Below are positions 1-45,890 of a DNA stretch of 45,890 bases, piece by piece. Source of the stretch: a virus. The first letter of the stretch is position 1, and every line of letters begins with the position of its first letter. Location of the stretch: the IMG/VR virus record IMGVR_UViG_3300048836_001246, positions 1 through 45,890 of that record; one strand, 5' to 3'. A program made the translations under genes and the position numbers. The notes under the pieces were generated by a model, which was given only the letters and a program-made list of their open reading frames with translations, did no database searches and was not told the origin of the DNA.

Positions 1-843
1 TTAGAACAGCGATGCCTGCGGTGCCGCGCCGGCTAGGTTCACCCCGCGCCCGATCAGCAGCTCGGGCACCTCGCTCGCGCCGCCGACGCTGTAGCGCGTC
101 CGCACCTCCTGGATGTCCGCCCACGCGAACATCGCGCGGATGTCCGGCACGTCATTGATCGACAGCAGGAAACGCCCGCGGATCTCGCGCAGCGCGGCGG
201 CCAGGGCTTCGAACGACAGCGGGGCGAAGATGCCCGGGCCGTAGTCGTCTTCGCCGCCCCAGTAGGGCGGGTCGAGATAGAACAGGGTCCCGTCGCGGTC
301 GTAGACCCGCAGGCAGTCCTCCCAGTCCAGGTTCTCGATGATGACGCCGGCCAGCCGGTCGTGCAGGCGGCGCAGGCGGGGCTCCAGCCGGCGGATATCG
401 AAGTTGTGGCCATTGACGGTGTCCACGCCGAAGCTTTGCCCCTTCACCTTTCCGGCGAAGGCTAAGCGCTGCAGGTAGAGGAAACGGGCCGCCCGCTCGA
501 CGTCGGTCAGGTCCTGGACGCGCGCGCCCTTCAGCCGGTCGAACTCCGCCCGCATGGCCGGCCGCCAGAGCAGCTCGCGGAACAGCGCCTCCGGGTGGCG
601 CTGGAGGATGCGAAACAGATTCGCGACCTCGCCATTGATGTCGTTGATCACCTCGGACGAGGGCCGCTGCGCCCGGCGCAGGAACACCCCGCCCATGCCC
701 ACGAACGGCTCGACATAGGCCGCATGGTCCGTCGCGGCGATCAGGGCGCAGATCCGGCGCGCCAGGTGGCGCTTCCCGCCCAGCCAGGGCGCGGCCGGCT
801 CGGCCGGCGGAACGGGGGTGAGAACATTGTGAGAACTTTTCAT
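1..843 (-). CDS. dam: DNA N6-adenine methyltransferase, D12/Dam class
   Basis: The 280-residue protein carries the hallmarks of D12-class adenine methyltransferases: an N-terminal WLGGK segment (residues 20-24), the SAM-binding EPFVGMGG motif (45-52) and the catalytic DPPY (191-194). It would methylate the N6 of adenine in DNA, either modifying phage DNA against host restriction or altering host methylation marks. I chose the ATG at 843 because a GGAG sequence lies about 9 bases upstream; an ATG at 858 lacks a visible ribosome binding site, and the open frame continues to 1011 without support. It is divergent from the small gene at 1020 and forms the outermost left gene of the prophage. It also contains one copy of the dispersed palindrome (610-624). 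The family call is firm; target sequence and role are inferred. Confidence 0.92.
   Translation of the reverse strand: MKSSHNVLTPVPPAEPAAPWLGGKRHLARRICALIAATDHAAYVEPFVGMGGVFLRRAQRPSSEVINDINGEVANLFRILQRHPEALFRELLWRPAMRAEFDRLKGARVQDLTDVERAARFLYLQRLAFAGKVKGQSFGVDTVNGHNFDIRRLEPRLRRLHDRLAGVIIENLDWEDCLRVYDRDGTLFYLDPPYWGGEDDYGPGIFAPLSFEALAAALREIRGRFLLSINDVPDIRAMFAWADIQEVRTRYSVGGASEVPELLIGRGVNLAGAAPQASLF
610..624 (+). repeat. Dispersed palindrome copy 1 (GCGAA-ACAGA-TTCGC)
   Basis: Perfect 5-bp arms with a 5-base centre, inside the methyltransferase gene. The centre differs by one base from the common form (ACGGA). It contains GATTC, the GANTC target of CcrM-type methylation. Confidence 0.6.
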
Positions 844-1019
844 TGCGGGGGGCTCCATCGCTGGGTTACGAGTCCGACGCCCTGGGCGGGGGCGGACAGG
901 CCGACGGACGCTGCGCGAGCGATCCATCCGGCGGCGTGTGACGAGGAGCCCCCTCGCCGAGAGGCGCGTTGGCGCGCGCCTGTCCCGCCCCTTCCAGGCG
1001 GAATCCTTCAAGACAGGTG

Positions 1020-1214
1020 ATGATGATGACCGCCCGGACTGTTCAGCCTCGACGCCCCGCGAACGATGACCGGGAGGCTGTCGCCGGCCGCCGTGTGCCG
1101 GTCATCGGCCAGGTCGGCGACGGCGGCGTCGTGTCCTTCTATCCCGGCGGCCGGGAATGGCTGGACGACGTCCAGCGCCTGCTCGCCGCCCGACTGACGT
1201 CCGATCGCGCCTGA
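1020..1214 (+). CDS. Small hypothetical protein (64 aa)
   Basis: A short basic N-terminus is followed by a hydrophilic domain with a VIGQVGDGGVVSFYPGG segment. Three ATG codons in a row start at 1020, with a weak AGACAGG just upstream. It is the first of three short plus-strand genes divergent from the methyltransferase, and it ends 18 bases before the next start. I do not recognise the family. The coding call rests on protein-like composition and on operon position. Confidence 0.5.
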   Translation: MMMTARTVQPRRPANDDREAVAGRRVPVIGQVGDGGVVSFYPGGREWLDDVQRLLAARLTSDRA

Positions 1215-1231
1215 CCGAACGAGTCCGCGTC

Positions 1232-1531
1232 ATGGGCGCCCGCCACGTCGACAACATCCCCATCGCCAATGCCTGGCCGCGGACCGACCGCGTCGCCGTC
1301 ATGCTCAAAGAGGACTGGAAGGTCATCTCCGTCTGCCGCAGCTGCGGCCTGAAGCTGCACATCGATCTGCGGGCCGTCGTTGCGACGATGGGGCCCGACT
1401 TCAGCCTTTGGAACGCCAGGACGAAGTGCCGGAAGGTCGGCTGCCACGGGCACGCCGAGTTCGAGGCGATGCCGCCGCGGGGGAGCCTTTATCGACGGCT
1501 GATCGTCGCGCGGAGCGAGCGGCTGCCGTGA
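1232..1531 (+). CDS. Hypothetical zinc-binding-type protein (99 aa)
   Basis: Starting at the ATG at 1232, the protein has a paired-cysteine arrangement (CRSCG near residue 38, then CRKVGC near residue 73) that suggests a structural zinc site. The open frame reaches back to 1157, but the earlier part overlaps the previous gene. The stop TGA (1529-1531) overlaps the GTG start of the next gene in a GTGA, suggesting translational coupling. Function is unknown; small zinc-ribbon proteins of this kind are common in the early or accessory regions of alphaproteobacterial prophages. Confidence 0.6.
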   Translation: MGARHVDNIPIANAWPRTDRVAVMLKEDWKVISVCRSCGLKLHIDLRAVVATMGPDFSLWNARTKCRKVGCHGHAEFEAMPPRGSLYRRLIVARSERLP

Positions 1532-1855
1532 AAGGCGCGTTCGAACCCGGCGTCCCGGTTGGGGACTTTCTGAACGACCGCCTGTGCGGCGTCATCACCG
1601 TCTGGTGTCAGGCCTGCGCCAAGGGGCGAACCATACCCCGTTGCCATCGTCTGCGACCACCTGCGCCGGATAGGGGTCGATCCAGCCACCACGGTCAATG
1701 CTGAGGGCCGACTGATCGTGAGTTGCCCTATGTGTAACCGTTCCTCGGTCCCGCTCATGGCCTTCATTGATCCGGGGCATGACTCCGTCGGGCAGCGCCG
1801 GCCAGTCCAGTTCTCGCTGAGCCCGGACCAGCCCTCCATAGTTCGCCGCGATTGA
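1528..1855 (+). pseudogene. Zinc-ribbon-like small gene with a frameshift at a CCCC run
   Basis: The gene starts with a GTG overlapping the previous stop. It reads well to about 1635 (WCQACAKGR), then loses protein character. From about 1640 the next frame (+1) is strongly protein-like, with VAIVCDHLRRIGVDP and a second pair SCPMCN, until TGA at 1853-1855. The second frame has no start codon of its own near the junction. Joining the frames at the C4 run (1636-1639) gives a protein of about 108 residues with two CxxC pairs, the pattern of a zinc ribbon. The shift could be a real mutation, a homopolymer sequencing error, or a +1 programmed shift at CCC.C. The first two are more likely. Confidence 0.6.
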
Positions 1856-1887
1856 ACTTTGGGACTGGTCGCGTGTTCGGAAGGTGA

Positions 1888-2081
1888 ACGGGGTTGGAGA
1901 CATGCAATCTCTTTGCATTCCTGACGATGGAGCCCTCTGCGGAAGTCAGCGCGGTGCGCCCCAAGGCGGTGATGCCCGCGATCCTTGCATTGCCGGAGGA
2001 TTGCGGCGGAAGGTGCGCGCCTGGTCGGACGCCGCGGCGCTGCAGCGGCCCTTGGAGGATGGAACGCTGACCGCTCTTTCG
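1888..2081 (+). pseudogene. Decayed C-terminal fragment of an SRAP (YedK/HMCES) gene
   Basis: The plus frame at 1900-2000 reads CNLFAFLTMEPSAEV followed by RPKAVMPAILALPED. This resembles the conserved C-terminal half of SOS response-associated peptidases, where a T-E-P-N/S-A-E-V segment and H-P-K-A-M-P-V-I-L precede a tryptophan. A one-base loss near 2008-2012 moves the match to the next frame, which continues RRKVRAWSDAAALQRPL to about 2081. No N-terminal half or start is present, and the frame is closed by TGA at 1885. The fragment is therefore a remnant, probably left by recombination. SRAP proteins crosslink abasic sites in single-stranded DNA; this piece would not be active. The match is from memory of the family, not a search. 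Confidence 0.55.
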
Positions 2082-2132
2082 GCCGCCCACGCTCGCGCCA
2101 CACGGCTTGCGGGCCCCCAAATCACGGATTGG

Positions 2133-2160
2133 TTGACAAGCGTGATCCCCTGCTTAGCCT
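2133..2160 (+). promoter_or_regulatory. Putative promoter of the GHKL/STAS cassette
   Basis: TTGACAA at 2133-2139 is followed, after 12 bases, by GCTTAGCC (2152-2159). Form and spacing resemble the Caulobacter housekeeping consensus TTGACGS-N10-14-GCTANAWC. The predicted transcript would start about 20 bases before the TTG at 2189. It implies that the cassette has its own promoter, independent of phage late transcription. Confidence 0.45.
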
Positions 2161-2188
2161 CCCTCCAAGGACGGGGGGTAGATTTACA

Positions 2189-3241
2189 TTGTCCGACGGC
2201 GAAGATGATCAGGCGCAGGCCTCTGCGGATGCGGCGCGCGCTCGCGAAATCGCCGAAGCCGAGAAGGCCTCGATTGAGGCCCCTGAACGGCTCTGCGTTC
2301 ACCGTAACCAGCACGCGACGGTCACCTTCCTCAGCCAGATCTACGAGCAGGCCTGCGTCCAAAAAATCTCGACCATGGTCGACCTGCGGCGGTGCAAGAA
2401 GGTGACGCCGGAGGCTTGCCTGCTGCTGACAGCCGAGTTGGAGCGGTGCGTGCGCCTGACCAAGACGCCGATCTGGGTCCGCTATCCGCAAGAGTCGGCG
2501 ATGTCCGACGACCTTGATGATTTTGGCTTCTTTTCCCACCTGAGGATGGATCAACCTGTCCGCTTTCGTCCCCCTCGGACCAAGAAGCAGCAGGACGGGA
2601 CGATCTTGGTCAGGTCCGGTGTGAAGGAGGAAATCGCCCTCAAGCTGAAGGACATCGCGAGTGTCACGAATGCGCTGTACGGGGACTCGGCCTACGCTGA
2701 ACAGGTCGAGATCGCGCTGCAGGAAGCGATGACGAACGTCATGAGCCACGCCTTTCCTGGGCCACAGCCCAGCAAGGAAGCGCAACAGCCCGGCCGATGG
2801 TGGTTCGCTGGCCGGACTGACGAGAAGCGCCGGGAGGCGATCTTCTACGCCCTCGACTTGGGCGTCGGCATCCCGGCCACCGCGCCGGACAACATGGGCG
2901 ACGACATCGCGGAGTACTGGCGTCGCCGAGGAGGCCTGCCGGACCGGCCGCGCGATAAACACATCCTCGAGGCTGCAGTGAAGGCCCGGCGCAAGGATGG
3001 TATCGAAACCCGAAACGGCAACGGCTTGCCGGCCATGATCGGGCTGGTCGAGATCGATTCCTGCTCAGGCTCTGTTCAGATCGACTCTGGCAAGGCGGGT
3101 TACGAATTTTCAAAGAAGGTGCACGAAAATGGGCATCCAGTTCACTCGGAAAGGTGTTATGGGTTCCGGCGTCCCTTTCCTGGAACCCTTGTTGTGTGGC
3201 GTGTTGCCGGACCGGCACGGGTTCAGGTAGAGGCGAGATGA
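2189..3241 (+). CDS. GHKL-type ATPase without histidine kinase acceptor domain
   Basis: The 350-residue protein has the three boxes of a GHKL ATP-binding fold: an N box with E179 and N183 (EAMTNVMSHA), a G1 box DLGVGIP (223-229) and GNGL (277-280). No H-box dimerisation domain or membrane segment is visible, so it is not a classical sensor kinase. It may resemble SpoIIAB/RsbW-like anti-factors or MORC/Hsp90-like ATPases. Residues 40-90 (STMVDLRRCKKVTPEACLLL) look STAS-like. The TTG at 2189 is chosen because the promoter-like site ends just before it and GACGGGGGG lies upstream; the first in-frame ATG (2374) would cut into the N-terminal domain. It ends in an ATGA overlap with the DUF4325 gene, so the two are almost certainly co-translated. 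The role is unknown. Confidence 0.8.
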   Translation: MSDGEDDQAQASADAARAREIAEAEKASIEAPERLCVHRNQHATVTFLSQIYEQACVQKISTMVDLRRCKKVTPEACLLLTAELERCVRLTKTPIWVRYPQESAMSDDLDDFGFFSHLRMDQPVRFRPPRTKKQQDGTILVRSGVKEEIALKLKDIASVTNALYGDSAYAEQVEIALQEAMTNVMSHAFPGPQPSKEAQQPGRWWFAGRTDEKRREAIFYALDLGVGIPATAPDNMGDDIAEYWRRRGGLPDRPRDKHILEAAVKARRKDGIETRNGNGLPAMIGLVEIDSCSGSVQIDSGKAGYEFSKKVHENGHPVHSERCYGFRRPFPGTLVVWRVAGPARVQVEAR

Positions 3242-3588
3242 TCATGCTGCACATCAACGTCGCTACAGACTTTCATCCGCGCCCGTTCGGGCGCACTGCC
3301 GACCATGACCCGGACGCCAACGGCGCCAAATTCCGGGACGATAACCTTGTGCCTGCGATCAGCGAGGCGCTCGCCACCGGCGGCAAGGTCAAGGTCGACT
3401 TCGCCGGAATCGGCGCCGTCGCGCCCTCATTCATCGAGGAAGCCTTCGGTGGCTTGATCGAGCGCGGCTTCACCTACGACCAGCTGGTCACGGTGCTGAC
3501 CGTCTCTTTCCCTCATAACCCTGCTCGTGAGCAGATGGTGTGGGACAAGATTCGCATCGCGGCGGGCCTCCCCGACAGCGTCCACTAG
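3238..3588 (+). CDS. STAS-like domain protein (DUF4325)
   Basis: The 116-residue protein contains FRDDNLVPAISEAL followed by KVKVDFAGIGAVAPSFIEEAFGGLI (about residues 50-74), in pieces characteristic of the DUF4325 STAS-like family. Its ATG (3238) overlaps the preceding stop and has AGAGG upstream. STAS-like proteins typically partner with GHKL ATPases in switch modules where ATP-dependent modification or binding controls an output. The tight coupling here suggests a physical complex with the upstream ATPase. What it controls cannot be read from the sequence. Confidence 0.8.
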   Translation: MIMLHINVATDFHPRPFGRTADHDPDANGAKFRDDNLVPAISEALATGGKVKVDFAGIGAVAPSFIEEAFGGLIERGFTYDQLVTVLTVSFPHNPAREQMVWDKIRIAAGLPDSVH

Positions 3589-3612
3589 CGGTCGCTGTCG
3601 GTCGCCCCGGCC

Positions 3613-4098
3613 GTGAACGTTCTTCCCCTGTTAGCCGCCCTCGGCGTTGGCACCATCATCGGCGGTGTCAGCGTGTTCCTGTTCCAGACTTGGGTAAGGG
3701 CATATCCCGACGCCTGCGTCCGGGCGCTGCAGGGTCTTGATCGCTGTATGGATGCGGCCATCATTTCGATGATGCAGAACGCCGCCGGCAAGGCAGACGC
3801 TAAGGAAACCAAGGCCGTCTATGCTGCATTGACCAAGCTGCACTACACCGTCAACGACGTCTTCGGCCACACGCAGGGGCCTCCTTGGACCCGGCTCCAG
3901 AGTGCGCTCATCCAATTCGAAAACGCCATCGACCCTGCCGATGGCTTGTCGCAGAACACGGCTGCCACAGCCGCGACGGTGGACGAGGACGTGGAGAAAC
4001 TACGGACCGCCCGCCACGAGCTTAGGCGAGCCATGCTGTTCATCGCCGAACGGCACTTCCTGTTTAAGCTGTACGGTCGTCACAACGCCAGCGGCTAG
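3613..4098 (+). CDS. Single-pass membrane protein downstream of the GHKL/STAS pair
   Basis: A GTG start at 3613 gives a 161-residue protein with one N-terminal membrane segment (about residues 4-24) and a helical, mostly hydrophilic remainder. It lies 24 bases after the STAS-like gene in the same direction, so it is probably in the same transcript. As a membrane-anchored protein at the end of a switch-like operon it could be the effector or the sensor. I do not recognise a family, and the start codon has no strong ribosome binding site. Confidence 0.7.
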   Translation: MNVLPLLAALGVGTIIGGVSVFLFQTWVRAYPDACVRALQGLDRCMDAAIISMMQNAAGKADAKETKAVYAALTKLHYTVNDVFGHTQGPPWTRLQSALIQFENAIDPADGLSQNTAATAATVDEDVEKLRTARHELRRAMLFIAERHFLFKLYGRHNASG

Positions 4099-4116
4099 CC
4101 ACGGCTGACACAAGAA

Positions 4117-4142
4117 GCCCCCGGCGATCGCTCGTCGGGGGC
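4117..4142. terminator. Hairpin terminator candidate after the cassette
   Basis: Arms GCCCCCG (4117-4123) and CGGGGGC (4136-4142). On the minus strand it is followed by TTCTTGT, so it may stop leftward transcription; it also sits 18 bases after the plus-strand stop. Confidence 0.45.
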
Positions 4143-4277
4143 CGTCGACGCTCAGGTGGCGAAACCTGGGGGTGAACCCTGCGCCGAGGCTCAACCCTTG
4201 CACATCTCGAAAACCGGCGCTATCCCGCCCCCTGCGCTCGCACACCGAGTAGAACGGGTCCCACAGCAGCGACGCGG

Positions 4278-4310
4278 CGCCCGGAGGCTACCTCTCGCGG
4301 GCGTCTTTCA
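4278..4310 (+). terminator. Hairpin terminator candidate, first of a similar pair
   Basis: Arms CGCCCG (4278-4283) and CGGGCG (4298-4303), followed on the plus strand by TCTTTCATTT. Nearly the same hairpin recurs at 4403. Confidence 0.45.
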
Positions 4311-4402
4311 TTTCCGCACCAGCGTTGCACCCGGCGGCCGGCAGCGGCATTGTGCGCGCGACGGATGCAGACGCGAGGTCCGCGGTCCCAAACTTCCGTC
4401 AC

Positions 4403-4440
4403 GACGCCCGGAGGACCTCCTCGCGGGCGTCATTCGTTTC
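4403..4440 (+). terminator. Hairpin terminator candidate, second of a similar pair
   Basis: Arms GACGCCCG (4403-4410) and CGGGCGTC (4424-4431) with an inner GAGG/CCTC pairing, followed by ATTCGTTTC on the plus strand. It shares most of its sequence with the hairpin at 4278. The 435 bases from 4099 to 4533 contain only such hairpins and no convincing gene. Confidence 0.45.
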
Positions 4441-4457
4441 GGCGGGCGGCCAGACGC

Positions 4458-4489
4458 AGAAAAGCCCCCGACGCCGGAGCGCCGGGGGC
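4458..4489 (-). terminator. Terminator of the leftward late operon
   Basis: Arms GCCCCCG (4464-4470) and CGGGGGC (4483-4489). Read on the minus strand the stem is followed by TTTTCTG, a usual intrinsic terminator form. It lies 45 bases beyond the stop of the last lysis gene. Confidence 0.6.
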
Positions 4490-4533
4490 CCGTCTTCACC
4501 AGGGACAGCGAGGGGTTCAGGCCCTGGCGAAGC

Positions 4534-4881
4534 TCAGGGCGGCGCGCAGGGCGGCGCGGCGCGGGCCTGGTCGAGGCGTCGCCACCCCTCCTGCGCCCAG
4601 CCGCGGTGATCCACGCTGAACCACCGCCACCACTCGGCGGCGGCTTCCTCGCCGAACAGGCGCACGGCGGCGGCGTAGAGGACGTCCAGGTCCACGCCGG
4701 CCGGCATGGCCGGCTCAGCGCGGCTGGCGGCCGCCACGGTCGGCTGGCACTTCACCGCCGGGGCGGTAGGCGCCGGCGTTCCAGTCCCCGACGCCGCCCC
4801 GTCGGCCCGCCCCGTCGTCGAACAGGCGGCCGTCGACGAGATCGCCGAGAGGATCAGCAGGGTCAGCAGCGGTCGGCGCAT
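4534..4881 (-). CDS. Outer-membrane spanin lipoprotein, Rz1-like
   Basis: The 115-residue product starts MRRPLLTLLILSAISS and has a lipobox-like STAAC with Cys20, giving a lipoprotein signal. Its first half overlaps the 3' end of the Rz-like gene in another frame, the usual nested arrangement of Rz1. The C-terminal region is longer and more tryptophan-rich (EWWRWFSVDHRGW) than classical Rz1. With the inner-membrane partner it would bridge the periplasm and fuse the membranes at lysis. The nested position is the strongest evidence; the sequence family itself is not recognised. Confidence 0.6.
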   Translation of the reverse strand: MRRPLLTLLILSAISSTAACSTTGRADGAASGTGTPAPTAPAVKCQPTVAAASRAEPAMPAGVDLDVLYAAAVRLFGEEAAAEWWRWFSVDHRGWAQEGWRRLDQARAAPPCAPP

Positions 4882-5308
4882 GGGCGGCTCCACAGGTCTT
4901 GCGGCCCTCGAGCACGCCGGCCACGCGGCCGGCGGCATAGCCGCTGTTGAACGATTGCCCGGCGGCGCGGGCGCGCTCGGCCGAGCCGGTCTCGACGGCG
5001 GCCACGGCGCGGCCGGCGTCCTGGTCGCGGGCGGCGGCGCACCGCTCGGCCGCCCCTTTCCAGTCGAGGTAGAAGCCCCGCCAATAGATGGCCCGGCCGG
5101 TCCAGAAGGCGACGTCGGCCCGCGCCGTGTCGCGCTGGGCCTTCAGGCTGTCGCCGGCCAGGTTCAGCGGGAACGGCTGCACCGGCCCGCGATGCTCCCA
5201 CGCCACGCCGCCGGCGAACCCGGCGGCCAGGATGGCGGTCGGGACCAGCGCCGTGCGGGCCAAACCGAGCGCCAGCTGGGCGAGCGAGGGAGGGAAGATC
5301 CCGCTCAC
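4715..5308 (-). CDS. Inner-membrane spanin, Rz-like
   Basis: The 197-residue protein has one N-terminal membrane segment (about residues 17-37) and a periplasmic helical domain rich in Ala, Arg and Glu (SLKAQRDTARADVAF onward). That is the topology of i-spanins. It lies next to an endolysin and holin candidates and contains the start of the lipoprotein gene at 4881. The C-terminal 45 residues are glycine-rich and low in complexity because they share DNA with the embedded gene. It starts by an ATGA overlap with the upstream gene. Confidence 0.65.
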   Translation of the reverse strand: MSGIFPPSLAQLALGLARTALVPTAILAAGFAGGVAWEHRGPVQPFPLNLAGDSLKAQRDTARADVAFWTGRAIYWRGFYLDWKGAAERCAAARDQDAGRAVAAVETGSAERARAAGQSFNSGYAAGRVAGVLEGRKTCGAAHAPTAADPADPLGDLVDGRLFDDGAGRRGGVGDWNAGAYRPGGEVPADRGGRQPR

Positions 5309-5778
5309 GTCCCCACCCTCTCGTCGGTGCCTTCCCAGACGAACTGGCCTTCGCGCCCGACGGGGAAATGTTGGCGGCAGTAGGCGCAGAACGTGCCGCC
5401 GTAGAAGCCGGGGTCGCGAGCGTAGGTCTCGGCCAGCGGCTGCGACATCGTCGTCGTCAAGCCGCAGCCGGACTCGAGCATCGCCTTAGTCCAGTACCGT
5501 CCGACGAGCGGGCTCATGCTTTCGGGGTAGGTCTCGTACAGGACAGGGCTTTCCGGCCCGTCGCCGTGCACCTCACGCTCCTTGGGCGTCAGCGGCCGCG
5601 TCGGGTGCGCCGGCCGGATCCCGACGTGCCGGTACGAACGGCGCACCGGCCGGACGAAGCCCTTGGCCCGTTCCTCGGCCGAGAGGACGACGTAGCCCTT
5701 CTGCATCCCGGTTCGGGGATCGATCTCGCGGTGATCATCGGTGACCGGCGAGCCGTCGGTCAGGGTCGTTCTGGGCAT
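5305..5778 (-). CDS. Phage hypothetical protein with C-terminal CxxC motif
   Basis: The 157-residue soluble protein ends with GGTFCAYCRQHFPVGREGQFVWEG, read here in two parts, a compact zinc-knuckle-like region (C132 and C135). The rest is hydrophilic, with an RPVRRSYRHVG basic stretch. It overlaps both neighbours by a few bases inside the lysis operon. Similar proteins occur between endolysin and spanin genes of alphaproteobacterial phages, but the function is unknown. Confidence 0.6.
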   Translation of the reverse strand: MPRTTLTDGSPVTDDHREIDPRTGMQKGYVVLSAEERAKGFVRPVRRSYRHVGIRPAHPTRPLTPKEREVHGDGPESPVLYETYPESMSPLVGRYWTKAMLESGCGLTTTMSQPLAETYARDPGFYGGTFCAYCRQHFPVGREGQFVWEGTDERVGT

Positions 5779-6026
5779 CAGCTCTTCCTCGTCACGGTGA
5801 AGCGGAACGAGCGCCCTTCGACGCTCATGGACAGCAGGCGGTCGCCGGTGCCGTCGATTTCAGCGACCGGGATCACCAGGTCGCCGCCAAGCCGATCGAC
5901 GAGCACGATCAGGAGCTGGCTCTTCATGAGATCGATCAGCGCCCGGGCGTCCGGGTCGGCGGCCGCCTGCACGGCTGCGTTGGTCTCCAGCAGCCGCAGG
6001 CGGCGTTCGGGAAAGTCGTCAGCCAT
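5778..6026 (-). CDS. Small hypothetical protein of the lysis operon (82 aa)
   Basis: Starts at the ATG at 6026, which overlaps the endolysin stop; the GTG codon just before it is also in frame. The protein is acidic to neutral, with an amphipathic first helix and a beta-rich C-terminal half (GGDLVIPVAEIDGTGD, then SFRFTVTR). No membrane segment or motif is evident. Function is unknown. Confidence 0.55.
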   Translation of the reverse strand: MADDFPERRLRLLETNAAVQAAADPDARALIDLMKSQLLIVLVDRLGGDLVIPVAEIDGTGDRLLSMSVEGRSFRFTVTRKS

Positions 6027-6502
6027 CACGCCAGCCCCTGCGTGATCGGCGAGCCCGGCCCGCCCGCCTGCGTCAGCACCTGGCCGCGGGCGCGCGGGTC
6101 GAAGCTGACGTGCACCACGTTGCGGCCGGTCTCGAGGATCAGCTGGTCGACGCGCCGCATGATCGCGGGCTGGTCGGCGATCCAGGCGGCCAGCTGGCGG
6201 GCGGTCAGGCCGGCGGCGCGGATGTCGGCGGCATAGCCCATCGGGTGGGCGCTGGTCCGCGTGCCGCCGACCTCGGCGTTGACGCGCGGGTTGCGATAGG
6301 CGCTCGTCACCACGATCGCCCGGCCCAGCCCGTCGCGGATCATCTGCAGGCCCGGGGCCAGGATCTCGCGCAGGTTCCGATCGTGCGCCGGCGTCGGCGC
6401 GTTGCTGACGCCCAGGCGCTCGGCGGTCTCGCTGACCAGCAGCTCGTCCAGGAAGAAGTTGGCGGTCAGGCGCACGCGCCCGCCGCCGGCGGCGGTGGTC
6501 AT
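6026..6502 (-). CDS. Endolysin, peptidase M15A family
   Basis: The 158-residue protein matches zinc D,D-/L,D-peptidases of the M15A family: TSAYRNPRVNAEVGG (66-80), the SAHPMGYAADI segment with H86 and D93 as zinc ligands, and the final HVSF motif with H131. It would cleave peptide crosslinks of peptidoglycan at lysis. No signal peptide is present, so release would depend on a holin. AAGGTG lies upstream of the ATG at 6502. Its position between the holin candidates and the spanins is typical. Confidence 0.88.
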   Translation of the reverse strand: MTTAAGGGRVRLTANFFLDELLVSETAERLGVSNAPTPAHDRNLREILAPGLQMIRDGLGRAIVVTSAYRNPRVNAEVGGTRTSAHPMGYAADIRAAGLTARQLAAWIADQPAIMRRVDQLILETGRNVVHVSFDPRARGQVLTQAGGPGSPITQGLA

Positions 6503-6524
6503 GGGGTCACCTTTTCAGGAAGAG

Positions 6525-6539
6525 GCGAACGGCGTTCGC
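6525..6539. repeat. Palindrome GCGAA-CGGCG-TTCGC, left copy
   Basis: Identical to the copy at 6666; within it GCGAAC pairs with GTTCGC. It lies 22 bases upstream of the endolysin start, in a divergent intergenic region, so it may be an operator or another form of the dispersed palindrome. Confidence 0.55.
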
Positions 6540-6665
6540 GTGAAGGTCAGCGCTGGACTTCCCGCCCTTGGGCCGCGGAAGTCACCGCCCCGGCCTGGGT
6601 TCCAAAAGGGCAGGCCTCGTGGCGGCGGCCAGCTATCCGCCGGAGGGGACGGGCGGTGGTTTGAC

Positions 6666-6680
6666 GCGAACGGCGTTCGC
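6666..6680. repeat. Palindrome GCGAA-CGGCG-TTCGC, right copy
   Basis: Second identical 15-bp palindrome, 53 bases before the plus-strand membrane gene. It directly follows TTGAC (6661-6665), a possible -35 element, so a bound protein would block that promoter. Confidence 0.55.
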
Positions 6681-6732
6681 GAAGTGGACAACAGCCGAAC
6701 CTCTCCTCAAGTTACGCAACAGGGGAGCGGTG

Positions 6733-7440
6733 ATGCTGCTGCAGATATTCGTTGACGACGAACGTTCGGTGGCCGACTGGCCATTCGTCCGCCTATTGCG
6801 AACTCGGAAATGGCTAGTGCTTAGCGCCCTGGTCGCGCACCTGTATGGCGGGAACTACGTGAGATGGGAGGCGCTAACCGCCGCACTCGGCGGAGTTATC
6901 GTTATTCGGCACGAAATCCTTTGGTACGCGGCGGTCGTGCCGCTCGCCCTCATGAGCGGCCAATACCTCGTGAACTTTTATCAGGCGTGGCTTGTGAGAT
7001 CTGAAACGCTCCGCCGCCGATTTGACGCTTTGAACGAGGCGACCGTTGCAGCAGCGGGAAAGGAAGTCACGGAGGCACACGCCGCTCTACAATCACTGCT
7101 CGCAGACCCTAAGCACGTTAAGCTATTGGGGCGGACAGGCGAACTTCAAGCATTGCGGCAGAAGGCCATGCGGCCGCCTCGTCTTGGCGAGACTGATGAG
7201 TCAGTGCTGACCCGTCACAGGGCGAAGGAAGATCACGCCGCGGTCGCGGCGGCGCTGGATGCACAGAACGAGGCTCAAAACAGGGTTAACCGCGCAATTG
7301 CGAATGACCAGTTTGTCTCGCAATTCGACTTTACCCGCGTAAGAGGTTACCGCTTGGGCGAGTGGTCTCTGGATGCGCTCCGGGTGCTTCCCACGTTCGG
7401 CATCGCGATCTCTGCCTGGATAGCGTTGTTCTCGAACTAA
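6733..7440 (+). CDS. Membrane protein of unknown function, probable moron
   Basis: The 235-residue protein starts at an ATG with AGGGGAGC upstream. It has membrane segments near residues 26-40 and 60-82 and at the C-terminus, separated by a long charged helical cytosolic part (about 85-205). It is coded opposite to the surrounding lysis genes and has visibly lower GC than its neighbours. Its stop overlaps the stop of the convergent gene at 7437. Strand, composition and its own upstream region suggest a lysogenic-conversion gene, possibly superinfection exclusion. I do not recognise the family. Confidence 0.75.
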   Translation: MLLQIFVDDERSVADWPFVRLLRTRKWLVLSALVAHLYGGNYVRWEALTAALGGVIVIRHEILWYAAVVPLALMSGQYLVNFYQAWLVRSETLRRRFDALNEATVAAAGKEVTEAHAALQSLLADPKHVKLLGRTGELQALRQKAMRPPRLGETDESVLTRHRAKEDHAAVAAALDAQNEAQNRVNRAIANDQFVSQFDFTRVRGYRLGEWSLDALRVLPTFGIAISAWIALFSN

Positions 7441-7745
7441 CCCCGCCCCCACCTGACCCGCCCATCCTCGCGCCCATCGGCCGCATCCGCCCGCCGCCGG
7501 ATCGCCGGCCCGTAGCTGGCGGCCAGATACACCGCCAGGCCGCCCACGAAGAGCGCATCGAACCAGCCCACGGGCGCCTGGGCCGCGCGGCCGACGCCGG
7601 CCCCGACAATGCCGGCGGCCACGGCGCAGAGGCCGAGCCGCTGGGCCAGGCTCATGATCCCGCCCCAGCCCAGCACCGCGGCCAGGACGATGGTGGCGAC
7701 GACGACGAAGCCGGCGGCGCCGGCGAGGATCAGGGGAAGGCTCAC
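7437..7745 (-). CDS. Small three-pass membrane protein, holin candidate
   Basis: A GTG start overlaps the previous stop (GTGA), giving 102 residues with three hydrophobic segments (about 4-27, 36-54, 62-80) and a basic, charged C-terminus. This fits class I holin topology. A second membrane protein lies immediately upstream and the endolysin lies downstream, so one may be the holin and the other an antiholin or accessory protein. The assignment is by topology and context only. Confidence 0.55.
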   Translation of the reverse strand: MSLPLILAGAAGFVVVATIVLAAVLGWGGIMSLAQRLGLCAVAAGIVGAGVGRAAQAPVGWFDALFVGGLAVYLAASYGPAIRRRADAADGREDGRVRWGRG

Positions 7746-8161
7746 GGCTGCGTCTCCGTGCTGTGGCTGGCGCCCCCTGCCCCTGCCGTAACGCCGCCCG
7801 GCCCGATCTGGATCTTGAGGAGGTTCAACGGGTCGCCGGCCACGCGCCGCATCCAGGCCAGGAACGGCGGCAGGCACCCCATGCCCAGCAGGCCGGTCAG
7901 GAACTTGATCGCTCCGTCCACCTCGCGCGGCATGACGCCGGGCCAGAACAGGTCCGACACCGCGCTCAGCGCCGGCCCCAGGAACGAGGCGGCCGCCAGG
8001 CCGACCGCGACGGCGACGATCCGCCCCCGCGGCGTCAGCCGCTCCAGAAACGCCAACGCCAGCACCGCGCCGGCAAACCCCGGCAGGTATGGCCCGGCCA
8101 GCTTGGCCAAGGCCGCCAGGTGCTTCAGCCCGGCCAGCTGCTCGGGCGATTGATCGGCCAT
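7742..8161 (-). CDS. Membrane protein, holin-like
   Basis: The 139-residue protein has hydrophobic segments near residues 26-43, 48-68 and 84-104, then a glycine-rich tail. Proteins of this type, with FLTGLLGMGCLPPFLAWM near the end, are found beside holin genes in alphaproteobacterial prophages. It overlaps the next gene by GTGA and probably acts in the same lysis unit. Which of the two makes the membrane lesion is not clear. Confidence 0.55.
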   Translation of the reverse strand: MADQSPEQLAGLKHLAALAKLAGPYLPGFAGAVLALAFLERLTPRGRIVAVAVGLAAASFLGPALSAVSDLFWPGVMPREVDGAIKFLTGLLGMGCLPPFLAWMRRVAGDPLNLLKIQIGPGGVTAGAGGASHSTETQP

Positions 8162-8195
8162 CTGGCCCTCCGCTTTCTGATGTGGGCGTGCGACG

Positions 8196-8230
8196 ACAAA
8201 TGGCTTCGCCCGGCGGGCGGAGCCATTTGT
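8196..8230. terminator. Long hairpin between the holin unit and the upstream gene
   Basis: Arms ACAAATGGCT (8196-8205) and AGCCATTTGT (8221-8230), extended inward by CGCCC/GGGCG. The stem is about 16 bp with one mismatch. T-rich sequence follows on both strands, so it may terminate in either direction. Confidence 0.55.
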
Positions 8231-8283
8231 GTTATTCAGGATGGCGGCTTTAGCGAGGGTCCGATTGACCAGGACCAGTGGCC

Positions 8284-8829
8284 CTAGAAATTCGCTCCGA
8301 CAACCAGCTGAGCGCTGCCAGTCTCGAACGACACGCCCTTCGGCACACCAGAGAAAATTCCTTGGGAGATGCCATCTTCGGTCAATGGAAAACCGTTCGC
8401 CTTGAGGAAGGCATGAATTTCTTCCGCGAATTGGCAGGCCTCTGCATCGCCAACAAGGGCCATGACCGTGATCGCCTTATCCCGCGGCATCTCATTCAGA
8501 ATCTGCTGCTTAAGGGCAGCGTCCATCTTTCGGGGCTGGGGACCGTGATTATGAATCGGCCCCATATGGCCAAAGTTGTTGCCATTGTTGTTGTAGCTGT
8601 CGCCCAAATGGATAACTCCCTTTTCTGGCGTGGGGAGCGAGGCGGCAGGCGACTTCCTGGCCGTTAACAGCAGGATCAGCCAGATCCCCACGCCGATAAC
8701 GGCGGCAGTTGCACCGACCGGCATGAGCCAATCAGCGTTGAATGCTGGATTTAGGCTGCCAATCATCGCCGCGACCCCGGTTGTGCCGAGGGTCGTTGCG
8801 GCGGCGCCGAAGATCTGTCGTCGCTCCAT
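8284..8829 (-). CDS. Two-pass membrane protein with C-terminal soluble domain
   Basis: The 181-residue protein has two N-terminal hydrophobic segments (about 7-25 and 34-56), an asparagine-rich linker (GDSYNNNGNNFGHMG) and a soluble domain with EIHAFLKANGFPLTEDG. The base composition is less GC-rich than the adjacent structural genes. It is bounded by a strong hairpin downstream and by its own intergenic region upstream, so it may be an accessory insertion. I do not know the family; a membrane sensor or toxin-like module is possible. Confidence 0.65.
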   Translation of the reverse strand: MERRQIFGAAATTLGTTGVAAMIGSLNPAFNADWLMPVGATAAVIGVGIWLILLLTARKSPAASLPTPEKGVIHLGDSYNNNGNNFGHMGPIHNHGPQPRKMDAALKQQILNEMPRDKAITVMALVGDAEACQFAEEIHAFLKANGFPLTEDGISQGIFSGVPKGVSFETGSAQLVVGANF

Positions 8830-8916
8830 GAGCGATGGATAGCAGACCGCGGCACTTTGGAAATAGCAGCGTTACGCGATGCAATCATGGCGTTCGCTCC
8901 CTTCACGGGCCAATGC

Positions 8917-9237
8917 CTACGCGTCGACCAGCTGCTCGGGATCGAGCGTCTTGACCAGCAGCGTGTAGTCGCGGGCCGGAGCGCAGATCTTGGCGCGCTC
9001 CAAGACGAGGGTGCAGTCAGCCTTGCTGAGTTCGACTTCGCCCGGCTCCAGGGCGTTCTCGATACGGATGCCCAGGCGCACCAGTTTCATCTTCTTGTCG
9101 CCCTCGCCGTCGCCCGGCAGATGCTGGTCGATTATGTCCAGCATCAGCAGTCCCACGGTCTGCGGGCGACCGCTCTGATAGACCACAGGGTCTCCGGTGC
9201 GGGTCAGGACGGGGGCGTTGAGGTTGATCTTGCTCAT
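8917..9237 (-). CDS. Phage hypothetical protein (106 aa)
   Basis: Starts at the ATG at 9237 (MSKINLNAPVLTRTGDPV). It is a soluble protein with no membrane segment and a repetitive alternation of short strands and helices. It lies downstream of the tail fibre genes in the same direction. Small proteins of this kind, recognising a regular LTRTGDPVVYQSG pattern, are common near the end of tail modules, but no function is known to me. Confidence 0.6.
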   Translation of the reverse strand: MSKINLNAPVLTRTGDPVVYQSGRPQTVGLLMLDIIDQHLPGDGEGDKKMKLVRLGIRIENALEPGEVELSKADCTLVLERAKICAPARDYTLLVKTLDPEQLVDA

Positions 9238-9318
9238 GGTCTTTCGGTCCCTCAAGTGTTGCAGGGTGGGTGGTCCCGGCCGGAAGCGGCCGGAGGGTTT
9301 CAGGGCCATCGCTGGCCC

Positions 9319-9678
9319 CTAGGCGTCGCCTTCCGGCGCGGGGTCGGGTTCCCACGGCGGGCGGCTGGTCACGATCGGCGGGCTGATCTGGTCGGCGATC
9401 AGCTGGGCGATGTGGTCGCGGCGGCTTTGCAGATAGGCCGGGTCGGTGTGGGTCTCGATCCAGCCGACGACCGTCTCCTCGGTCAGATCCGGGAAGGCGA
9501 TGAATGGCTGCTCGGGCGTCGGGGCCGGGAACTCGGTCGAGGCCGAGGACGTCGCGGTGCGATCCTCTTCGTCGACGCCGGTCATGGTCCAGATGGCGCG
9601 GGTGACGACGTCGGTCAGGCCATCGAGGCTGGGGACGCGGTCGAGCGTGTCGACGCGCAGGCTGTAGGTGATGCTCAT
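9319..9678 (-). CDS. Tail-region conserved protein (DUF7936-like)
   Basis: The 119-residue protein begins SITYSLRVDTLDRVPSLDG and continues LTDVVTRAIWTMTGVDE, a pattern I associate with a family of short phage proteins encoded beside tail fibres (DUF7936). The central part is proline- and threonine-rich. It follows the tail fibre gene by 18 bases. It may be a fibre accessory or assembly protein; that role is inferred only from position. Confidence 0.55.
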   Translation of the reverse strand: MSITYSLRVDTLDRVPSLDGLTDVVTRAIWTMTGVDEEDRTATSSASTEFPAPTPEQPFIAFPDLTEETVVGWIETHTDPAYLQSRRDHIAQLIADQISPPIVTSRPPWEPDPAPEGDA

Positions 9679-9696
9679 GGCGAGCCTCCTTGGGGG

Positions 9697-12177
9697 TTAG
9701 GGTTCGATGGCGATCTGCACGGCCGCGCCGGTTGGGAAGAGCGCCATGAGGCGGGTCTTCCCGGAGCCGTTGTCCTCGGCGTAGAGGCGCACGGTGTCGG
9801 TAATCGCGGTCGGCGCGGCGCCTTCCTTGATATCCAGCGCTCCGGCGACCTTGAGGTATCGGCCGATGTAGGCGTCGCGGATTTGCGCTGTCGGCGCCCC
9901 GAAGTCGTAAGTGCTGTCAGCCCAAGGCAGATACCTGCCGCTAGTGTCCCAATACCAACGGGTCGTGCCGCTTGTGGTTGTGTTATTGGCGGCCGTTGCG
10001 ACGCGAATTTCGGTCATCGCGTTGAGGACGGACGAGCCACCCCCAAGCGTCATCACGTTTGTTGTCGCGGTTGAGCTGGCGGTTATGAGCCCAACCGGCT
10101 CCTCAGCGTTGGTGTAGTGCGTGAGGCCAATTCGCGCTGTCTTTGTGGTGGCATCAGTCAAAACGTCGCCAGTAAGCAGCCCGAACGTGCGGCCATAAGA
10201 CGTTAGAGACGACGAGCCCGAAGGCGCGCTGCCACCGATCTCAATGCTCGTCCCGAAGTAGCCGGAGCGGACGCGAGAGGAGGTCGTGGCGAGGTCGTAA
10301 GTCGCGGCGGCGTTCGGGATGAAGTGGCCGGAAGCGCCAGAGATAAACCACCGCTCAGTGTCGGCAGTGCCAAGCGACAGCGACCGGTTCGATCCCGTCC
10401 CCGTCTTGCCGGCCATGAGCTGAAAGTTGCCGCCGGAGTAACGAAGGGACACAAGCTCGCTGTTGGTCCCGTCCGTGGTGCCGTAGACCCGGAAGGCTTG
10501 GGCATTGGCCCCGTTCCGCAGGGCCAGGACGTTGTTCGCCTCTACCGCGAGGAGGGCCGAGAGACCGCCCGACGTCGTCAGCGCAACGCTGTCGCCCGCC
10601 GCGCCGCCGGTCTGCAGATACTCGCCGTTGGTCAGTGCAAATTGACTAGCCCGAAGCCCGGAGAACCCGCTGTCATCCGCGAGGCGGGCCTGAATGACCG
10701 TGCCGACGCGCTTCAGCGACGGAAAGGCGTTCGACGTGCCGCCGAACTGCACGCGGTTGAGGTCGCTGACCGTGCTGTTGGCCAGCAAGATCACGCCGTC
10801 GGTCGTCGAGATCAGGCGCGCTGCGTTGTGCCAGCCGATGTAGGAGCCGGTCAGGATGTTCGCGAGGGCGTAGATATTATTCGGCCGCCCAGTCGTCGGC
10901 GCGCCGATGTTGTAGACCCCATCGGCGGCGGTGATGTAGTGGCCGGAGTTGTTCCAAAGCCACCGGGCCGTGCCCGTCGTCGTGGTCGTGCTCGCGCCGG
11001 TATAGACGTAGACCGACGTCGCCGCGTTGCCCGAACTGTGACCGCCGCCGATATAGATCTCAGACGCCGAGACGGTCGAAGCGGCCACCGCGATAAGCAG
11101 CGGCTCTTCGGCGTTCGTGTAGTGGGCGAGGCCGATGCGCGTCTGCTTGATCGTCGCGTCGGTGACGTTGTCGCCGGTGATCAAACCCCAGCTTTGTCCG
11201 AGCGCGTGAATGCTGGGTGCGGCAGTCGCCACCCCAGCAGGCGCAGCGCCGCCGATTTTCAGGTTGCGAGAAAGGTAGACATCTCGCCACCGCGACGAGG
11301 CCGTCCCCAGGTCCCGCGTCGCATCCGCATCCGGCCGCCCCACGCCCGCGACGGTGACGATCCCTGGCTCAAAGGTCGCGACATGCTGGCCGCCGGCCGC
11401 GATGCCGAGCTGCTGCGAGCCCGGGGAATACAGCCCCGTGCCCGCATCCGCGCCGACCGCCAGGCCGACAGCTAGAGCGACCCCGGCCACCACCCGCAGC
11501 GCGCCGGTCAGCACGCCGCCGCTCAGGGGCAGATAGCCGCTCTCAATCGCGCCGACGCGCGAAGTCAGGGACGTGTCGACGCTGTTGCGGGTCGCCTCCT
11601 CGGTCGAGAGGCGCGTCTCCAGCGACGTGTCCGCCGCTGCTCGCGCCCCTTCTTCGGCCGAAATCCGCGTCTCCAGGCTTACGTCGGCGCTGTTCAGCGC
11701 CGCCATGGTCGTGGGGTCGAAGTAGCCGGTCGCGCCCAGGTGGGTCACCACGATGGTCGGTGGGCCCTCCGTCTGTTGCACGGTGATCGTCGCGCCGGAC
11801 CAGCTGCTCGGCCCCGGCGTCACGGGGGCGCCGCCGGCCGGTGCGGTGTTGAACCCGTAGACGATCATCCGCGCCGACCACAGCGTGCACGGGGGCGAAA
11901 CGGATTCGTCGTGCAGGGCGTAGTGCAGGGCATAGTCCAACGGCAGGGCCGCCATCTGTTCGCGCGTCACCGTTGATCGCCGGCTGTACGCGTCCTCTCC
12001 CGGCGTGGTCAGCACGCGAAGCCAACCTCCGACCTCCAGAACAAGGTCGCGGTCAGACAGGTCCAGAAGGTCGCCTTCTTTCGAGCGCACCTGCCAGACC
12101 AGCTCCAGCCCCGATCGGCCGTGCACGTTGATGTTGCCGGTGTCCTTGTCGACCACGGCGCGCTGGATGGCGGTCAT
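9697..12177 (-). CDS. Tail fibre protein with internal duplication
   Basis: The 826-residue protein has an N-terminal attachment domain (1-150), then a coiled shaft of three similar 17-residue units (D-x-SLETR-x-S-x-EE, about 164-207). A long beta-rich, Thr/Ser/Gly-rich distal part follows. Two segments of about 120 residues (roughly 311-432 and 650-768) are related: both carry LTDAT-like or VTDAT-like motifs, RIGL-HYTNAEEP and an aromatic W-x-W/Y-W stretch before YxxGAP. It is expected to form a trimeric fibre that binds the host surface. No intramolecular chaperone domain is visible. A small tail-assembly chaperone candidate lies just upstream. Confidence 0.8.
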   Translation of the reverse strand: MTAIQRAVVDKDTGNINVHGRSGLELVWQVRSKEGDLLDLSDRDLVLEVGGWLRVLTTPGEDAYSRRSTVTREQMAALPLDYALHYALHDESVSPPCTLWSARMIVYGFNTAPAGGAPVTPGPSSWSGATITVQQTEGPPTIVVTHLGATGYFDPTTMAALNSADVSLETRISAEEGARAAADTSLETRLSTEEATRNSVDTSLTSRVGAIESGYLPLSGGVLTGALRVVAGVALAVGLAVGADAGTGLYSPGSQQLGIAAGGQHVATFEPGIVTVAGVGRPDADATRDLGTASSRWRDVYLSRNLKIGGAAPAGVATAAPSIHALGQSWGLITGDNVTDATIKQTRIGLAHYTNAEEPLLIAVAASTVSASEIYIGGGHSSGNAATSVYVYTGASTTTTTGTARWLWNNSGHYITAADGVYNIGAPTTGRPNNIYALANILTGSYIGWHNAARLISTTDGVILLANSTVSDLNRVQFGGTSNAFPSLKRVGTVIQARLADDSGFSGLRASQFALTNGEYLQTGGAAGDSVALTTSGGLSALLAVEANNVLALRNGANAQAFRVYGTTDGTNSELVSLRYSGGNFQLMAGKTGTGSNRSLSLGTADTERWFISGASGHFIPNAAATYDLATTSSRVRSGYFGTSIEIGGSAPSGSSSLTSYGRTFGLLTGDVLTDATTKTARIGLTHYTNAEEPVGLITASSTATTNVMTLGGGSSVLNAMTEIRVATAANNTTTSGTTRWYWDTSGRYLPWADSTYDFGAPTAQIRDAYIGRYLKVAGALDIKEGAAPTAITDTVRLYAEDNGSGKTRLMALFPTGAAVQIAIEP
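11895..11909 (+). repeat. Dispersed palindrome, one mismatch (GCGAA-ACGGA-TTCGT)
   Basis: Same core ACGGA as the copy at 20829; the last base differs. It lies within the tail fibre gene, where it encodes part of DESVSP. Confidence 0.45.
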
Positions 12178-12235
12178 GTTGGCGTCCTGCGGTGAAGCGG
12201 GTTGCGGTGGCCCGCGCCCTGCGGCGCGGCTGTCG

Positions 12236-12463
12236 CTAGAAGCTGGGCGGGGTCGCCCAGGGGCGAGGCGTCACCCCCGCCTTGATGTCGTCGATGCGTC
12301 CTCGCCAGGCCTCGCGCACCTCGGCCCAGGCGGCTCGCTGCTCCGCCGTCAGGCGGTTGTCCGGCTGCTGGGTCCAGTCCGACGCGGCCAGAAGACGATC
12401 CCGCTTGGCCCGGGCATGGGCGAGGTCGTCTTCAGGCGAGCGGGCGATGGTGACGCGGGCCAT
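12236..12463 (-). CDS. Phage tail assembly chaperone-like protein (75 aa)
   Basis: The sequence has the pattern of short fibre-assembly chaperones: an RDRLLAASDWTQ motif, then NRLTAEQRAAWAEVREAWR. These proteins (Phage_tail_APC type) usually accompany tail fibres, as here. The start at 12463 lies 2 bases after the upstream stop. Function by family is probable, not shown. Confidence 0.7.
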   Translation of the reverse strand: MARVTIARSPEDDLAHARAKRDRLLAASDWTQQPDNRLTAEQRAAWAEVREAWRGRIDDIKAGVTPRPWATPPSF

Positions 12464-12465
12464 GT

Positions 12466-12876
12466 TCAGTCCACCGTGATGCGCTGGCGGATCGGCGCGT
12501 AGGGAAAGCCGTGCACCTCGACGAGGAAGCGGCCGGGCGAAGCGAATGCGATCTCCAAGCCTTCCTCGTCCGCCTCGCCGATGTCCTCGCCATCGACGCG
12601 GACGCAGACCCCGGCGGGCACAGCCAGATGCAGCACCGCGCCCAGCTCGACGGCCGCCGGCAGCACGACCGGCAGCACTGGCCGCGGAGCCAGCACAGGC
12701 GGCGAAGCCGTCTCGTCGACCATGATCAGGTGCTCGGCCGTCCCGAACGGCGCGTCGATCACCGCGCAGCCCTCCGGCGTGTTCTGCGCAATGAACGACG
12801 GTGCGCCCCCTAGCGTCTTCAGGATCTCGCCAGTGCCGACGACGTAGACGGCCACGTTTCGGGTCAGGGCGGTCAC
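12466..12876 (-). CDS. Tail-associated hypothetical protein (136 aa)
   Basis: A GTG start overlaps the tail tip stop by GTGA. The protein is beta-rich, with an immunoglobulin-like C-terminal part (VRVDGEDIGEADEEGLEIAF, then FPYAPIRQRI). Its position between the tail tip protein and the fibre suggests a tip or fibre adaptor. I do not recognise the family. Confidence 0.6.
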   Translation of the reverse strand: MTALTRNVAVYVVGTGEILKTLGGAPSFIAQNTPEGCAVIDAPFGTAEHLIMVDETASPPVLAPRPVLPVVLPAAVELGAVLHLAVPAGVCVRVDGEDIGEADEEGLEIAFASPGRFLVEVHGFPYAPIRQRITVD

Positions 12877-15188
12877 TTCTTCAGCTCCGTACAGACGAGG
12901 GTCCGCACGCCGATCTGGACCGCCGCGCCGGTGTTGTTGCGGGCGTAGACGCTGAAGGTGTGGCTGCCCGCCGATAGCCCCGACAGCATCACGGAGAAGG
13001 ACGTGTTGTTCTGGATGTCGGCGCCGGAGCTGGTCTCGACCGGGATGACATAGGAGTACCCCGTCGGGCTCGCGCCGCCGGTGTAGGTCGCGTCGACGTA
13101 GACGTAGAAAAACAGCTCCTGCTGCTCGGTGATCAGCCAGGCCATGCTGAACACCAGCCAGACGTCCCCGCCTTCGGTCGTCATGCCGACAGACCCCAGC
13201 AGCCAGCCGATCGTGTTGTTGTTGGTCAGCGTCGTCGGGAAGGTCTGCTGGGCCTGCCCGGGCAGGGTCACGGCGTTATTGACGATCTGCGGCGTGTCGA
13301 CCTGGTCCAGCGTGGCCAGATCGCCCTGGTTCACGACTGTGGCGGCCTCCAGGGGCGGCGACGTCACCGGCTCCCAGTCGGAAGCGATCCAGGCGCGCTC
13401 CATCCCGCCCAGCGGGATCAGGCGCACCTCGACGGCGGCGTTGCTGCCGACGCCGGCGGTGATGTCCGCCACCCCGGCCTGGACGTCCTGGATGATGGTC
13501 TGGGTCGTCTCCGTCTCGCCGGCCAGGCGCACCTCCGCCCGGATCGCCCAGACGCCCTCGTCCACCGGCGTGTCCCAGGTCACCCGCACGCCCGGCACGC
13601 CGGCGATGTCGACTGGGCTCGCCGCCACCGTGTCCAGCTCCAGCGCGGTCGGCGCGGTCGTCCCGGACGGCGGCGGCGCGCCCGGTGTCACCTCGTCGGT
13701 CGCGGCCGTCCAGGCGAAGTCGCTGGCGTCGATCTCCGCCAGGCTCAGCGTGACCCGCCGCGCCGCCGACAGCACATGGCGCTTGATCTGCCACACGCGC
13801 GACGCCCCGCCGTCGTACCGGGCCGAGGTCCAGGTGATCCAGTCGCCCTCCTCGAGGTGCGAGAACCAGGGCGGCAGCGTGATGGTCCGCGTGCGCTCGC
13901 GCCGAACGCGCCGGCGACGGATCTCGCCGCAGCGCTGCGCCTGGGTCCCGCTCGTCACCAGCGCCAGATCCAGCGTCTCCTCCGCCGGCCCGCGATCGGC
14001 GACGATGTCCGTCAGCGACCGACGGATCGGCGCGGCGTGTGTCTGCCAGTTCTGCGTCGGCTCGACGTAGCTGGGGATGATGCTGTTCACCCGCTCCGGC
14101 GAGGGCAGGAAGTCGCTCCACAGCACCGGTTCGCCGGTCACCAGGTCATCGTCGGTGATCGCGGCGACGCTGGCCTTTGCCACGCCGGGCGCGATGTCCA
14201 CGGTCCCTTCGGGCTGGATGATCTCGCCGGCCATCGCCGCGGCGAACATCTCCTCGACCTCGATAAAGGTCTCGTCGGCCCGGATCACGCCGCCGACACG
14301 ATACCGCTTCTCCGTCCCGCCGGCCTTCAGCGCCACCGTCTCGTCGCAGAGGTTGGCGGGCGCGAACGCCCGAGCCGGGGGCGCCTCGGTCTCCGAAAGG
14401 CCGCGTCCGATCAGCAGGTGCTGCGGCTGGTCCACCTGGTCCAGCGCGTAGATCCCGCGCGCCCAGTTGTAGCGGCAGAGATAGGCGTTCTCGCTCCACT
14501 CCCAGGTCGACGGGTTCGTCCAGCGGTGCGAGCCCGATCCGCCGACCGTCGAGTCCTTGCGCGGGTCATAGAGCTTCTTGCCCCGGACCAGCATCTTGAA
14601 GGCCGGGCGACCGGCCGCGAACACCTTGCCGTTGGCGTTGTACTTGTAGTCGAAGACGACGTAGGCGACGCCCTTCAGGTCGTCGTTGGTGAAGCCGCCG
14701 CCGACCTGCAGGCTGGCCGGAAAGGTCTGGGTGGCCGAGCCGTTCCGCCAATAGACGTCCAGCTTCGGATCGCCGTTCCGGTAGAACGACGGATGCGGTC
14801 CGTCCGTCGTGAAGGTGAAATACTCGTCGTCGACCCAGAACCCTTCTAGGGCGTCGCACAGGTGGTCGGCCACGGCGATGACCAGCACTTCGCGGTCGGT
14901 GCCGTGCTTGCCGCCGTAGTTCCATCCCCACAGTAGCGTGCCCCCTGTCTGGGCGCGGCCGAAGATGGCCTCCCGCGGCTGTTCGCCGAGGCTGAGGGTG
15001 GTCACGCTGGCCTGCCGCGCCGCCTGCTTCTGCTTGGGCGCCAGCAGTTCGGTCGCCAGCCGGCTCACGCCGGCCATCAGCGCGGCCTTCAGCGTGTAGC
15101 TGGCCACCGCCGCGATCGCCGAGGCCGCGGCCGTCGAGACCCCGATGCTGGTCAGGCCCGCCGTGATCGCGGGGACGACGAACGGCAT
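12873..15188 (-). CDS. Tail tip / host specificity protein, gpJ-like
   Basis: The 771-residue protein starts with a hydrophobic alanine-rich segment (1-45). It continues with a central tip-attachment domain (GEQPREAIFGRAQTGGTLLWG near 68-88; about 370-500) and ends in fibronectin-like beta domains (about 520-771). Size and order match the J-like proteins of non-contractile phages, which form the distal baseplate hub and contact the receptor. It overlaps the neighbouring small genes at both ends. Confidence 0.78.
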   Translation of the reverse strand: MPFVVPAITAGLTSIGVSTAAASAIAAVASYTLKAALMAGVSRLATELLAPKQKQAARQASVTTLSLGEQPREAIFGRAQTGGTLLWGWNYGGKHGTDREVLVIAVADHLCDALEGFWVDDEYFTFTTDGPHPSFYRNGDPKLDVYWRNGSATQTFPASLQVGGGFTNDDLKGVAYVVFDYKYNANGKVFAAGRPAFKMLVRGKKLYDPRKDSTVGGSGSHRWTNPSTWEWSENAYLCRYNWARGIYALDQVDQPQHLLIGRGLSETEAPPARAFAPANLCDETVALKAGGTEKRYRVGGVIRADETFIEVEEMFAAAMAGEIIQPEGTVDIAPGVAKASVAAITDDDLVTGEPVLWSDFLPSPERVNSIIPSYVEPTQNWQTHAAPIRRSLTDIVADRGPAEETLDLALVTSGTQAQRCGEIRRRRVRRERTRTITLPPWFSHLEEGDWITWTSARYDGGASRVWQIKRHVLSAARRVTLSLAEIDASDFAWTAATDEVTPGAPPPSGTTAPTALELDTVAASPVDIAGVPGVRVTWDTPVDEGVWAIRAEVRLAGETETTQTIIQDVQAGVADITAGVGSNAAVEVRLIPLGGMERAWIASDWEPVTSPPLEAATVVNQGDLATLDQVDTPQIVNNAVTLPGQAQQTFPTTLTNNNTIGWLLGSVGMTTEGGDVWLVFSMAWLITEQQELFFYVYVDATYTGGASPTGYSYVIPVETSSGADIQNNTSFSVMLSGLSAGSHTFSVYARNNTGAAVQIGVRTLVCTELKK

Positions 15189-15622
15189 CAGGCCGCTCCG
15201 GTCGGGCGCGGCCGCTCGATGGACCAGGCCTTCAGCATGGCGCCGCGGGGCAGGCGGATCAGGCCGTCACGGCCAGGCGCGGCCAGCGTCTCCCCCTCGA
15301 TGACCGCCAGGCTCTCCTCGCCCGCCCGCCGTCCGCTCGCGACCAGCGCGATGTCGCCGCGCTGCGCCAGCGCCGGGGCGATCGGCTCGAAGCGCGCCTC
15401 GACGATGGCCTCGATCCCGCCATAGCGCCGGATGACCCGGCTCGCGCCCCGGGCGCTGTTGTACCGCCCGCGCTCGTCGGCCCAGACATCCAGACCGGTC
15501 TGCGCCTTGGCGGCGTCGAAGGCGAAGCTGCAGCAGTCCTGCTCGGCGCCGCCGCGCCGCCAGCCGAACGGCGTCGCCAGCCGCTCGCCCAGGAAGGCGA
15601 CCAGCGCATCGTGATCCCGCAT
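15188..15622 (-). CDS. Tail assembly protein, NlpC/P60-like (DUF6950)
   Basis: The 144-residue protein carries GGAEQDCCSFAFDAAKAQTG near residues 24-43, the cysteine region typical of NlpC/P60-like tail proteins of the DUF6950 type. In lambda the comparable position is gpK. It may be a peptidoglycan-cleaving or purely structural tail-tip component. The stop overlaps the ATG of the tail tip gene. The catalytic His is not clearly identified, so activity is uncertain. Confidence 0.65.
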   Translation of the reverse strand: MRDHDALVAFLGERLATPFGWRRGGAEQDCCSFAFDAAKAQTGLDVWADERGRYNSARGASRVIRRYGGIEAIVEARFEPIAPALAQRGDIALVASGRRAGEESLAVIEGETLAAPGRDGLIRLPRGAMLKAWSIERPRPTGAA

Positions 15623-15632
15623 GCCCGCCTCC

Positions 15633-16283
15633 CTAGCCGGCGCTTCTTCTGGACTGGGCCAGGGCGATCGCCCGGCTGATGACGCCGGTGTGGCCCCGCG
15701 TCAGCGCCGAGGAGGCCCGTTCGGGGGGCTTGCCGCCCCAGTAGAGCGTCACCTCGCCGGCGTGCGAGATCCGGCGGAAGCCGCCATCGGTCCCGTTGAT
15801 CAGCCGCTGGTCGGCGTCGGTGCGCATCCGGCCGCCACGGCGGCCGGCGCCGCGCGCCGCCCCCTCGATCTTCAGCCGGAACGTCGCCTCGCCGCCGGAC
15901 GTCTCCTCTCCAGGCAGGCTGTCCACCCGACCCCGGATGCGCACTTCGGTCTCCAGCATCGTCGCCCCCGTGGCGTTGAACAGCAGCCGGCGACAGATCA
16001 CCGGCGCGCCGCGAAGTCCGGAGAGGGTGCGCAGGATCTCCGTATCGGCGTCGGCCGCCGACAGGATCACCTCCGCGCCCTGCTCCTCGCCCCCCAGCGT
16101 GCCGCCCGTCTCCGCCAGCATGAACCGGTCGCCCAGGCCGATGTGCGTCACCCCGTCGATGACCAGGGCGCCGTACCCGCCCCAGAAGGCGGCGGGCGTC
16201 GGCGTCATGATCGCCATGGCGCCGGCCTCCAGGATGTCGCCCGCCAACAGCGCGGTCTGCGTCGCCGCCGCAAACGTCCTCAC
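15633..16283 (-). CDS. Minor tail protein (216 aa)
   Basis: The protein lies between the NlpC-like gene and a distal-tail-like gene, in the place where gene transfer agents and lambda-like phages encode tip components. It is beta-rich, with GALVIDGVTHIGLGDRF and a C-terminal RRGGRMRTDADQRLINGTD segment typical of phage tip proteins. The start overlaps the upstream stop by ATGA. Precise role not known. Confidence 0.65.
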   Translation of the reverse strand: MRTFAAATQTALLAGDILEAGAMAIMTPTPAAFWGGYGALVIDGVTHIGLGDRFMLAETGGTLGGEEQGAEVILSAADADTEILRTLSGLRGAPVICRRLLFNATGATMLETEVRIRGRVDSLPGEETSGGEATFRLKIEGAARGAGRRGGRMRTDADQRLINGTDGGFRRISHAGEVTLYWGGKPPERASSALTRGHTGVISRAIALAQSRRSAG

Positions 16284-16945
16284 GCGATCAGCTCCTGCCG
16301 GGCGACCAGCGTCGCTTCGATGTTCTTGCGGCGGTCCATGGAGCCGACCTTGGTCTCCGGCCGCCGCTTCATCAGGCAGGCCGGCCGGTCGAAGCTGAAG
16401 GTCGTTCCCCCCGCCACCAGCGTCGGCACCGGCGGATAGACCTCCGCCGTCAGCACGCCCGAGCCGTTCGCCACCGCCGCCGTGACGAACCGGTGCAGCG
16501 ACCGCTTCCAGCCGCCGGTGTCCCAGCGAAAGTCGCCGTAGTCGCAGAGGCTCACGGTGAATCCGACAGGCAGGGTGTTCAGCGTCAGCAGCGTGCGCGT
16601 CGCGTCCAGCGACCAGCTGGTCGTCGAGCCGTCGAACGCGCCGCCGCCGGCGCGGGTCATCCCCGCGAACCCCGACGCGTGCGCCCGCGGGTAGGGGCGG
16701 CTGACGTCCCGGGCGTGGAAATGGTTCCGGCCGCCCGCCAGCCGGTCCATGAAGGCGCGCCAGACGGACGAATTGGATTCGCCCGCCTGCCCCGGCACAT
16801 ACTCCGCCTCCCAGCGCGGAAAGCCCGCCGTCACCGAGCCGGTCCGGCCGCTGTTGGTCGGGCTCTCATAGTCCACCCGGTCGACCTCGAACCGCTGCTG
16901 GGCGACGCCGGTCGCGGGCATGTCCAGTACCGCCATCGCCGTCAC
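16280..16945 (-). CDS. Distal tail-like protein (221 aa)
   Basis: A GTG start overlaps the tape measure stop (GTGA); an ATG at 16936 is an alternative. The protein is beta-rich with a VDYESPTNSGRTGSV segment and RRPETKVGSMDRRKNIEATLV near the end. Position directly after the tape measure is that of the distal tail protein or of lambda gpM. The assignment rests mainly on synteny. Confidence 0.65.
   Translation of the reverse strand: MTAMAVLDMPATGVAQQRFEVDRVDYESPTNSGRTGSVTAGFPRWEAEYVPGQAGESNSSVWRAFMDRLAGGRNHFHARDVSRPYPRAHASGFAGMTRAGGGAFDGSTTSWSLDATRTLLTLNTLPVGFTVSLCDYGDFRWDTGGWKRSLHRFVTAAVANGSGVLTAEVYPPVPTLVAGGTTFSFDRPACLMKRRPETKVGSMDRRKNIEATLVARQELIA
16768..16782 (+). repeat. Dispersed palindrome, one mismatch (ACGAA-TTGGA-TTCGC)
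   Basis: First base differs from the consensus. It lies inside the distal-tail-like gene and is read there as ESNSS, a frame different from that used in the terminase and ParB copies. Confidence 0.45.
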
Positions 16946-19900
16946 CCGAACCGCAGTTGCCGCCGGCCGTAGGCTTCGCGCACCGCCGCCACGGCCAGGG
17001 CCGGCAGATCGTTGCGCAGGGCGTCGACCGCGCCCTCAATGCGGCGCGCCGCCGCCGGGTCCGCCCCGCGGGCGTCCACAGTGACGCCGCCGAGACTCAG
17101 GTGGATCGCGCCGGCCTGGCCGCCGCCCCGCAGCGCCGCCCGCAGCATGTCGATCGACGAGCCGGTGCTGCGGATCTTCGCGCCCGCGGGCAGATAGCGA
17201 AGTTCCGGGCCTTCCTCGCCCACCCATGACCAGCCGCCGGGCGCGCTTTCGGTCCCGCGGGCGAAGGACGAGAAGATCGGCGGCGTGCCGGTCCAGTCGC
17301 CGGCGCCGCCGCCGGCGCCGCCGAAGATGTCGCCGATCCAGCTGCCGAACACGCCGCCCATGTCGCCGCCGGTCGGGTTGTTCTGGCCGAACAGCCAGTT
17401 TTTCAGCGGGTTGATCGCCCACAGCTTGATCATCTCGGCGATGATCTCCTGGATGGCGTCCAGCCCCGCCTGCTTCCAGGCGTCCCAGTCGTCCTCGCCC
17501 TTGGCGATCAGATCGCCGAACCGGTCCAGCGTCCGGCTGCCGGTGTCCTCGATGATGTCCCAGGCCGCGCGGGACCGCTCCAGCTGCTGCTCGATCAGTT
17601 TCAGCTTGTCGAAGTTGTCGAGGATCTCGCGGCCCTCGGCGCTGGTCGCATCGATCTTCTGGCGCTGCAGCTCCAGGATCAGCCGCTCGCGGGCCAGGCG
17701 GGCGTCCAGATGGCGCGGGTCGGTTCGCAGGATCTCCGCTTCCTTGGCCGCCAGCGCCAGGGCCTCCTGCTGGTCCCTGACCGTGTCGGCGGCGTACTGC
17801 GCGCGTGACAGACGGGCGCGGGTGCGCGCTTCGTCCTCGGCGGCCGATATGGCGGCGCGGCCCTCGGCGCTGTCGCGTGGAACACCCTTCGCGTCCAGTT
17901 CCTGCTCGGCCTGCTGGCGGGCGATGGCGACGGCCCTGTCCTCGTCCGTGGCCCGCACCAGGCGCAGCTCGGTCTCCATCAGCGCGATCGACCGCCGCGT
18001 GGCCGCCGTGTCCGCCAGCAGCGCCTCCCGGGCGCGTTCAGCGTTCAGGTCGCCATAGGAACGGGTCAGCCGGTCGATGACCTGCTGCAGGGCCGTCTTC
18101 GCCTCGCCCTCGGCCAACGTCAGCGCGATGGTCATCGGGCGCAGCTGGTTCTCCAGCGTCAGTTGACGCGCCGCCGCCTCGGCGGTCATCGCGCCGGATG
18201 CGACCGCGTCGTTCAGCCGGCGGCGGCTCGCCGTCTCGTCCTCCATCTCCGCCACCGCCTTGGCGCCGGCGCTCGCCTGCTCGGCGATGACCAGGGTCAG
18301 CTGCTGGCGGATGCGCAGGTCGGCGTCCGCGCCGCTGCGCGCGGCCCGCGTCGCGGCCGTCCGCGCGGCCTCGGCCTTCATGCCGTCGGCGCTGCTTTTC
18401 AGGTACGCCTCGGCGGCGGAGAGCGCGCCGCGGGCGTTGGCCTCCAGGCTTTCGGTCTCACGGGCCAGGGCGGCGGCGTGACGGCCCGAGGAGCGCGTGG
18501 CGCCGTCCTTCTTCTTCTCGAGTGCCGAAATCTGCCGATCGGTCGCAGCGATGGCCTCCCGCGCGCGTGCCTGTTCGGCGGCCGACCTCTTCGGGTCGGT
18601 CGAGTCGGCGACAAAGCGAGAGCGATCCGCCTGCAGCTGGCGAATGCGAGAGTCTTCAGGGAACACGCGGTCGTAGGCGGTGCGCGAGGCTGCTTCGGCC
18701 GCGGTCCTGCGCTTTTCTTCGGCGTTGGCTTGAAGCCGCCGTTGCCGGTCGGACTGCTCACTTCTGAGACGGGCAAGCTCCTCCCGACCTCGGATGGCCT
18801 CACCGCCGATCATGTAAGGTAGCGACTTCTCGAGCGTCGCTATCCGCTCTTCATCCGTCACATAGAGAAACTTGCCGAGACGGTCAGTCGCGGTGCCGAT
18901 AGCGCGGCCGACAGCGTCCCAGGCCGACTCGATATCAGTCGCGTAGTCTTTGTGCTTGAGCAGGCGGGGTTCCAGCGCGTCGAGCAGCACCATCTGCGCG
19001 CCTGTCAGGTCGTTCTGTCGCTGCATGCTTTCGATGAGCCGCAGTGTCGCCGTGTCCACGGCGCCGATCTCGACGCCCCAGGTCGCGGCGGCCCTGGCCG
19101 GATCAGCCATCGCGTCGGCGAGACGCCGCGTCGACGCCGCCGCTTCCTCGCCAAAGGTCACTTGGTAGTCACGCCCGCGCTCAATGAGCCGATCGAGAAC
19201 CTCGATCCCCACCTTGCCCGTGTTCAGGTAGGCTACGGCCTGTTCCCTGGCAGCCTTCTCGCTGATCTCGCCGGCGCGGGCCGACTCTTCGGCCATCTCG
19301 ATGACCTGCTGGCCGGTCATGCCGGCGGCGCGGCCAAGACCGTCGGCAGCCGCCTCAACCGCGAGAACCGAGCGTGCGTACTTCTCGTGCGCGACGCCGG
19401 CGGCGATGACTGCGCCGCCGACAACAGCCACTGCTGCGCTCACGCCTAGCAGCGCCGCCGATGCCCGGATGCCCGACGTCGCCATGGCGTCGAGGATCTG
19501 CGGGCCCTGCTGGATGGCGATCATCGCGGGGTTCATGCCCATGGCGGCGGTCACAGCCACGTCCGCGCCCTGGCGGACCAGGTTCAGTCGACTGGCCTTC
19601 TCCAGGCGCGTCAGGCCGGCGCTCTGCCGGCCGAGCGCGGCCGTCGTCTCGTCCAGCCGCTTTCGGGCCAGCGCCTCGGCCGCAATCTGCTCCTGCTTGG
19701 TGATCAGTCCCTTGGCGGCCAGCGCATTGTACTCGGCGATCTCGGCGTTCAGCCGCGCCTGCGCCGCGCCCAGCGGGTCGATCTGCGCCTTCAGCAGCGC
19801 GGCCTTGGCCTGGGCGCGCTCGAACGCCTCGGCCTCGGCCTCGAAGATCGCCGCAGACTCCCGCGCGCTGGCGCTGGGCGTCCGGTCGACGCCCAGCAGG

Positions 19901-20133
19901 GCGTTCAGCTTCTGCTGCTGCTGCCAGGCGGCATGGGCCTCGCGGCCCGCCTGCGCCATCGCCAGCCAGCGCTTCTCCGCCCGCTCGGCCGCCGTGGTCG
20001 CCCGGTCCGTGGCCGCGGCCGCCGCGTCATAGGCCTGCGTCGCGGCGGTCTTGATGTCGGCGAAGTCGCGCTGGACCTCGACCTTGCCCTCCGACTTCAG
20101 CCGGTAGGCGATCTGGCGAACCTGATTGGTCAC
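16942..20133 (-). CDS. Tail length tape measure protein
   Basis: The 1063-residue protein is long and mostly helical, with many Ala/Arg/Glu-rich coiled segments (about 290-840) and hydrophobic stretches near 222-250. Its C-terminal region carries an aromatic DWDAWKQAGLDAIQ segment, glycine-rich linkers and GWSWVGEEGPELRYLP, all frequent in tape measure proteins. It starts with GTG at 20133, overlapping the stop of the frameshifted chaperone product. It sets tail length and probably helps DNA entry. Confidence 0.9.
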   Translation of the reverse strand: MTNQVRQIAYRLKSEGKVEVQRDFADIKTAATQAYDAAAAATDRATTAAERAEKRWLAMAQAGREAHAAWQQQQKLNALLGVDRTPSASARESAAIFEAEAEAFERAQAKAALLKAQIDPLGAAQARLNAEIAEYNALAAKGLITKQEQIAAEALARKRLDETTAALGRQSAGLTRLEKASRLNLVRQGADVAVTAAMGMNPAMIAIQQGPQILDAMATSGIRASAALLGVSAAVAVVGGAVIAAGVAHEKYARSVLAVEAAADGLGRAAGMTGQQVIEMAEESARAGEISEKAAREQAVAYLNTGKVGIEVLDRLIERGRDYQVTFGEEAAASTRRLADAMADPARAAATWGVEIGAVDTATLRLIESMQRQNDLTGAQMVLLDALEPRLLKHKDYATDIESAWDAVGRAIGTATDRLGKFLYVTDEERIATLEKSLPYMIGGEAIRGREELARLRSEQSDRQRRLQANAEEKRRTAAEAASRTAYDRVFPEDSRIRQLQADRSRFVADSTDPKRSAAEQARAREAIAATDRQISALEKKKDGATRSSGRHAAALARETESLEANARGALSAAEAYLKSSADGMKAEAARTAATRAARSGADADLRIRQQLTLVIAEQASAGAKAVAEMEDETASRRRLNDAVASGAMTAEAAARQLTLENQLRPMTIALTLAEGEAKTALQQVIDRLTRSYGDLNAERAREALLADTAATRRSIALMETELRLVRATDEDRAVAIARQQAEQELDAKGVPRDSAEGRAAISAAEDEARTRARLSRAQYAADTVRDQQEALALAAKEAEILRTDPRHLDARLARERLILELQRQKIDATSAEGREILDNFDKLKLIEQQLERSRAAWDIIEDTGSRTLDRFGDLIAKGEDDWDAWKQAGLDAIQEIIAEMIKLWAINPLKNWLFGQNNPTGGDMGGVFGSWIGDIFGGAGGGAGDWTGTPPIFSSFARGTESAPGGWSWVGEEGPELRYLPAGAKIRSTGSSIDMLRAALRGGGQAGAIHLSLGGVTVDARGADPAAARRIEGAVDALRNDLPALAVAAVREAYGRRQLRFG

Positions 20134-20809
20134 GTCTCGTCGTCCTTCCGGTACGCGTGGACCACCAGCCTTTCGACCGGCGACAGCACATCAGTGAGGA
20201 GGATGGCGGCCCGGCCCCGGACGCCCGCGAAGGCCGCCGTCGCCAGCACCGCGTTGAAGTCCAGGCCATAGACCCCGCCCTGGGGGCCGAGGCGCAGCTG
20301 CATCTCGCAGGTCTGGATTAACCGCCAGACCTGCTCGCCTTCGACCGTTCGGACTTCGTTTGTCCGGTACGGGCACTCGGCACAGGTTTCCGGGCATTCC
20401 CGGCAGTAGCTTTCGCCTCCGTCGAAGTGCCATTCGGCGAGGGCGATGATGCGTTTTTTTCCTGTTCCATCAGCAGCGCCGGCGTGACGTAGGCCGCATC
20501 GACGGCGTCATAGGCCTTCGGCGACTGGCGCAGCAGCGCGCGCAGGGACTCGGGGGTCAGGGGCAGGGGCTCCTCGCCCGTCTCGCCGCCGACGCCCTCC
20601 CAGGCCAGCGCGCCCCACTCCGCGGCGGCGGCGATGAAGGCGAATTGCGCGTCGGCCAGGCTGCCGCCGGCTTCGCGGGCCTGTCCGGCGGCGCGGCGCG
20701 CGGCCAGCAGCAGCGGGGTCGGTTCGGCCGGCCGGAACTGGATGCGGACGCCGTCCAGGACGTCGACCCAGAACGGCTCGGCGTCGTTGGCGGTTGAAAG
20801 TCGGAACAT
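20130..20809 (-). CDS. Tail assembly chaperone, -1 frameshift fusion product
   Basis: If ribosomes slip back one base at A AAA AAC (20459-20453) in the chaperone gene, reading continues in a strongly protein-like frame. It reads IIALAEWHFDGGESYCRE and then CPETCAECPYR to a TGA at 20130-20132, which overlaps the tape measure GTG. The fusion is about 226 residues and carries four closely spaced cysteines. Lambda G/GT uses the same arrangement between tail tube and tape measure. The second frame has no start codon of its own at the junction, so frameshifting is the simplest reading. Confidence 0.82.
20318..20809 (-). CDS. Tail assembly chaperone, zero-frame product
   Basis: The gene starts at the ATG at 20809 (MFRLSTANDAEPFWVDV), 68 bases after the tail tube gene. 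The 163-residue zero-frame product has an N-terminal tube-like strand region and a helical middle. It ends in a Ser/Thr/Lys-rich tail after the slip site, typical of gpG-like chaperones that coat the tape measure. The open frame extends to 20845, but that part lies in the intergenic hairpin. Confidence 0.8.
   Translation of the reverse strand: MFRLSTANDAEPFWVDVLDGVRIQFRPAEPTPLLLAARRAAGQAREAGGSLADAQFAFIAAAAEWGALAWEGVGGETGEEPLPLTPESLRALLRQSPKAYDAVDAAYVTPALLMEQEKNASSPSPNGTSTEAKATAGNARKPVPSARTGQTKSERSKASRSGG
20453..20459 (-). promoter_or_regulatory. Programmed -1 frameshift slippery site AAAAAAC
   Basis: On the minus strand the gene reads GAA AAA AAC, giving the heptamer A AAA AAC in the correct phase for a -1 slip. 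The downstream -1 frame is coding-like for about 107 codons. Confidence 0.85.
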
Positions 20810-20822
20810 GAGGATCTCCGGG

Positions 20823-20849
20823 CCCGGTGCGAAACGGATTCGCACCGGG
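20823..20849. repeat. Hairpin with dispersed palindrome copy (20829-20843)
   Basis: Arms CCCGGTGCGAA and TTCGCACCGGG (11 bp) with centre ACGGA, so the dispersed palindrome forms the top of a perfect hairpin between the tail tube and chaperone genes. No T-run follows; it could attenuate expression or stabilise the mRNA end. Confidence 0.65.
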
Positions 20850-20877
20850 GTGTCTGGGGGCTGCGAAGCGGGCGGCG

Positions 20878-22170
20878 TCAGTAGCTGGCGACGTCGTTGA
20901 CGAGGGTGACGATCAGGGTCTTGCCCAGCGTGTCGTGCCTCTGGGCCATGCCCTCGTAGGTGGCCTGGATGCCGCCGGGGCCGGTGATGGGCCGCTTGGC
21001 CTTCGGCGGCAGGCGCACGCTCGGCAGGCGGAAGGTCAGCGACTTGCCCGCGCCCAGCGACCAGCCGAACGAGACGTCGACGGCCGCCTTCGACGCCGCC
21101 AGGGCCTGCATCACGGTATCGGCGAAGCGCAGGACCAGCTGGGGCGTGACGCTGAACTGCGCCGGATCGGCGCCGTCGATCCGGCCGTCCGGGCGGATGT
21201 TCTCGGCCTTCTCCAGACCGTTCGAGATCGACAGACGGCCGGAGACCACCTCGCCCAGCGGCACGCCCTGCCGCGACACCAGACCGATCGCCTGCACGAA
21301 GCGCTCGAGGGTCGCCTCCGACGGCGTGCCGGCGGTGGTCGCCGCCACCGGGTCGGTCTCGCCCTGGCAGACCAGCGAGAGGGTGGCGTTCAGGTGGCCG
21401 CTGCGCTGCAGGGCGATGACCATGCGGTCGAGCATCGCGCCGTAGCTGGTCGAGAAGGCGGGAACGTCCGGCTGCCCGATCTCGATGGCCGCGTCGGGCA
21501 GGCTGAGCGCGCCGCTGCTGAAGACGTGGTTGTAGGGGCCCGAGGCGGAGCCGCCCGCGAGGGTGGCGGCCGAGGCCGTGGCGTTCGACGCCGGGGTGGT
21601 GCTGGCCGCCAGGGCGACGCTGTTGCCGCCGGTCCCGATGGTCTTGGACGTCACCACGATGGTGTTGCCGTCCAGGTTCAGCGCGTAGGTCTGGGCCAGA
21701 ATGGCCGCCACCGCCGAGGCGTTCAGATGCCAGACCGCGTTCTGCAGCGTCTCCTTCAGGGTCGCGCCGATCTTCACCTGGTTGGCGACCGGGGTCCCGG
21801 TGACGAAGGTGATGGCCTGGCCGCCGATCGAGATGGTGGCGTTGTTGGCGGGCTGGGCGGTGAAGACGAATGAGCCCGAGGCGGCCACTCCCTGCGTCGT
21901 CGTCGGCGCGCCCAGCAGCATCTTCAGCCAGACGCCGAACCGGCGAAGGTCGACCGGCACGGTGATGTCGCCCTCGTTGTTCACGACGTCTTCGGAAGGC
22001 GGCAGCGCCTCGCGCCCCGCGCCCAGCAGGTCGCTTTCGATCAGGCCCTGTTCTTCGCCCAGGTTCGACTGGGCGAAGGGCATCTTCATGTAGCCGGAGC
22101 CGGGAATGGCCCCGTAGGTCGAGGCGAAGGCGAGCGCCATCACCGAGTTCGCACCACGCGCGCGCGCCAT
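20878..22170 (-). CDS. Major tail tube protein
   Basis: The 430-residue protein has the N-terminal GLIESDLLGAGREALPPSE and late SNGLEKAENIRPDGRI patterns of phage tail tube proteins (Phage_tube_2 type). A Thr/Ala/Gly-rich insertion of about 120 residues (roughly 95-215) resembles an Ig-like surface decoration. It is placed just before the tail chaperones and tape measure, as expected. Synteny and composition support the call well. Confidence 0.82.
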   Translation of the reverse strand: MARARGANSVMALAFASTYGAIPGSGYMKMPFAQSNLGEEQGLIESDLLGAGREALPPSEDVVNNEGDITVPVDLRRFGVWLKMLLGAPTTTQGVAASGSFVFTAQPANNATISIGGQAITFVTGTPVANQVKIGATLKETLQNAVWHLNASAVAAILAQTYALNLDGNTIVVTSKTIGTGGNSVALAASTTPASNATASAATLAGGSASGPYNHVFSSGALSLPDAAIEIGQPDVPAFSTSYGAMLDRMVIALQRSGHLNATLSLVCQGETDPVAATTAGTPSEATLERFVQAIGLVSRQGVPLGEVVSGRLSISNGLEKAENIRPDGRIDGADPAQFSVTPQLVLRFADTVMQALAASKAAVDVSFGWSLGAGKSLTFRLPSVRLPPKAKRPITGPGGIQATYEGMAQRHDTLGKTLIVTLVNDVASY

Positions 22171-22214
22171 GGCTGTCTCCAGTTCAGTGGGTGTGAGGGG
22201 TAGTTCGCCCCGCC

Positions 22215-22652
22215 TCAGGCGAGGGGGTTGGTCACGCCGTAGTGGGCGATCAGGTCCACGTCGGCCCAGCGGCCCGGCTCGATGCCGAACGACTCGATCG
22301 CGTCGGTCACCGGGGCGCCGACATCCAGCCAGTCGACCAGCCCGCCCAGCGTCCGGTCGGCCATGATCGCTTCACCGAGGGGGCGCAGCATGTCGTCGAG
22401 CACTTCCCCGGCGCTTCGGCCGCCGCTGGCGTAGGTTCCGATCTCCAGCGGGATGCGGTGTTCGTACCAGTGGGTCAGCGGCGACAGAGTAATCTCCACC
22501 GGATCGCCCGGATCGCCGTCGCGGATGACAACGTCGCCGCCCGCGCTGATGGACTGGGGCTTGTCGCGGTTGCGCGCGACCTCGGCGTAGGGCAGCGCGC
22601 TCCTGGCCAGGCGCAGCACCGCCTCCAGCACCTGTTCCCGCTTGCTGGCCAA
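22215..22652 (-). CDS. Tail terminator-like protein (145 aa)
   Basis: A small protein with an N-terminal helix (REQVLEAVLRLARSALPYAEV), central strands and an HRIPLEIGTYASGG segment, encoded directly before the tail tube gene. That place and size fit the tail terminator (lambda gpU-like), which caps the tube and joins it to the head. Homologues are sometimes annotated as acyl-CoA transferases, for which I see no basis. Confidence 0.62.
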   Translation of the reverse strand: MASKREQVLEAVLRLARSALPYAEVARNRDKPQSISAGGDVVIRDGDPGDPVEITLSPLTHWYEHRIPLEIGTYASGGRSAGEVLDDMLRPLGEAIMADRTLGGLVDWLDVGAPVTDAIESFGIEPGRWADVDLIAHYGVTNPLA

Positions 22653-22655
22653 CGG

Positions 22656-23309
22656 CTACCTCCAGTTCCTGGCATAGATGGCCGGCATATCCGCGCCGAC
22701 CCGAGCGGCGTGCGCGGCCAGATCCAGCAGCTTGGGGACCTGCACCCGGGGCACGAGGATGAACACCACCAGCGTCCGACCCTCGGGGCCGTAGAGCTTG
22801 GCCCCGCGACCGCGAGGGCTGTACTTCCGGGCGCGGCCGTAACGGTCCCGCGCAGCCGCGTCGGCCACCAGGAGGCTCGGCCCGTTCCGGCGATAGACGA
22901 AGCGCAGGCGGATGCCGGTCCGCCGCTCGAAGCCGCCCGGGGTGATCCGGGCGGTTCCCCGGCTGCCGTCGGTGCGCGGCGCGCGCTTGCCCGCCGCCTC
23001 GGTCGGAATCGCCAGGAACAGCCCGCGCGCGCTGCGGATGGTCGCGCCCCGGTCGAACACGTCGATGATCTTGCTGGCCTTGGTGTAGACCCAGGCCGAG
23101 GCGTCGATGCTGGTCCCTGACGACGGGAAGACCTTCATCCGCCAGGCCTTCTCCAGCCGATGGCCGAGCGCCGCCCGCGTCTCGTCGCGCACCTCGCCCA
23201 GCAGCAGGCCGCCGCCTTCGCGCATCGACGCCGTCACGGTTGCGGCAAGGTCCTCCTCATGGCCGCGGAGCGTCTCGTCCAGGCCGGTCAGGGTCATGCC
23301 GTGCCGCAT
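22656..23309 (-). CDS. DUF6441-type phage protein (217 aa)
   Basis: It contains LEKAWRMKVFPSSG, then IIDVFDRGATIRSARGLFLAIPT, patterns of the DUF6441 family found between head-tail joining and tail terminator genes. It may be a neck or tail-completion protein like lambda gpZ. GAGGGC lies upstream of the ATG at 23309. The role is inferred from location. Confidence 0.68.
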   Translation of the reverse strand: MRHGMTLTGLDETLRGHEEDLAATVTASMREGGGLLLGEVRDETRAALGHRLEKAWRMKVFPSSGTSIDASAWVYTKASKIIDVFDRGATIRSARGLFLAIPTEAAGKRAPRTDGSRGTARITPGGFERRTGIRLRFVYRRNGPSLLVADAAARDRYGRARKYSPRGRGAKLYGPEGRTLVVFILVPRVQVPKLLDLAAHAARVGADMPAIYARNWR

Positions 23310-23310
23310 G

Positions 23311-23637
23311 TCAGCCCTCGGCGACCTCGCACAGCCATTCCAGGCCGTTCGCCTCGAGCCTGGGCTGGGCGATCACCCGGAAGGCGCGCGGCGGGGTGGT
23401 GACGGCGATCCGGTCGCCGCCGGCGGCGGCCGGAGCCTCGGAAAGGCGCACGTGGATCAGGTTGCGGCGGCGGACGTCGCGGCCGGCGCCGTACTCGGCC
23501 TCCACGTCCTCGGTGGAATGGCGGACAGTCAGCGGTGTCGCCGCGGAGCCGTCCACCGGGGTCCAGACGGCGGCGAGGCCGTAGGTCCGGTAGACGGCGT
23601 CGAGCAGTCGCGCCTCCCTGTCCGCCATGCCGGTCAT
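23311..23637 (-). CDS. Head-tail joining protein, gpFII-like
   Basis: The 108-residue protein starts with a helix (DREARLLDAVYRTYG). A small beta barrel follows, with VTTPPRAFRVIAQPRLEANGLEW near the end, split across residues 79-102. Size and place between the capsid genes and the neck genes match gpFII-like connectors. Confidence 0.65.
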   Translation of the reverse strand: MTGMADREARLLDAVYRTYGLAAVWTPVDGSAATPLTVRHSTEDVEAEYGAGRDVRRRNLIHVRLSEAPAAAGGDRIAVTTPPRAFRVIAQPRLEANGLEWLCEVAEG

Positions 23638-23641
23638 CAGC

Positions 23642-23974
23642 CTAGACCTGCGGGGTCAGGCGGATGACGCCGCTGGTCGCGCCCGAGATGGCGCCGCCGG
23701 CGATGGCGTAGCCGGCCTTGGTGTTGTTGGTCGGCGTCTTGGTGAAGTTCTTGGCGGTGTCATCCCAGTACAGGGTGTCGCCGTCGCTCCAGGCCGCGCC
23801 GGTCGCCTTCGGCACCGTGTAGGCGCCTTCGGTATAGCCCACGACCGCGGTGCCGTTCAGGGCGGCGAAGGCGGCGATGGCGATGATCGCGCCGACCTTG
23901 AACGGCGCGCCGGAGGCGACGTCGTAGGGCGCGACGAGGTCGAGGGCGACGCCCTCGGAGTGCTTGGTCTTCAT
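23642..23974 (-). CDS. DUF2190 capsid-associated protein (110 aa)
   Basis: The protein has the DUF2190 pattern: a VALDLVAPYDVASGAPFKVG opening, a central VVGYTEGAYTVPKA and an ending AIAGGAISGATSGVIRLTP. These small beta-rich proteins follow the major capsid gene in many phages and are probably head decoration or cement proteins. The GC-rich hairpin at 24019-24040 separates it from the capsid gene. Confidence 0.8.
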   Translation of the reverse strand: MKTKHSEGVALDLVAPYDVASGAPFKVGAIIAIAAFAALNGTAVVGYTEGAYTVPKATGAAWSDGDTLYWDDTAKNFTKTPTNNTKAGYAIAGGAISGATSGVIRLTPQV

Positions 23975-24018
23975 GGTCAGTCCTCGGAGGGTCGCCGCTG
24001 GGCGGGCGGCCGGAAAGC

Positions 24019-24040
24019 GGGGCGGCCGGATAGCCGCCCC
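24019..24040. terminator. Hairpin after the capsid gene
   Basis: Arms GGGGCGGC (24019-24026) and GCCGCCCC (24033-24040), just beyond the capsid stop. No clear T-run, so more likely an mRNA-stabilising or partial terminator element. Confidence 0.4.
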
Positions 24041-24052
24041 AGCCCGTCAGGC

Positions 24053-26137
24053 TCAGGCGCCCGGGTTGCGGTAGCCGAAGCGGTAGTCCTGGGCGCCGCA
24101 GCCGAAGTCGTGCTCCAGCGACACCTTCACGCCCTGCTGGCCGAACACGTCCTCGATCCGCAGGCGCGGGGCGGTGAAGCCGTCCAGCAGGCCCCAGGTC
24201 CAGTTCGTGCCGAACGCCGGGTCGGTGTAGAGCTCCCAGGCGTTGCCGGTCAGCTGGCCGCCGACCACCACCTTCAGCTTGCCCGCGAACGGGTTGTAGG
24301 CGGCGGTGCTCGGGTTGACGACCGGGGCGACAGCGTCCTCCGCCTCGGTTTCCTTGTCCGGCGACACCAGCAGGATGGTCGGGGCCAGGCCCATCGCCAC
24401 CCCGCCCAGGTTCTTCATCTTGCGCAGCGCCGCGCGGCCGGCCGAGAGGGCCGCCTTGTCGATCACCGTTCCGCTGGCGGCCAGGTTGCCGTGGTCCGCG
24501 TGGAACACCCGCTTGCCGTCCTCGAGCAGGACCGGGCCGGCCGCGTTGGCCAGCTTCATGGCGAAGAAGGTGAACTCCTCGAACAGGGCCACCGCGATGC
24601 CCTGGCTGGCCAGGATCTGGTCGATGGCGCCGAGCCGGTCGTTGACCAGCAGCTGCCGCGAGAGGCCGAACTGGATGCCGTAGGCGCCGACGGTCACGCT
24701 CTCCTTCTTCTCGCCGAAGGTCCCGAACTTGATCTCGCCGCTCTCGGCGACGGGCTTCAGCTGCGGGAAGTCGCCGGGACGCAGGATCTCGTGCGCCCGG
24801 AAGTCGGCGAACGTCATCTGGCGGGCGATCTGGCGATAGATCGGCGTGGCGGCCTGGTAGGTCTCCTCCAGCCGGGTGTTCATCGCGCCGCTGAGCAGGA
24901 TCGGGAAGTCCGACGTGGTGTGGAAGGCCCGCTCGAACACGGCGATCCGCTCAGCGGCCGAACGGGGCATGTCCCGTTCGCCGAGCGCGACCGCGGCCAT
25001 CTCCGAGATCGACATGCGGACGAAGCGCTGGGCGTTGGCGTCGATCTCCGGGCGGGCGCCGCTCTCCATGCGCAGCTGGGCGACCATGGCGGCCCGCATC
25101 CCGTCGCGTTGCGCCGCCTCGACGTTGTCGTTGACGCGACCGGCCGCGCCCGCCGGCACCTGGCCGGTGTTGCCCAGCTGGCGGGTGGCGGCGGCGGCCA
25201 GGATGGCGTTGCCGATGCTCTCGCGGGTCGCGCCCGGCGCGGTGAAAGCCGAGCGGGTCTGCTCGTCCACGCCCAGGGCGCGGGCCTGGTCCTGCATCTG
25301 CAGGATATCGGCCGCCGACAGCGGCGAGACCCCCTGCGGGGCGCTGCGGTCGCCGTCGGAAGGCGGCGAGACGGGGGCCGGCGCGGGGGCCGGCTGCGGA
25401 GCCGGATCGGCCGCGCGCTCGGTCGTCGTCGGCGTCGCCGGCGGCGTGGCCGGGGCGGCCGCGGCAGCCGGGGTCGAGGCCGCGCCCCGGTCGGTGTTCG
25501 GGTCGTGCGTGGCGCGGCTGCCGAGGGCGGTGCCGGCCAGGAGAGAGCGACGCATGTCGTTGTCCTCTTCGAAGCCGCCCAGGGGAGCGGCCGTGGTTCC
25601 GGGGGATGGGGCCGCAGACCGAACCCCGGCGTTCGGGTCGGCGGGAACGGAGACGAGCGAGGCTTCCAGCAGCTCCCAGCTGCTGGCGCGCCAGACCTCG
25701 TGGTCGTTGTCGATGACTTCGACGAGCTGCCAGGAGCGGACCTGGTAGCCGATGGAGATGCCGGTCAGCTCGCCGCGCTGGATCATCCCGGCCAGCTCCT
25801 CGCCGCGGGCGGTGTCGGCCAGGCGGACGCGGGCGGTCAGGACGCCGCCCGCCAGGGCCACGCGCTCAACCACGCCGATGACGTCGCTGCTGTTGTGGTT
25901 GAACAGGAACCGGACCTGGTTTCGATCGACGCGGGTCAGGTCGATGGCCGAGGCCGCCATCGACAGCTCCTCGGACCACCAGAAGCGCCGCACCCGCACG
26001 CCTGTCGCCAGCACGACGTCGATCGTCCGGGTCTCGGCGTCGTAGGACGAGCCGGAGAACAGGGCGTAGCGCACCTGGTTCGCTTCCGGGCAGCCACGAC
26101 GCTCCTGCGCCTCGGCAGGCGTGTTTCGCGTGAACAT
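24053..26137 (-). CDS. Fused prohead protease / major capsid protein
   Basis: Residues 20-175 form an HK97-type (U35) prohead protease, with FLFNHNSSDVIG (catalytic His81 likely) and ELTGISIGYQV (Ser128 likely). Residues 195-290 are Ala/Pro/Thr-rich and low in complexity, as in a scaffold or delta domain. Residues 300-694 resemble the Mu gpT-type major head subunit (QMTFADFRAHEILRPGDF, GIQFGLSRQLLVNDRLGA). The fusion would be self-cleaving. An internal ATG at 25555 (residue 195, MRRSLLAG) has GAAGAGG 8-9 bases upstream and could give a capsid-only product. At 694 residues it is the sum of the two usual proteins. Confidence 0.88.
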   Translation of the reverse strand: MFTRNTPAEAQERRGCPEANQVRYALFSGSSYDAETRTIDVVLATGVRVRRFWWSEELSMAASAIDLTRVDRNQVRFLFNHNSSDVIGVVERVALAGGVLTARVRLADTARGEELAGMIQRGELTGISIGYQVRSWQLVEVIDNDHEVWRASSWELLEASLVSVPADPNAGVRSAAPSPGTTAAPLGGFEEDNDMRRSLLAGTALGSRATHDPNTDRGAASTPAAAAAPATPPATPTTTERAADPAPQPAPAPAPVSPPSDGDRSAPQGVSPLSAADILQMQDQARALGVDEQTRSAFTAPGATRESIGNAILAAAATRQLGNTGQVPAGAAGRVNDNVEAAQRDGMRAAMVAQLRMESGARPEIDANAQRFVRMSISEMAAVALGERDMPRSAAERIAVFERAFHTTSDFPILLSGAMNTRLEETYQAATPIYRQIARQMTFADFRAHEILRPGDFPQLKPVAESGEIKFGTFGEKKESVTVGAYGIQFGLSRQLLVNDRLGAIDQILASQGIAVALFEEFTFFAMKLANAAGPVLLEDGKRVFHADHGNLAASGTVIDKAALSAGRAALRKMKNLGGVAMGLAPTILLVSPDKETEAEDAVAPVVNPSTAAYNPFAGKLKVVVGGQLTGNAWELYTDPAFGTNWTWGLLDGFTAPRLRIEDVFGQQGVKVSLEHDFGCGAQDYRFGYRNPGA

Positions 26138-26152
26138 GGGGGGGTCCTTCGG

Positions 26153-27685
26153 CTAGACGCCGTCGCCGGCGATGAGGCGGGTCGCCGCTTCGATCAGGGC
26201 CTGCTCGCCCTTCGGCTGCAGGTAGCCGACGGCCGGCTGCAGGGCGCCGGAGCCGTTGACCTTCCGGGCGTCGGCGTCGGACGCCAGGCCGTACTTGTCG
26301 AAGATGGCGTTGATCTCGGACTGCAGCTTGGCCGCCGACTCGACAGACAGGCCGCGCTCGGCCAGCAGCTCGGCCATGGCGCCGGGGATGGCCCGGGCCT
26401 CCAGAATCTTGGCCATGATGTCCTTCAGCGGATCGACCCAGGGGCGCGGCGGCAGCGTCCATTCCGCATAGACCTCGGCCAGCTCAGGCAGGCCGAGCTG
26501 AAGCGATGCGCGCCGCATGACCCGCGCGAACGCCGGATCACAGCCCTGCGGGATGAAGGTGTTGAATCCCCAGTCGTCGAGACGGGCGTGGAAGCCGACC
26601 GTATCGGTCCGGATGCTGCTGTAGTTGGCCTGGCTGACGTCGCCCGTGCCCAGGTGCTGGGGAATGCCGCAAGCGGCCAGGGCCGACCACGCCTGGGCGC
26701 GCAGGAAGCCGTCGGAATCGCCCGACGAGCTGGGGTTGATGACGGTCGGCGGTTCCTCGCCGGGCTGGCCGGTGATGATCGAGCCCGGGCGCAGCGTCTC
26801 CCAATCGGGGCCGCCGCTCTGGCTCTTGCGCTCGCCCAGACCCGGCAGCTGACCGGACTCGCCGGGCCGCCGGAACACGGTCAGGCAGGCCTCCAGCCGC
26901 TTTTTGACGCGGATCGCCTCTTCGATCTCGGCGATGTCGTCGAACTTGCGAACGGCGGCATGAAACCAGGGCGCGCCGCGCGTCATGCCGGCGCGGGTTT
27001 CCTCGAACACATGGTCGACGTCGCGCGCATCGATGCGAACGATCCTGCTCGACCGGCGCGCCAGCAGATCCCCGGGATGCTGGGTGTGCATGTGGTAGGC
27101 GACGCGTATGCCGTCCGCGTCGAACTCGACGCCGCCGACGATCTTGCCGCCGTTGTCCAGGTGCCGGTTGATCGTGTGATCGATGAAATCGCCCTCGACC
27201 ACCTGCACCAGGCCGTCCGCGACGCCGCGGTACGAGCGCCAGATAAGCGCCGCGTCGCCGCGCCCGATCGTCGCCAGCGCCATCAGTTTCTGGACGCCGT
27301 AGAAATCGTTTCGCCCGTCGACGCGGGACCGGGCCCAGGCGTCCCAGATGACCTGCGCGCGCTGCGCGATCTCCGGCTTGGGATGCACCGCCCGCGCGGT
27401 GATGCCGTCTCCGATCAGCGCCACCACGAGGTTGCGTTTGGCGGCGGCGACATAGCTGTTGTCTCGCTCCATACGAGCGACGTTGTTGCGCATGACCCCC
27501 AGGTCGCCGATCAGTTCGGCGTCTCCGGAGCCGCCGCCGGCGCGCCGGCCGTTCGCCAGGCGGCCACGGTCGGCGGCCTGGTAGCCGCGCTGCTGGCGGA
27601 AGGACTCATAGCCCTGCCGCCAGACTTCCCGCTGCATGGCCGCGCGAGGCGACACCACCGCGATCAGGTCGGACAGCCAGCGCAT
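26153..27685 (-). CDS. Portal protein, lambda family
   Basis: The 510-residue protein matches lambda-type portals: ARMERDNSYVAAAKRNLV near residue 70, GDGITARAV, then VQVVEGDFIDH, AYHMHTQHPGDLL and ARDVDHVFEETRAG. It forms the dodecameric ring at the capsid vertex. Its start overlaps the gpW-like stop at 27685. Length is normal for the family. Confidence 0.9.
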   Translation of the reverse strand: MRWLSDLIAVVSPRAAMQREVWRQGYESFRQQRGYQAADRGRLANGRRAGGGSGDAELIGDLGVMRNNVARMERDNSYVAAAKRNLVVALIGDGITARAVHPKPEIAQRAQVIWDAWARSRVDGRNDFYGVQKLMALATIGRGDAALIWRSYRGVADGLVQVVEGDFIDHTINRHLDNGGKIVGGVEFDADGIRVAYHMHTQHPGDLLARRSSRIVRIDARDVDHVFEETRAGMTRGAPWFHAAVRKFDDIAEIEEAIRVKKRLEACLTVFRRPGESGQLPGLGERKSQSGGPDWETLRPGSIITGQPGEEPPTVINPSSSGDSDGFLRAQAWSALAACGIPQHLGTGDVSQANYSSIRTDTVGFHARLDDWGFNTFIPQGCDPAFARVMRRASLQLGLPELAEVYAEWTLPPRPWVDPLKDIMAKILEARAIPGAMAELLAERGLSVESAAKLQSEINAIFDKYGLASDADARKVNGSGALQPAVGYLQPKGEQALIEAATRLIAGDGV

Positions 27686-27879
27686 CAGTCCGCGCCGAAG
27701 GTGACGAGGGTGACGCCATAGCCCGCGCCCGTGGCCTGCTGTTCACGGAAGTAGCGTAGGGCCTGGAGCAGCTCGGGCGTCGAGCGGTAGGTGGTCTCCT
27801 TCCCCTCGACCTTGATGGTCAGTTCGCCCGACGCCAGCGCGGCCTCGAGGGCGGCGATGCGGGCCGTGTGGTCGGTCAT
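27685..27879 (-). CDS. Head-tail connector, gpW-like (64 aa)
   Basis: A short helical protein (RIAALEAALASGELTIKVEG) encoded between large terminase and portal, the standard place of lambda gpW. It overlaps the terminase stop and the portal start by a few bases. The family fit is good for size, order and the ATYRS-like centre. Confidence 0.78.
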   Translation of the reverse strand: MTDHTARIAALEAALASGELTIKVEGKETTYRSTPELLQALRYFREQQATGAGYGVTLVTFGAD

Positions 27880-29849
27880 CGTATCCAGTCCCCCGAGGTG
27901 TTGATCCAGCGGTCAGGCTGCGGTGCGGCTTCGACGGCCTCGGCCTCGGCGGTGCGAACCGGATTCGCATCCTCGGCCCTGGCCGGGGCCGCCGCCGGCC
28001 CCATCAGGTCTTCAAGATCCAGCTGCTGCGCGGGCGGCGGGCAGTCCCGCTCCGCCTCGATCTGGTCCCAGGCGGCGTCCGGCAGGCCGCGAACCCCGAG
28101 CCGGATGGCCGCGGCCTCGGCCTGCAGGTGCGTGTCCAGGCCTTCGTTGGCCTGGGCGGCGTCCTTCACCCACTGGTAGACGGTGAAGCCGTCCCGCCGC
28201 TTGACCGGCTTGCGGCGCTCGGCCGTCAGCTGGCGGAAGTACTCGTCGTCCAGGCCCTTCGGCAGGCCCACATAACCGCGCCCATGGGGGTCGAGCCGCG
28301 TCAGGTTGCGATAGAGGGCCATCTTCAGCGTCGAGGTGCCGAAGTTGTAGAAGCGCCGCGAGTACTTCAGCAGCTTGCCGGCGTTGTTCCGTTCCTTGCG
28401 CACCCGCTCCAGCAGCGGGGCGTTCTCACTGTTGGCGCCGCGCACCATGATCACCGTCGAGGACGGGTGCCGGCGGACCCAGCTCCAGACGTCCTCGGTC
28501 CAGGCGTTGCCGTCGATCGCCAGCATGTCGATGCCGATGCACCGGCCATGGACGTTCGGCCAGGTCTGCTGCAGCAGGGCGTCGAGCTTGGCCTGGCAGC
28601 CGCTGTCGCTGATGTGTCCGGGGATCACCCCGTAGGCGACGACCCAGCGCCGGAACTCCCGGCCCCAGGCCACCACCTGGTATTCGACCCGGTCGCCCTG
28701 GCAGTCGACGCCGACCGTGACCAGCAGGCCGCCGGCCGGAATGGTGCCGATCAGATAGTCGCTCTCGCTCGCCCGGTCGCGCAGCGTCTCCCACGACACC
28801 GCCTCGTCGGCCGTCCGGTAGGCCAGGCCCGCGACGTCGTTCATGAACGTCTGCTCGCTGGCCGCGTCGCCCTTGGCGGCCAGCCAGCGGCGGGCGATGC
28901 CCTCCCAGGTCTGCAGGACGCTGTAGGCGCACCACAGCCAGAACGACCGGTGGAAGCGTTTCATCTCCGGCTTCCGCGCCGTCCAGCGCGACCGGGCCAG
29001 CATCTGCGGCCGGTGATGTTCGTGGATCTCGCAGCCGCATTCGACGCAGGTGAAGTGCGCCTTTTCCGGCTCGGCCTCGTCCAGCGCCGCCAGCATGTTG
29101 GACCATTCCAGCACCTGGTAGGCGTCGCAGTGCGGGCAGGGGACTTCCGGAACCTCCTGGCTTCCCTGCTCATAGGCCTTGGTGATGCGGCACCCGGGCC
29201 AGATCAGCGGCGTGCTGATCTTGAAGATCTTCGCGAACTCGTGGCCCCAGCTGCGGCTGTCGGCCTGCGCCTCCGGGTCGCCGCCGGCGTTCATCTCCCA
29301 CTTCGACAGGTCGTCCTGGCACTGCCGCCGCATCGTCACCTGCGACAGCGACGCCGGCGAGTTTGCGCCGGAGATCTGGATCGCCCCGCGGCCGTCGACC
29401 CGTTCCTTGTAGAGGACCGAGTCCCCGCCATCCCGCGACTTCTGCGAGAACAGCTTCGACAGGGCCGAGGTGTTCTGAAGCATCGGCTTCAGCTTCATCT
29501 TCGACCAGCGCCGCGCATTCTCCTCGGTCGGGTGGACGTAGAGGAAGTCCCCGGGATCGAGCGCGAGCGAGCCCAGGGTGAAGATGTTGGCCAGCACCGT
29601 GCCGCCGATCTGGGCGGACTTGGCCAGCGACACGATCCGGCACGGATCGTCCGGCGACAGCGCCCGCAGCACCTCGTCGAACAGCGGGAACAGCGCCCGA
29701 TTATAGGGTCCCGGCTGCGGGCTCTCGCGCTCGCTGAACGCGATCTGCTCCTCTGCGAAGCGCAGGTAGTCGACCGGCGGCGGCGGCTCGAGCACCTCTG
29801 CCAGAACCGCCTGCGCCATCCAGGCGGCGTTGCTGATATGTACCGTCAT
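27876..29849 (-). CDS. Terminase large subunit, GpA family
   Basis: The 657-residue protein has an ATPase region with a Walker A-like SLAKSAQIGGT (74-84), two CxxC pairs (PCPHCD and CVECGCEI, about 235-270) and a nuclease region with GVDCQGDRVEYQVVAWG and GIDMLAIDGNAW. This matches lambda gpA-type terminases that package DNA from cos ends. It overlaps the gpW gene by four bases. The C-terminal part contains one copy of the dispersed palindrome, read as ANPVR. Confidence 0.93.
   Translation of the reverse strand: MTVHISNAAWMAQAVLAEVLEPPPPVDYLRFAEEQIAFSERESPQPGPYNRALFPLFDEVLRALSPDDPCRIVSLAKSAQIGGTVLANIFTLGSLALDPGDFLYVHPTEENARRWSKMKLKPMLQNTSALSKLFSQKSRDGGDSVLYKERVDGRGAIQISGANSPASLSQVTMRRQCQDDLSKWEMNAGGDPEAQADSRSWGHEFAKIFKISTPLIWPGCRITKAYEQGSQEVPEVPCPHCDAYQVLEWSNMLAALDEAEPEKAHFTCVECGCEIHEHHRPQMLARSRWTARKPEMKRFHRSFWLWCAYSVLQTWEGIARRWLAAKGDAASEQTFMNDVAGLAYRTADEAVSWETLRDRASESDYLIGTIPAGGLLVTVGVDCQGDRVEYQVVAWGREFRRWVVAYGVIPGHISDSGCQAKLDALLQQTWPNVHGRCIGIDMLAIDGNAWTEDVWSWVRRHPSSTVIMVRGANSENAPLLERVRKERNNAGKLLKYSRRFYNFGTSTLKMALYRNLTRLDPHGRGYVGLPKGLDDEYFRQLTAERRKPVKRRDGFTVYQWVKDAAQANEGLDTHLQAEAAAIRLGVRGLPDAAWDQIEAERDCPPPAQQLDLEDLMGPAAAPARAEDANPVRTAEAEAVEAAPQPDRWINTSGDWIR
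27954..27968 (+). repeat. Dispersed palindrome copy (GCGAA-CCGGA-TTCGC)
   Basis: Perfect copy within the 3' end of the large terminase gene; flanking T and A extend the arms to TGCGAA/TTCGCA. Confidence 0.6.
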
Positions 29850-29851
29850 GG

Positions 29852-30484
29852 TCAGGCGTCGGCGACTTCGTCCGACACCAGCGACGGCATCGTTTCGGCC
29901 GACTTGCGCGCCTGCTCGGCCGCCCTCGTCCGGATCGCCCGGAACTCGGTGCGCAGCAGGTGCACCACGTCGCGCTGCGGCACCTCGAACTTCGCCGCCA
30001 CCGCATGCGCCAGGTCCGCCAGCGACCCCTCGAACACGTTCAGCATGGCGGCGGCCACCGTGGTCAGCGCCGCCCGCGTATGGTCGGCGCGGACATAGGT
30101 CCCGCGCCGCGCCAGCTCCTTCTCGGCCGCGTCGCGGTTGCGGAACTGAATCTCGCGCAGCTTCTCCGCGCGCATCTGCTCTTCGAACGGATCGACCAGG
30201 GCTGGCCGCGCCGGCGCCGCTTCATGCGAACCGGATTCGCCTCCCGGCAGCTGGGTGCCGATGCCGTTGCCGAACCGCTGGCCGATATCCATCGCGCCGC
30301 GCAGCTGCGCCCGGGCGACCTCGACGATGATCCGGGCCGAGCGCCCCTCGCCGACCAGGGCGGTGGGTTTGATTTTTCCTTCCGAGAGCCACTGGGACAC
30401 GCGCCCGGGCGTCACGTTGCAGAGCCGAGCGAACTCGCCCTTCGAGACGACGTCGCCGGCCCCAGCATGCGCTGCTGCGACCAT
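29852..30484 (-). CDS. Terminase small subunit, Nu1-like
   Basis: The 210-residue protein opens with a MerR-like winged helix (KGEFARLCNVTPGRVSQWLSEGKI, about residues 15-38), as in lambda Nu1. A helical region (EEQMRAEKLREIQFRNRDAAEKEL) and a C-terminal domain that probably contacts the large subunit follow. It lies directly upstream of the large terminase. The 205 bases before the gene are the expected place for a cos site, which I cannot identify by sequence alone. Confidence 0.82.
   Translation of the reverse strand: MVAAAHAGAGDVVSKGEFARLCNVTPGRVSQWLSEGKIKPTALVGEGRSARIIVEVARAQLRGAMDIGQRFGNGIGTQLPGGESGSHEAAPARPALVDPFEEQMRAEKLREIQFRNRDAAEKELARRGTYVRADHTRAALTTVAAAMLNVFEGSLADLAHAVAAKFEVPQRDVVHLLRTEFRAIRTRAAEQARKSAETMPSLVSDEVADA
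30226..30240 (+). repeat. Dispersed palindrome copy (GCGAA-CCGGA-TTCGC)
   Basis: Perfect copy inside the small terminase gene, read in a different frame (ESGSH) from the large terminase copy. Confidence 0.6.
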
Positions 30485-30633
30485 TGGTTTTAGCCAGTCC
30501 TAGAAGGGATTTGAGCCAGTTTAGGCTTTCGGATCGGACTCAGACTGCCGAAGAGTCGCGCTCTGCCCCACCGCATAGGGGCGCCCCCGGAAGGGACCCG
30601 CTCGGCGGCGACGCAAACCCTTGTGCGGCAAGG

Positions 30634-30663
30634 AAAAACCCGCCGCGACGGTGTCGGGCGGGT
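30634..30663 (-). terminator. Terminator of the late-regulator gene
   Basis: Arms ACCCGCC (30638-30644) and GGCGGGT (30657-30663); on the minus strand the stem is followed by TTTTTCC. It lies 27 bases after the stop of the gene at 30690 and separates it from the terminase operon. Confidence 0.65.
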
Positions 30664-30689
30664 CTTCGTGGCGCAACTCTTGAGCCTGC

Positions 30690-31379
30690 TTAGTTACGTG
30701 CCTCAACTTCACACCGATTCGCAAGCGGGGTGTTCAGGGCGGCGGCCACGGAGGCGATGGCCCGGCGGAAGGCTGCGAGGTGCAGGTCGCGCGACTTGCC
30801 CCGCGACGCCACCGATCCGAGGGACAGGCCGTCCCCGGCGACGAGACGCAGGACAGCCAGCTCCAATCCGTTCTGCTGTCGGGCCAGCACCGCACGCTCC
30901 ATCTGGGCCAGGCGGGCTAACAGGTAGGCGCGGTGCAGGGCCGGGGCGTCGCCGAGGTCGCCGCCGCGGCCTTCGCCGGCATGGCCGAGCGCCGAGCGAA
31001 GGGCGGCCGTCGGCTGCTCATAGGCCTTGCGATAGGCGAGGCCGGCGCGCGCCTCCGGCTCGGTCAGCGACCCGGCCCGGACCAGCTGGGCCAGCCCATC
31101 GCGCCCCAGCACGATCCGCGCACCCGCATCGTTGAACCGCCCGACCACCTCGCCGCGCTCTTCGGCCGCACGCACCACGGCCACCAGGTCGGCGTCCAGT
31201 TCCGCCTGCACCTTGGAGGCGATGGCCCGCGCCTCCGCCTTGTCCCAGCGCGTGCCCCGTCCCAGTCGGTAGGCGTAGGTCAGGCGGCGCCGTTGGTCGA
31301 CCGACAGGCCGAGGGCGATGGCGTTGCGCAGCAGGTGTTCGGCCAGGCTCTCGCCCCGACTCCAGTCCCGGAAGCTCAT
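30690..31379 (-). CDS. Putative transcriptional regulator of late genes
   Basis: The 229-residue protein starts at the ATG at 31379 (MSFRDWSRGESLAEHLLRNA). It is strongly helical and ends with a segment resembling a sigma-4-like helix-turn-helix (VLRLVAGDGLSLGSVASRG, about 178-196). It stands alone, with its own terminator, immediately before the terminase operon. In other phages this place holds late-gene activators or antiterminators (RinA, ArpU, Q). I infer that role from position and fold impression only. Confidence 0.5.
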   Translation of the reverse strand: MSFRDWSRGESLAEHLLRNAIALGLSVDQRRRLTYAYRLGRGTRWDKAEARAIASKVQAELDADLVAVVRAAEERGEVVGRFNDAGARIVLGRDGLAQLVRAGSLTEPEARAGLAYRKAYEQPTAALRSALGHAGEGRGGDLGDAPALHRAYLLARLAQMERAVLARQQNGLELAVLRLVAGDGLSLGSVASRGKSRDLHLAAFRRAIASVAAALNTPLANRCEVEARN

Positions 31380-31572
31380 GCGCCACCCCCGATGGCCTGG
31401 GCGGCAAGGCCGTTTCCACATCCAGTGATTTTCCAGAACAAGATCAGATCTCCGAAGAGGAGGGAGACAGAGGAGGGGAGGCAGACGGACGGACGGACAC
31501 ACAGCGAGCCCGGGTGCGCCGCCCGCCTGCGCAGCGCCCGCCTAGCCGCCAACCCCGGGAGAACCGGCCGTA

Positions 31573-31726
31573 TTGTCCGTATCGTCCGTAACCGCCGCAA
31601 AATCAGCGGGTTACGGAACGGACGATGCGGCCGCGACGGACAATCCATCGTCCGTTCCCGCGCCCGCGACCGGCGCCCAGTCCTTCCCGAGGCCGCCCGA
31701 TCGTCCGTTCGTCCGTTATCGTCCGT
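31573..31726. other. Iteron cluster, candidate replication origin
   Basis: Within a gene-free stretch (31380-31740) the 8-mer T(C/T)GTCCGT occurs six times directly (31573, 31582, 31648, 31701, 31709, 31719) and twice inverted (31618, 31636). Two copies form ACGGAC/GTCCGT pairs. A separate inverted repeat GTAACC/GGTTAC (31588-31614) encloses a locally A-rich centre. A further run of ACGG units lies at 31485-31498. The array ends 14 bases from the primase-helicase gene. P4-type alpha helicases bind iterons at their origin, so an origin is the natural hypothesis. Confidence 0.55.
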
Positions 31727-31740
31727 TGGCTGGCGGAGGG

Positions 31741-33304
31741 TCACGACGGCCACCCCTCGTCCAGGTCGGACGCGAAACTGTCGCCGACGCTCGCCGGGTC
31801 CTGTTCGCCCGCTGCGGCTTCCTGCTCGCGTTCCAGGTCGGTCTTCAGCCGGATCGGGCCGCGGTACTTGAGCCCCTTGGCGTTCTTGCCCATGAGGCCG
31901 ATCTGCCGGTCCCGCAGCGCATCGCCGAAGGCCTTGGTGCCCATGATCCGGTCGATGCCCTGCTCTTCCATGGCTTCCTTGAAGCTGCGGTAGAGATCGG
32001 CCGACAGCTCGCGACATCCCCTCGCCGCCTCGCCGGTGACGCAGAAGTCGGCCAGCCAGTCGCCGAACGGGCTGGAGGCCTTGCGGTAGTCCTCGACCAC
32101 CTGCTGCAGGCTCTCGGGCGGCTCCAGACCGCCCAGCGCCAACCAGTCGCCGACGCCCTCGAGCAGCCAGTTCAGGATGCCGCTGCGTTCGGCCCGCAGC
32201 TTGTCGGGCAACAGCCGGTCGACCTCTTCCTTCGGCACCTGCCGCCGGAACAGGCTGGGCATGATCCGCCGCCAGATCCCGTCGTCGTCGCCGCGCGCCA
32301 CCGGGAAGCTGTTGCACTCCCAGACCAGCTTGGCCTTTGGGCGGAAGTTGATCGGCTTGGAGTGCAGGTCCCGCGCCGAGATCGGCGAGCCGGACGTCCA
32401 GGCCTTGAGCAGCCCCTCGTTCAGCTTCGACCCGCGCGGCGGCTCGGAGAGGACGGCCAGGCGCGTATCGCCGGCCAGGGCGATCAGGTCCGGCGCGGCG
32501 TCGCTGCCGCCCCGCACCCCGCCTTCCAGAAAGGTCGCCGGCGCCGCCGCCAGGCCGTAGCTGCCCAGCGTCTCGCGACAGGCGTCCAGAATGGTCGACT
32601 TCCCGTCCCGCCCCCGTCCGACCGGTCGAGGCATAGCCCAGCACCCGCTTGAAATAGGCCCGCTCAGCCTCGTCGCCGAGCGACTGGACGACCGTCTGCA
32701 GGAACAGCGGCGCCGTCGCCGCCGGGTCATAGTCGACCTCGGCGCAGCGCGTGATCCGGTCGGCCGGCTCGTGCGGGTGCAACACCACCGCGAACCGCTC
32801 CTGCCCGTCGTCGTCGGGCCGCATCCCCATCTTCAGCGTGCCGTTCCGGCAGGTCAGCGCCAGCGGGTCGCGGTCAAAGGCGTCGATCTCGACCGTCAGA
32901 TAGCTCTGCGCCTGGCGGAGCATCGCCGACGTCTTGCCGGCCGAGCCGGTGTCATTGGCGAACTTGCTGAAGTCCTTCCACGGCACCCCCTGTTCCTTCA
33001 GGAAGGGCCAGATCCCCGACATCTCGCTCGAAACCCGGTGCGCCAGCTTCCGCGCCAGGTCCTCGCCGTACTTGCGGTCCCAGTGCACGCCGTTGAAGCC
33101 GATCCAGCCGACGCCGAGCAAGAAAAGGATGGTGCTGTCGGTGGCGTCCACCGAGCCGTCCTTCCGCACCGACCCGCCGGCCAGGATGATGAAGCGCATG
33201 GCGTTGCCCAGGTCGTTCAGCGGGAAGCGGGCCATCTCCTCGGCCCCGGCGCCGCCGCCGCCCTCGCGCGCACCGCCCCGGAAGATCTCGACGACGTTGC
33301 TCAC
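31741..33304 (-). pseudogene. D5/P4-type primase-helicase, frameshifted at Walker A
   Basis: The GTG at 33304 overlaps the primase-polymerase stop. The first part (VVEIFRGG to FKRVLGYASTGR) runs to about 32620. The helicase core continues in the next frame (GRGRDGKSTILDACRETLG onward, then TSGSPISARDL and KAKLVWECNSFPVARG) to TGA at 31741. Family members usually carry about 10 more residues between the YASTG segment and the P-loop. A small out-of-frame deletion therefore fits better than one miscalled base. The 7-mer CCCGTCC occurs twice here (32602 and 32613). As it stands, no full-length helicase is made; an ATG at 32633 could give a separate C-terminal piece. Confidence 0.75.
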
Positions 33305-35037
33305 GACGCGCGCCTCCTCTGTTCGTGAAACCCGGCGGCGGATCGATCGCTGGGCCGCATCACCTTGACGGTCGCCCCGGGATCGAGGGCCGCCTCCCAC
33401 GCCTGCCGGGCCAGGGCCGCGTAGAAGCGCGCCGCGGCCTCGCCGGTCAGGCGCTCGCTCGCCGTCCCGCCCCATGTCAGCCGCCGGCGCAGCTCGGGCG
33501 TTCGCAGGTCGTTGCGCACGGCCAGGAACACGGCCGCGGCGTCCGCGCACAGCCAGGGCGGCGCGCCCGGGTCGGGCAGGGGCGCATCGGGGTTCACCCG
33601 CCCCCAGCGGTCGCCCAGCATGCCGCCGGCGAAGGCCGCCAGGCTCGGTGCGATCACGACGCCGAGCGCATGGCCGCTCTCGTGCGCGGCCGCGCCGAGC
33701 GCCCAGGCGTCCTGCAGGTCGCCGGCCACCAGCAGCTCGATCGGCTGCGGCCAGGGGGTCAGCATCACGGCCAACCCGCGCGGATCGCCGACGACGCCCG
33801 CGAAGCCCTTCGACCCGTCGAACAGCGGCAGCACGGCCAGCGCCAAGGGCGGCTCGCCCCCCCGTCGCGACATCGGCGCCAGGACCGCCGGGGCGGTCCC
33901 GCCGCCCGGCATGGGCGCCCGCTGATGGGCCCGCAGTGTCGCCATGGCCCCGGGCAGACCCCGCGCGTCCAGTCCACGTGCGCCCAGCCAGGTGCGGAAG
34001 GCGCGGCAGTCGGCCGGCATCGCCTGATCCCACAGCGTCCGAACCTGCGAGACCTGGCCGGCCCTCTCCACCGGCGTCGCCGTCCGGGCCGGGCCCGCCC
34101 GATGCCGCTGGGCGGGCGCGAACGTGCGCTGCTCCGCCGTGCGCGGGTGCAGCTCGCCCTTGGCCAGCCCCCGGTCCACATGGCTTTCGATCTCTTTTCG
34201 CAGCCAGGGCTTGCCGCCGGGCGTCATGGCCTCGCCGGCGGCGATCAGGGCCTCGCGGGCATAGTCCCGCTCGATCTCGCGCCCGCCGACCAGCGAGCCG
34301 ACGAAGCAGCTATAGCCCCACAGCCGATCCTGCTGCTGGCCGACCGCCGCCGTGGCGATCATCCGGACGGCGGTGGTCAGGCAGGCCTCGCCGTACTTCG
34401 TCGCGCGGCCCTCGATGACCACCCGCTGCGCCCGCTGCGTTGCATCCGCCGGGGCGGCGGCGGGCATGGCCAGCTTTACCAGCCATTCGGGCGCCGCCGC
34501 GAATGGCGTCTCGCCGGGCGCATGGCCGGGCGTCCAGGCATAGACGCGGCCGCTGGGGTGGATGGACGGCGGCGCGACGATGTATCCGCCCTCGCCGCGC
34601 ACATCGATCTTCGGCCCGATCTTGCTGGCGCTGTTGCGGATCGCGAACCGCGGGTCCCAGGCGAAGCACAGGTGCCGGCCCTTGCCCGTCGACTGCTCGA
34701 CGGTGGCGGGCAGGGGGCCATGCACGGCGACCAGCGCCGCCAGCCCCGCCTCGGCTTCCTCGCCGTCGAGATCCAGCACCCAGAAGCCCGCGGGCGCCCC
34801 GGTTGCGATGCCGATGTTCGAGGCCGGGCCGGCGAACACCGGGCGGCGGTCGGTCTCGTCCGGCTTCAGCGGCAGCGGAACCCAGCCCGACCACCACCCG
34901 CTCACCGTCTCGGCGTCGGCGCTCGCGCTCTTCAGCCCCTCGGTCCGTCCGTAGGGTTTCTTGTCACGCGGGCGGAGCGGGAACACGCCGATCCCGGCGG
35001 CGGCATAGCCCTCGGCGGCGGCGGCCAGCGCGCTCAT
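33301..35037 (-). CDS. Bifunctional DNA primase/polymerase (AEP), Toprim-like C-terminus
   Basis: The 578-residue protein has an archaeo-eukaryotic primase domain (about 1-200) with the three motifs: DLDG (D89, D91), TGKGRH (H122) and KIDVRGEGG (D145). The C-terminal half contains a Toprim-like region (PIELLVAGDLQDAWALGAAA, then GVVIAPSLAAFAGG). It would make primers, or prime and extend, for phage replication with the adjacent helicase. The ATG at 35037 is preferred because the upstream ATG in frame (35067) lies in the intergenic palindrome. It overlaps the helicase GTG. Confidence 0.88.
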   Translation of the reverse strand: MSALAAAAEGYAAAGIGVFPLRPRDKKPYGRTEGLKSASADAETVSGWWSGWVPLPLKPDETDRRPVFAGPASNIGIATGAPAGFWVLDLDGEEAEAGLAALVAVHGPLPATVEQSTGKGRHLCFAWDPRFAIRNSASKIGPKIDVRGEGGYIVAPPSIHPSGRVYAWTPGHAPGETPFAAAPEWLVKLAMPAAAPADATQRAQRVVIEGRATKYGEACLTTAVRMIATAAVGQQQDRLWGYSCFVGSLVGGREIERDYAREALIAAGEAMTPGGKPWLRKEIESHVDRGLAKGELHPRTAEQRTFAPAQRHRAGPARTATPVERAGQVSQVRTLWDQAMPADCRAFRTWLGARGLDARGLPGAMATLRAHQRAPMPGGGTAPAVLAPMSRRGGEPPLALAVLPLFDGSKGFAGVVGDPRGLAVMLTPWPQPIELLVAGDLQDAWALGAAAHESGHALGVVIAPSLAAFAGGMLGDRWGRVNPDAPLPDPGAPPWLCADAAAVFLAVRNDLRTPELRRRLTWGGTASERLTGEAAARFYAALARQAWEAALDPGATVKVMRPSDRSAAGFHEQRRRAS

Positions 35038-35050
35038 GGCCGCCCCCAAT

Positions 35051-35065
35051 GCGAATTGGATTCCC
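35051..35065 (+). repeat. Dispersed palindrome, one mismatch (GCGAA-TTGGA-TTCCC)
   Basis: Lies between the divergent primase-polymerase gene and the plus-strand membrane gene, 14 bases upstream of the primase ATG. Confidence 0.45.
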
Positions 35066-35114
35066 ACGGGAGCTGTGCCAGCGTTTGCGGAGATGCTGAA
35101 TGTAGGGGGTGGCC

Positions 35115-35609
35115 ATGGGCAGGAGACTTCGGATGGAGCCTCGCGTTACGCCGCGCAACGCCATCGCCACGCGAAGCCAGCGGGCTGCCGAGAGAGATCG
35201 CTGGGAAGCGCGGATTGCTCTGCTGGACGAGCGACGAGAGTTCTGGCTCCGGCGTTCCATTGCTGTGGTCGGATTGGCAAACACAGCAGCAGTGGTGGCG
35301 CTCGGCTCTGCAGTACTTAACGCCGACGACAAACCTGCAATGGCGCAGCTTGTCATCGAGCCGATCCGGTGGTTCAGCGCCGGTATGCTCCTCAACGGCT
35401 TCGCGTTGATAATTATTGGCTCCTACGTAGCGTTTCGCGCGAAATCTATCCGCCTCCGCTACGAGCCCAGCGAGAAGGAGAAGTACGTAAGGGTCAATAC
35501 TGTGGTGTTGCTCTACGCGAGCAGCATTACAGATCTTCTCGCTTCGGGTGCATTTTCCATGGGCGTCGCAACCGCGATCGGTGTAGTCGCCGGCTTGGCT
35601 CATGGTTGA
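35115..35609 (+). CDS. Small membrane protein, probable moron
   Basis: The 164-residue protein starts at an ATG with TAGGGGG upstream. It has a basic, helical N-terminus (about 1-45) and hydrophobic segments near 49-68, 85-108 and 135-160. It lies on the plus strand between leftward replication genes and has lower GC. Its stop is 5 bases from the convergent methyltransferase stop. Structure and setting resemble the membrane genes at 6733 and 43832. Function is unknown; superinfection exclusion or host modification is possible. Confidence 0.7.
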   Translation: MGRRLRMEPRVTPRNAIATRSQRAAERDRWEARIALLDERREFWLRRSIAVVGLANTAAVVALGSAVLNADDKPAMAQLVIEPIRWFSAGMLLNGFALIIIGSYVAFRAKSIRLRYEPSEKEKYVRVNTVVLLYASSITDLLASGAFSMGVATAIGVVAGLAHG

Positions 35610-35614
35610 CCGCA

Positions 35615-36304
35615 TCACGCCGCCCTCGCGCCGAACAGCGCCGCGTCGTCGGGCCGGGTCAGCCGCTCGCGCGCGCCGGGCTCGATCGGGATGTTGGCCG
35701 GCCACCAGCGGCCATCGAACCGGGCCATGAACCGTCGCGGCCGCAGCACCGGCTTCATGAAGACCAGCAGGGCGTAGCAGGCCGCCGTCGTGCCGTCGGG
35801 CTCGTACCGTCCCTTGTGCATCGGCGCCCGCTCGATGAACTGGGCCAGCACCGTCAGCGGCGTCTCGTCGCCGTACAGCAGCGGCCAGCGGCCGACCGTC
35901 TCGGTCGCCGCCATCCGGACCAGCAGCGCCACCCCGCGCTCCGCCCGCGCCCAGCCCAGGCGGATGAAGGCCTCCAGGTGCCGGAACGGCGGATTGGTCA
36001 CGATCCACGCCGCCTTCACCGGCGCCGGCGCGTCGCTGACGAAGTCGTACAGGGCGTGGTCGCCATAGCGGTAGGCGTCGCTGGCGAAGATCTCGCCCGC
36101 ATAGTCCTTCGCCCCATGGACGAAGTGGCCGCCGCCGCAGGCGGGCTCCCACCACAGCCGCCGCGCGGCGGACGGATCGAACCGCAGGATGTGCTCGCAC
36201 GCGGCCCGCGCCGCCCAGGGCGGCGTCGGATAGAAGTCGTTGTCATCCAGAGGCGAGGCGCGGTGCGCGTCCATCAGCCCTACGGCGCGGCCCCGGCGGC
36301 TCAT
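35615..36304 (-). CDS. DNA methyltransferase-like protein with NPPF motif
   Basis: The 229-residue protein has an N-terminal FYPTPPWAA segment, a SAM-binding EPACGGGHF motif (53-61) and the catalytic NPPF (104-107). That is the order of N6-adenine or N4-cytosine DNA methyltransferases of phages. It begins with an ATGA overlap with the upstream gene. It may act as a second modification enzyme beside the D12 protein at the left end. The protein lacks an obvious target recognition domain, so specificity is unclear. Confidence 0.75.
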   Translation of the reverse strand: MSRRGRAVGLMDAHRASPLDDNDFYPTPPWAARAACEHILRFDPSAARRLWWEPACGGGHFVHGAKDYAGEIFASDAYRYGDHALYDFVSDAPAPVKAAWIVTNPPFRHLEAFIRLGWARAERGVALLVRMAATETVGRWPLLYGDETPLTVLAQFIERAPMHKGRYEPDGTTAACYALLVFMKPVLRPRRFMARFDGRWWPANIPIEPGARERLTRPDDAALFGARAA

Positions 36305-36570
36305 CCGAACACCTCGGCCAGAAAGGCGGTCAGACGTCCGCCCGGGCCCCAGACGGGCCGCTCGCCCTGCAGGGCGTTCAGCGCGCGCGCCGCCTCGGCC
36401 GGCGACCGGCCGAGCAATGCGTCCAGCGCCAGGTTGGTGTCGGCGGCCGACCGGCCCATCCACTCGGCCGTCGCCTTCAGATCGAACGCCGCCGCCGTCA
36501 CGCGGACGTGGGTTCTCAGTCCGGACAGCTCCTCGGCCGTCCAGGCGGTACGCGTCGGTCCCCTGCTCAT
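36301..36570 (-). CDS. Small early protein (89 aa), helix-rich
   Basis: The protein contains WTAEELSGLRTHV, then STAE-like helical segments with RSAADTNLALDALLGRS, suggesting a homeodomain- or SANT-like DNA-binding fold used by phage regulators. It overlaps the methyltransferase by ATGA and is encoded in the leftward early operon. The DNA-binding idea is tentative. Confidence 0.6.
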   Translation of the reverse strand: MSRGPTRTAWTAEELSGLRTHVRVTAAAFDLKATAEWMGRSAADTNLALDALLGRSPAEAARALNALQGERPVWGPGGRLTAFLAEVFG

Positions 36571-36573
36571 GGA

Positions 36574-36948
36574 TCACCCGTGGATGTCGGCCCGCTCGGG
36601 CCGCTGCGGCGCATCGTCCAGCGCCTGGAGGACCGCCAGGCAGGCGTCGGCCAGGTCGGCCAGCGCGCCCGCCTCGGCGATGCGGGCGGTGGCCAGCATC
36701 CCCGGCCACCGTTCGGTCATCCGGCACAGCCGGTCGAAGGGCGATCCGGCCACGGCCTGGCCGCTGGGCATCGTCCGCCCCCGTACGGCGTTGCGGGCCT
36801 TGGCGACGGCCTTGATGTCGCCCGCCGGGTCCTGAGCGGCCTCTCGCGCCACCCGGGCCAGCCGGCTGAAACGCCTCATGTCCTCCGGCGTCGGGGGCAG
36901 GGCGCGCGCAGCCTTGCGCCGCGCCAGGCGGTTGCGACGGTGCGTCAT
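36574..36948 (-). CDS. Early operon hypothetical protein (124 aa)
   Basis: A very basic N-terminus (RRNRLARRKAARA) is followed by helical segments; no motif is recognised. Its ATG at 36948 overlaps the stop of the gene beginning at 37376 (ATGA). It lies 3 bases before the next gene. Function unknown. Confidence 0.55.
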   Translation of the reverse strand: MTHRRNRLARRKAARALPPTPEDMRRFSRLARVAREAAQDPAGDIKAVAKARNAVRGRTMPSGQAVAGSPFDRLCRMTERWPGMLATARIAEAGALADLADACLAVLQALDDAPQRPERADIHG

Positions 36949-37376
36949 GGGCGGGGCTCCGGAGGAGGGGCCTCGCCGCCGGCCGAGGGGCAGGTGCCAC
37001 CGGCGGCGAGGCGTGCTTCCCTGCGAGCGTCCAGACTCAGAGGGGAGCAGTTGGAATGACGGAGGGCGAGATCACGGCCTTGGCGGCGCTTGAATTGGTC
37101 GAGGACGTGATTGTCCTTCTGGGCCTCGCCGAGCCGGAGCTGGTGAAACGGTTCATCGACGAGCGCAGCGAAGTCGCAGAGAGTTTTGCGATCGCGAAAC
37201 CCAAGCCGGGCGAACGGCCTGAGATGGCGGCGTTTCGCGCGGCGAAGCGCACGAAGCTTCTCGCGCTGCAGACCGCGGCGCGCCGCATCAAGGAAGGCCT
37301 TGATGCCTGAGTCATCGTCCGGCCGGACAGCCGCGCAGGCGGCCTTGTAAGCCGCGTAGAGGGTTTCCGCGCTCAC
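36945..37376 (-). CDS. Early operon ORF overlapped by an antisense gene
   Basis: A GTG start (37376) overlaps the previous stop and the end overlaps the next ATG, so both ends look like operon junctions. The first 23 residues (SAETLYAAYKAACAAVRPDDD) and the last 30 (SLDARREARLAAGGTCPSAGG) are protein-like. The middle, however, is the complement of a convincing plus-strand gene (37056-37310) and has poor character. I think a small gene was inserted into this ORF in the opposite orientation, by chance keeping it open. Whether a 143-residue product is made is doubtful. Confidence 0.4.
   Translation of the reverse strand: MSAETLYAAYKAACAAVRPDDDSGIKAFLDAARRGLQREKLRALRRAKRRHLRPFARLGFRDRKTLCDFAALVDEPFHQLRLGEAQKDNHVLDQFKRRQGRDLALRHSNCSPLSLDARREARLAAGGTCPSAGGEAPPPEPRP
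37056..37310 (+). CDS. Small hypothetical protein (84 aa) inside an antisense ORF
   Basis: An ATG with GAGGGGAGC about 8 bases upstream starts a helical protein (ITALAALELVEDVIVLLGLAE) with a basic C-terminus. Hydrophobic pattern and codon use are those of a real gene, unlike the reverse strand. It ends just before the 35-bp boundary repeat. Function unknown; it may be a lysogenic or regulatory small protein. Confidence 0.65.
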   Translation: MTEGEITALAALELVEDVIVLLGLAEPELVKRFIDERSEVAESFAIAKPKPGERPEMAAFRAAKRTKLLALQTAARRIKEGLDA

Positions 37377-37405
37377 TGGATGTCCTCCGGGACGGAGGCC
37401 GGCTC
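37371..37405. repeat. 35-bp boundary repeat, copy 1
   Basis: Shares all but one or two bases with copies at 37931 and 38474. On the minus strand it encodes EPASVPEDIQ-stop and supplies the GTGAGC start of the next ORF. It includes the short inverted repeat CCTCC/GGAGG. Confidence 0.75.
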
Positions 37406-37936
37406 GCCGGCGGGGGCGGTTGGACCACCCCCGCCGACTCGCCTCACGGTGGCGTCGTCACAACCCTCACCGGAGCCGATTTCATGGACGCCCAGGCCGC
37501 CGCGCTGCGCGATCTCACCGTCGTCATTCAGGCCATCGTCGCCGAACTGGAGCGCGCCGACCCGGGCTTCGCAAACCGGGTCAGCAAGCGCCTCGGCGTC
37601 ATGATCACCAGCGACAGCCGGCTGTCCGCCGCCCGGGCGATCGTCAGTGACGGCGCCGCCCACAGCTTCCGCATCTAGCGCCTCGCCCGCGTCAGCGGCG
37701 GTGTTGAGCAGGGTCGCGATATGGCGCGCTTCCGCAGCCGACAGGGGCGCCCAATCCCGGCGGGGCAGTCGGTATGGGTCCTTTCCGGGCGGCTCGCCGA
37801 TGCTGAGCACGACATGCCCGTCTGCTCGGTGGACGGTGACCGTCGTGACGTACTCATAGGTCGTGGTGCTGGACCAGGACTGGCTCACGCCATCATCGGC
37901 CAACGTCGTCACGCGCGGGGATCGTTGGGTGCTCAC
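37373..37936 (-). CDS. Early operon protein with shared C-terminal tail
   Basis: A GTG start at 37936 (VSTQRSPRVTTLADDG) gives up to 187 residues. The first 85 residues are convincing (TVHRADGHVVLSIGE, then LSAAEARHIATLLNTA). Residues about 87-150 lie opposite a plus-strand gene (37484-37678) and look poor. The end is GEPASVPEDIQ, nearly the tail shared with two neighbours. The original protein was probably shorter and interrupted near its 3' end. A similar domain (AEARHIA, DEAKHLA) occurs in the next upstream gene, so the two may be related. Function unknown. Confidence 0.5.
   Translation of the reverse strand: MSTQRSPRVTTLADDGVSQSWSSTTTYEYVTTVTVHRADGHVVLSIGEPPGKDPYRLPRRDWAPLSAAEARHIATLLNTAADAGEALDAEAVGGAVTDDRPGGGQPAVAGDHDAEALADPVCEARVGALQFGDDGLNDDGEIAQRGGLGVHEIGSGEGCDDATVRRVGGGGPTAPAGEPASVPEDIQ
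37484..37678 (+). CDS. Small helical protein (64 aa) antisense to an early gene
   Basis: It starts at an ATG with CCGGAG upstream and reads MDAQAAALRDLTVVIQAIVA, then a basic helical region and RLSAARAIVSDGAAH. The sequence looks like a genuine compact helical protein and is better than its complement. The gene lies in the 3' part of the minus-strand ORF at 37373. I do not recognise it. Confidence 0.55.
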   Translation: MDAQAAALRDLTVVIQAIVAELERADPGFANRVSKRLGVMITSDSRLSAARAIVSDGAAHSFRI

Positions 37937-37965
37937 TGGACGTCCTCCGGGACGGAGGCGGGCTC
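37931..37965. repeat. 35-bp boundary repeat, copy 2
   Basis: At the 3' end of the gene at 37933-38184, encoding EPASVPEDVQ-stop; the stop overlaps the GTGAGC start at 37936. Confidence 0.75.
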
Positions 37966-38184
37966 AGGCCAGATCCGGCGGGCCAGATGTTTGGCCTCGT
38001 CCGGTCCGAGTTGCAGCTCAGCCCGCTGTCCGCCGATGCTCAGCTCCAGACGCGCGGAACCGTCCGCCCCGGGAAAGGCCTCGACTGTCGTAAAGGTGGC
38101 GCGATAGCCTGCCACACCGGCGGGGATCTCGATCCCCCGCCCCGGGGGAGGGACTTCGATGCTGTCGATTTCGCTAGGGGACAT
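37933..38184 (-). CDS. Early operon protein (83 aa) with shared C-terminal tail
   Basis: It starts at the ATG at 38184 with GAGG 10 bases upstream. Residues 25-70 (YRATFTTVEAFPGADGSARLELSIGG) are beta-rich, then LGPDEAKHLARRIW and the tail EPASVPEDVQ. The similar arrangement in the next gene (strands, then AEARHIA) suggests duplication. Its start overlaps the divergent gene at 38159 by 26 bases. Function unknown. Confidence 0.55.
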   Translation of the reverse strand: MSPSEIDSIEVPPPGRGIEIPAGVAGYRATFTTVEAFPGADGSARLELSIGGQRAELQLGPDEAKHLARRIWPEPASVPEDVQ

Positions 38185-38464
38185 TCTGAAGGTCCTCGAA
38201 CAGTTCAAGGCGTGGCCGCGCATGACGGCGGCCCCGGATCGGATCGATGCGCTGGAGAAGCGGGTTGCGGCCTTGGAGACCCGGCTGGCCGCACCTGCCC
38301 GGCCCCGCACGCAACCCTGCGAGTTCTGCGATGAGGGGAACCTTCGGCTTCAGGACGAGAAGCTCGACCCCGGCCCGTTCGGACGCCTGGGCCGAAAGAT
38401 CAGAGTCCTGAAATGCGACCAGCCCGACTGCGGGCGTACCATCGAGCGCTATCTCGACCCCTAG
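38159..38464 (+). CDS. Coiled-coil zinc-ribbon protein (101 aa)
   Basis: The ATG at 38159 has a strong GGGAGGG 5-6 bases upstream. Residues 27-44 (DRIDALEKRVAALETRLA) form a short coiled coil; then CEFC (54-57) and CDQPDC (87-92) make a zinc-ribbon-like pair set. The gene is on the plus strand within the leftward early region, between the Cro-like gene and the gene at 37933. It might be a regulator expressed in the lysogen. No specific family is recognised. Confidence 0.7.
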   Translation: MLSISLGDILKVLEQFKAWPRMTAAPDRIDALEKRVAALETRLAAPARPRTQPCEFCDEGNLRLQDEKLDPGPFGRLGRKIRVLKCDQPDCGRTIERYLDP

Positions 38465-38473
38465 CGCGCCGCC

Positions 38474-38508
38474 GCTCACTGGACGTCCTCCGGGACGGAG
38501 GCCGGCTC
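38474..38508. repeat. 35-bp boundary repeat, copy 3
   Basis: At the 3' end of the Cro-like gene, encoding EPASVPEDVQ-stop. The following GTGAGC begins only a poor ORF, because the plus-strand gene at 38159 occupies the space. Confidence 0.75.
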
Positions 38509-38763
38509 GGAGTGCGCGAGGTAGCGTTCGTCGCCGCGCGGCTCGAAGTCTGCGAAGGCGACGGCCTCGCCCAGCTCCAGCCGCGCGCCATCGATGATCC
38601 GCTGGCGAAGGCGCGGCGGAACCACGCCCCCCGTGCCGCCCTTGTCGGGCGGCCAGGTCCAGGCATGGACGCGGCCACGGTGGCGCTTGGTCCAGCGGGC
38701 GATCTTCTCGACGCCGAAGCGCCCGATGATACGGTGCGCAGGTGTGGTGACGGTCTGGGTCAT
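38476..38763 (-). CDS. Cro-like early regulator
   Basis: The 95-residue protein contains AHRIIGRFGVEKIARWTKRH followed by RVHAWTWPPDKGGTGGVVPP, a helix-turn-helix pattern common in small phage regulators of the carph-isopro type. It ends with the shared tail EPASVPEDVQ. Its ATG lies 102 bases from the divergent repressor gene, with three operator-like palindromes between them. By analogy with lambda it would favour lytic development. Confidence 0.72.
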   Translation of the reverse strand: MTQTVTTPAHRIIGRFGVEKIARWTKRHRGRVHAWTWPPDKGGTGGVVPPRLRQRIIDGARLELGEAVAFADFEPRGDERYLAHSEPASVPEDVQ

Positions 38764-38778
38764 GAGGCCGATTGCATG

Positions 38779-38797
38779 TGTCGCGATTATCGCGATA
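38779..38797. promoter_or_regulatory. Operator-like palindrome OL1
   Basis: TGTCGCG-ATTAT-CGCGATA, a CGCG-N5-CGCG site. Nearest the Cro-like gene. Confidence 0.65.
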
Positions 38798-38801
38798 GAT
38801 G

Positions 38802-38820
38802 TCGCGCGTGATTCGCGCAG
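38802..38820. promoter_or_regulatory. Operator-like palindrome OL2
   Basis: TCGCGCG-TGATT-CGCGCAG; same CGCG-N5-CGCG core. Confidence 0.6.
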
Positions 38821-38836
38821 AAACGCAATATCGAGA

Positions 38837-38855
38837 CATCGCGTTTTTCGCGAGA
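38837..38855. promoter_or_regulatory. Operator-like palindrome OL3
   Basis: CATCGCG-TTTTT-CGCGAGA; same core. It ends just before the GGGAGG ribosome binding site of the repressor gene. Confidence 0.65.
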
Positions 38856-38864
38856 ACGGGAGGC

Positions 38865-39425
38865 ATGAAGCCGCCCGAAATTCGCGATCGCCTAAAGTCG
38901 ACTGGCCGCACGCAGGCCGCGCTGGCGAGACACATCGGCAAGAGCAAGGACTCGGTCAGCCGCCTGCTGACGGGGCAGCGGGCGCTCGAAGTCGATGAAG
39001 CAGAGGCGATCCGGTCCTTCTTTGGCGAAGATCAGCCCGCCGGCCCAACCTTCGTTCAAATCCCGGTCTATGGGTACGCCGCCGCCGGCGGCGACGATCG
39101 CGTGGCCATCGCGACAGACCAGGTGCTCGATCGCATCGAGATCCCCGCGGGGCTGACGCGCGGAGAGGCCTTCGCTATCCGCGTCTCGGGCGACAGCATG
39201 GAGCCGCGCCTCTACTCTGGCGAGCTGGTGATTGTCGGCAAGGGCGTGCCGCCGCAGAAGAACGGCGACTGCGTCGTCGAGCTACGGGACGGGTCAGCGC
39301 TGGTGAAACAGTACCGTTCCCAAAAGGACGGCGTCGTCTTCCTTCACCAGCTTAATCCCGATCAGGAGCTGCGTTTGGACGCGGCTAAGGTCCGGGCGAT
39401 CCACGCTGTTCTGTATCGGCGGTAG
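38865..39425 (+). CDS. CI-like prophage repressor, S24/LexA-type
   Basis: The 186-residue protein has an N-terminal helix-turn-helix (about 14-43, TQAALARHIGKSKDSVSRLL). A LexA/CI-type peptidase domain follows, with an Ala-Gly cleavage site (YGYAAAGG, about 74-75), the catalytic serine in SGDSM (Ser111) and the lysine in LVKQY (Lys148). It would keep the prophage silent and be inactivated by RecA-stimulated self-cleavage, giving SOS induction. GGGAGG lies just before the ATG at 38865; an upstream frame to 38799 has no such site. Operator clusters flank the gene. Its 3' end overlaps the convergent lipoprotein gene. Confidence 0.92.
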   Translation: MKPPEIRDRLKSTGRTQAALARHIGKSKDSVSRLLTGQRALEVDEAEAIRSFFGEDQPAGPTFVQIPVYGYAAAGGDDRVAIATDQVLDRIEIPAGLTRGEAFAIRVSGDSMEPRLYSGELVIVGKGVPPQKNGDCVVELRDGSALVKQYRSQKDGVVFLHQLNPDQELRLDAAKVRAIHAVLYRR

Positions 39426-39786
39426 TCGCGGCGCAGCTGCGCTCCGGTAGCCCCTGGAAGACCTGACAGTCGAACAGAATGCGATCGAGACCGCTTGCGT
39501 CGTTCTTCGTGTAGGCGAAGACCGGCCGCTTGCCTTGGCCAACCACTGGAAGGTTAGGGTCCGGTATCTCTGACACAGACCGGTAACCCAGCAGCCAGCA
39601 ATAGCTCTCCTCGCTGCATTCCCGGCGGGCGGCGGCTTCGACCGCCCTAGCGTCCCCCAGGGCGGTAGGCGTCACCACAAATGCCACGAACGCGCCCTGG
39701 AGTTGGGTGCGATCGGTCAGGGTTTCCGCCTTCGGCGCGCATCCGTAAATCGCCAGCGCCGCGGCCAGCGCGAATCCAATTCGCAT
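39385..39786 (-). CDS. Lipoprotein beside the repressor, possible superinfection exclusion factor
   Basis: The 133-residue protein has a lipoprotein signal (RIGFALAAALAIYGC, Cys16), a perfect GGAGG upstream of the ATG at 39786, and a small cysteine-containing domain (ARRECSEESYCWLLG). It is convergent with the repressor and overlaps its last 41 bases. Lipoproteins in this place, expressed in lysogens, often exclude related phages by masking the receptor; that role is inferred. The first codons contain a perfect copy of the dispersed palindrome. Confidence 0.72.
   Translation of the reverse strand: MRIGFALAAALAIYGCAPKAETLTDRTQLQGAFVAFVVTPTALGDARAVEAAARRECSEESYCWLLGYRSVSEIPDPNLPVVGQGKRPVFAYTKNDASGLDRILFDCQVFQGLPERSCAATTADTEQRGSPGP
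39770..39784 (-). repeat. Dispersed palindrome copy (GCGAA-TTGGA-TTCGC on minus strand)
   Basis: Perfect copy at the start of the lipoprotein gene. Its orientation is opposite to that of the copies from 610 to 35051. Confidence 0.6.
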
Positions 39787-39822
39787 CAGGTCCTCCAGTG
39801 TCCGCGACATCGTTGCATCGAC

Positions 39823-39841
39823 TGTCGCGCTTGACGTGTCG
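39823..39841. promoter_or_regulatory. Operator-like palindrome OR1
   Basis: TGTCGCG-CTTGA-CGTGTCG; one base off the CGCG-N5-CGCG core. It overlaps the -35-like TTGACGT. Confidence 0.55.
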
Positions 39842-39857
39842 CGAAAAACGCTTCTTC
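39831..39857 (+). promoter_or_regulatory. Putative rightward early promoter
   Basis: TTGACGT (39831-39837), 12 bases, then GCTTCTTC (39850-39857). It fits the Caulobacter-type consensus and is overlapped by operator-like sites, so a bound repressor would block it. It would drive the operon from 39911. Confidence 0.5.
39837..39855. promoter_or_regulatory. Operator-like palindrome OR2
   Basis: TGTCGCG-AAAAA-CGCTTCT; one base off the core. It lies within the promoter spacer. Confidence 0.55.
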
Positions 39858-39867
39858 CTCGCGCATA

Positions 39868-39886
39868 CGTCGCGCTAATCGCGACA
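39868..39886. promoter_or_regulatory. Operator-like palindrome OR3
   Basis: CGTCGCG-CTAAT-CGCGACA, the most symmetric site (GTCGCG/CGCGAC), just downstream of the predicted start point. Confidence 0.65.
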
Positions 39887-39910
39887 TGATTCGCAGCGAG
39901 GACCGCGACG

Positions 39911-40231
39911 ATGACGCCCCAGGAAAGCTCCGTAGAGGCTGGCGCCCGCGCCGATCGCGTCTGCGAGCTGCTTCTCCATCTGGAGACGGCCGCCGCGGTC
40001 GGGTTCCGCCTCGCCGCCCTGATTGTCCATGAGGCCGCCGGCGCCCGCGCCGTCGTCCACTGCGTGCTGTCGGGCCGGTCGTTTCTGCTTACGCCTGACG
40101 AAGCCCGACTGACGAGCCGCTGCATCGCGTTCGAGGACCGCCGCCGGGCGACGGGCTGGCTCGCCTCGCTGTTCGAGACCGCCGCCTGCGACGCCGAGGC
40201 GATGGCCGCGGCCGCCGGGGCGGCCGCGTGA
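39911..40231 (+). CDS. First gene of the rightward early operon (106 aa)
   Basis: It starts at an ATG with GAGG about 9 bases upstream. It is a helical and strand-mixed soluble protein with GRSFLLTPDEARLTSRCIAF in the middle, a pattern that recurs in small early proteins of this window (LGPDEAKHLA, LSAAEARHIA). That likeness suggests a shared small domain. Function unknown. Confidence 0.65.
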   Translation: MTPQESSVEAGARADRVCELLLHLETAAAVGFRLAALIVHEAAGARAVVHCVLSGRSFLLTPDEARLTSRCIAFEDRRRATGWLASLFETAACDAEAMAAAAGAAA

Positions 40232-40294
40232 GCCGCCAAGATCCCCATGCGCGGCGGGGAGCGAGCCGCGCCAAACCCGAAAGGAGCCCTGCCT

Positions 40295-40492
40295 ATGGGC
40301 AAGCACTGGAAGTTCGAACTGGGCGCGCGCGTCGCCATCGTCGTGAATGGCGAGAAGCGCGAAACGGGCGAGGTGATCAGCCGCGCCGAGCACGCGTTCG
40401 CCGAGGACGCGTTCAACGTCCGCTATGTGAACGGCGCCGGCAACTCGACCGAGGCCTGGTGGACCGCTTCGGCGCTCGAGCCCGCCAACTAG
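40295..40492 (+). CDS. SH3-like small early protein (65 aa)
   Basis: A strong AAAGGAG precedes the ATG at 40295. The protein reads as a small beta barrel: ELGARVAIVVNGEKRETGEV, then VRYVNGAGNSTEAWW. Such KOW/SH3-like proteins occur in early regions of many phages; the target is unknown. Confidence 0.7.
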   Translation: MGKHWKFELGARVAIVVNGEKRETGEVISRAEHAFAEDAFNVRYVNGAGNSTEAWWTASALEPAN

Positions 40493-40520
40493 GCCTGCGG
40501 CGTGCGGCGAGGGGCGTCTC

Positions 40521-40904
40521 GTGACCCTCGCCGCCGTCAACATCACCTGGGTGCGCCTTTCGCCCTGGGCGCCCGGCTGCGCCGACCTGCACTGGCCGGA
40601 CGCGCGTCTGCGCCGCACCTACTATTCGGTCCCGTTGCTCAAGGTGGTCGCTTCCCTGTTGCGCCGCCTCGGCCGCGCGCCGGCCGAAATCGCGCTCGAG
40701 GAGCGGGTCGAGGGCGAGGTGGAGATCCTCGGCCCGGTTCCGGACCAGGCCGGCCCCGGCATCCTCGCCATCATCTGGGGCGGCCCGGACGCCGCCCCGA
40801 TCGACCGTCCCCAGGTCGCCGCCGCGCTGGAGCGCATCGTCGCCTCCGGCTGGCGGCCGGCCGCGTGGAATCCCCAAACCCAGAAGCAAGGAGCCGCCGC
40901 ATGA
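40521..40904 (+). CDS. Early hypothetical protein (127 aa)
   Basis: A GTG start with GAGGGG upstream. The sequence (WVRLSPWAPGCADLHWPDARLRR, then EVEILGPVPDQAGPG) is soluble and proline-rich at its end. It overlaps the next ATG (ATGA at 40901), so translation is coupled. Not recognised. Confidence 0.6.
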   Translation: MTLAAVNITWVRLSPWAPGCADLHWPDARLRRTYYSVPLLKVVASLLRRLGRAPAEIALEERVEGEVEILGPVPDQAGPGILAIIWGGPDAAPIDRPQVAAALERIVASGWRPAAWNPQTQKQGAAA

Positions 40905-41275
40905 AGGCCGCTGTCCTGATCGCGCCCGACTGGCCGGGCGACGAGGTCGTGTTCGTCTTCGACGACGCCGCCGAAACCGCCGCTCATCACGTCCTGGCGG
41001 AGGCCCTGGACGCCACCGTCATCAAGGACCGCGCCGTGGCTGTGCTCGACCGCCAGGCCTTCCGCCGGCTGGAGCAGAAGATCACGACCCTGGCCGCTCG
41101 AGACGGTCGCGCCGGCGTGGCGGCGCCGGCCTGGCTGAAGGCCTTTGATGCTCGCCTCGACCGGCTAGACCGCCAGCTGACGATGCTGCGCGCCGACGAC
41201 CGCAGCGGCGACCCACGGCCCGGCACGCCGCTGCACGCCGCCATGGCCGACGACCTGGCGGAGGCCGGCCGATGA
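40901..41275 (+). CDS. Early hypothetical protein (124 aa)
   Basis: It starts at the overlapping ATG at 40901. It has a Rossmann-like first half (KAAVLIAPDWPGDEVVFVFD) and a helical second half (AWLKAFDARLDRLDRQLTML) that may dimerise. It overlaps the ParB-like gene by ATGA. Function unknown. Confidence 0.6.
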   Translation: MKAAVLIAPDWPGDEVVFVFDDAAETAAHHVLAEALDATVIKDRAVAVLDRQAFRRLEQKITTLAARDGRAGVAAPAWLKAFDARLDRLDRQLTMLRADDRSGDPRPGTPLHAAMADDLAEAGR

Positions 41276-43422
41276 GCGCGCCCGTCGTAAAGCCGCGCGA
41301 GACGCGCGCCCCGGTCTTCCCGGCGGTCGTCCACACCTATACCGACCTGCTGCGGGTGTTGGACCAGACCAAGGCGCCGATGTCGGCCGCGCAGCTGGCC
41401 GAGGCCACCGACCGGGTGGTGTCCAACGTCCGCCGCGACCTTCCCAAGCTCCGGGAGGCTGGCGTCATCGCAATCAGGGGCGACGCGATCGAGATCACGC
41501 CCAAGGGCGAACGCTGGGTCGACGGCCAGGACGTCGCCGAGGGCAGGGGGCGTCCCACAGTCGAGGCAGGCGCGCTGGCCGAGCCGCTCGCGCGCCGCGC
41601 CGCCCATGCGGCCTTCCGTCCGAACCCGGAACAGCCGCGCAAGGCCTTCGACGAGGCCGTCATCCGGGGCATCGCCGAGACCATCGTGGCCGACGCCCAG
41701 GCCGGCGGCGCGGGCGTGCTGCAGCCGCTGCTGGTGCGCCCGCGCGATCCCGCTGACCCGCTGGACGGCGACGAGGCGAATCCGGTTCGCATGATCTGGG
41801 CGGGCGAACAACGCTGGCGCGCCATCGGCCTGCTGATCGCGGAAGGTCGACTACCCGACATACTCGATCCGGCGCGGGGTGGCGGCATCCCGTTCGAAGA
41901 GCGGGCCGAGCCGCCCGGCGGCGCCGCCTTCCTCGCCCTGGTCGAGAACGGGGCCCGGTCCGACCTCGACCCGCTGGAGGAGGCCTTCGCCTTCCTCGAC
42001 TACGTCACGCGCGAGGGGCTCTCGGCCCGTCAGGCGGCGATCAACACCGGCCGCGCCGCGAAAGGGGAGGGCGGCGTCCGCACCGTCCAGATCCGGCTCA
42101 AGGTCGCCCGCGAGGCGACGCCCGAGGCCATCGCCCGCTATCGCCGCGACCGCGACTGGAACGCCCTCGTCGACAGCGTCCAGCAGAAGGGCGAGACGCC
42201 CGAGGACCTGCGCGCCCGCGCCATCCGCAAGGGGGTCGCCGGGCTCATGGGGCGCCGCCGCCTGGCCCTGATCGAACTGGCCCACAAGGCGGTGCTGGAG
42301 CCGGACGACAGCGGCACCGGCCGCCAGGCCGTCAAGCGCAGCGGCTTCAAGGACCCGACCGGCGCGATGGAGGCCCTGATCCAGCACGCCGGCGCGATCG
42401 TTACCGATCGCGCGGCGCGCATCAGCGACGTCGCCCGGACCTGGCTGATCGAGGAGGGGCTGCTCGATCCGGAGAACCCGCGCCGCACGCTCGCCGCCGC
42501 CTGGCGGGAGCACGGCCTGCTGGAGACGACGATCGACGACCGCCTGACGGCCGAGCCGATCGTCTTCTCGACCGAATGGCTCAACCTGCCGCCGCCGGCG
42601 CAGCCTGCGCCGGACGAGGACGAGCCGACGATGTTCGATCCGCCGCCGGCGCCGGCGACGCGGTCGCTGGCCCAGATCCTTCCCGGTCGCTCGGTGATCA
42701 CCCTGGCGGAGATCCTGCACCTCGCGCCCGCGCCGGACGAGGGCGCCTTCATCCCGCAGGCGCAGGCCGGGAAGTACTGGCTCGACGCCAACGTCAGCAC
42801 GATGAAGGACGCCGGGCTGCTGACGCTCATCCATGAGCCCGGCCAGCCGCCCTTCGTCCGCATTACCGACACGGGGCTCCAGGCCTTCGGCGCGGCTCTT
42901 GCCGAGCGGGGCCAGGCCTACACCAGCTTTCCTCTCTCGCGCGGAAATCTTGACCGCATCCGCGGGGCCTGGGGTCAGGCAGGCTGGCCGCAGGACGTCT
43001 ACGGCATGGTCACCGAGTGGCTCAACATCGAGCCCGCGCAAGATGACCCGCAGGCGGCCCTTCTGCCCTCAGCCGCCGCCGCGCTGGAGGAGGAGCCGGA
43101 AGACGACCGCACGGTCGATGACATCCTCGGCCCGCTGGCCCTGATGAACATCGTCGAGGCGGCCGACCCGGCGAATGGCCCCGCCTTCCTGTCCGGCCTG
43201 TTCGAGCGGGTCGGCTTCAGGGGGCCGTTCGTGGCCAGCCAGGCGCGGGAGGAGGAAGGTGTCGTTCACGACGCCACCGGCCGACTGCTATTGACCTGTG
43301 ACCAGCACGGTGAGGAAACGCATGACATGGCGCTCGCCCAGGCGATCGTGGTCGCCGCCGCGCTCAACGCTTCGCTGGGCCTGTCGGTCGACGTCTCTTC
43401 GGCGGCGCGGGAGGCCGCGTAA
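41272..43422 (+). CDS. Winged-helix plus ParB-domain protein (716 aa)
   Basis: Residues 20-90 form a predicted winged helix (TKAPMSAAQLAEATDRVVSN, VIAIRGDAIEITPKGERW). Residues 112-190 form a ParB/Srx N-terminal domain (FRPNPEQPRKAFDEAVIRGI, then MIWAGEQRWRAIGLL). A middle region with GLSARQAAINTGRAAKG could be a further helix-turn-helix, and the C-terminal 280 residues repeat winged-helix-like patterns. ParB-domain proteins in phages range from partition factors to transcription regulators, and some hydrolyse CTP. No parS site is visible, so a regulatory role is as likely as segregation. It is the largest early gene and contains one dispersed palindrome. Confidence 0.78.
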   Translation: MSAPVVKPRETRAPVFPAVVHTYTDLLRVLDQTKAPMSAAQLAEATDRVVSNVRRDLPKLREAGVIAIRGDAIEITPKGERWVDGQDVAEGRGRPTVEAGALAEPLARRAAHAAFRPNPEQPRKAFDEAVIRGIAETIVADAQAGGAGVLQPLLVRPRDPADPLDGDEANPVRMIWAGEQRWRAIGLLIAEGRLPDILDPARGGGIPFEERAEPPGGAAFLALVENGARSDLDPLEEAFAFLDYVTREGLSARQAAINTGRAAKGEGGVRTVQIRLKVAREATPEAIARYRRDRDWNALVDSVQQKGETPEDLRARAIRKGVAGLMGRRRLALIELAHKAVLEPDDSGTGRQAVKRSGFKDPTGAMEALIQHAGAIVTDRAARISDVARTWLIEEGLLDPENPRRTLAAAWREHGLLETTIDDRLTAEPIVFSTEWLNLPPPAQPAPDEDEPTMFDPPPAPATRSLAQILPGRSVITLAEILHLAPAPDEGAFIPQAQAGKYWLDANVSTMKDAGLLTLIHEPGQPPFVRITDTGLQAFGAALAERGQAYTSFPLSRGNLDRIRGAWGQAGWPQDVYGMVTEWLNIEPAQDDPQAALLPSAAAALEEEPEDDRTVDDILGPLALMNIVEAADPANGPAFLSGLFERVGFRGPFVASQAREEEGVVHDATGRLLLTCDQHGEETHDMALAQAIVVAAALNASLGLSVDVSSAAREAA
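41776..41790 (-). repeat. Dispersed palindrome copy (GCGAA-CCGGA-TTCGC on minus strand)
   Basis: Perfect copy within the ParB-domain gene, read as ANPVR as in the large terminase copy. Confidence 0.6.
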
Positions 43423-43691
43423 TGTGGGACCAGCCGACCCTCGTCTTCGCCTGGCAGCTCGCCGCCTCGGCAGCCGCCGGCCTGATCGCCATGGCGCTGG
43501 CCTTCGTCGTGATCATTGTCCTGGTCGAAGTCTACGACGTCGCCATCCGCGCGCCCCGCCCACCGGCCGTCTGGCGACGCCCTTGGTGCTGGAGCTTCGG
43601 CCACGACGACAAAGGCAGGGCCGGGTTGCGTGTCAGCTGTCGGCGTTGTGGTTCATCAGTTCCAACTGATCGTCGCGGCTGGAGAGCCTGA
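43422..43691 (+). CDS. Small membrane protein with C-terminal CxxC (89 aa)
   Basis: The ATG at 43422 overlaps the ParB stop (TAATG). It has one membrane segment (about 10-38) and a cytosolic basic tail with CRRC near residue 77. Small proteins of this design occur near the integrase in several alphaproteobacterial prophages. Function unknown. Confidence 0.65.
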   Translation: MWDQPTLVFAWQLAASAAAGLIAMALAFVVIIVLVEVYDVAIRAPRPPAVWRRPWCWSFGHDDKGRAGLRVSCRRCGSSVPTDRRGWRA

Positions 43692-43693
43692 CC

Positions 43694-43745
43694 ATGCCTG
43701 AATGCCTCGATCCGGACTGTCCGAACTGGCGGCGCGATGGCGGCT
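43694..43745 (+). pseudogene. Truncated small cysteine-rich gene
   Basis: A start at 43694 reads MPECLDPDCPNWRRDGG, a typical small cysteine-containing phage peptide opening. Beyond about 43745 the frame runs into the antisense of the membrane gene at 43832 and loses protein character. It was probably cut by insertion of that gene. Confidence 0.4.
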
Positions 43746-43831
43746 TCCGACAAGCCCGTAGTTCTCGTCAGGGCGCGCGCGAGATTGCACAGCGTACTGC
43801 GGTGGAGTCTACCAATTCGACCACCCGCAAA

Positions 43832-44455
43832 TCAGAGCGGTGCGAGGCGGTAGAGCTCGTGCCCCAGGCCGACGAGCCGCAGACCGATGCTCGCTTCGGC
43901 ACGGCGAATTTCGCGGACCGCTCGGCCAAACTCCGCGGCAAGGCTCGAATTGATGGGGCGGTTGTTCTCTTTAGCATCGACGATGAGCGAATAGGCTTCT
44001 CTCGCGAAGGTCATATTTCGTCGGATTGTCAGAAAATCCAGGAGCATGGATGCGTCGGTAATCTCGTCGAGAACAACGCGATCCAAGCCCCAGAGAATCT
44101 CGTCGAAGTTGCTGGGGGAAAAGGCTGCCGGAGCGCCGGTGGCCACGTTGGACTCGGCTTGACCAACACACTGCGAGCAGAGCCAGGAGAGGATTCTGAC
44201 CATACGCGCGTGCCGGAAGACACGGTCGGCTTCCGACCGAGTATGTCTACGAGCCTCCTGACCGCCCAGCCATATCGCAGCGCCAAAGGCGCTGATCGTT
44301 CCCAACGCCGCCGCCCAGTCGGCAAGCGTCTGACTTTCCCGCGAGGCGAGGAGGTGACGGAATTCGGGACTCGCGACGATGGCTACAAGCAACGGCATTG
44401 CCAGAGCGTAGACCGCTGCGATTGTCATCGGGTGGATCTTCGGAAATCGCCCCAT
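43832..44455 (-). CDS. Membrane protein of unknown function, probable moron
   Basis: The 207-residue protein starts at the ATG at 44455, with GAGG 9 bases upstream. It has two N-terminal membrane segments (about 10-30 and 44-64, WAAALGTISAFGAAIWLG) and a long helical soluble region with EEC-type and acidic residues. It is coded against the surrounding rightward genes and has lower GC. The two-pass hairpin followed by a helical domain is frequent in prophage-encoded membrane proteins of unknown role; exclusion or defence is possible. Confidence 0.7.
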   Translation of the reverse strand: MGRFPKIHPMTIAAVYALAMPLLVAIVASPEFRHLLASRESQTLADWAAALGTISAFGAAIWLGGQEARRHTRSEADRVFRHARMVRILSWLCSQCVGQAESNVATGAPAAFSPSNFDEILWGLDRVVLDEITDASMLLDFLTIRRNMTFAREAYSLIVDAKENNRPINSSLAAEFGRAVREIRRAEASIGLRLVGLGHELYRLAPL

Positions 44456-44490
44456 GGCGATCATCCTCACACGATTCCGGCGCGGATTGC

Positions 44491-44838
44491 ATGATCTGCC
44501 TCCCGCCATCCGCCGAGGCCCGCATTGCTGCCGTCTTTGCAGACGCCCTGCTGGCCACCGCCCAGGCCACCGCGCGACTGCTCGGGGTTGACGCCAAGAC
44601 GCTGCGGGCCATGACTGACGAGGGCGTCATCCGCGCCGTCCGGCGCGGCAAGCGCCGCGCCTACACCGAAGCTGACGTCCGGGCGTACCTGGCCACGCCC
44701 GCGCCCGAGCGAGAGAAGTCGCCGTGTCCGTCTACAAGCCGAAAAACAGCCCGTACTGGCACTATGACTTCCAGATCAAAGGTCGTCGCTTTCACGGCTC
44801 TACAGGGGTCGAAACCCGCCGGCGCGCCGAAGAGGTAG
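44491..44838 (+). CDS. Excisionase / MerR-like DNA-binding protein
   Basis: From the ATG at 44491 the protein shows a winged-helix of the MerR/AlpA type (ATAQATARLLGVDAKTLRAM, then VIRAVRRGKRRAYTEADVRA; about residues 24-65). Its C-terminal 38 residues share DNA with the integrase start in another frame. Position just before the integrase suggests a directionality factor for excision. No strong ribosome binding site is seen. Confidence 0.7.
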   Translation: MICLPPSAEARIAAVFADALLATAQATARLLGVDAKTLRAMTDEGVIRAVRRGKRRAYTEADVRAYLATPAPEREKSPCPSTSRKTARTGTMTSRSKVVAFTALQGSKPAGAPKR

Positions 44839-45890
44839 AGCGCAACGTCCGCAATCAGGCCGCCACCGGCGCGCTGGACAGCGGCGCCGACATGACGATC
44901 GACGAGGCCGCCGGCCTCTGGTGGACCGAAGTCGGCCAGCACCGGGCCTCCGCCCGCCAGATCAAGCACCGGGTTGCCATCGTCGTCCGGCTGCTCGGCA
45001 AGAACACCCGCATCATGGACATCACCACGCGCGCGCTCGGGGTCGCCATCGAGAAGCGCCGGGGCGAGACGTTCACGCGCGGCGGCATCCGCCTGGCCAC
45101 GCCGAAGGGCCGGCGGGCGAAGCCGAAGCCCGCGCAGACGCGCATGCTGGCGAACGCCACCGTCAACTCTGACATCGTCAAATGGGCGCGCGCGATCCTG
45201 AACCGGGCCAGGACAACGTGGGAGGTCAAAGGCCTGCCAGAGATCGACTGGAAGGCGCTGCTGCTCCAGGAGCCCGAGACCGAGATCCTGCACTTCGGCG
45301 ACGACTACCAGCGCGCCTGGCTGGACGCCTGCGGCCCGACGGAGCGGTTCGCGCTGCAGCTGCTGCTGACCTACGGCCTGCGCTTCGCCGAGCTGCGCTT
45401 CCCGCCGGACGCCTACCTGCCGGACACCCCCGGGGGCCCGAGTCTCGCGATCAACAAGCGCAAGAAGGGCGCGCTGCTGGTCCCCCTGCGCCCCGACGAC
45501 GCCCGCCAGATAGCCGCGCGGATCGGCGTCGCCCGAGCGGCGGGCCTCCAGACGATCTGGATCGAGCGCGACGCCCAGGGCCAGCTCTTCGACCTCACTT
45601 ACACTGCGCTCCAGGGCCGCCTGCGCCGCGCGGCCAAGCGCGCCGGCGTCAACCACAAGCGGCTGATCCACGCCACCCGCCACCACGTCGGCACCGACTT
45701 CCTCGCCCAGACGAAGGACCTTCGCGCCACCCAGCAGCTGCTCGGCCACCGCGATATCCGGTCGACGCTGGTCTACGCACACGCCCTCCAGGACGGCATC
45801 CGGGATGCGCTGAACTCCCGGAATAGTCCCGGACAGATCGAGCCCGACACCGAGTTTTCCGTTCCACAGCAAGGAAAACGCCGCATCTAA
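44724..45890 (+). CDS. int: Tyrosine-type integrase
   Basis: The 388-residue protein has an N-terminal arm-binding region (SVYKPKNSPYWHYDFQIKG), a core-binding domain (about 55-160) and a catalytic domain with Arg220 (TYGLRFAEL), His316 and Arg319 (HATRHH), His342 (GHRD) and Tyr351 (LVYAH). These are the residues for tyrosine recombination. It starts with GTG at 44724, inside the excisionase gene, and its stop is the last codon of the window. The attachment site should lie immediately to the right. Confidence 0.93.
   Translation: MSVYKPKNSPYWHYDFQIKGRRFHGSTGVETRRRAEEVERNVRNQAATGALDSGADMTIDEAAGLWWTEVGQHRASARQIKHRVAIVVRLLGKNTRIMDITTRALGVAIEKRRGETFTRGGIRLATPKGRRAKPKPAQTRMLANATVNSDIVKWARAILNRARTTWEVKGLPEIDWKALLLQEPETEILHFGDDYQRAWLDACGPTERFALQLLLTYGLRFAELRFPPDAYLPDTPGGPSLAINKRKKGALLVPLRPDDARQIAARIGVARAAGLQTIWIERDAQGQLFDLTYTALQGRLRRAAKRAGVNHKRLIHATRHHVGTDFLAQTKDLRATQQLLGHRDIRSTLVYAHALQDGIRDALNSRNSPGQIEPDTEFSVPQQGKRRI

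Follow-up and report, generated by a model that had tools for sequence, protein, structure and literature searches.

A 35-nt repeat behind the cro-like gene of a Caulobacteraceae-type temperate phage as a probable gene-boundary sequence

It is an old question whether short boundary sequences direct phage mosaicism or whether mosaicism is random and then filtered by selection, and to our knowledge clear boundary repeats in phages have rarely been found. The locus described here, in which three reading frames with different bodies end in a common C-terminal tail encoded by a short repeat, raises this question in the early region of a single genome.

The window, that is, the whole stretch of DNA analysed, comprised the 45,890 bases of the whole virus record IMGVR_UViG_3300048836_001246. 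It has the layout of a temperate siphovirus (tail genes, primase, S24 repressor and integrase), and relatives of its primase occur in viral contig L015 (82%), Brevundimonas bacteroides (L018) and a Phenylobacterium genome bin (L017). The window phage is a temperate phage of Caulobacteraceae type. Gene A weakly matched Cro-like proteins annotated in phages phiLM21 and Pben1, and a peptide-pattern search of viral contigs found no close relatives of gene A, g124 or the repressor. Elsewhere in the window, a lower-GC (approximately 0.55) opposite-strand (plus) ORF with hydrophobic stretches was observed at 35109-35609, with the primase on one side and the upstream early gene on the other; nucleotide similarity to L015 stops there, which suggests another inserted gene. 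A perfect 22-nt inverted repeat (TCATGCGAACCGGATTCGCCTC) was present at 30222-30243 and 41773-41794, with arms 11.5 kb apart and the second arm inside a ParB-like ORF.

Three copies of a 35-nt repeat and the genes between them

The first-pass annotation had placed 35-nt copies at 37371, 37931 and 38474, and all three were found at these positions (Table 1). On the minus strand each copy reads GAGCC(G/C)GCCTCCGTCCCGGAGGAC(G/A)TCCAGTGAGC, which gives EPASVPED(V/I)Q as the final codons, followed by a TGA stop that a GTG start overlaps. The common tail and stop attributed to the minus-strand ORFs A, B and C were likewise confirmed, with TGA lying within GTGAGC in each. A 28-nt core occurs exactly three times in the window compared to no occurrence in 100 dinucleotide shuffles. 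Pairwise identity of the copies was 92-97% inside the repeat and 20-44% in the flanking blocks, with abrupt edges on both sides, and the copies are spaced by 560 and 543 nt. These findings show a short conserved sequence that lies exactly at gene boundaries, at three ORF ends, and such a sharp-edged repeat between unrelated flanks argues for a linker.

Table 1. Features of the early region of the window
Feature	Coordinates	Strand	Remarks
S24-type phage repressor	38799..39425	+	
Gene A, cro-like	38476..38763	-	divergent from repressor
Repeat copy R1	38474..38508	-	end of cro-like ORF A (EPASVPEDVQ); no coding ORF behind
Cargo gene, 101 aa	38159..38464	+	CxxC...CxxxxC, zinc-ribbon-like
Gene B, 83 aa	37933..38184	-	
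Repeat copy R2	37931..37965	-	end of gene B (EPASVPEDVQ), start of gene C
Shine-Dalgarno of R2	37944..37948		
ORF C	37373..37936	-	coding support only ~37679-37936 (about first 86 codons)
Cargo gene, 64 aa	37484..37678	+	
Repeat copy R3	37371..37405	-	end of ORF C (EPASVPEDIQ), GTGAGC of doubtful ORF D
Cargo gene, 84 aa	37056..37310	+	
ORF D	36945..37376	-	at most first 24 codons plausible
g124, conserved early gene	36574..36948	-	far edge of variable interval

An integron attC-like site was rejected as an identity of the repeat, the GTTRRRY and RYYYAAC core boxes being missing and the 35-mer containing neither GTT nor AAC on either strand. No consensus promoter, terminator, Rfam or defence-family match was found in this region.

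Coding scores were expressed as codon-usage log-odds per codon, with 14 window ORFs regarded as clear genes serving as the training set; the coding calls also used the GC-by-position profile. The ORF opened by the GTGAGC of R1 scored -0.20 (non-coding) compared to +0.20 for the 101-aa plus-strand gene with paired cysteines that takes up the same DNA. The second half of ORF C scored 0.095 compared to 0.405 for the antisense 64-aa gene, and ORF D beyond its first codons scored 0.019 compared to 0.339 for the antisense 84-aa gene. Given these three plus-strand genes among the copies, ORF C is convincing only to about its 86th codon and ORF D for 24 codons at most; ORF C in its second half and ORF D over most of its length look like antisense shadows. 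Of the three tailed proteins, A and B are sound, and the third tail is reached only via read-through of antisense DNA. By these scores, the earlier claim that GTGAGC starts the next gene holds at R2 (gene C) and fails at R1, where there is no gene, while at R3 it depends on the doubtful ORF D.

No significant relatives of C were found in 119 genomes of the family, bar one weak match, and for B and C single-sequence structure prediction gave results too weak for a further search. A plus-strand ORF of the window at 39911-40231 weakly resembled gene B (shuffle P 0.003 at a gap penalty of 7) and C (P 0.019), a hint of a small family of dispersed proteins. A GC-rich inverted repeat (GGCGGGGATC tc GATCCCCCGCC) was observed at 38125-38150, at the 5' overlap between gene B and the plus-strand gene at 38159, and may belong to a divergent control region.

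The interval between cro and g124 in related prophages

In relatives, the cro-like gene is followed by a homologue of the conserved early gene g124, usually with a stop/start overlap; g124 itself was found at 4.7e-14 by a profile built without the window. In three loci (L018, L028 and L033) cro abuts the g124 homologue and the interval is empty, whereas 384-1,530 nt of small genes lie between the two in L017, L034, L029, L007 and the window, with opposite-strand ORFs filling the interval in L017, L029 and L034. This comparison of empty and filled intervals places the window repeat in a cargo interval. An opposite-strand gene was also observed directly behind cro in two Caulobacteraceae prophages, in L031 (1757-2170) and in L035 (genome G246, also L056), the two genes being 66-67% identical and resembling, by sequence, a secreted nuclease.

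The same linker, at 30 of 33 nt, was found in L004 at the end of a different cro gene and before an unrelated gene, again at a gene boundary. In the viral contig L007, where the order is repressor, cro, cargo and g124 homologue, the sequence GCCG(A/G)CCG(G/C)GTGCCGGAGGACGTGCAGTGA occurs after cro and again after the next ORF (93% over 30 nt, flanks unrelated), and cro ends in RVPEDVQ with GTGA. In G246 a different junction of 133 bp flanks a small ORF of the opposite strand on both sides, its two copies lying at a spacing of 557 nt; each includes the upstream ORF's end and the beginning of the g124 homologue, and the tails are GVDGGAAS and GVDGGSAS. An 18-nt version of a duplicated junction (GAVQ) was found in L042. 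Within-locus junction pairs reached 31/32 in the window, 30/32 in G246 and 28/32 in L007, compared to peaks of 14-22 in other loci. The L018 junction (FAPVLEAVQ-stop) matched the linker in register at 21 of 28 nt, the best of approximately 3,490 RTGA sites, a set that excludes loci chosen by pattern or BLAST for the cro junction. The same Brevundimonas bacteroides prophage also carries a 21-nt repeat (20/21) at ATGA junctions at 5724-5744 and 7919-7939, with the tails (G/R)ERAA before MSA.

These findings show that, at one syntenic site, related prophages have no cargo, one cargo gene or several, and that the junction repeats there are of several kinds. The variable cargo behind cro, the L004 linker and the duplicated junctions of L007 and G246 support the first-pass proposal of a linker. 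As a tentative generalization, the cro-g124 junction of Caulobacteraceae prophages may be a recurrent site of cargo acquisition, where a small gene, often on the opposite strand, duplicates the junction as it inserts, so that cargo can be stacked or removed with the early operon intact. If this is true, cargo insertion leaves intact both the upstream gene's end and the ribosome-binding start of the gene downstream.

The search for the linker at other gene ends had a mixed outcome: in contrast to the L004 match, no match with up to three mismatches was found in 390 genomes of the Brevundimonas family, which counts against a linker. The back-translated tail ASVPED(V/I)Q-stop gave no match in 257 Gb of genome contigs, a further point against a linker, and one in viral contigs, and BLAST of the 36-mer against phages and plasmids returned only short chance or convergent matches. 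No phage pair was found that has the linker and one flank in common and differs in the other flank; such a pair would be the direct trace of exchange, and its absence also counts against a linker.

Ribosome-binding signals, the shared tail and the origin of the copies

Each copy carries a perfect Shine-Dalgarno (SD) sequence, GGAGG, 7 nt before the GTG, and therefore the E and D of the tail are the SD read in frame. The CCTCCG arm of the repeat is complementary to CGGAGG around the SD. In a context of -40..+20, the SD was predicted to be masked in R1-R3 and L004 (0.02-0.06 unpaired) compared to a median of 0.28 in 18 other junctions. In a longer context the SD of R1 was less masked (0.42), and the folding energy of the hairpin was ordinary compared to shuffles; both results count against the explanation preferred below. 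Because this energy is unexceptional, the hairpin is only a possible part of the mechanism, and it is not general, since the L007 copies have no CCTCC arm. The sequence of a coupling junction, with a stop/start overlap and an SD in the upstream gene, is present in all three copies and is followed by a coding gene only at R2. Translational coupling, as judged from overlap, SD and hairpin, is plausible at only one junction of the three.

The 35-mer is probably a gene-boundary (linker) sequence at the end of cro that was duplicated downstream as small genes entered the cro-g124 interval, carrying the tail as a passenger. It consists of the last approximately 10 codons of the cro-like gene, the SD within them and the stop/start overlap of the next gene. 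Recombination at the junction, or its duplication, would add cargo while the end of cro and a usable start signal were kept. At R2, a ribosome reaching the end of gene B would melt the hairpin that masks the SD and start again on gene C, and the common tail would merely accompany the ribosome-binding site. A point against this explanation is that a convincing downstream gene follows just one of the three copies.

Other origins of the copies were weighed against it. The three genes might have arisen by tandem duplication of one ancestral gene whose bodies diverged fast, only the ribosome-binding end staying constant. A faint pattern common to B and C (LSIG...EA(K/R)H(L/I)A), low-confidence models in which both fold as strand-strand-strand-helix, and the similar spacing of the copies speak for such a history. 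However, alignments of B with C, A with B and A with C were insignificant (shuffle P 0.11-0.43), in keeping with the earlier statement that the three bodies differ, identity falls to background immediately outside the repeat, and the units contain opposite-strand genes of different sequence. Even a deep relation of B and C would leave the confinement of identity to the linker unexplained. Descent of the three from one gene was not demonstrated, a weak resemblance between B and C persists, and tandem duplication is rather improbable. Pure convergence, in which copies without shared descent arrive at an efficient overlapping ribosome-binding junction, would account for the junctions of unrelated phages that were picked only for CCGGAGGAYRTNCARTGAGC and also encode PED(V/I/M)Q at the same SD spacing, followed by a start and a serine, and for a mycobacteriophage gp64/gp63 junction that matches the repeat at 23 of 25 nt. 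Selection for an SD nevertheless does not explain why the copies agree in the spacer and in the 15 nt preceding the SD (GAGCC(G/C)GCCTCCGTC), and the sequences at the phage's other coupled junctions vary widely; convergence as the whole explanation is very improbable.

The repeat could also be conserved for what its peptide or its DNA does. The first-pass suggestion that the tail is a functional tag, for degradation, localisation or partner binding, draws on the fact that, of the five positions that vary among R1-R3 and L004, four are synonymous third positions and that the V/I change is conservative. It found no support, since other prophages carry different tails at the equivalent position (GAVQ, GVDGG(A/S)AS, EACQ and EATQ) and the E and D are forced by the SD in this frame; moreover, the third tailed ORF is largely antisense DNA. 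A tail conserved at this site across phages independently of its nucleotides was not found, and because the tails vary between phages the peptide itself is unlikely to be the conserved unit. The chance that the tail serves as a tag is slim; judged from these sequences, such a function is unlikely and the shared tail is most likely a by-product. Annotators should be aware that common C-terminal tails may stem from ribosome-binding sites and not from protein function. A DNA operator or other protein-binding site of the stoperator kind would fit the dyad symmetry of the repeat (CCTCCGTCCCGGAGG, GGACGTCC), its single orientation and its place in the early region. However, every copy lies in a coding end in register with the stop/start overlap, and neither the repressor-cro control region nor the rest of the window holds a further one; R3 and L004 have a broken GGACGTCC palindrome, and L007 is missing the left arm. 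These points make an operator extremely improbable.

Comparison with known boundary sequences

Translationally coupled stop/start overlaps with a masked SD are a known arrangement. A linker at the end of cro, as preferred here, resembles them in its GTGA overlap, the SD inside the upstream gene and the complementary arm upstream, and differs in that two of the three window copies have no convincing downstream gene. The start-associated sequences (SAS/ESAS) of Cluster K mycobacteriophages are 13 nt long and occur in 11-19 copies, mostly at genes with gaps of >50 bp (PMC3203893). Like them, the window repeat is an over-conserved, SD-bearing sequence just before early-gene starts, and some SAS also have inverted repeats; unlike them, it codes for the tail of the upstream gene. 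Membership in this class was rejected on the basis of three copies rather than at least 10, all of them in ORF ends with a GTGA overlap and not in gaps of >50 bp.

Boundary or linker sequences of lambdoid phages have been proposed to be sites of homologous exchange (Susskind and Botstein 1978; Clark et al. 2001, both cited through PMC3029335 and PMC3233612), in general terms the same mechanism as preferred here. The window repeat is likewise a short conserved sequence at early-gene boundaries. In contrast to the lambdoid linkers, it has several copies in the same genome, and L004 and L007 do no more than suggest exchange between phages. In the Cluster I mycobacteriophage Island3, the adjacent genes 67 and 68 share 18 C-terminal residues via a repeat of approximately 50 bp, and the recombination proposed at that repeat is the mechanism favoured here as well (PMC3029335). 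As in that pair, unrelated bodies in the window receive common C-terminal residues from a short repeat at the gene end. Compared to the two copies of Island3, the window has three copies of 35 nt behind cro, and its repeat differs in having an SD, a stop/start overlap and opposite-strand genes between the copies.
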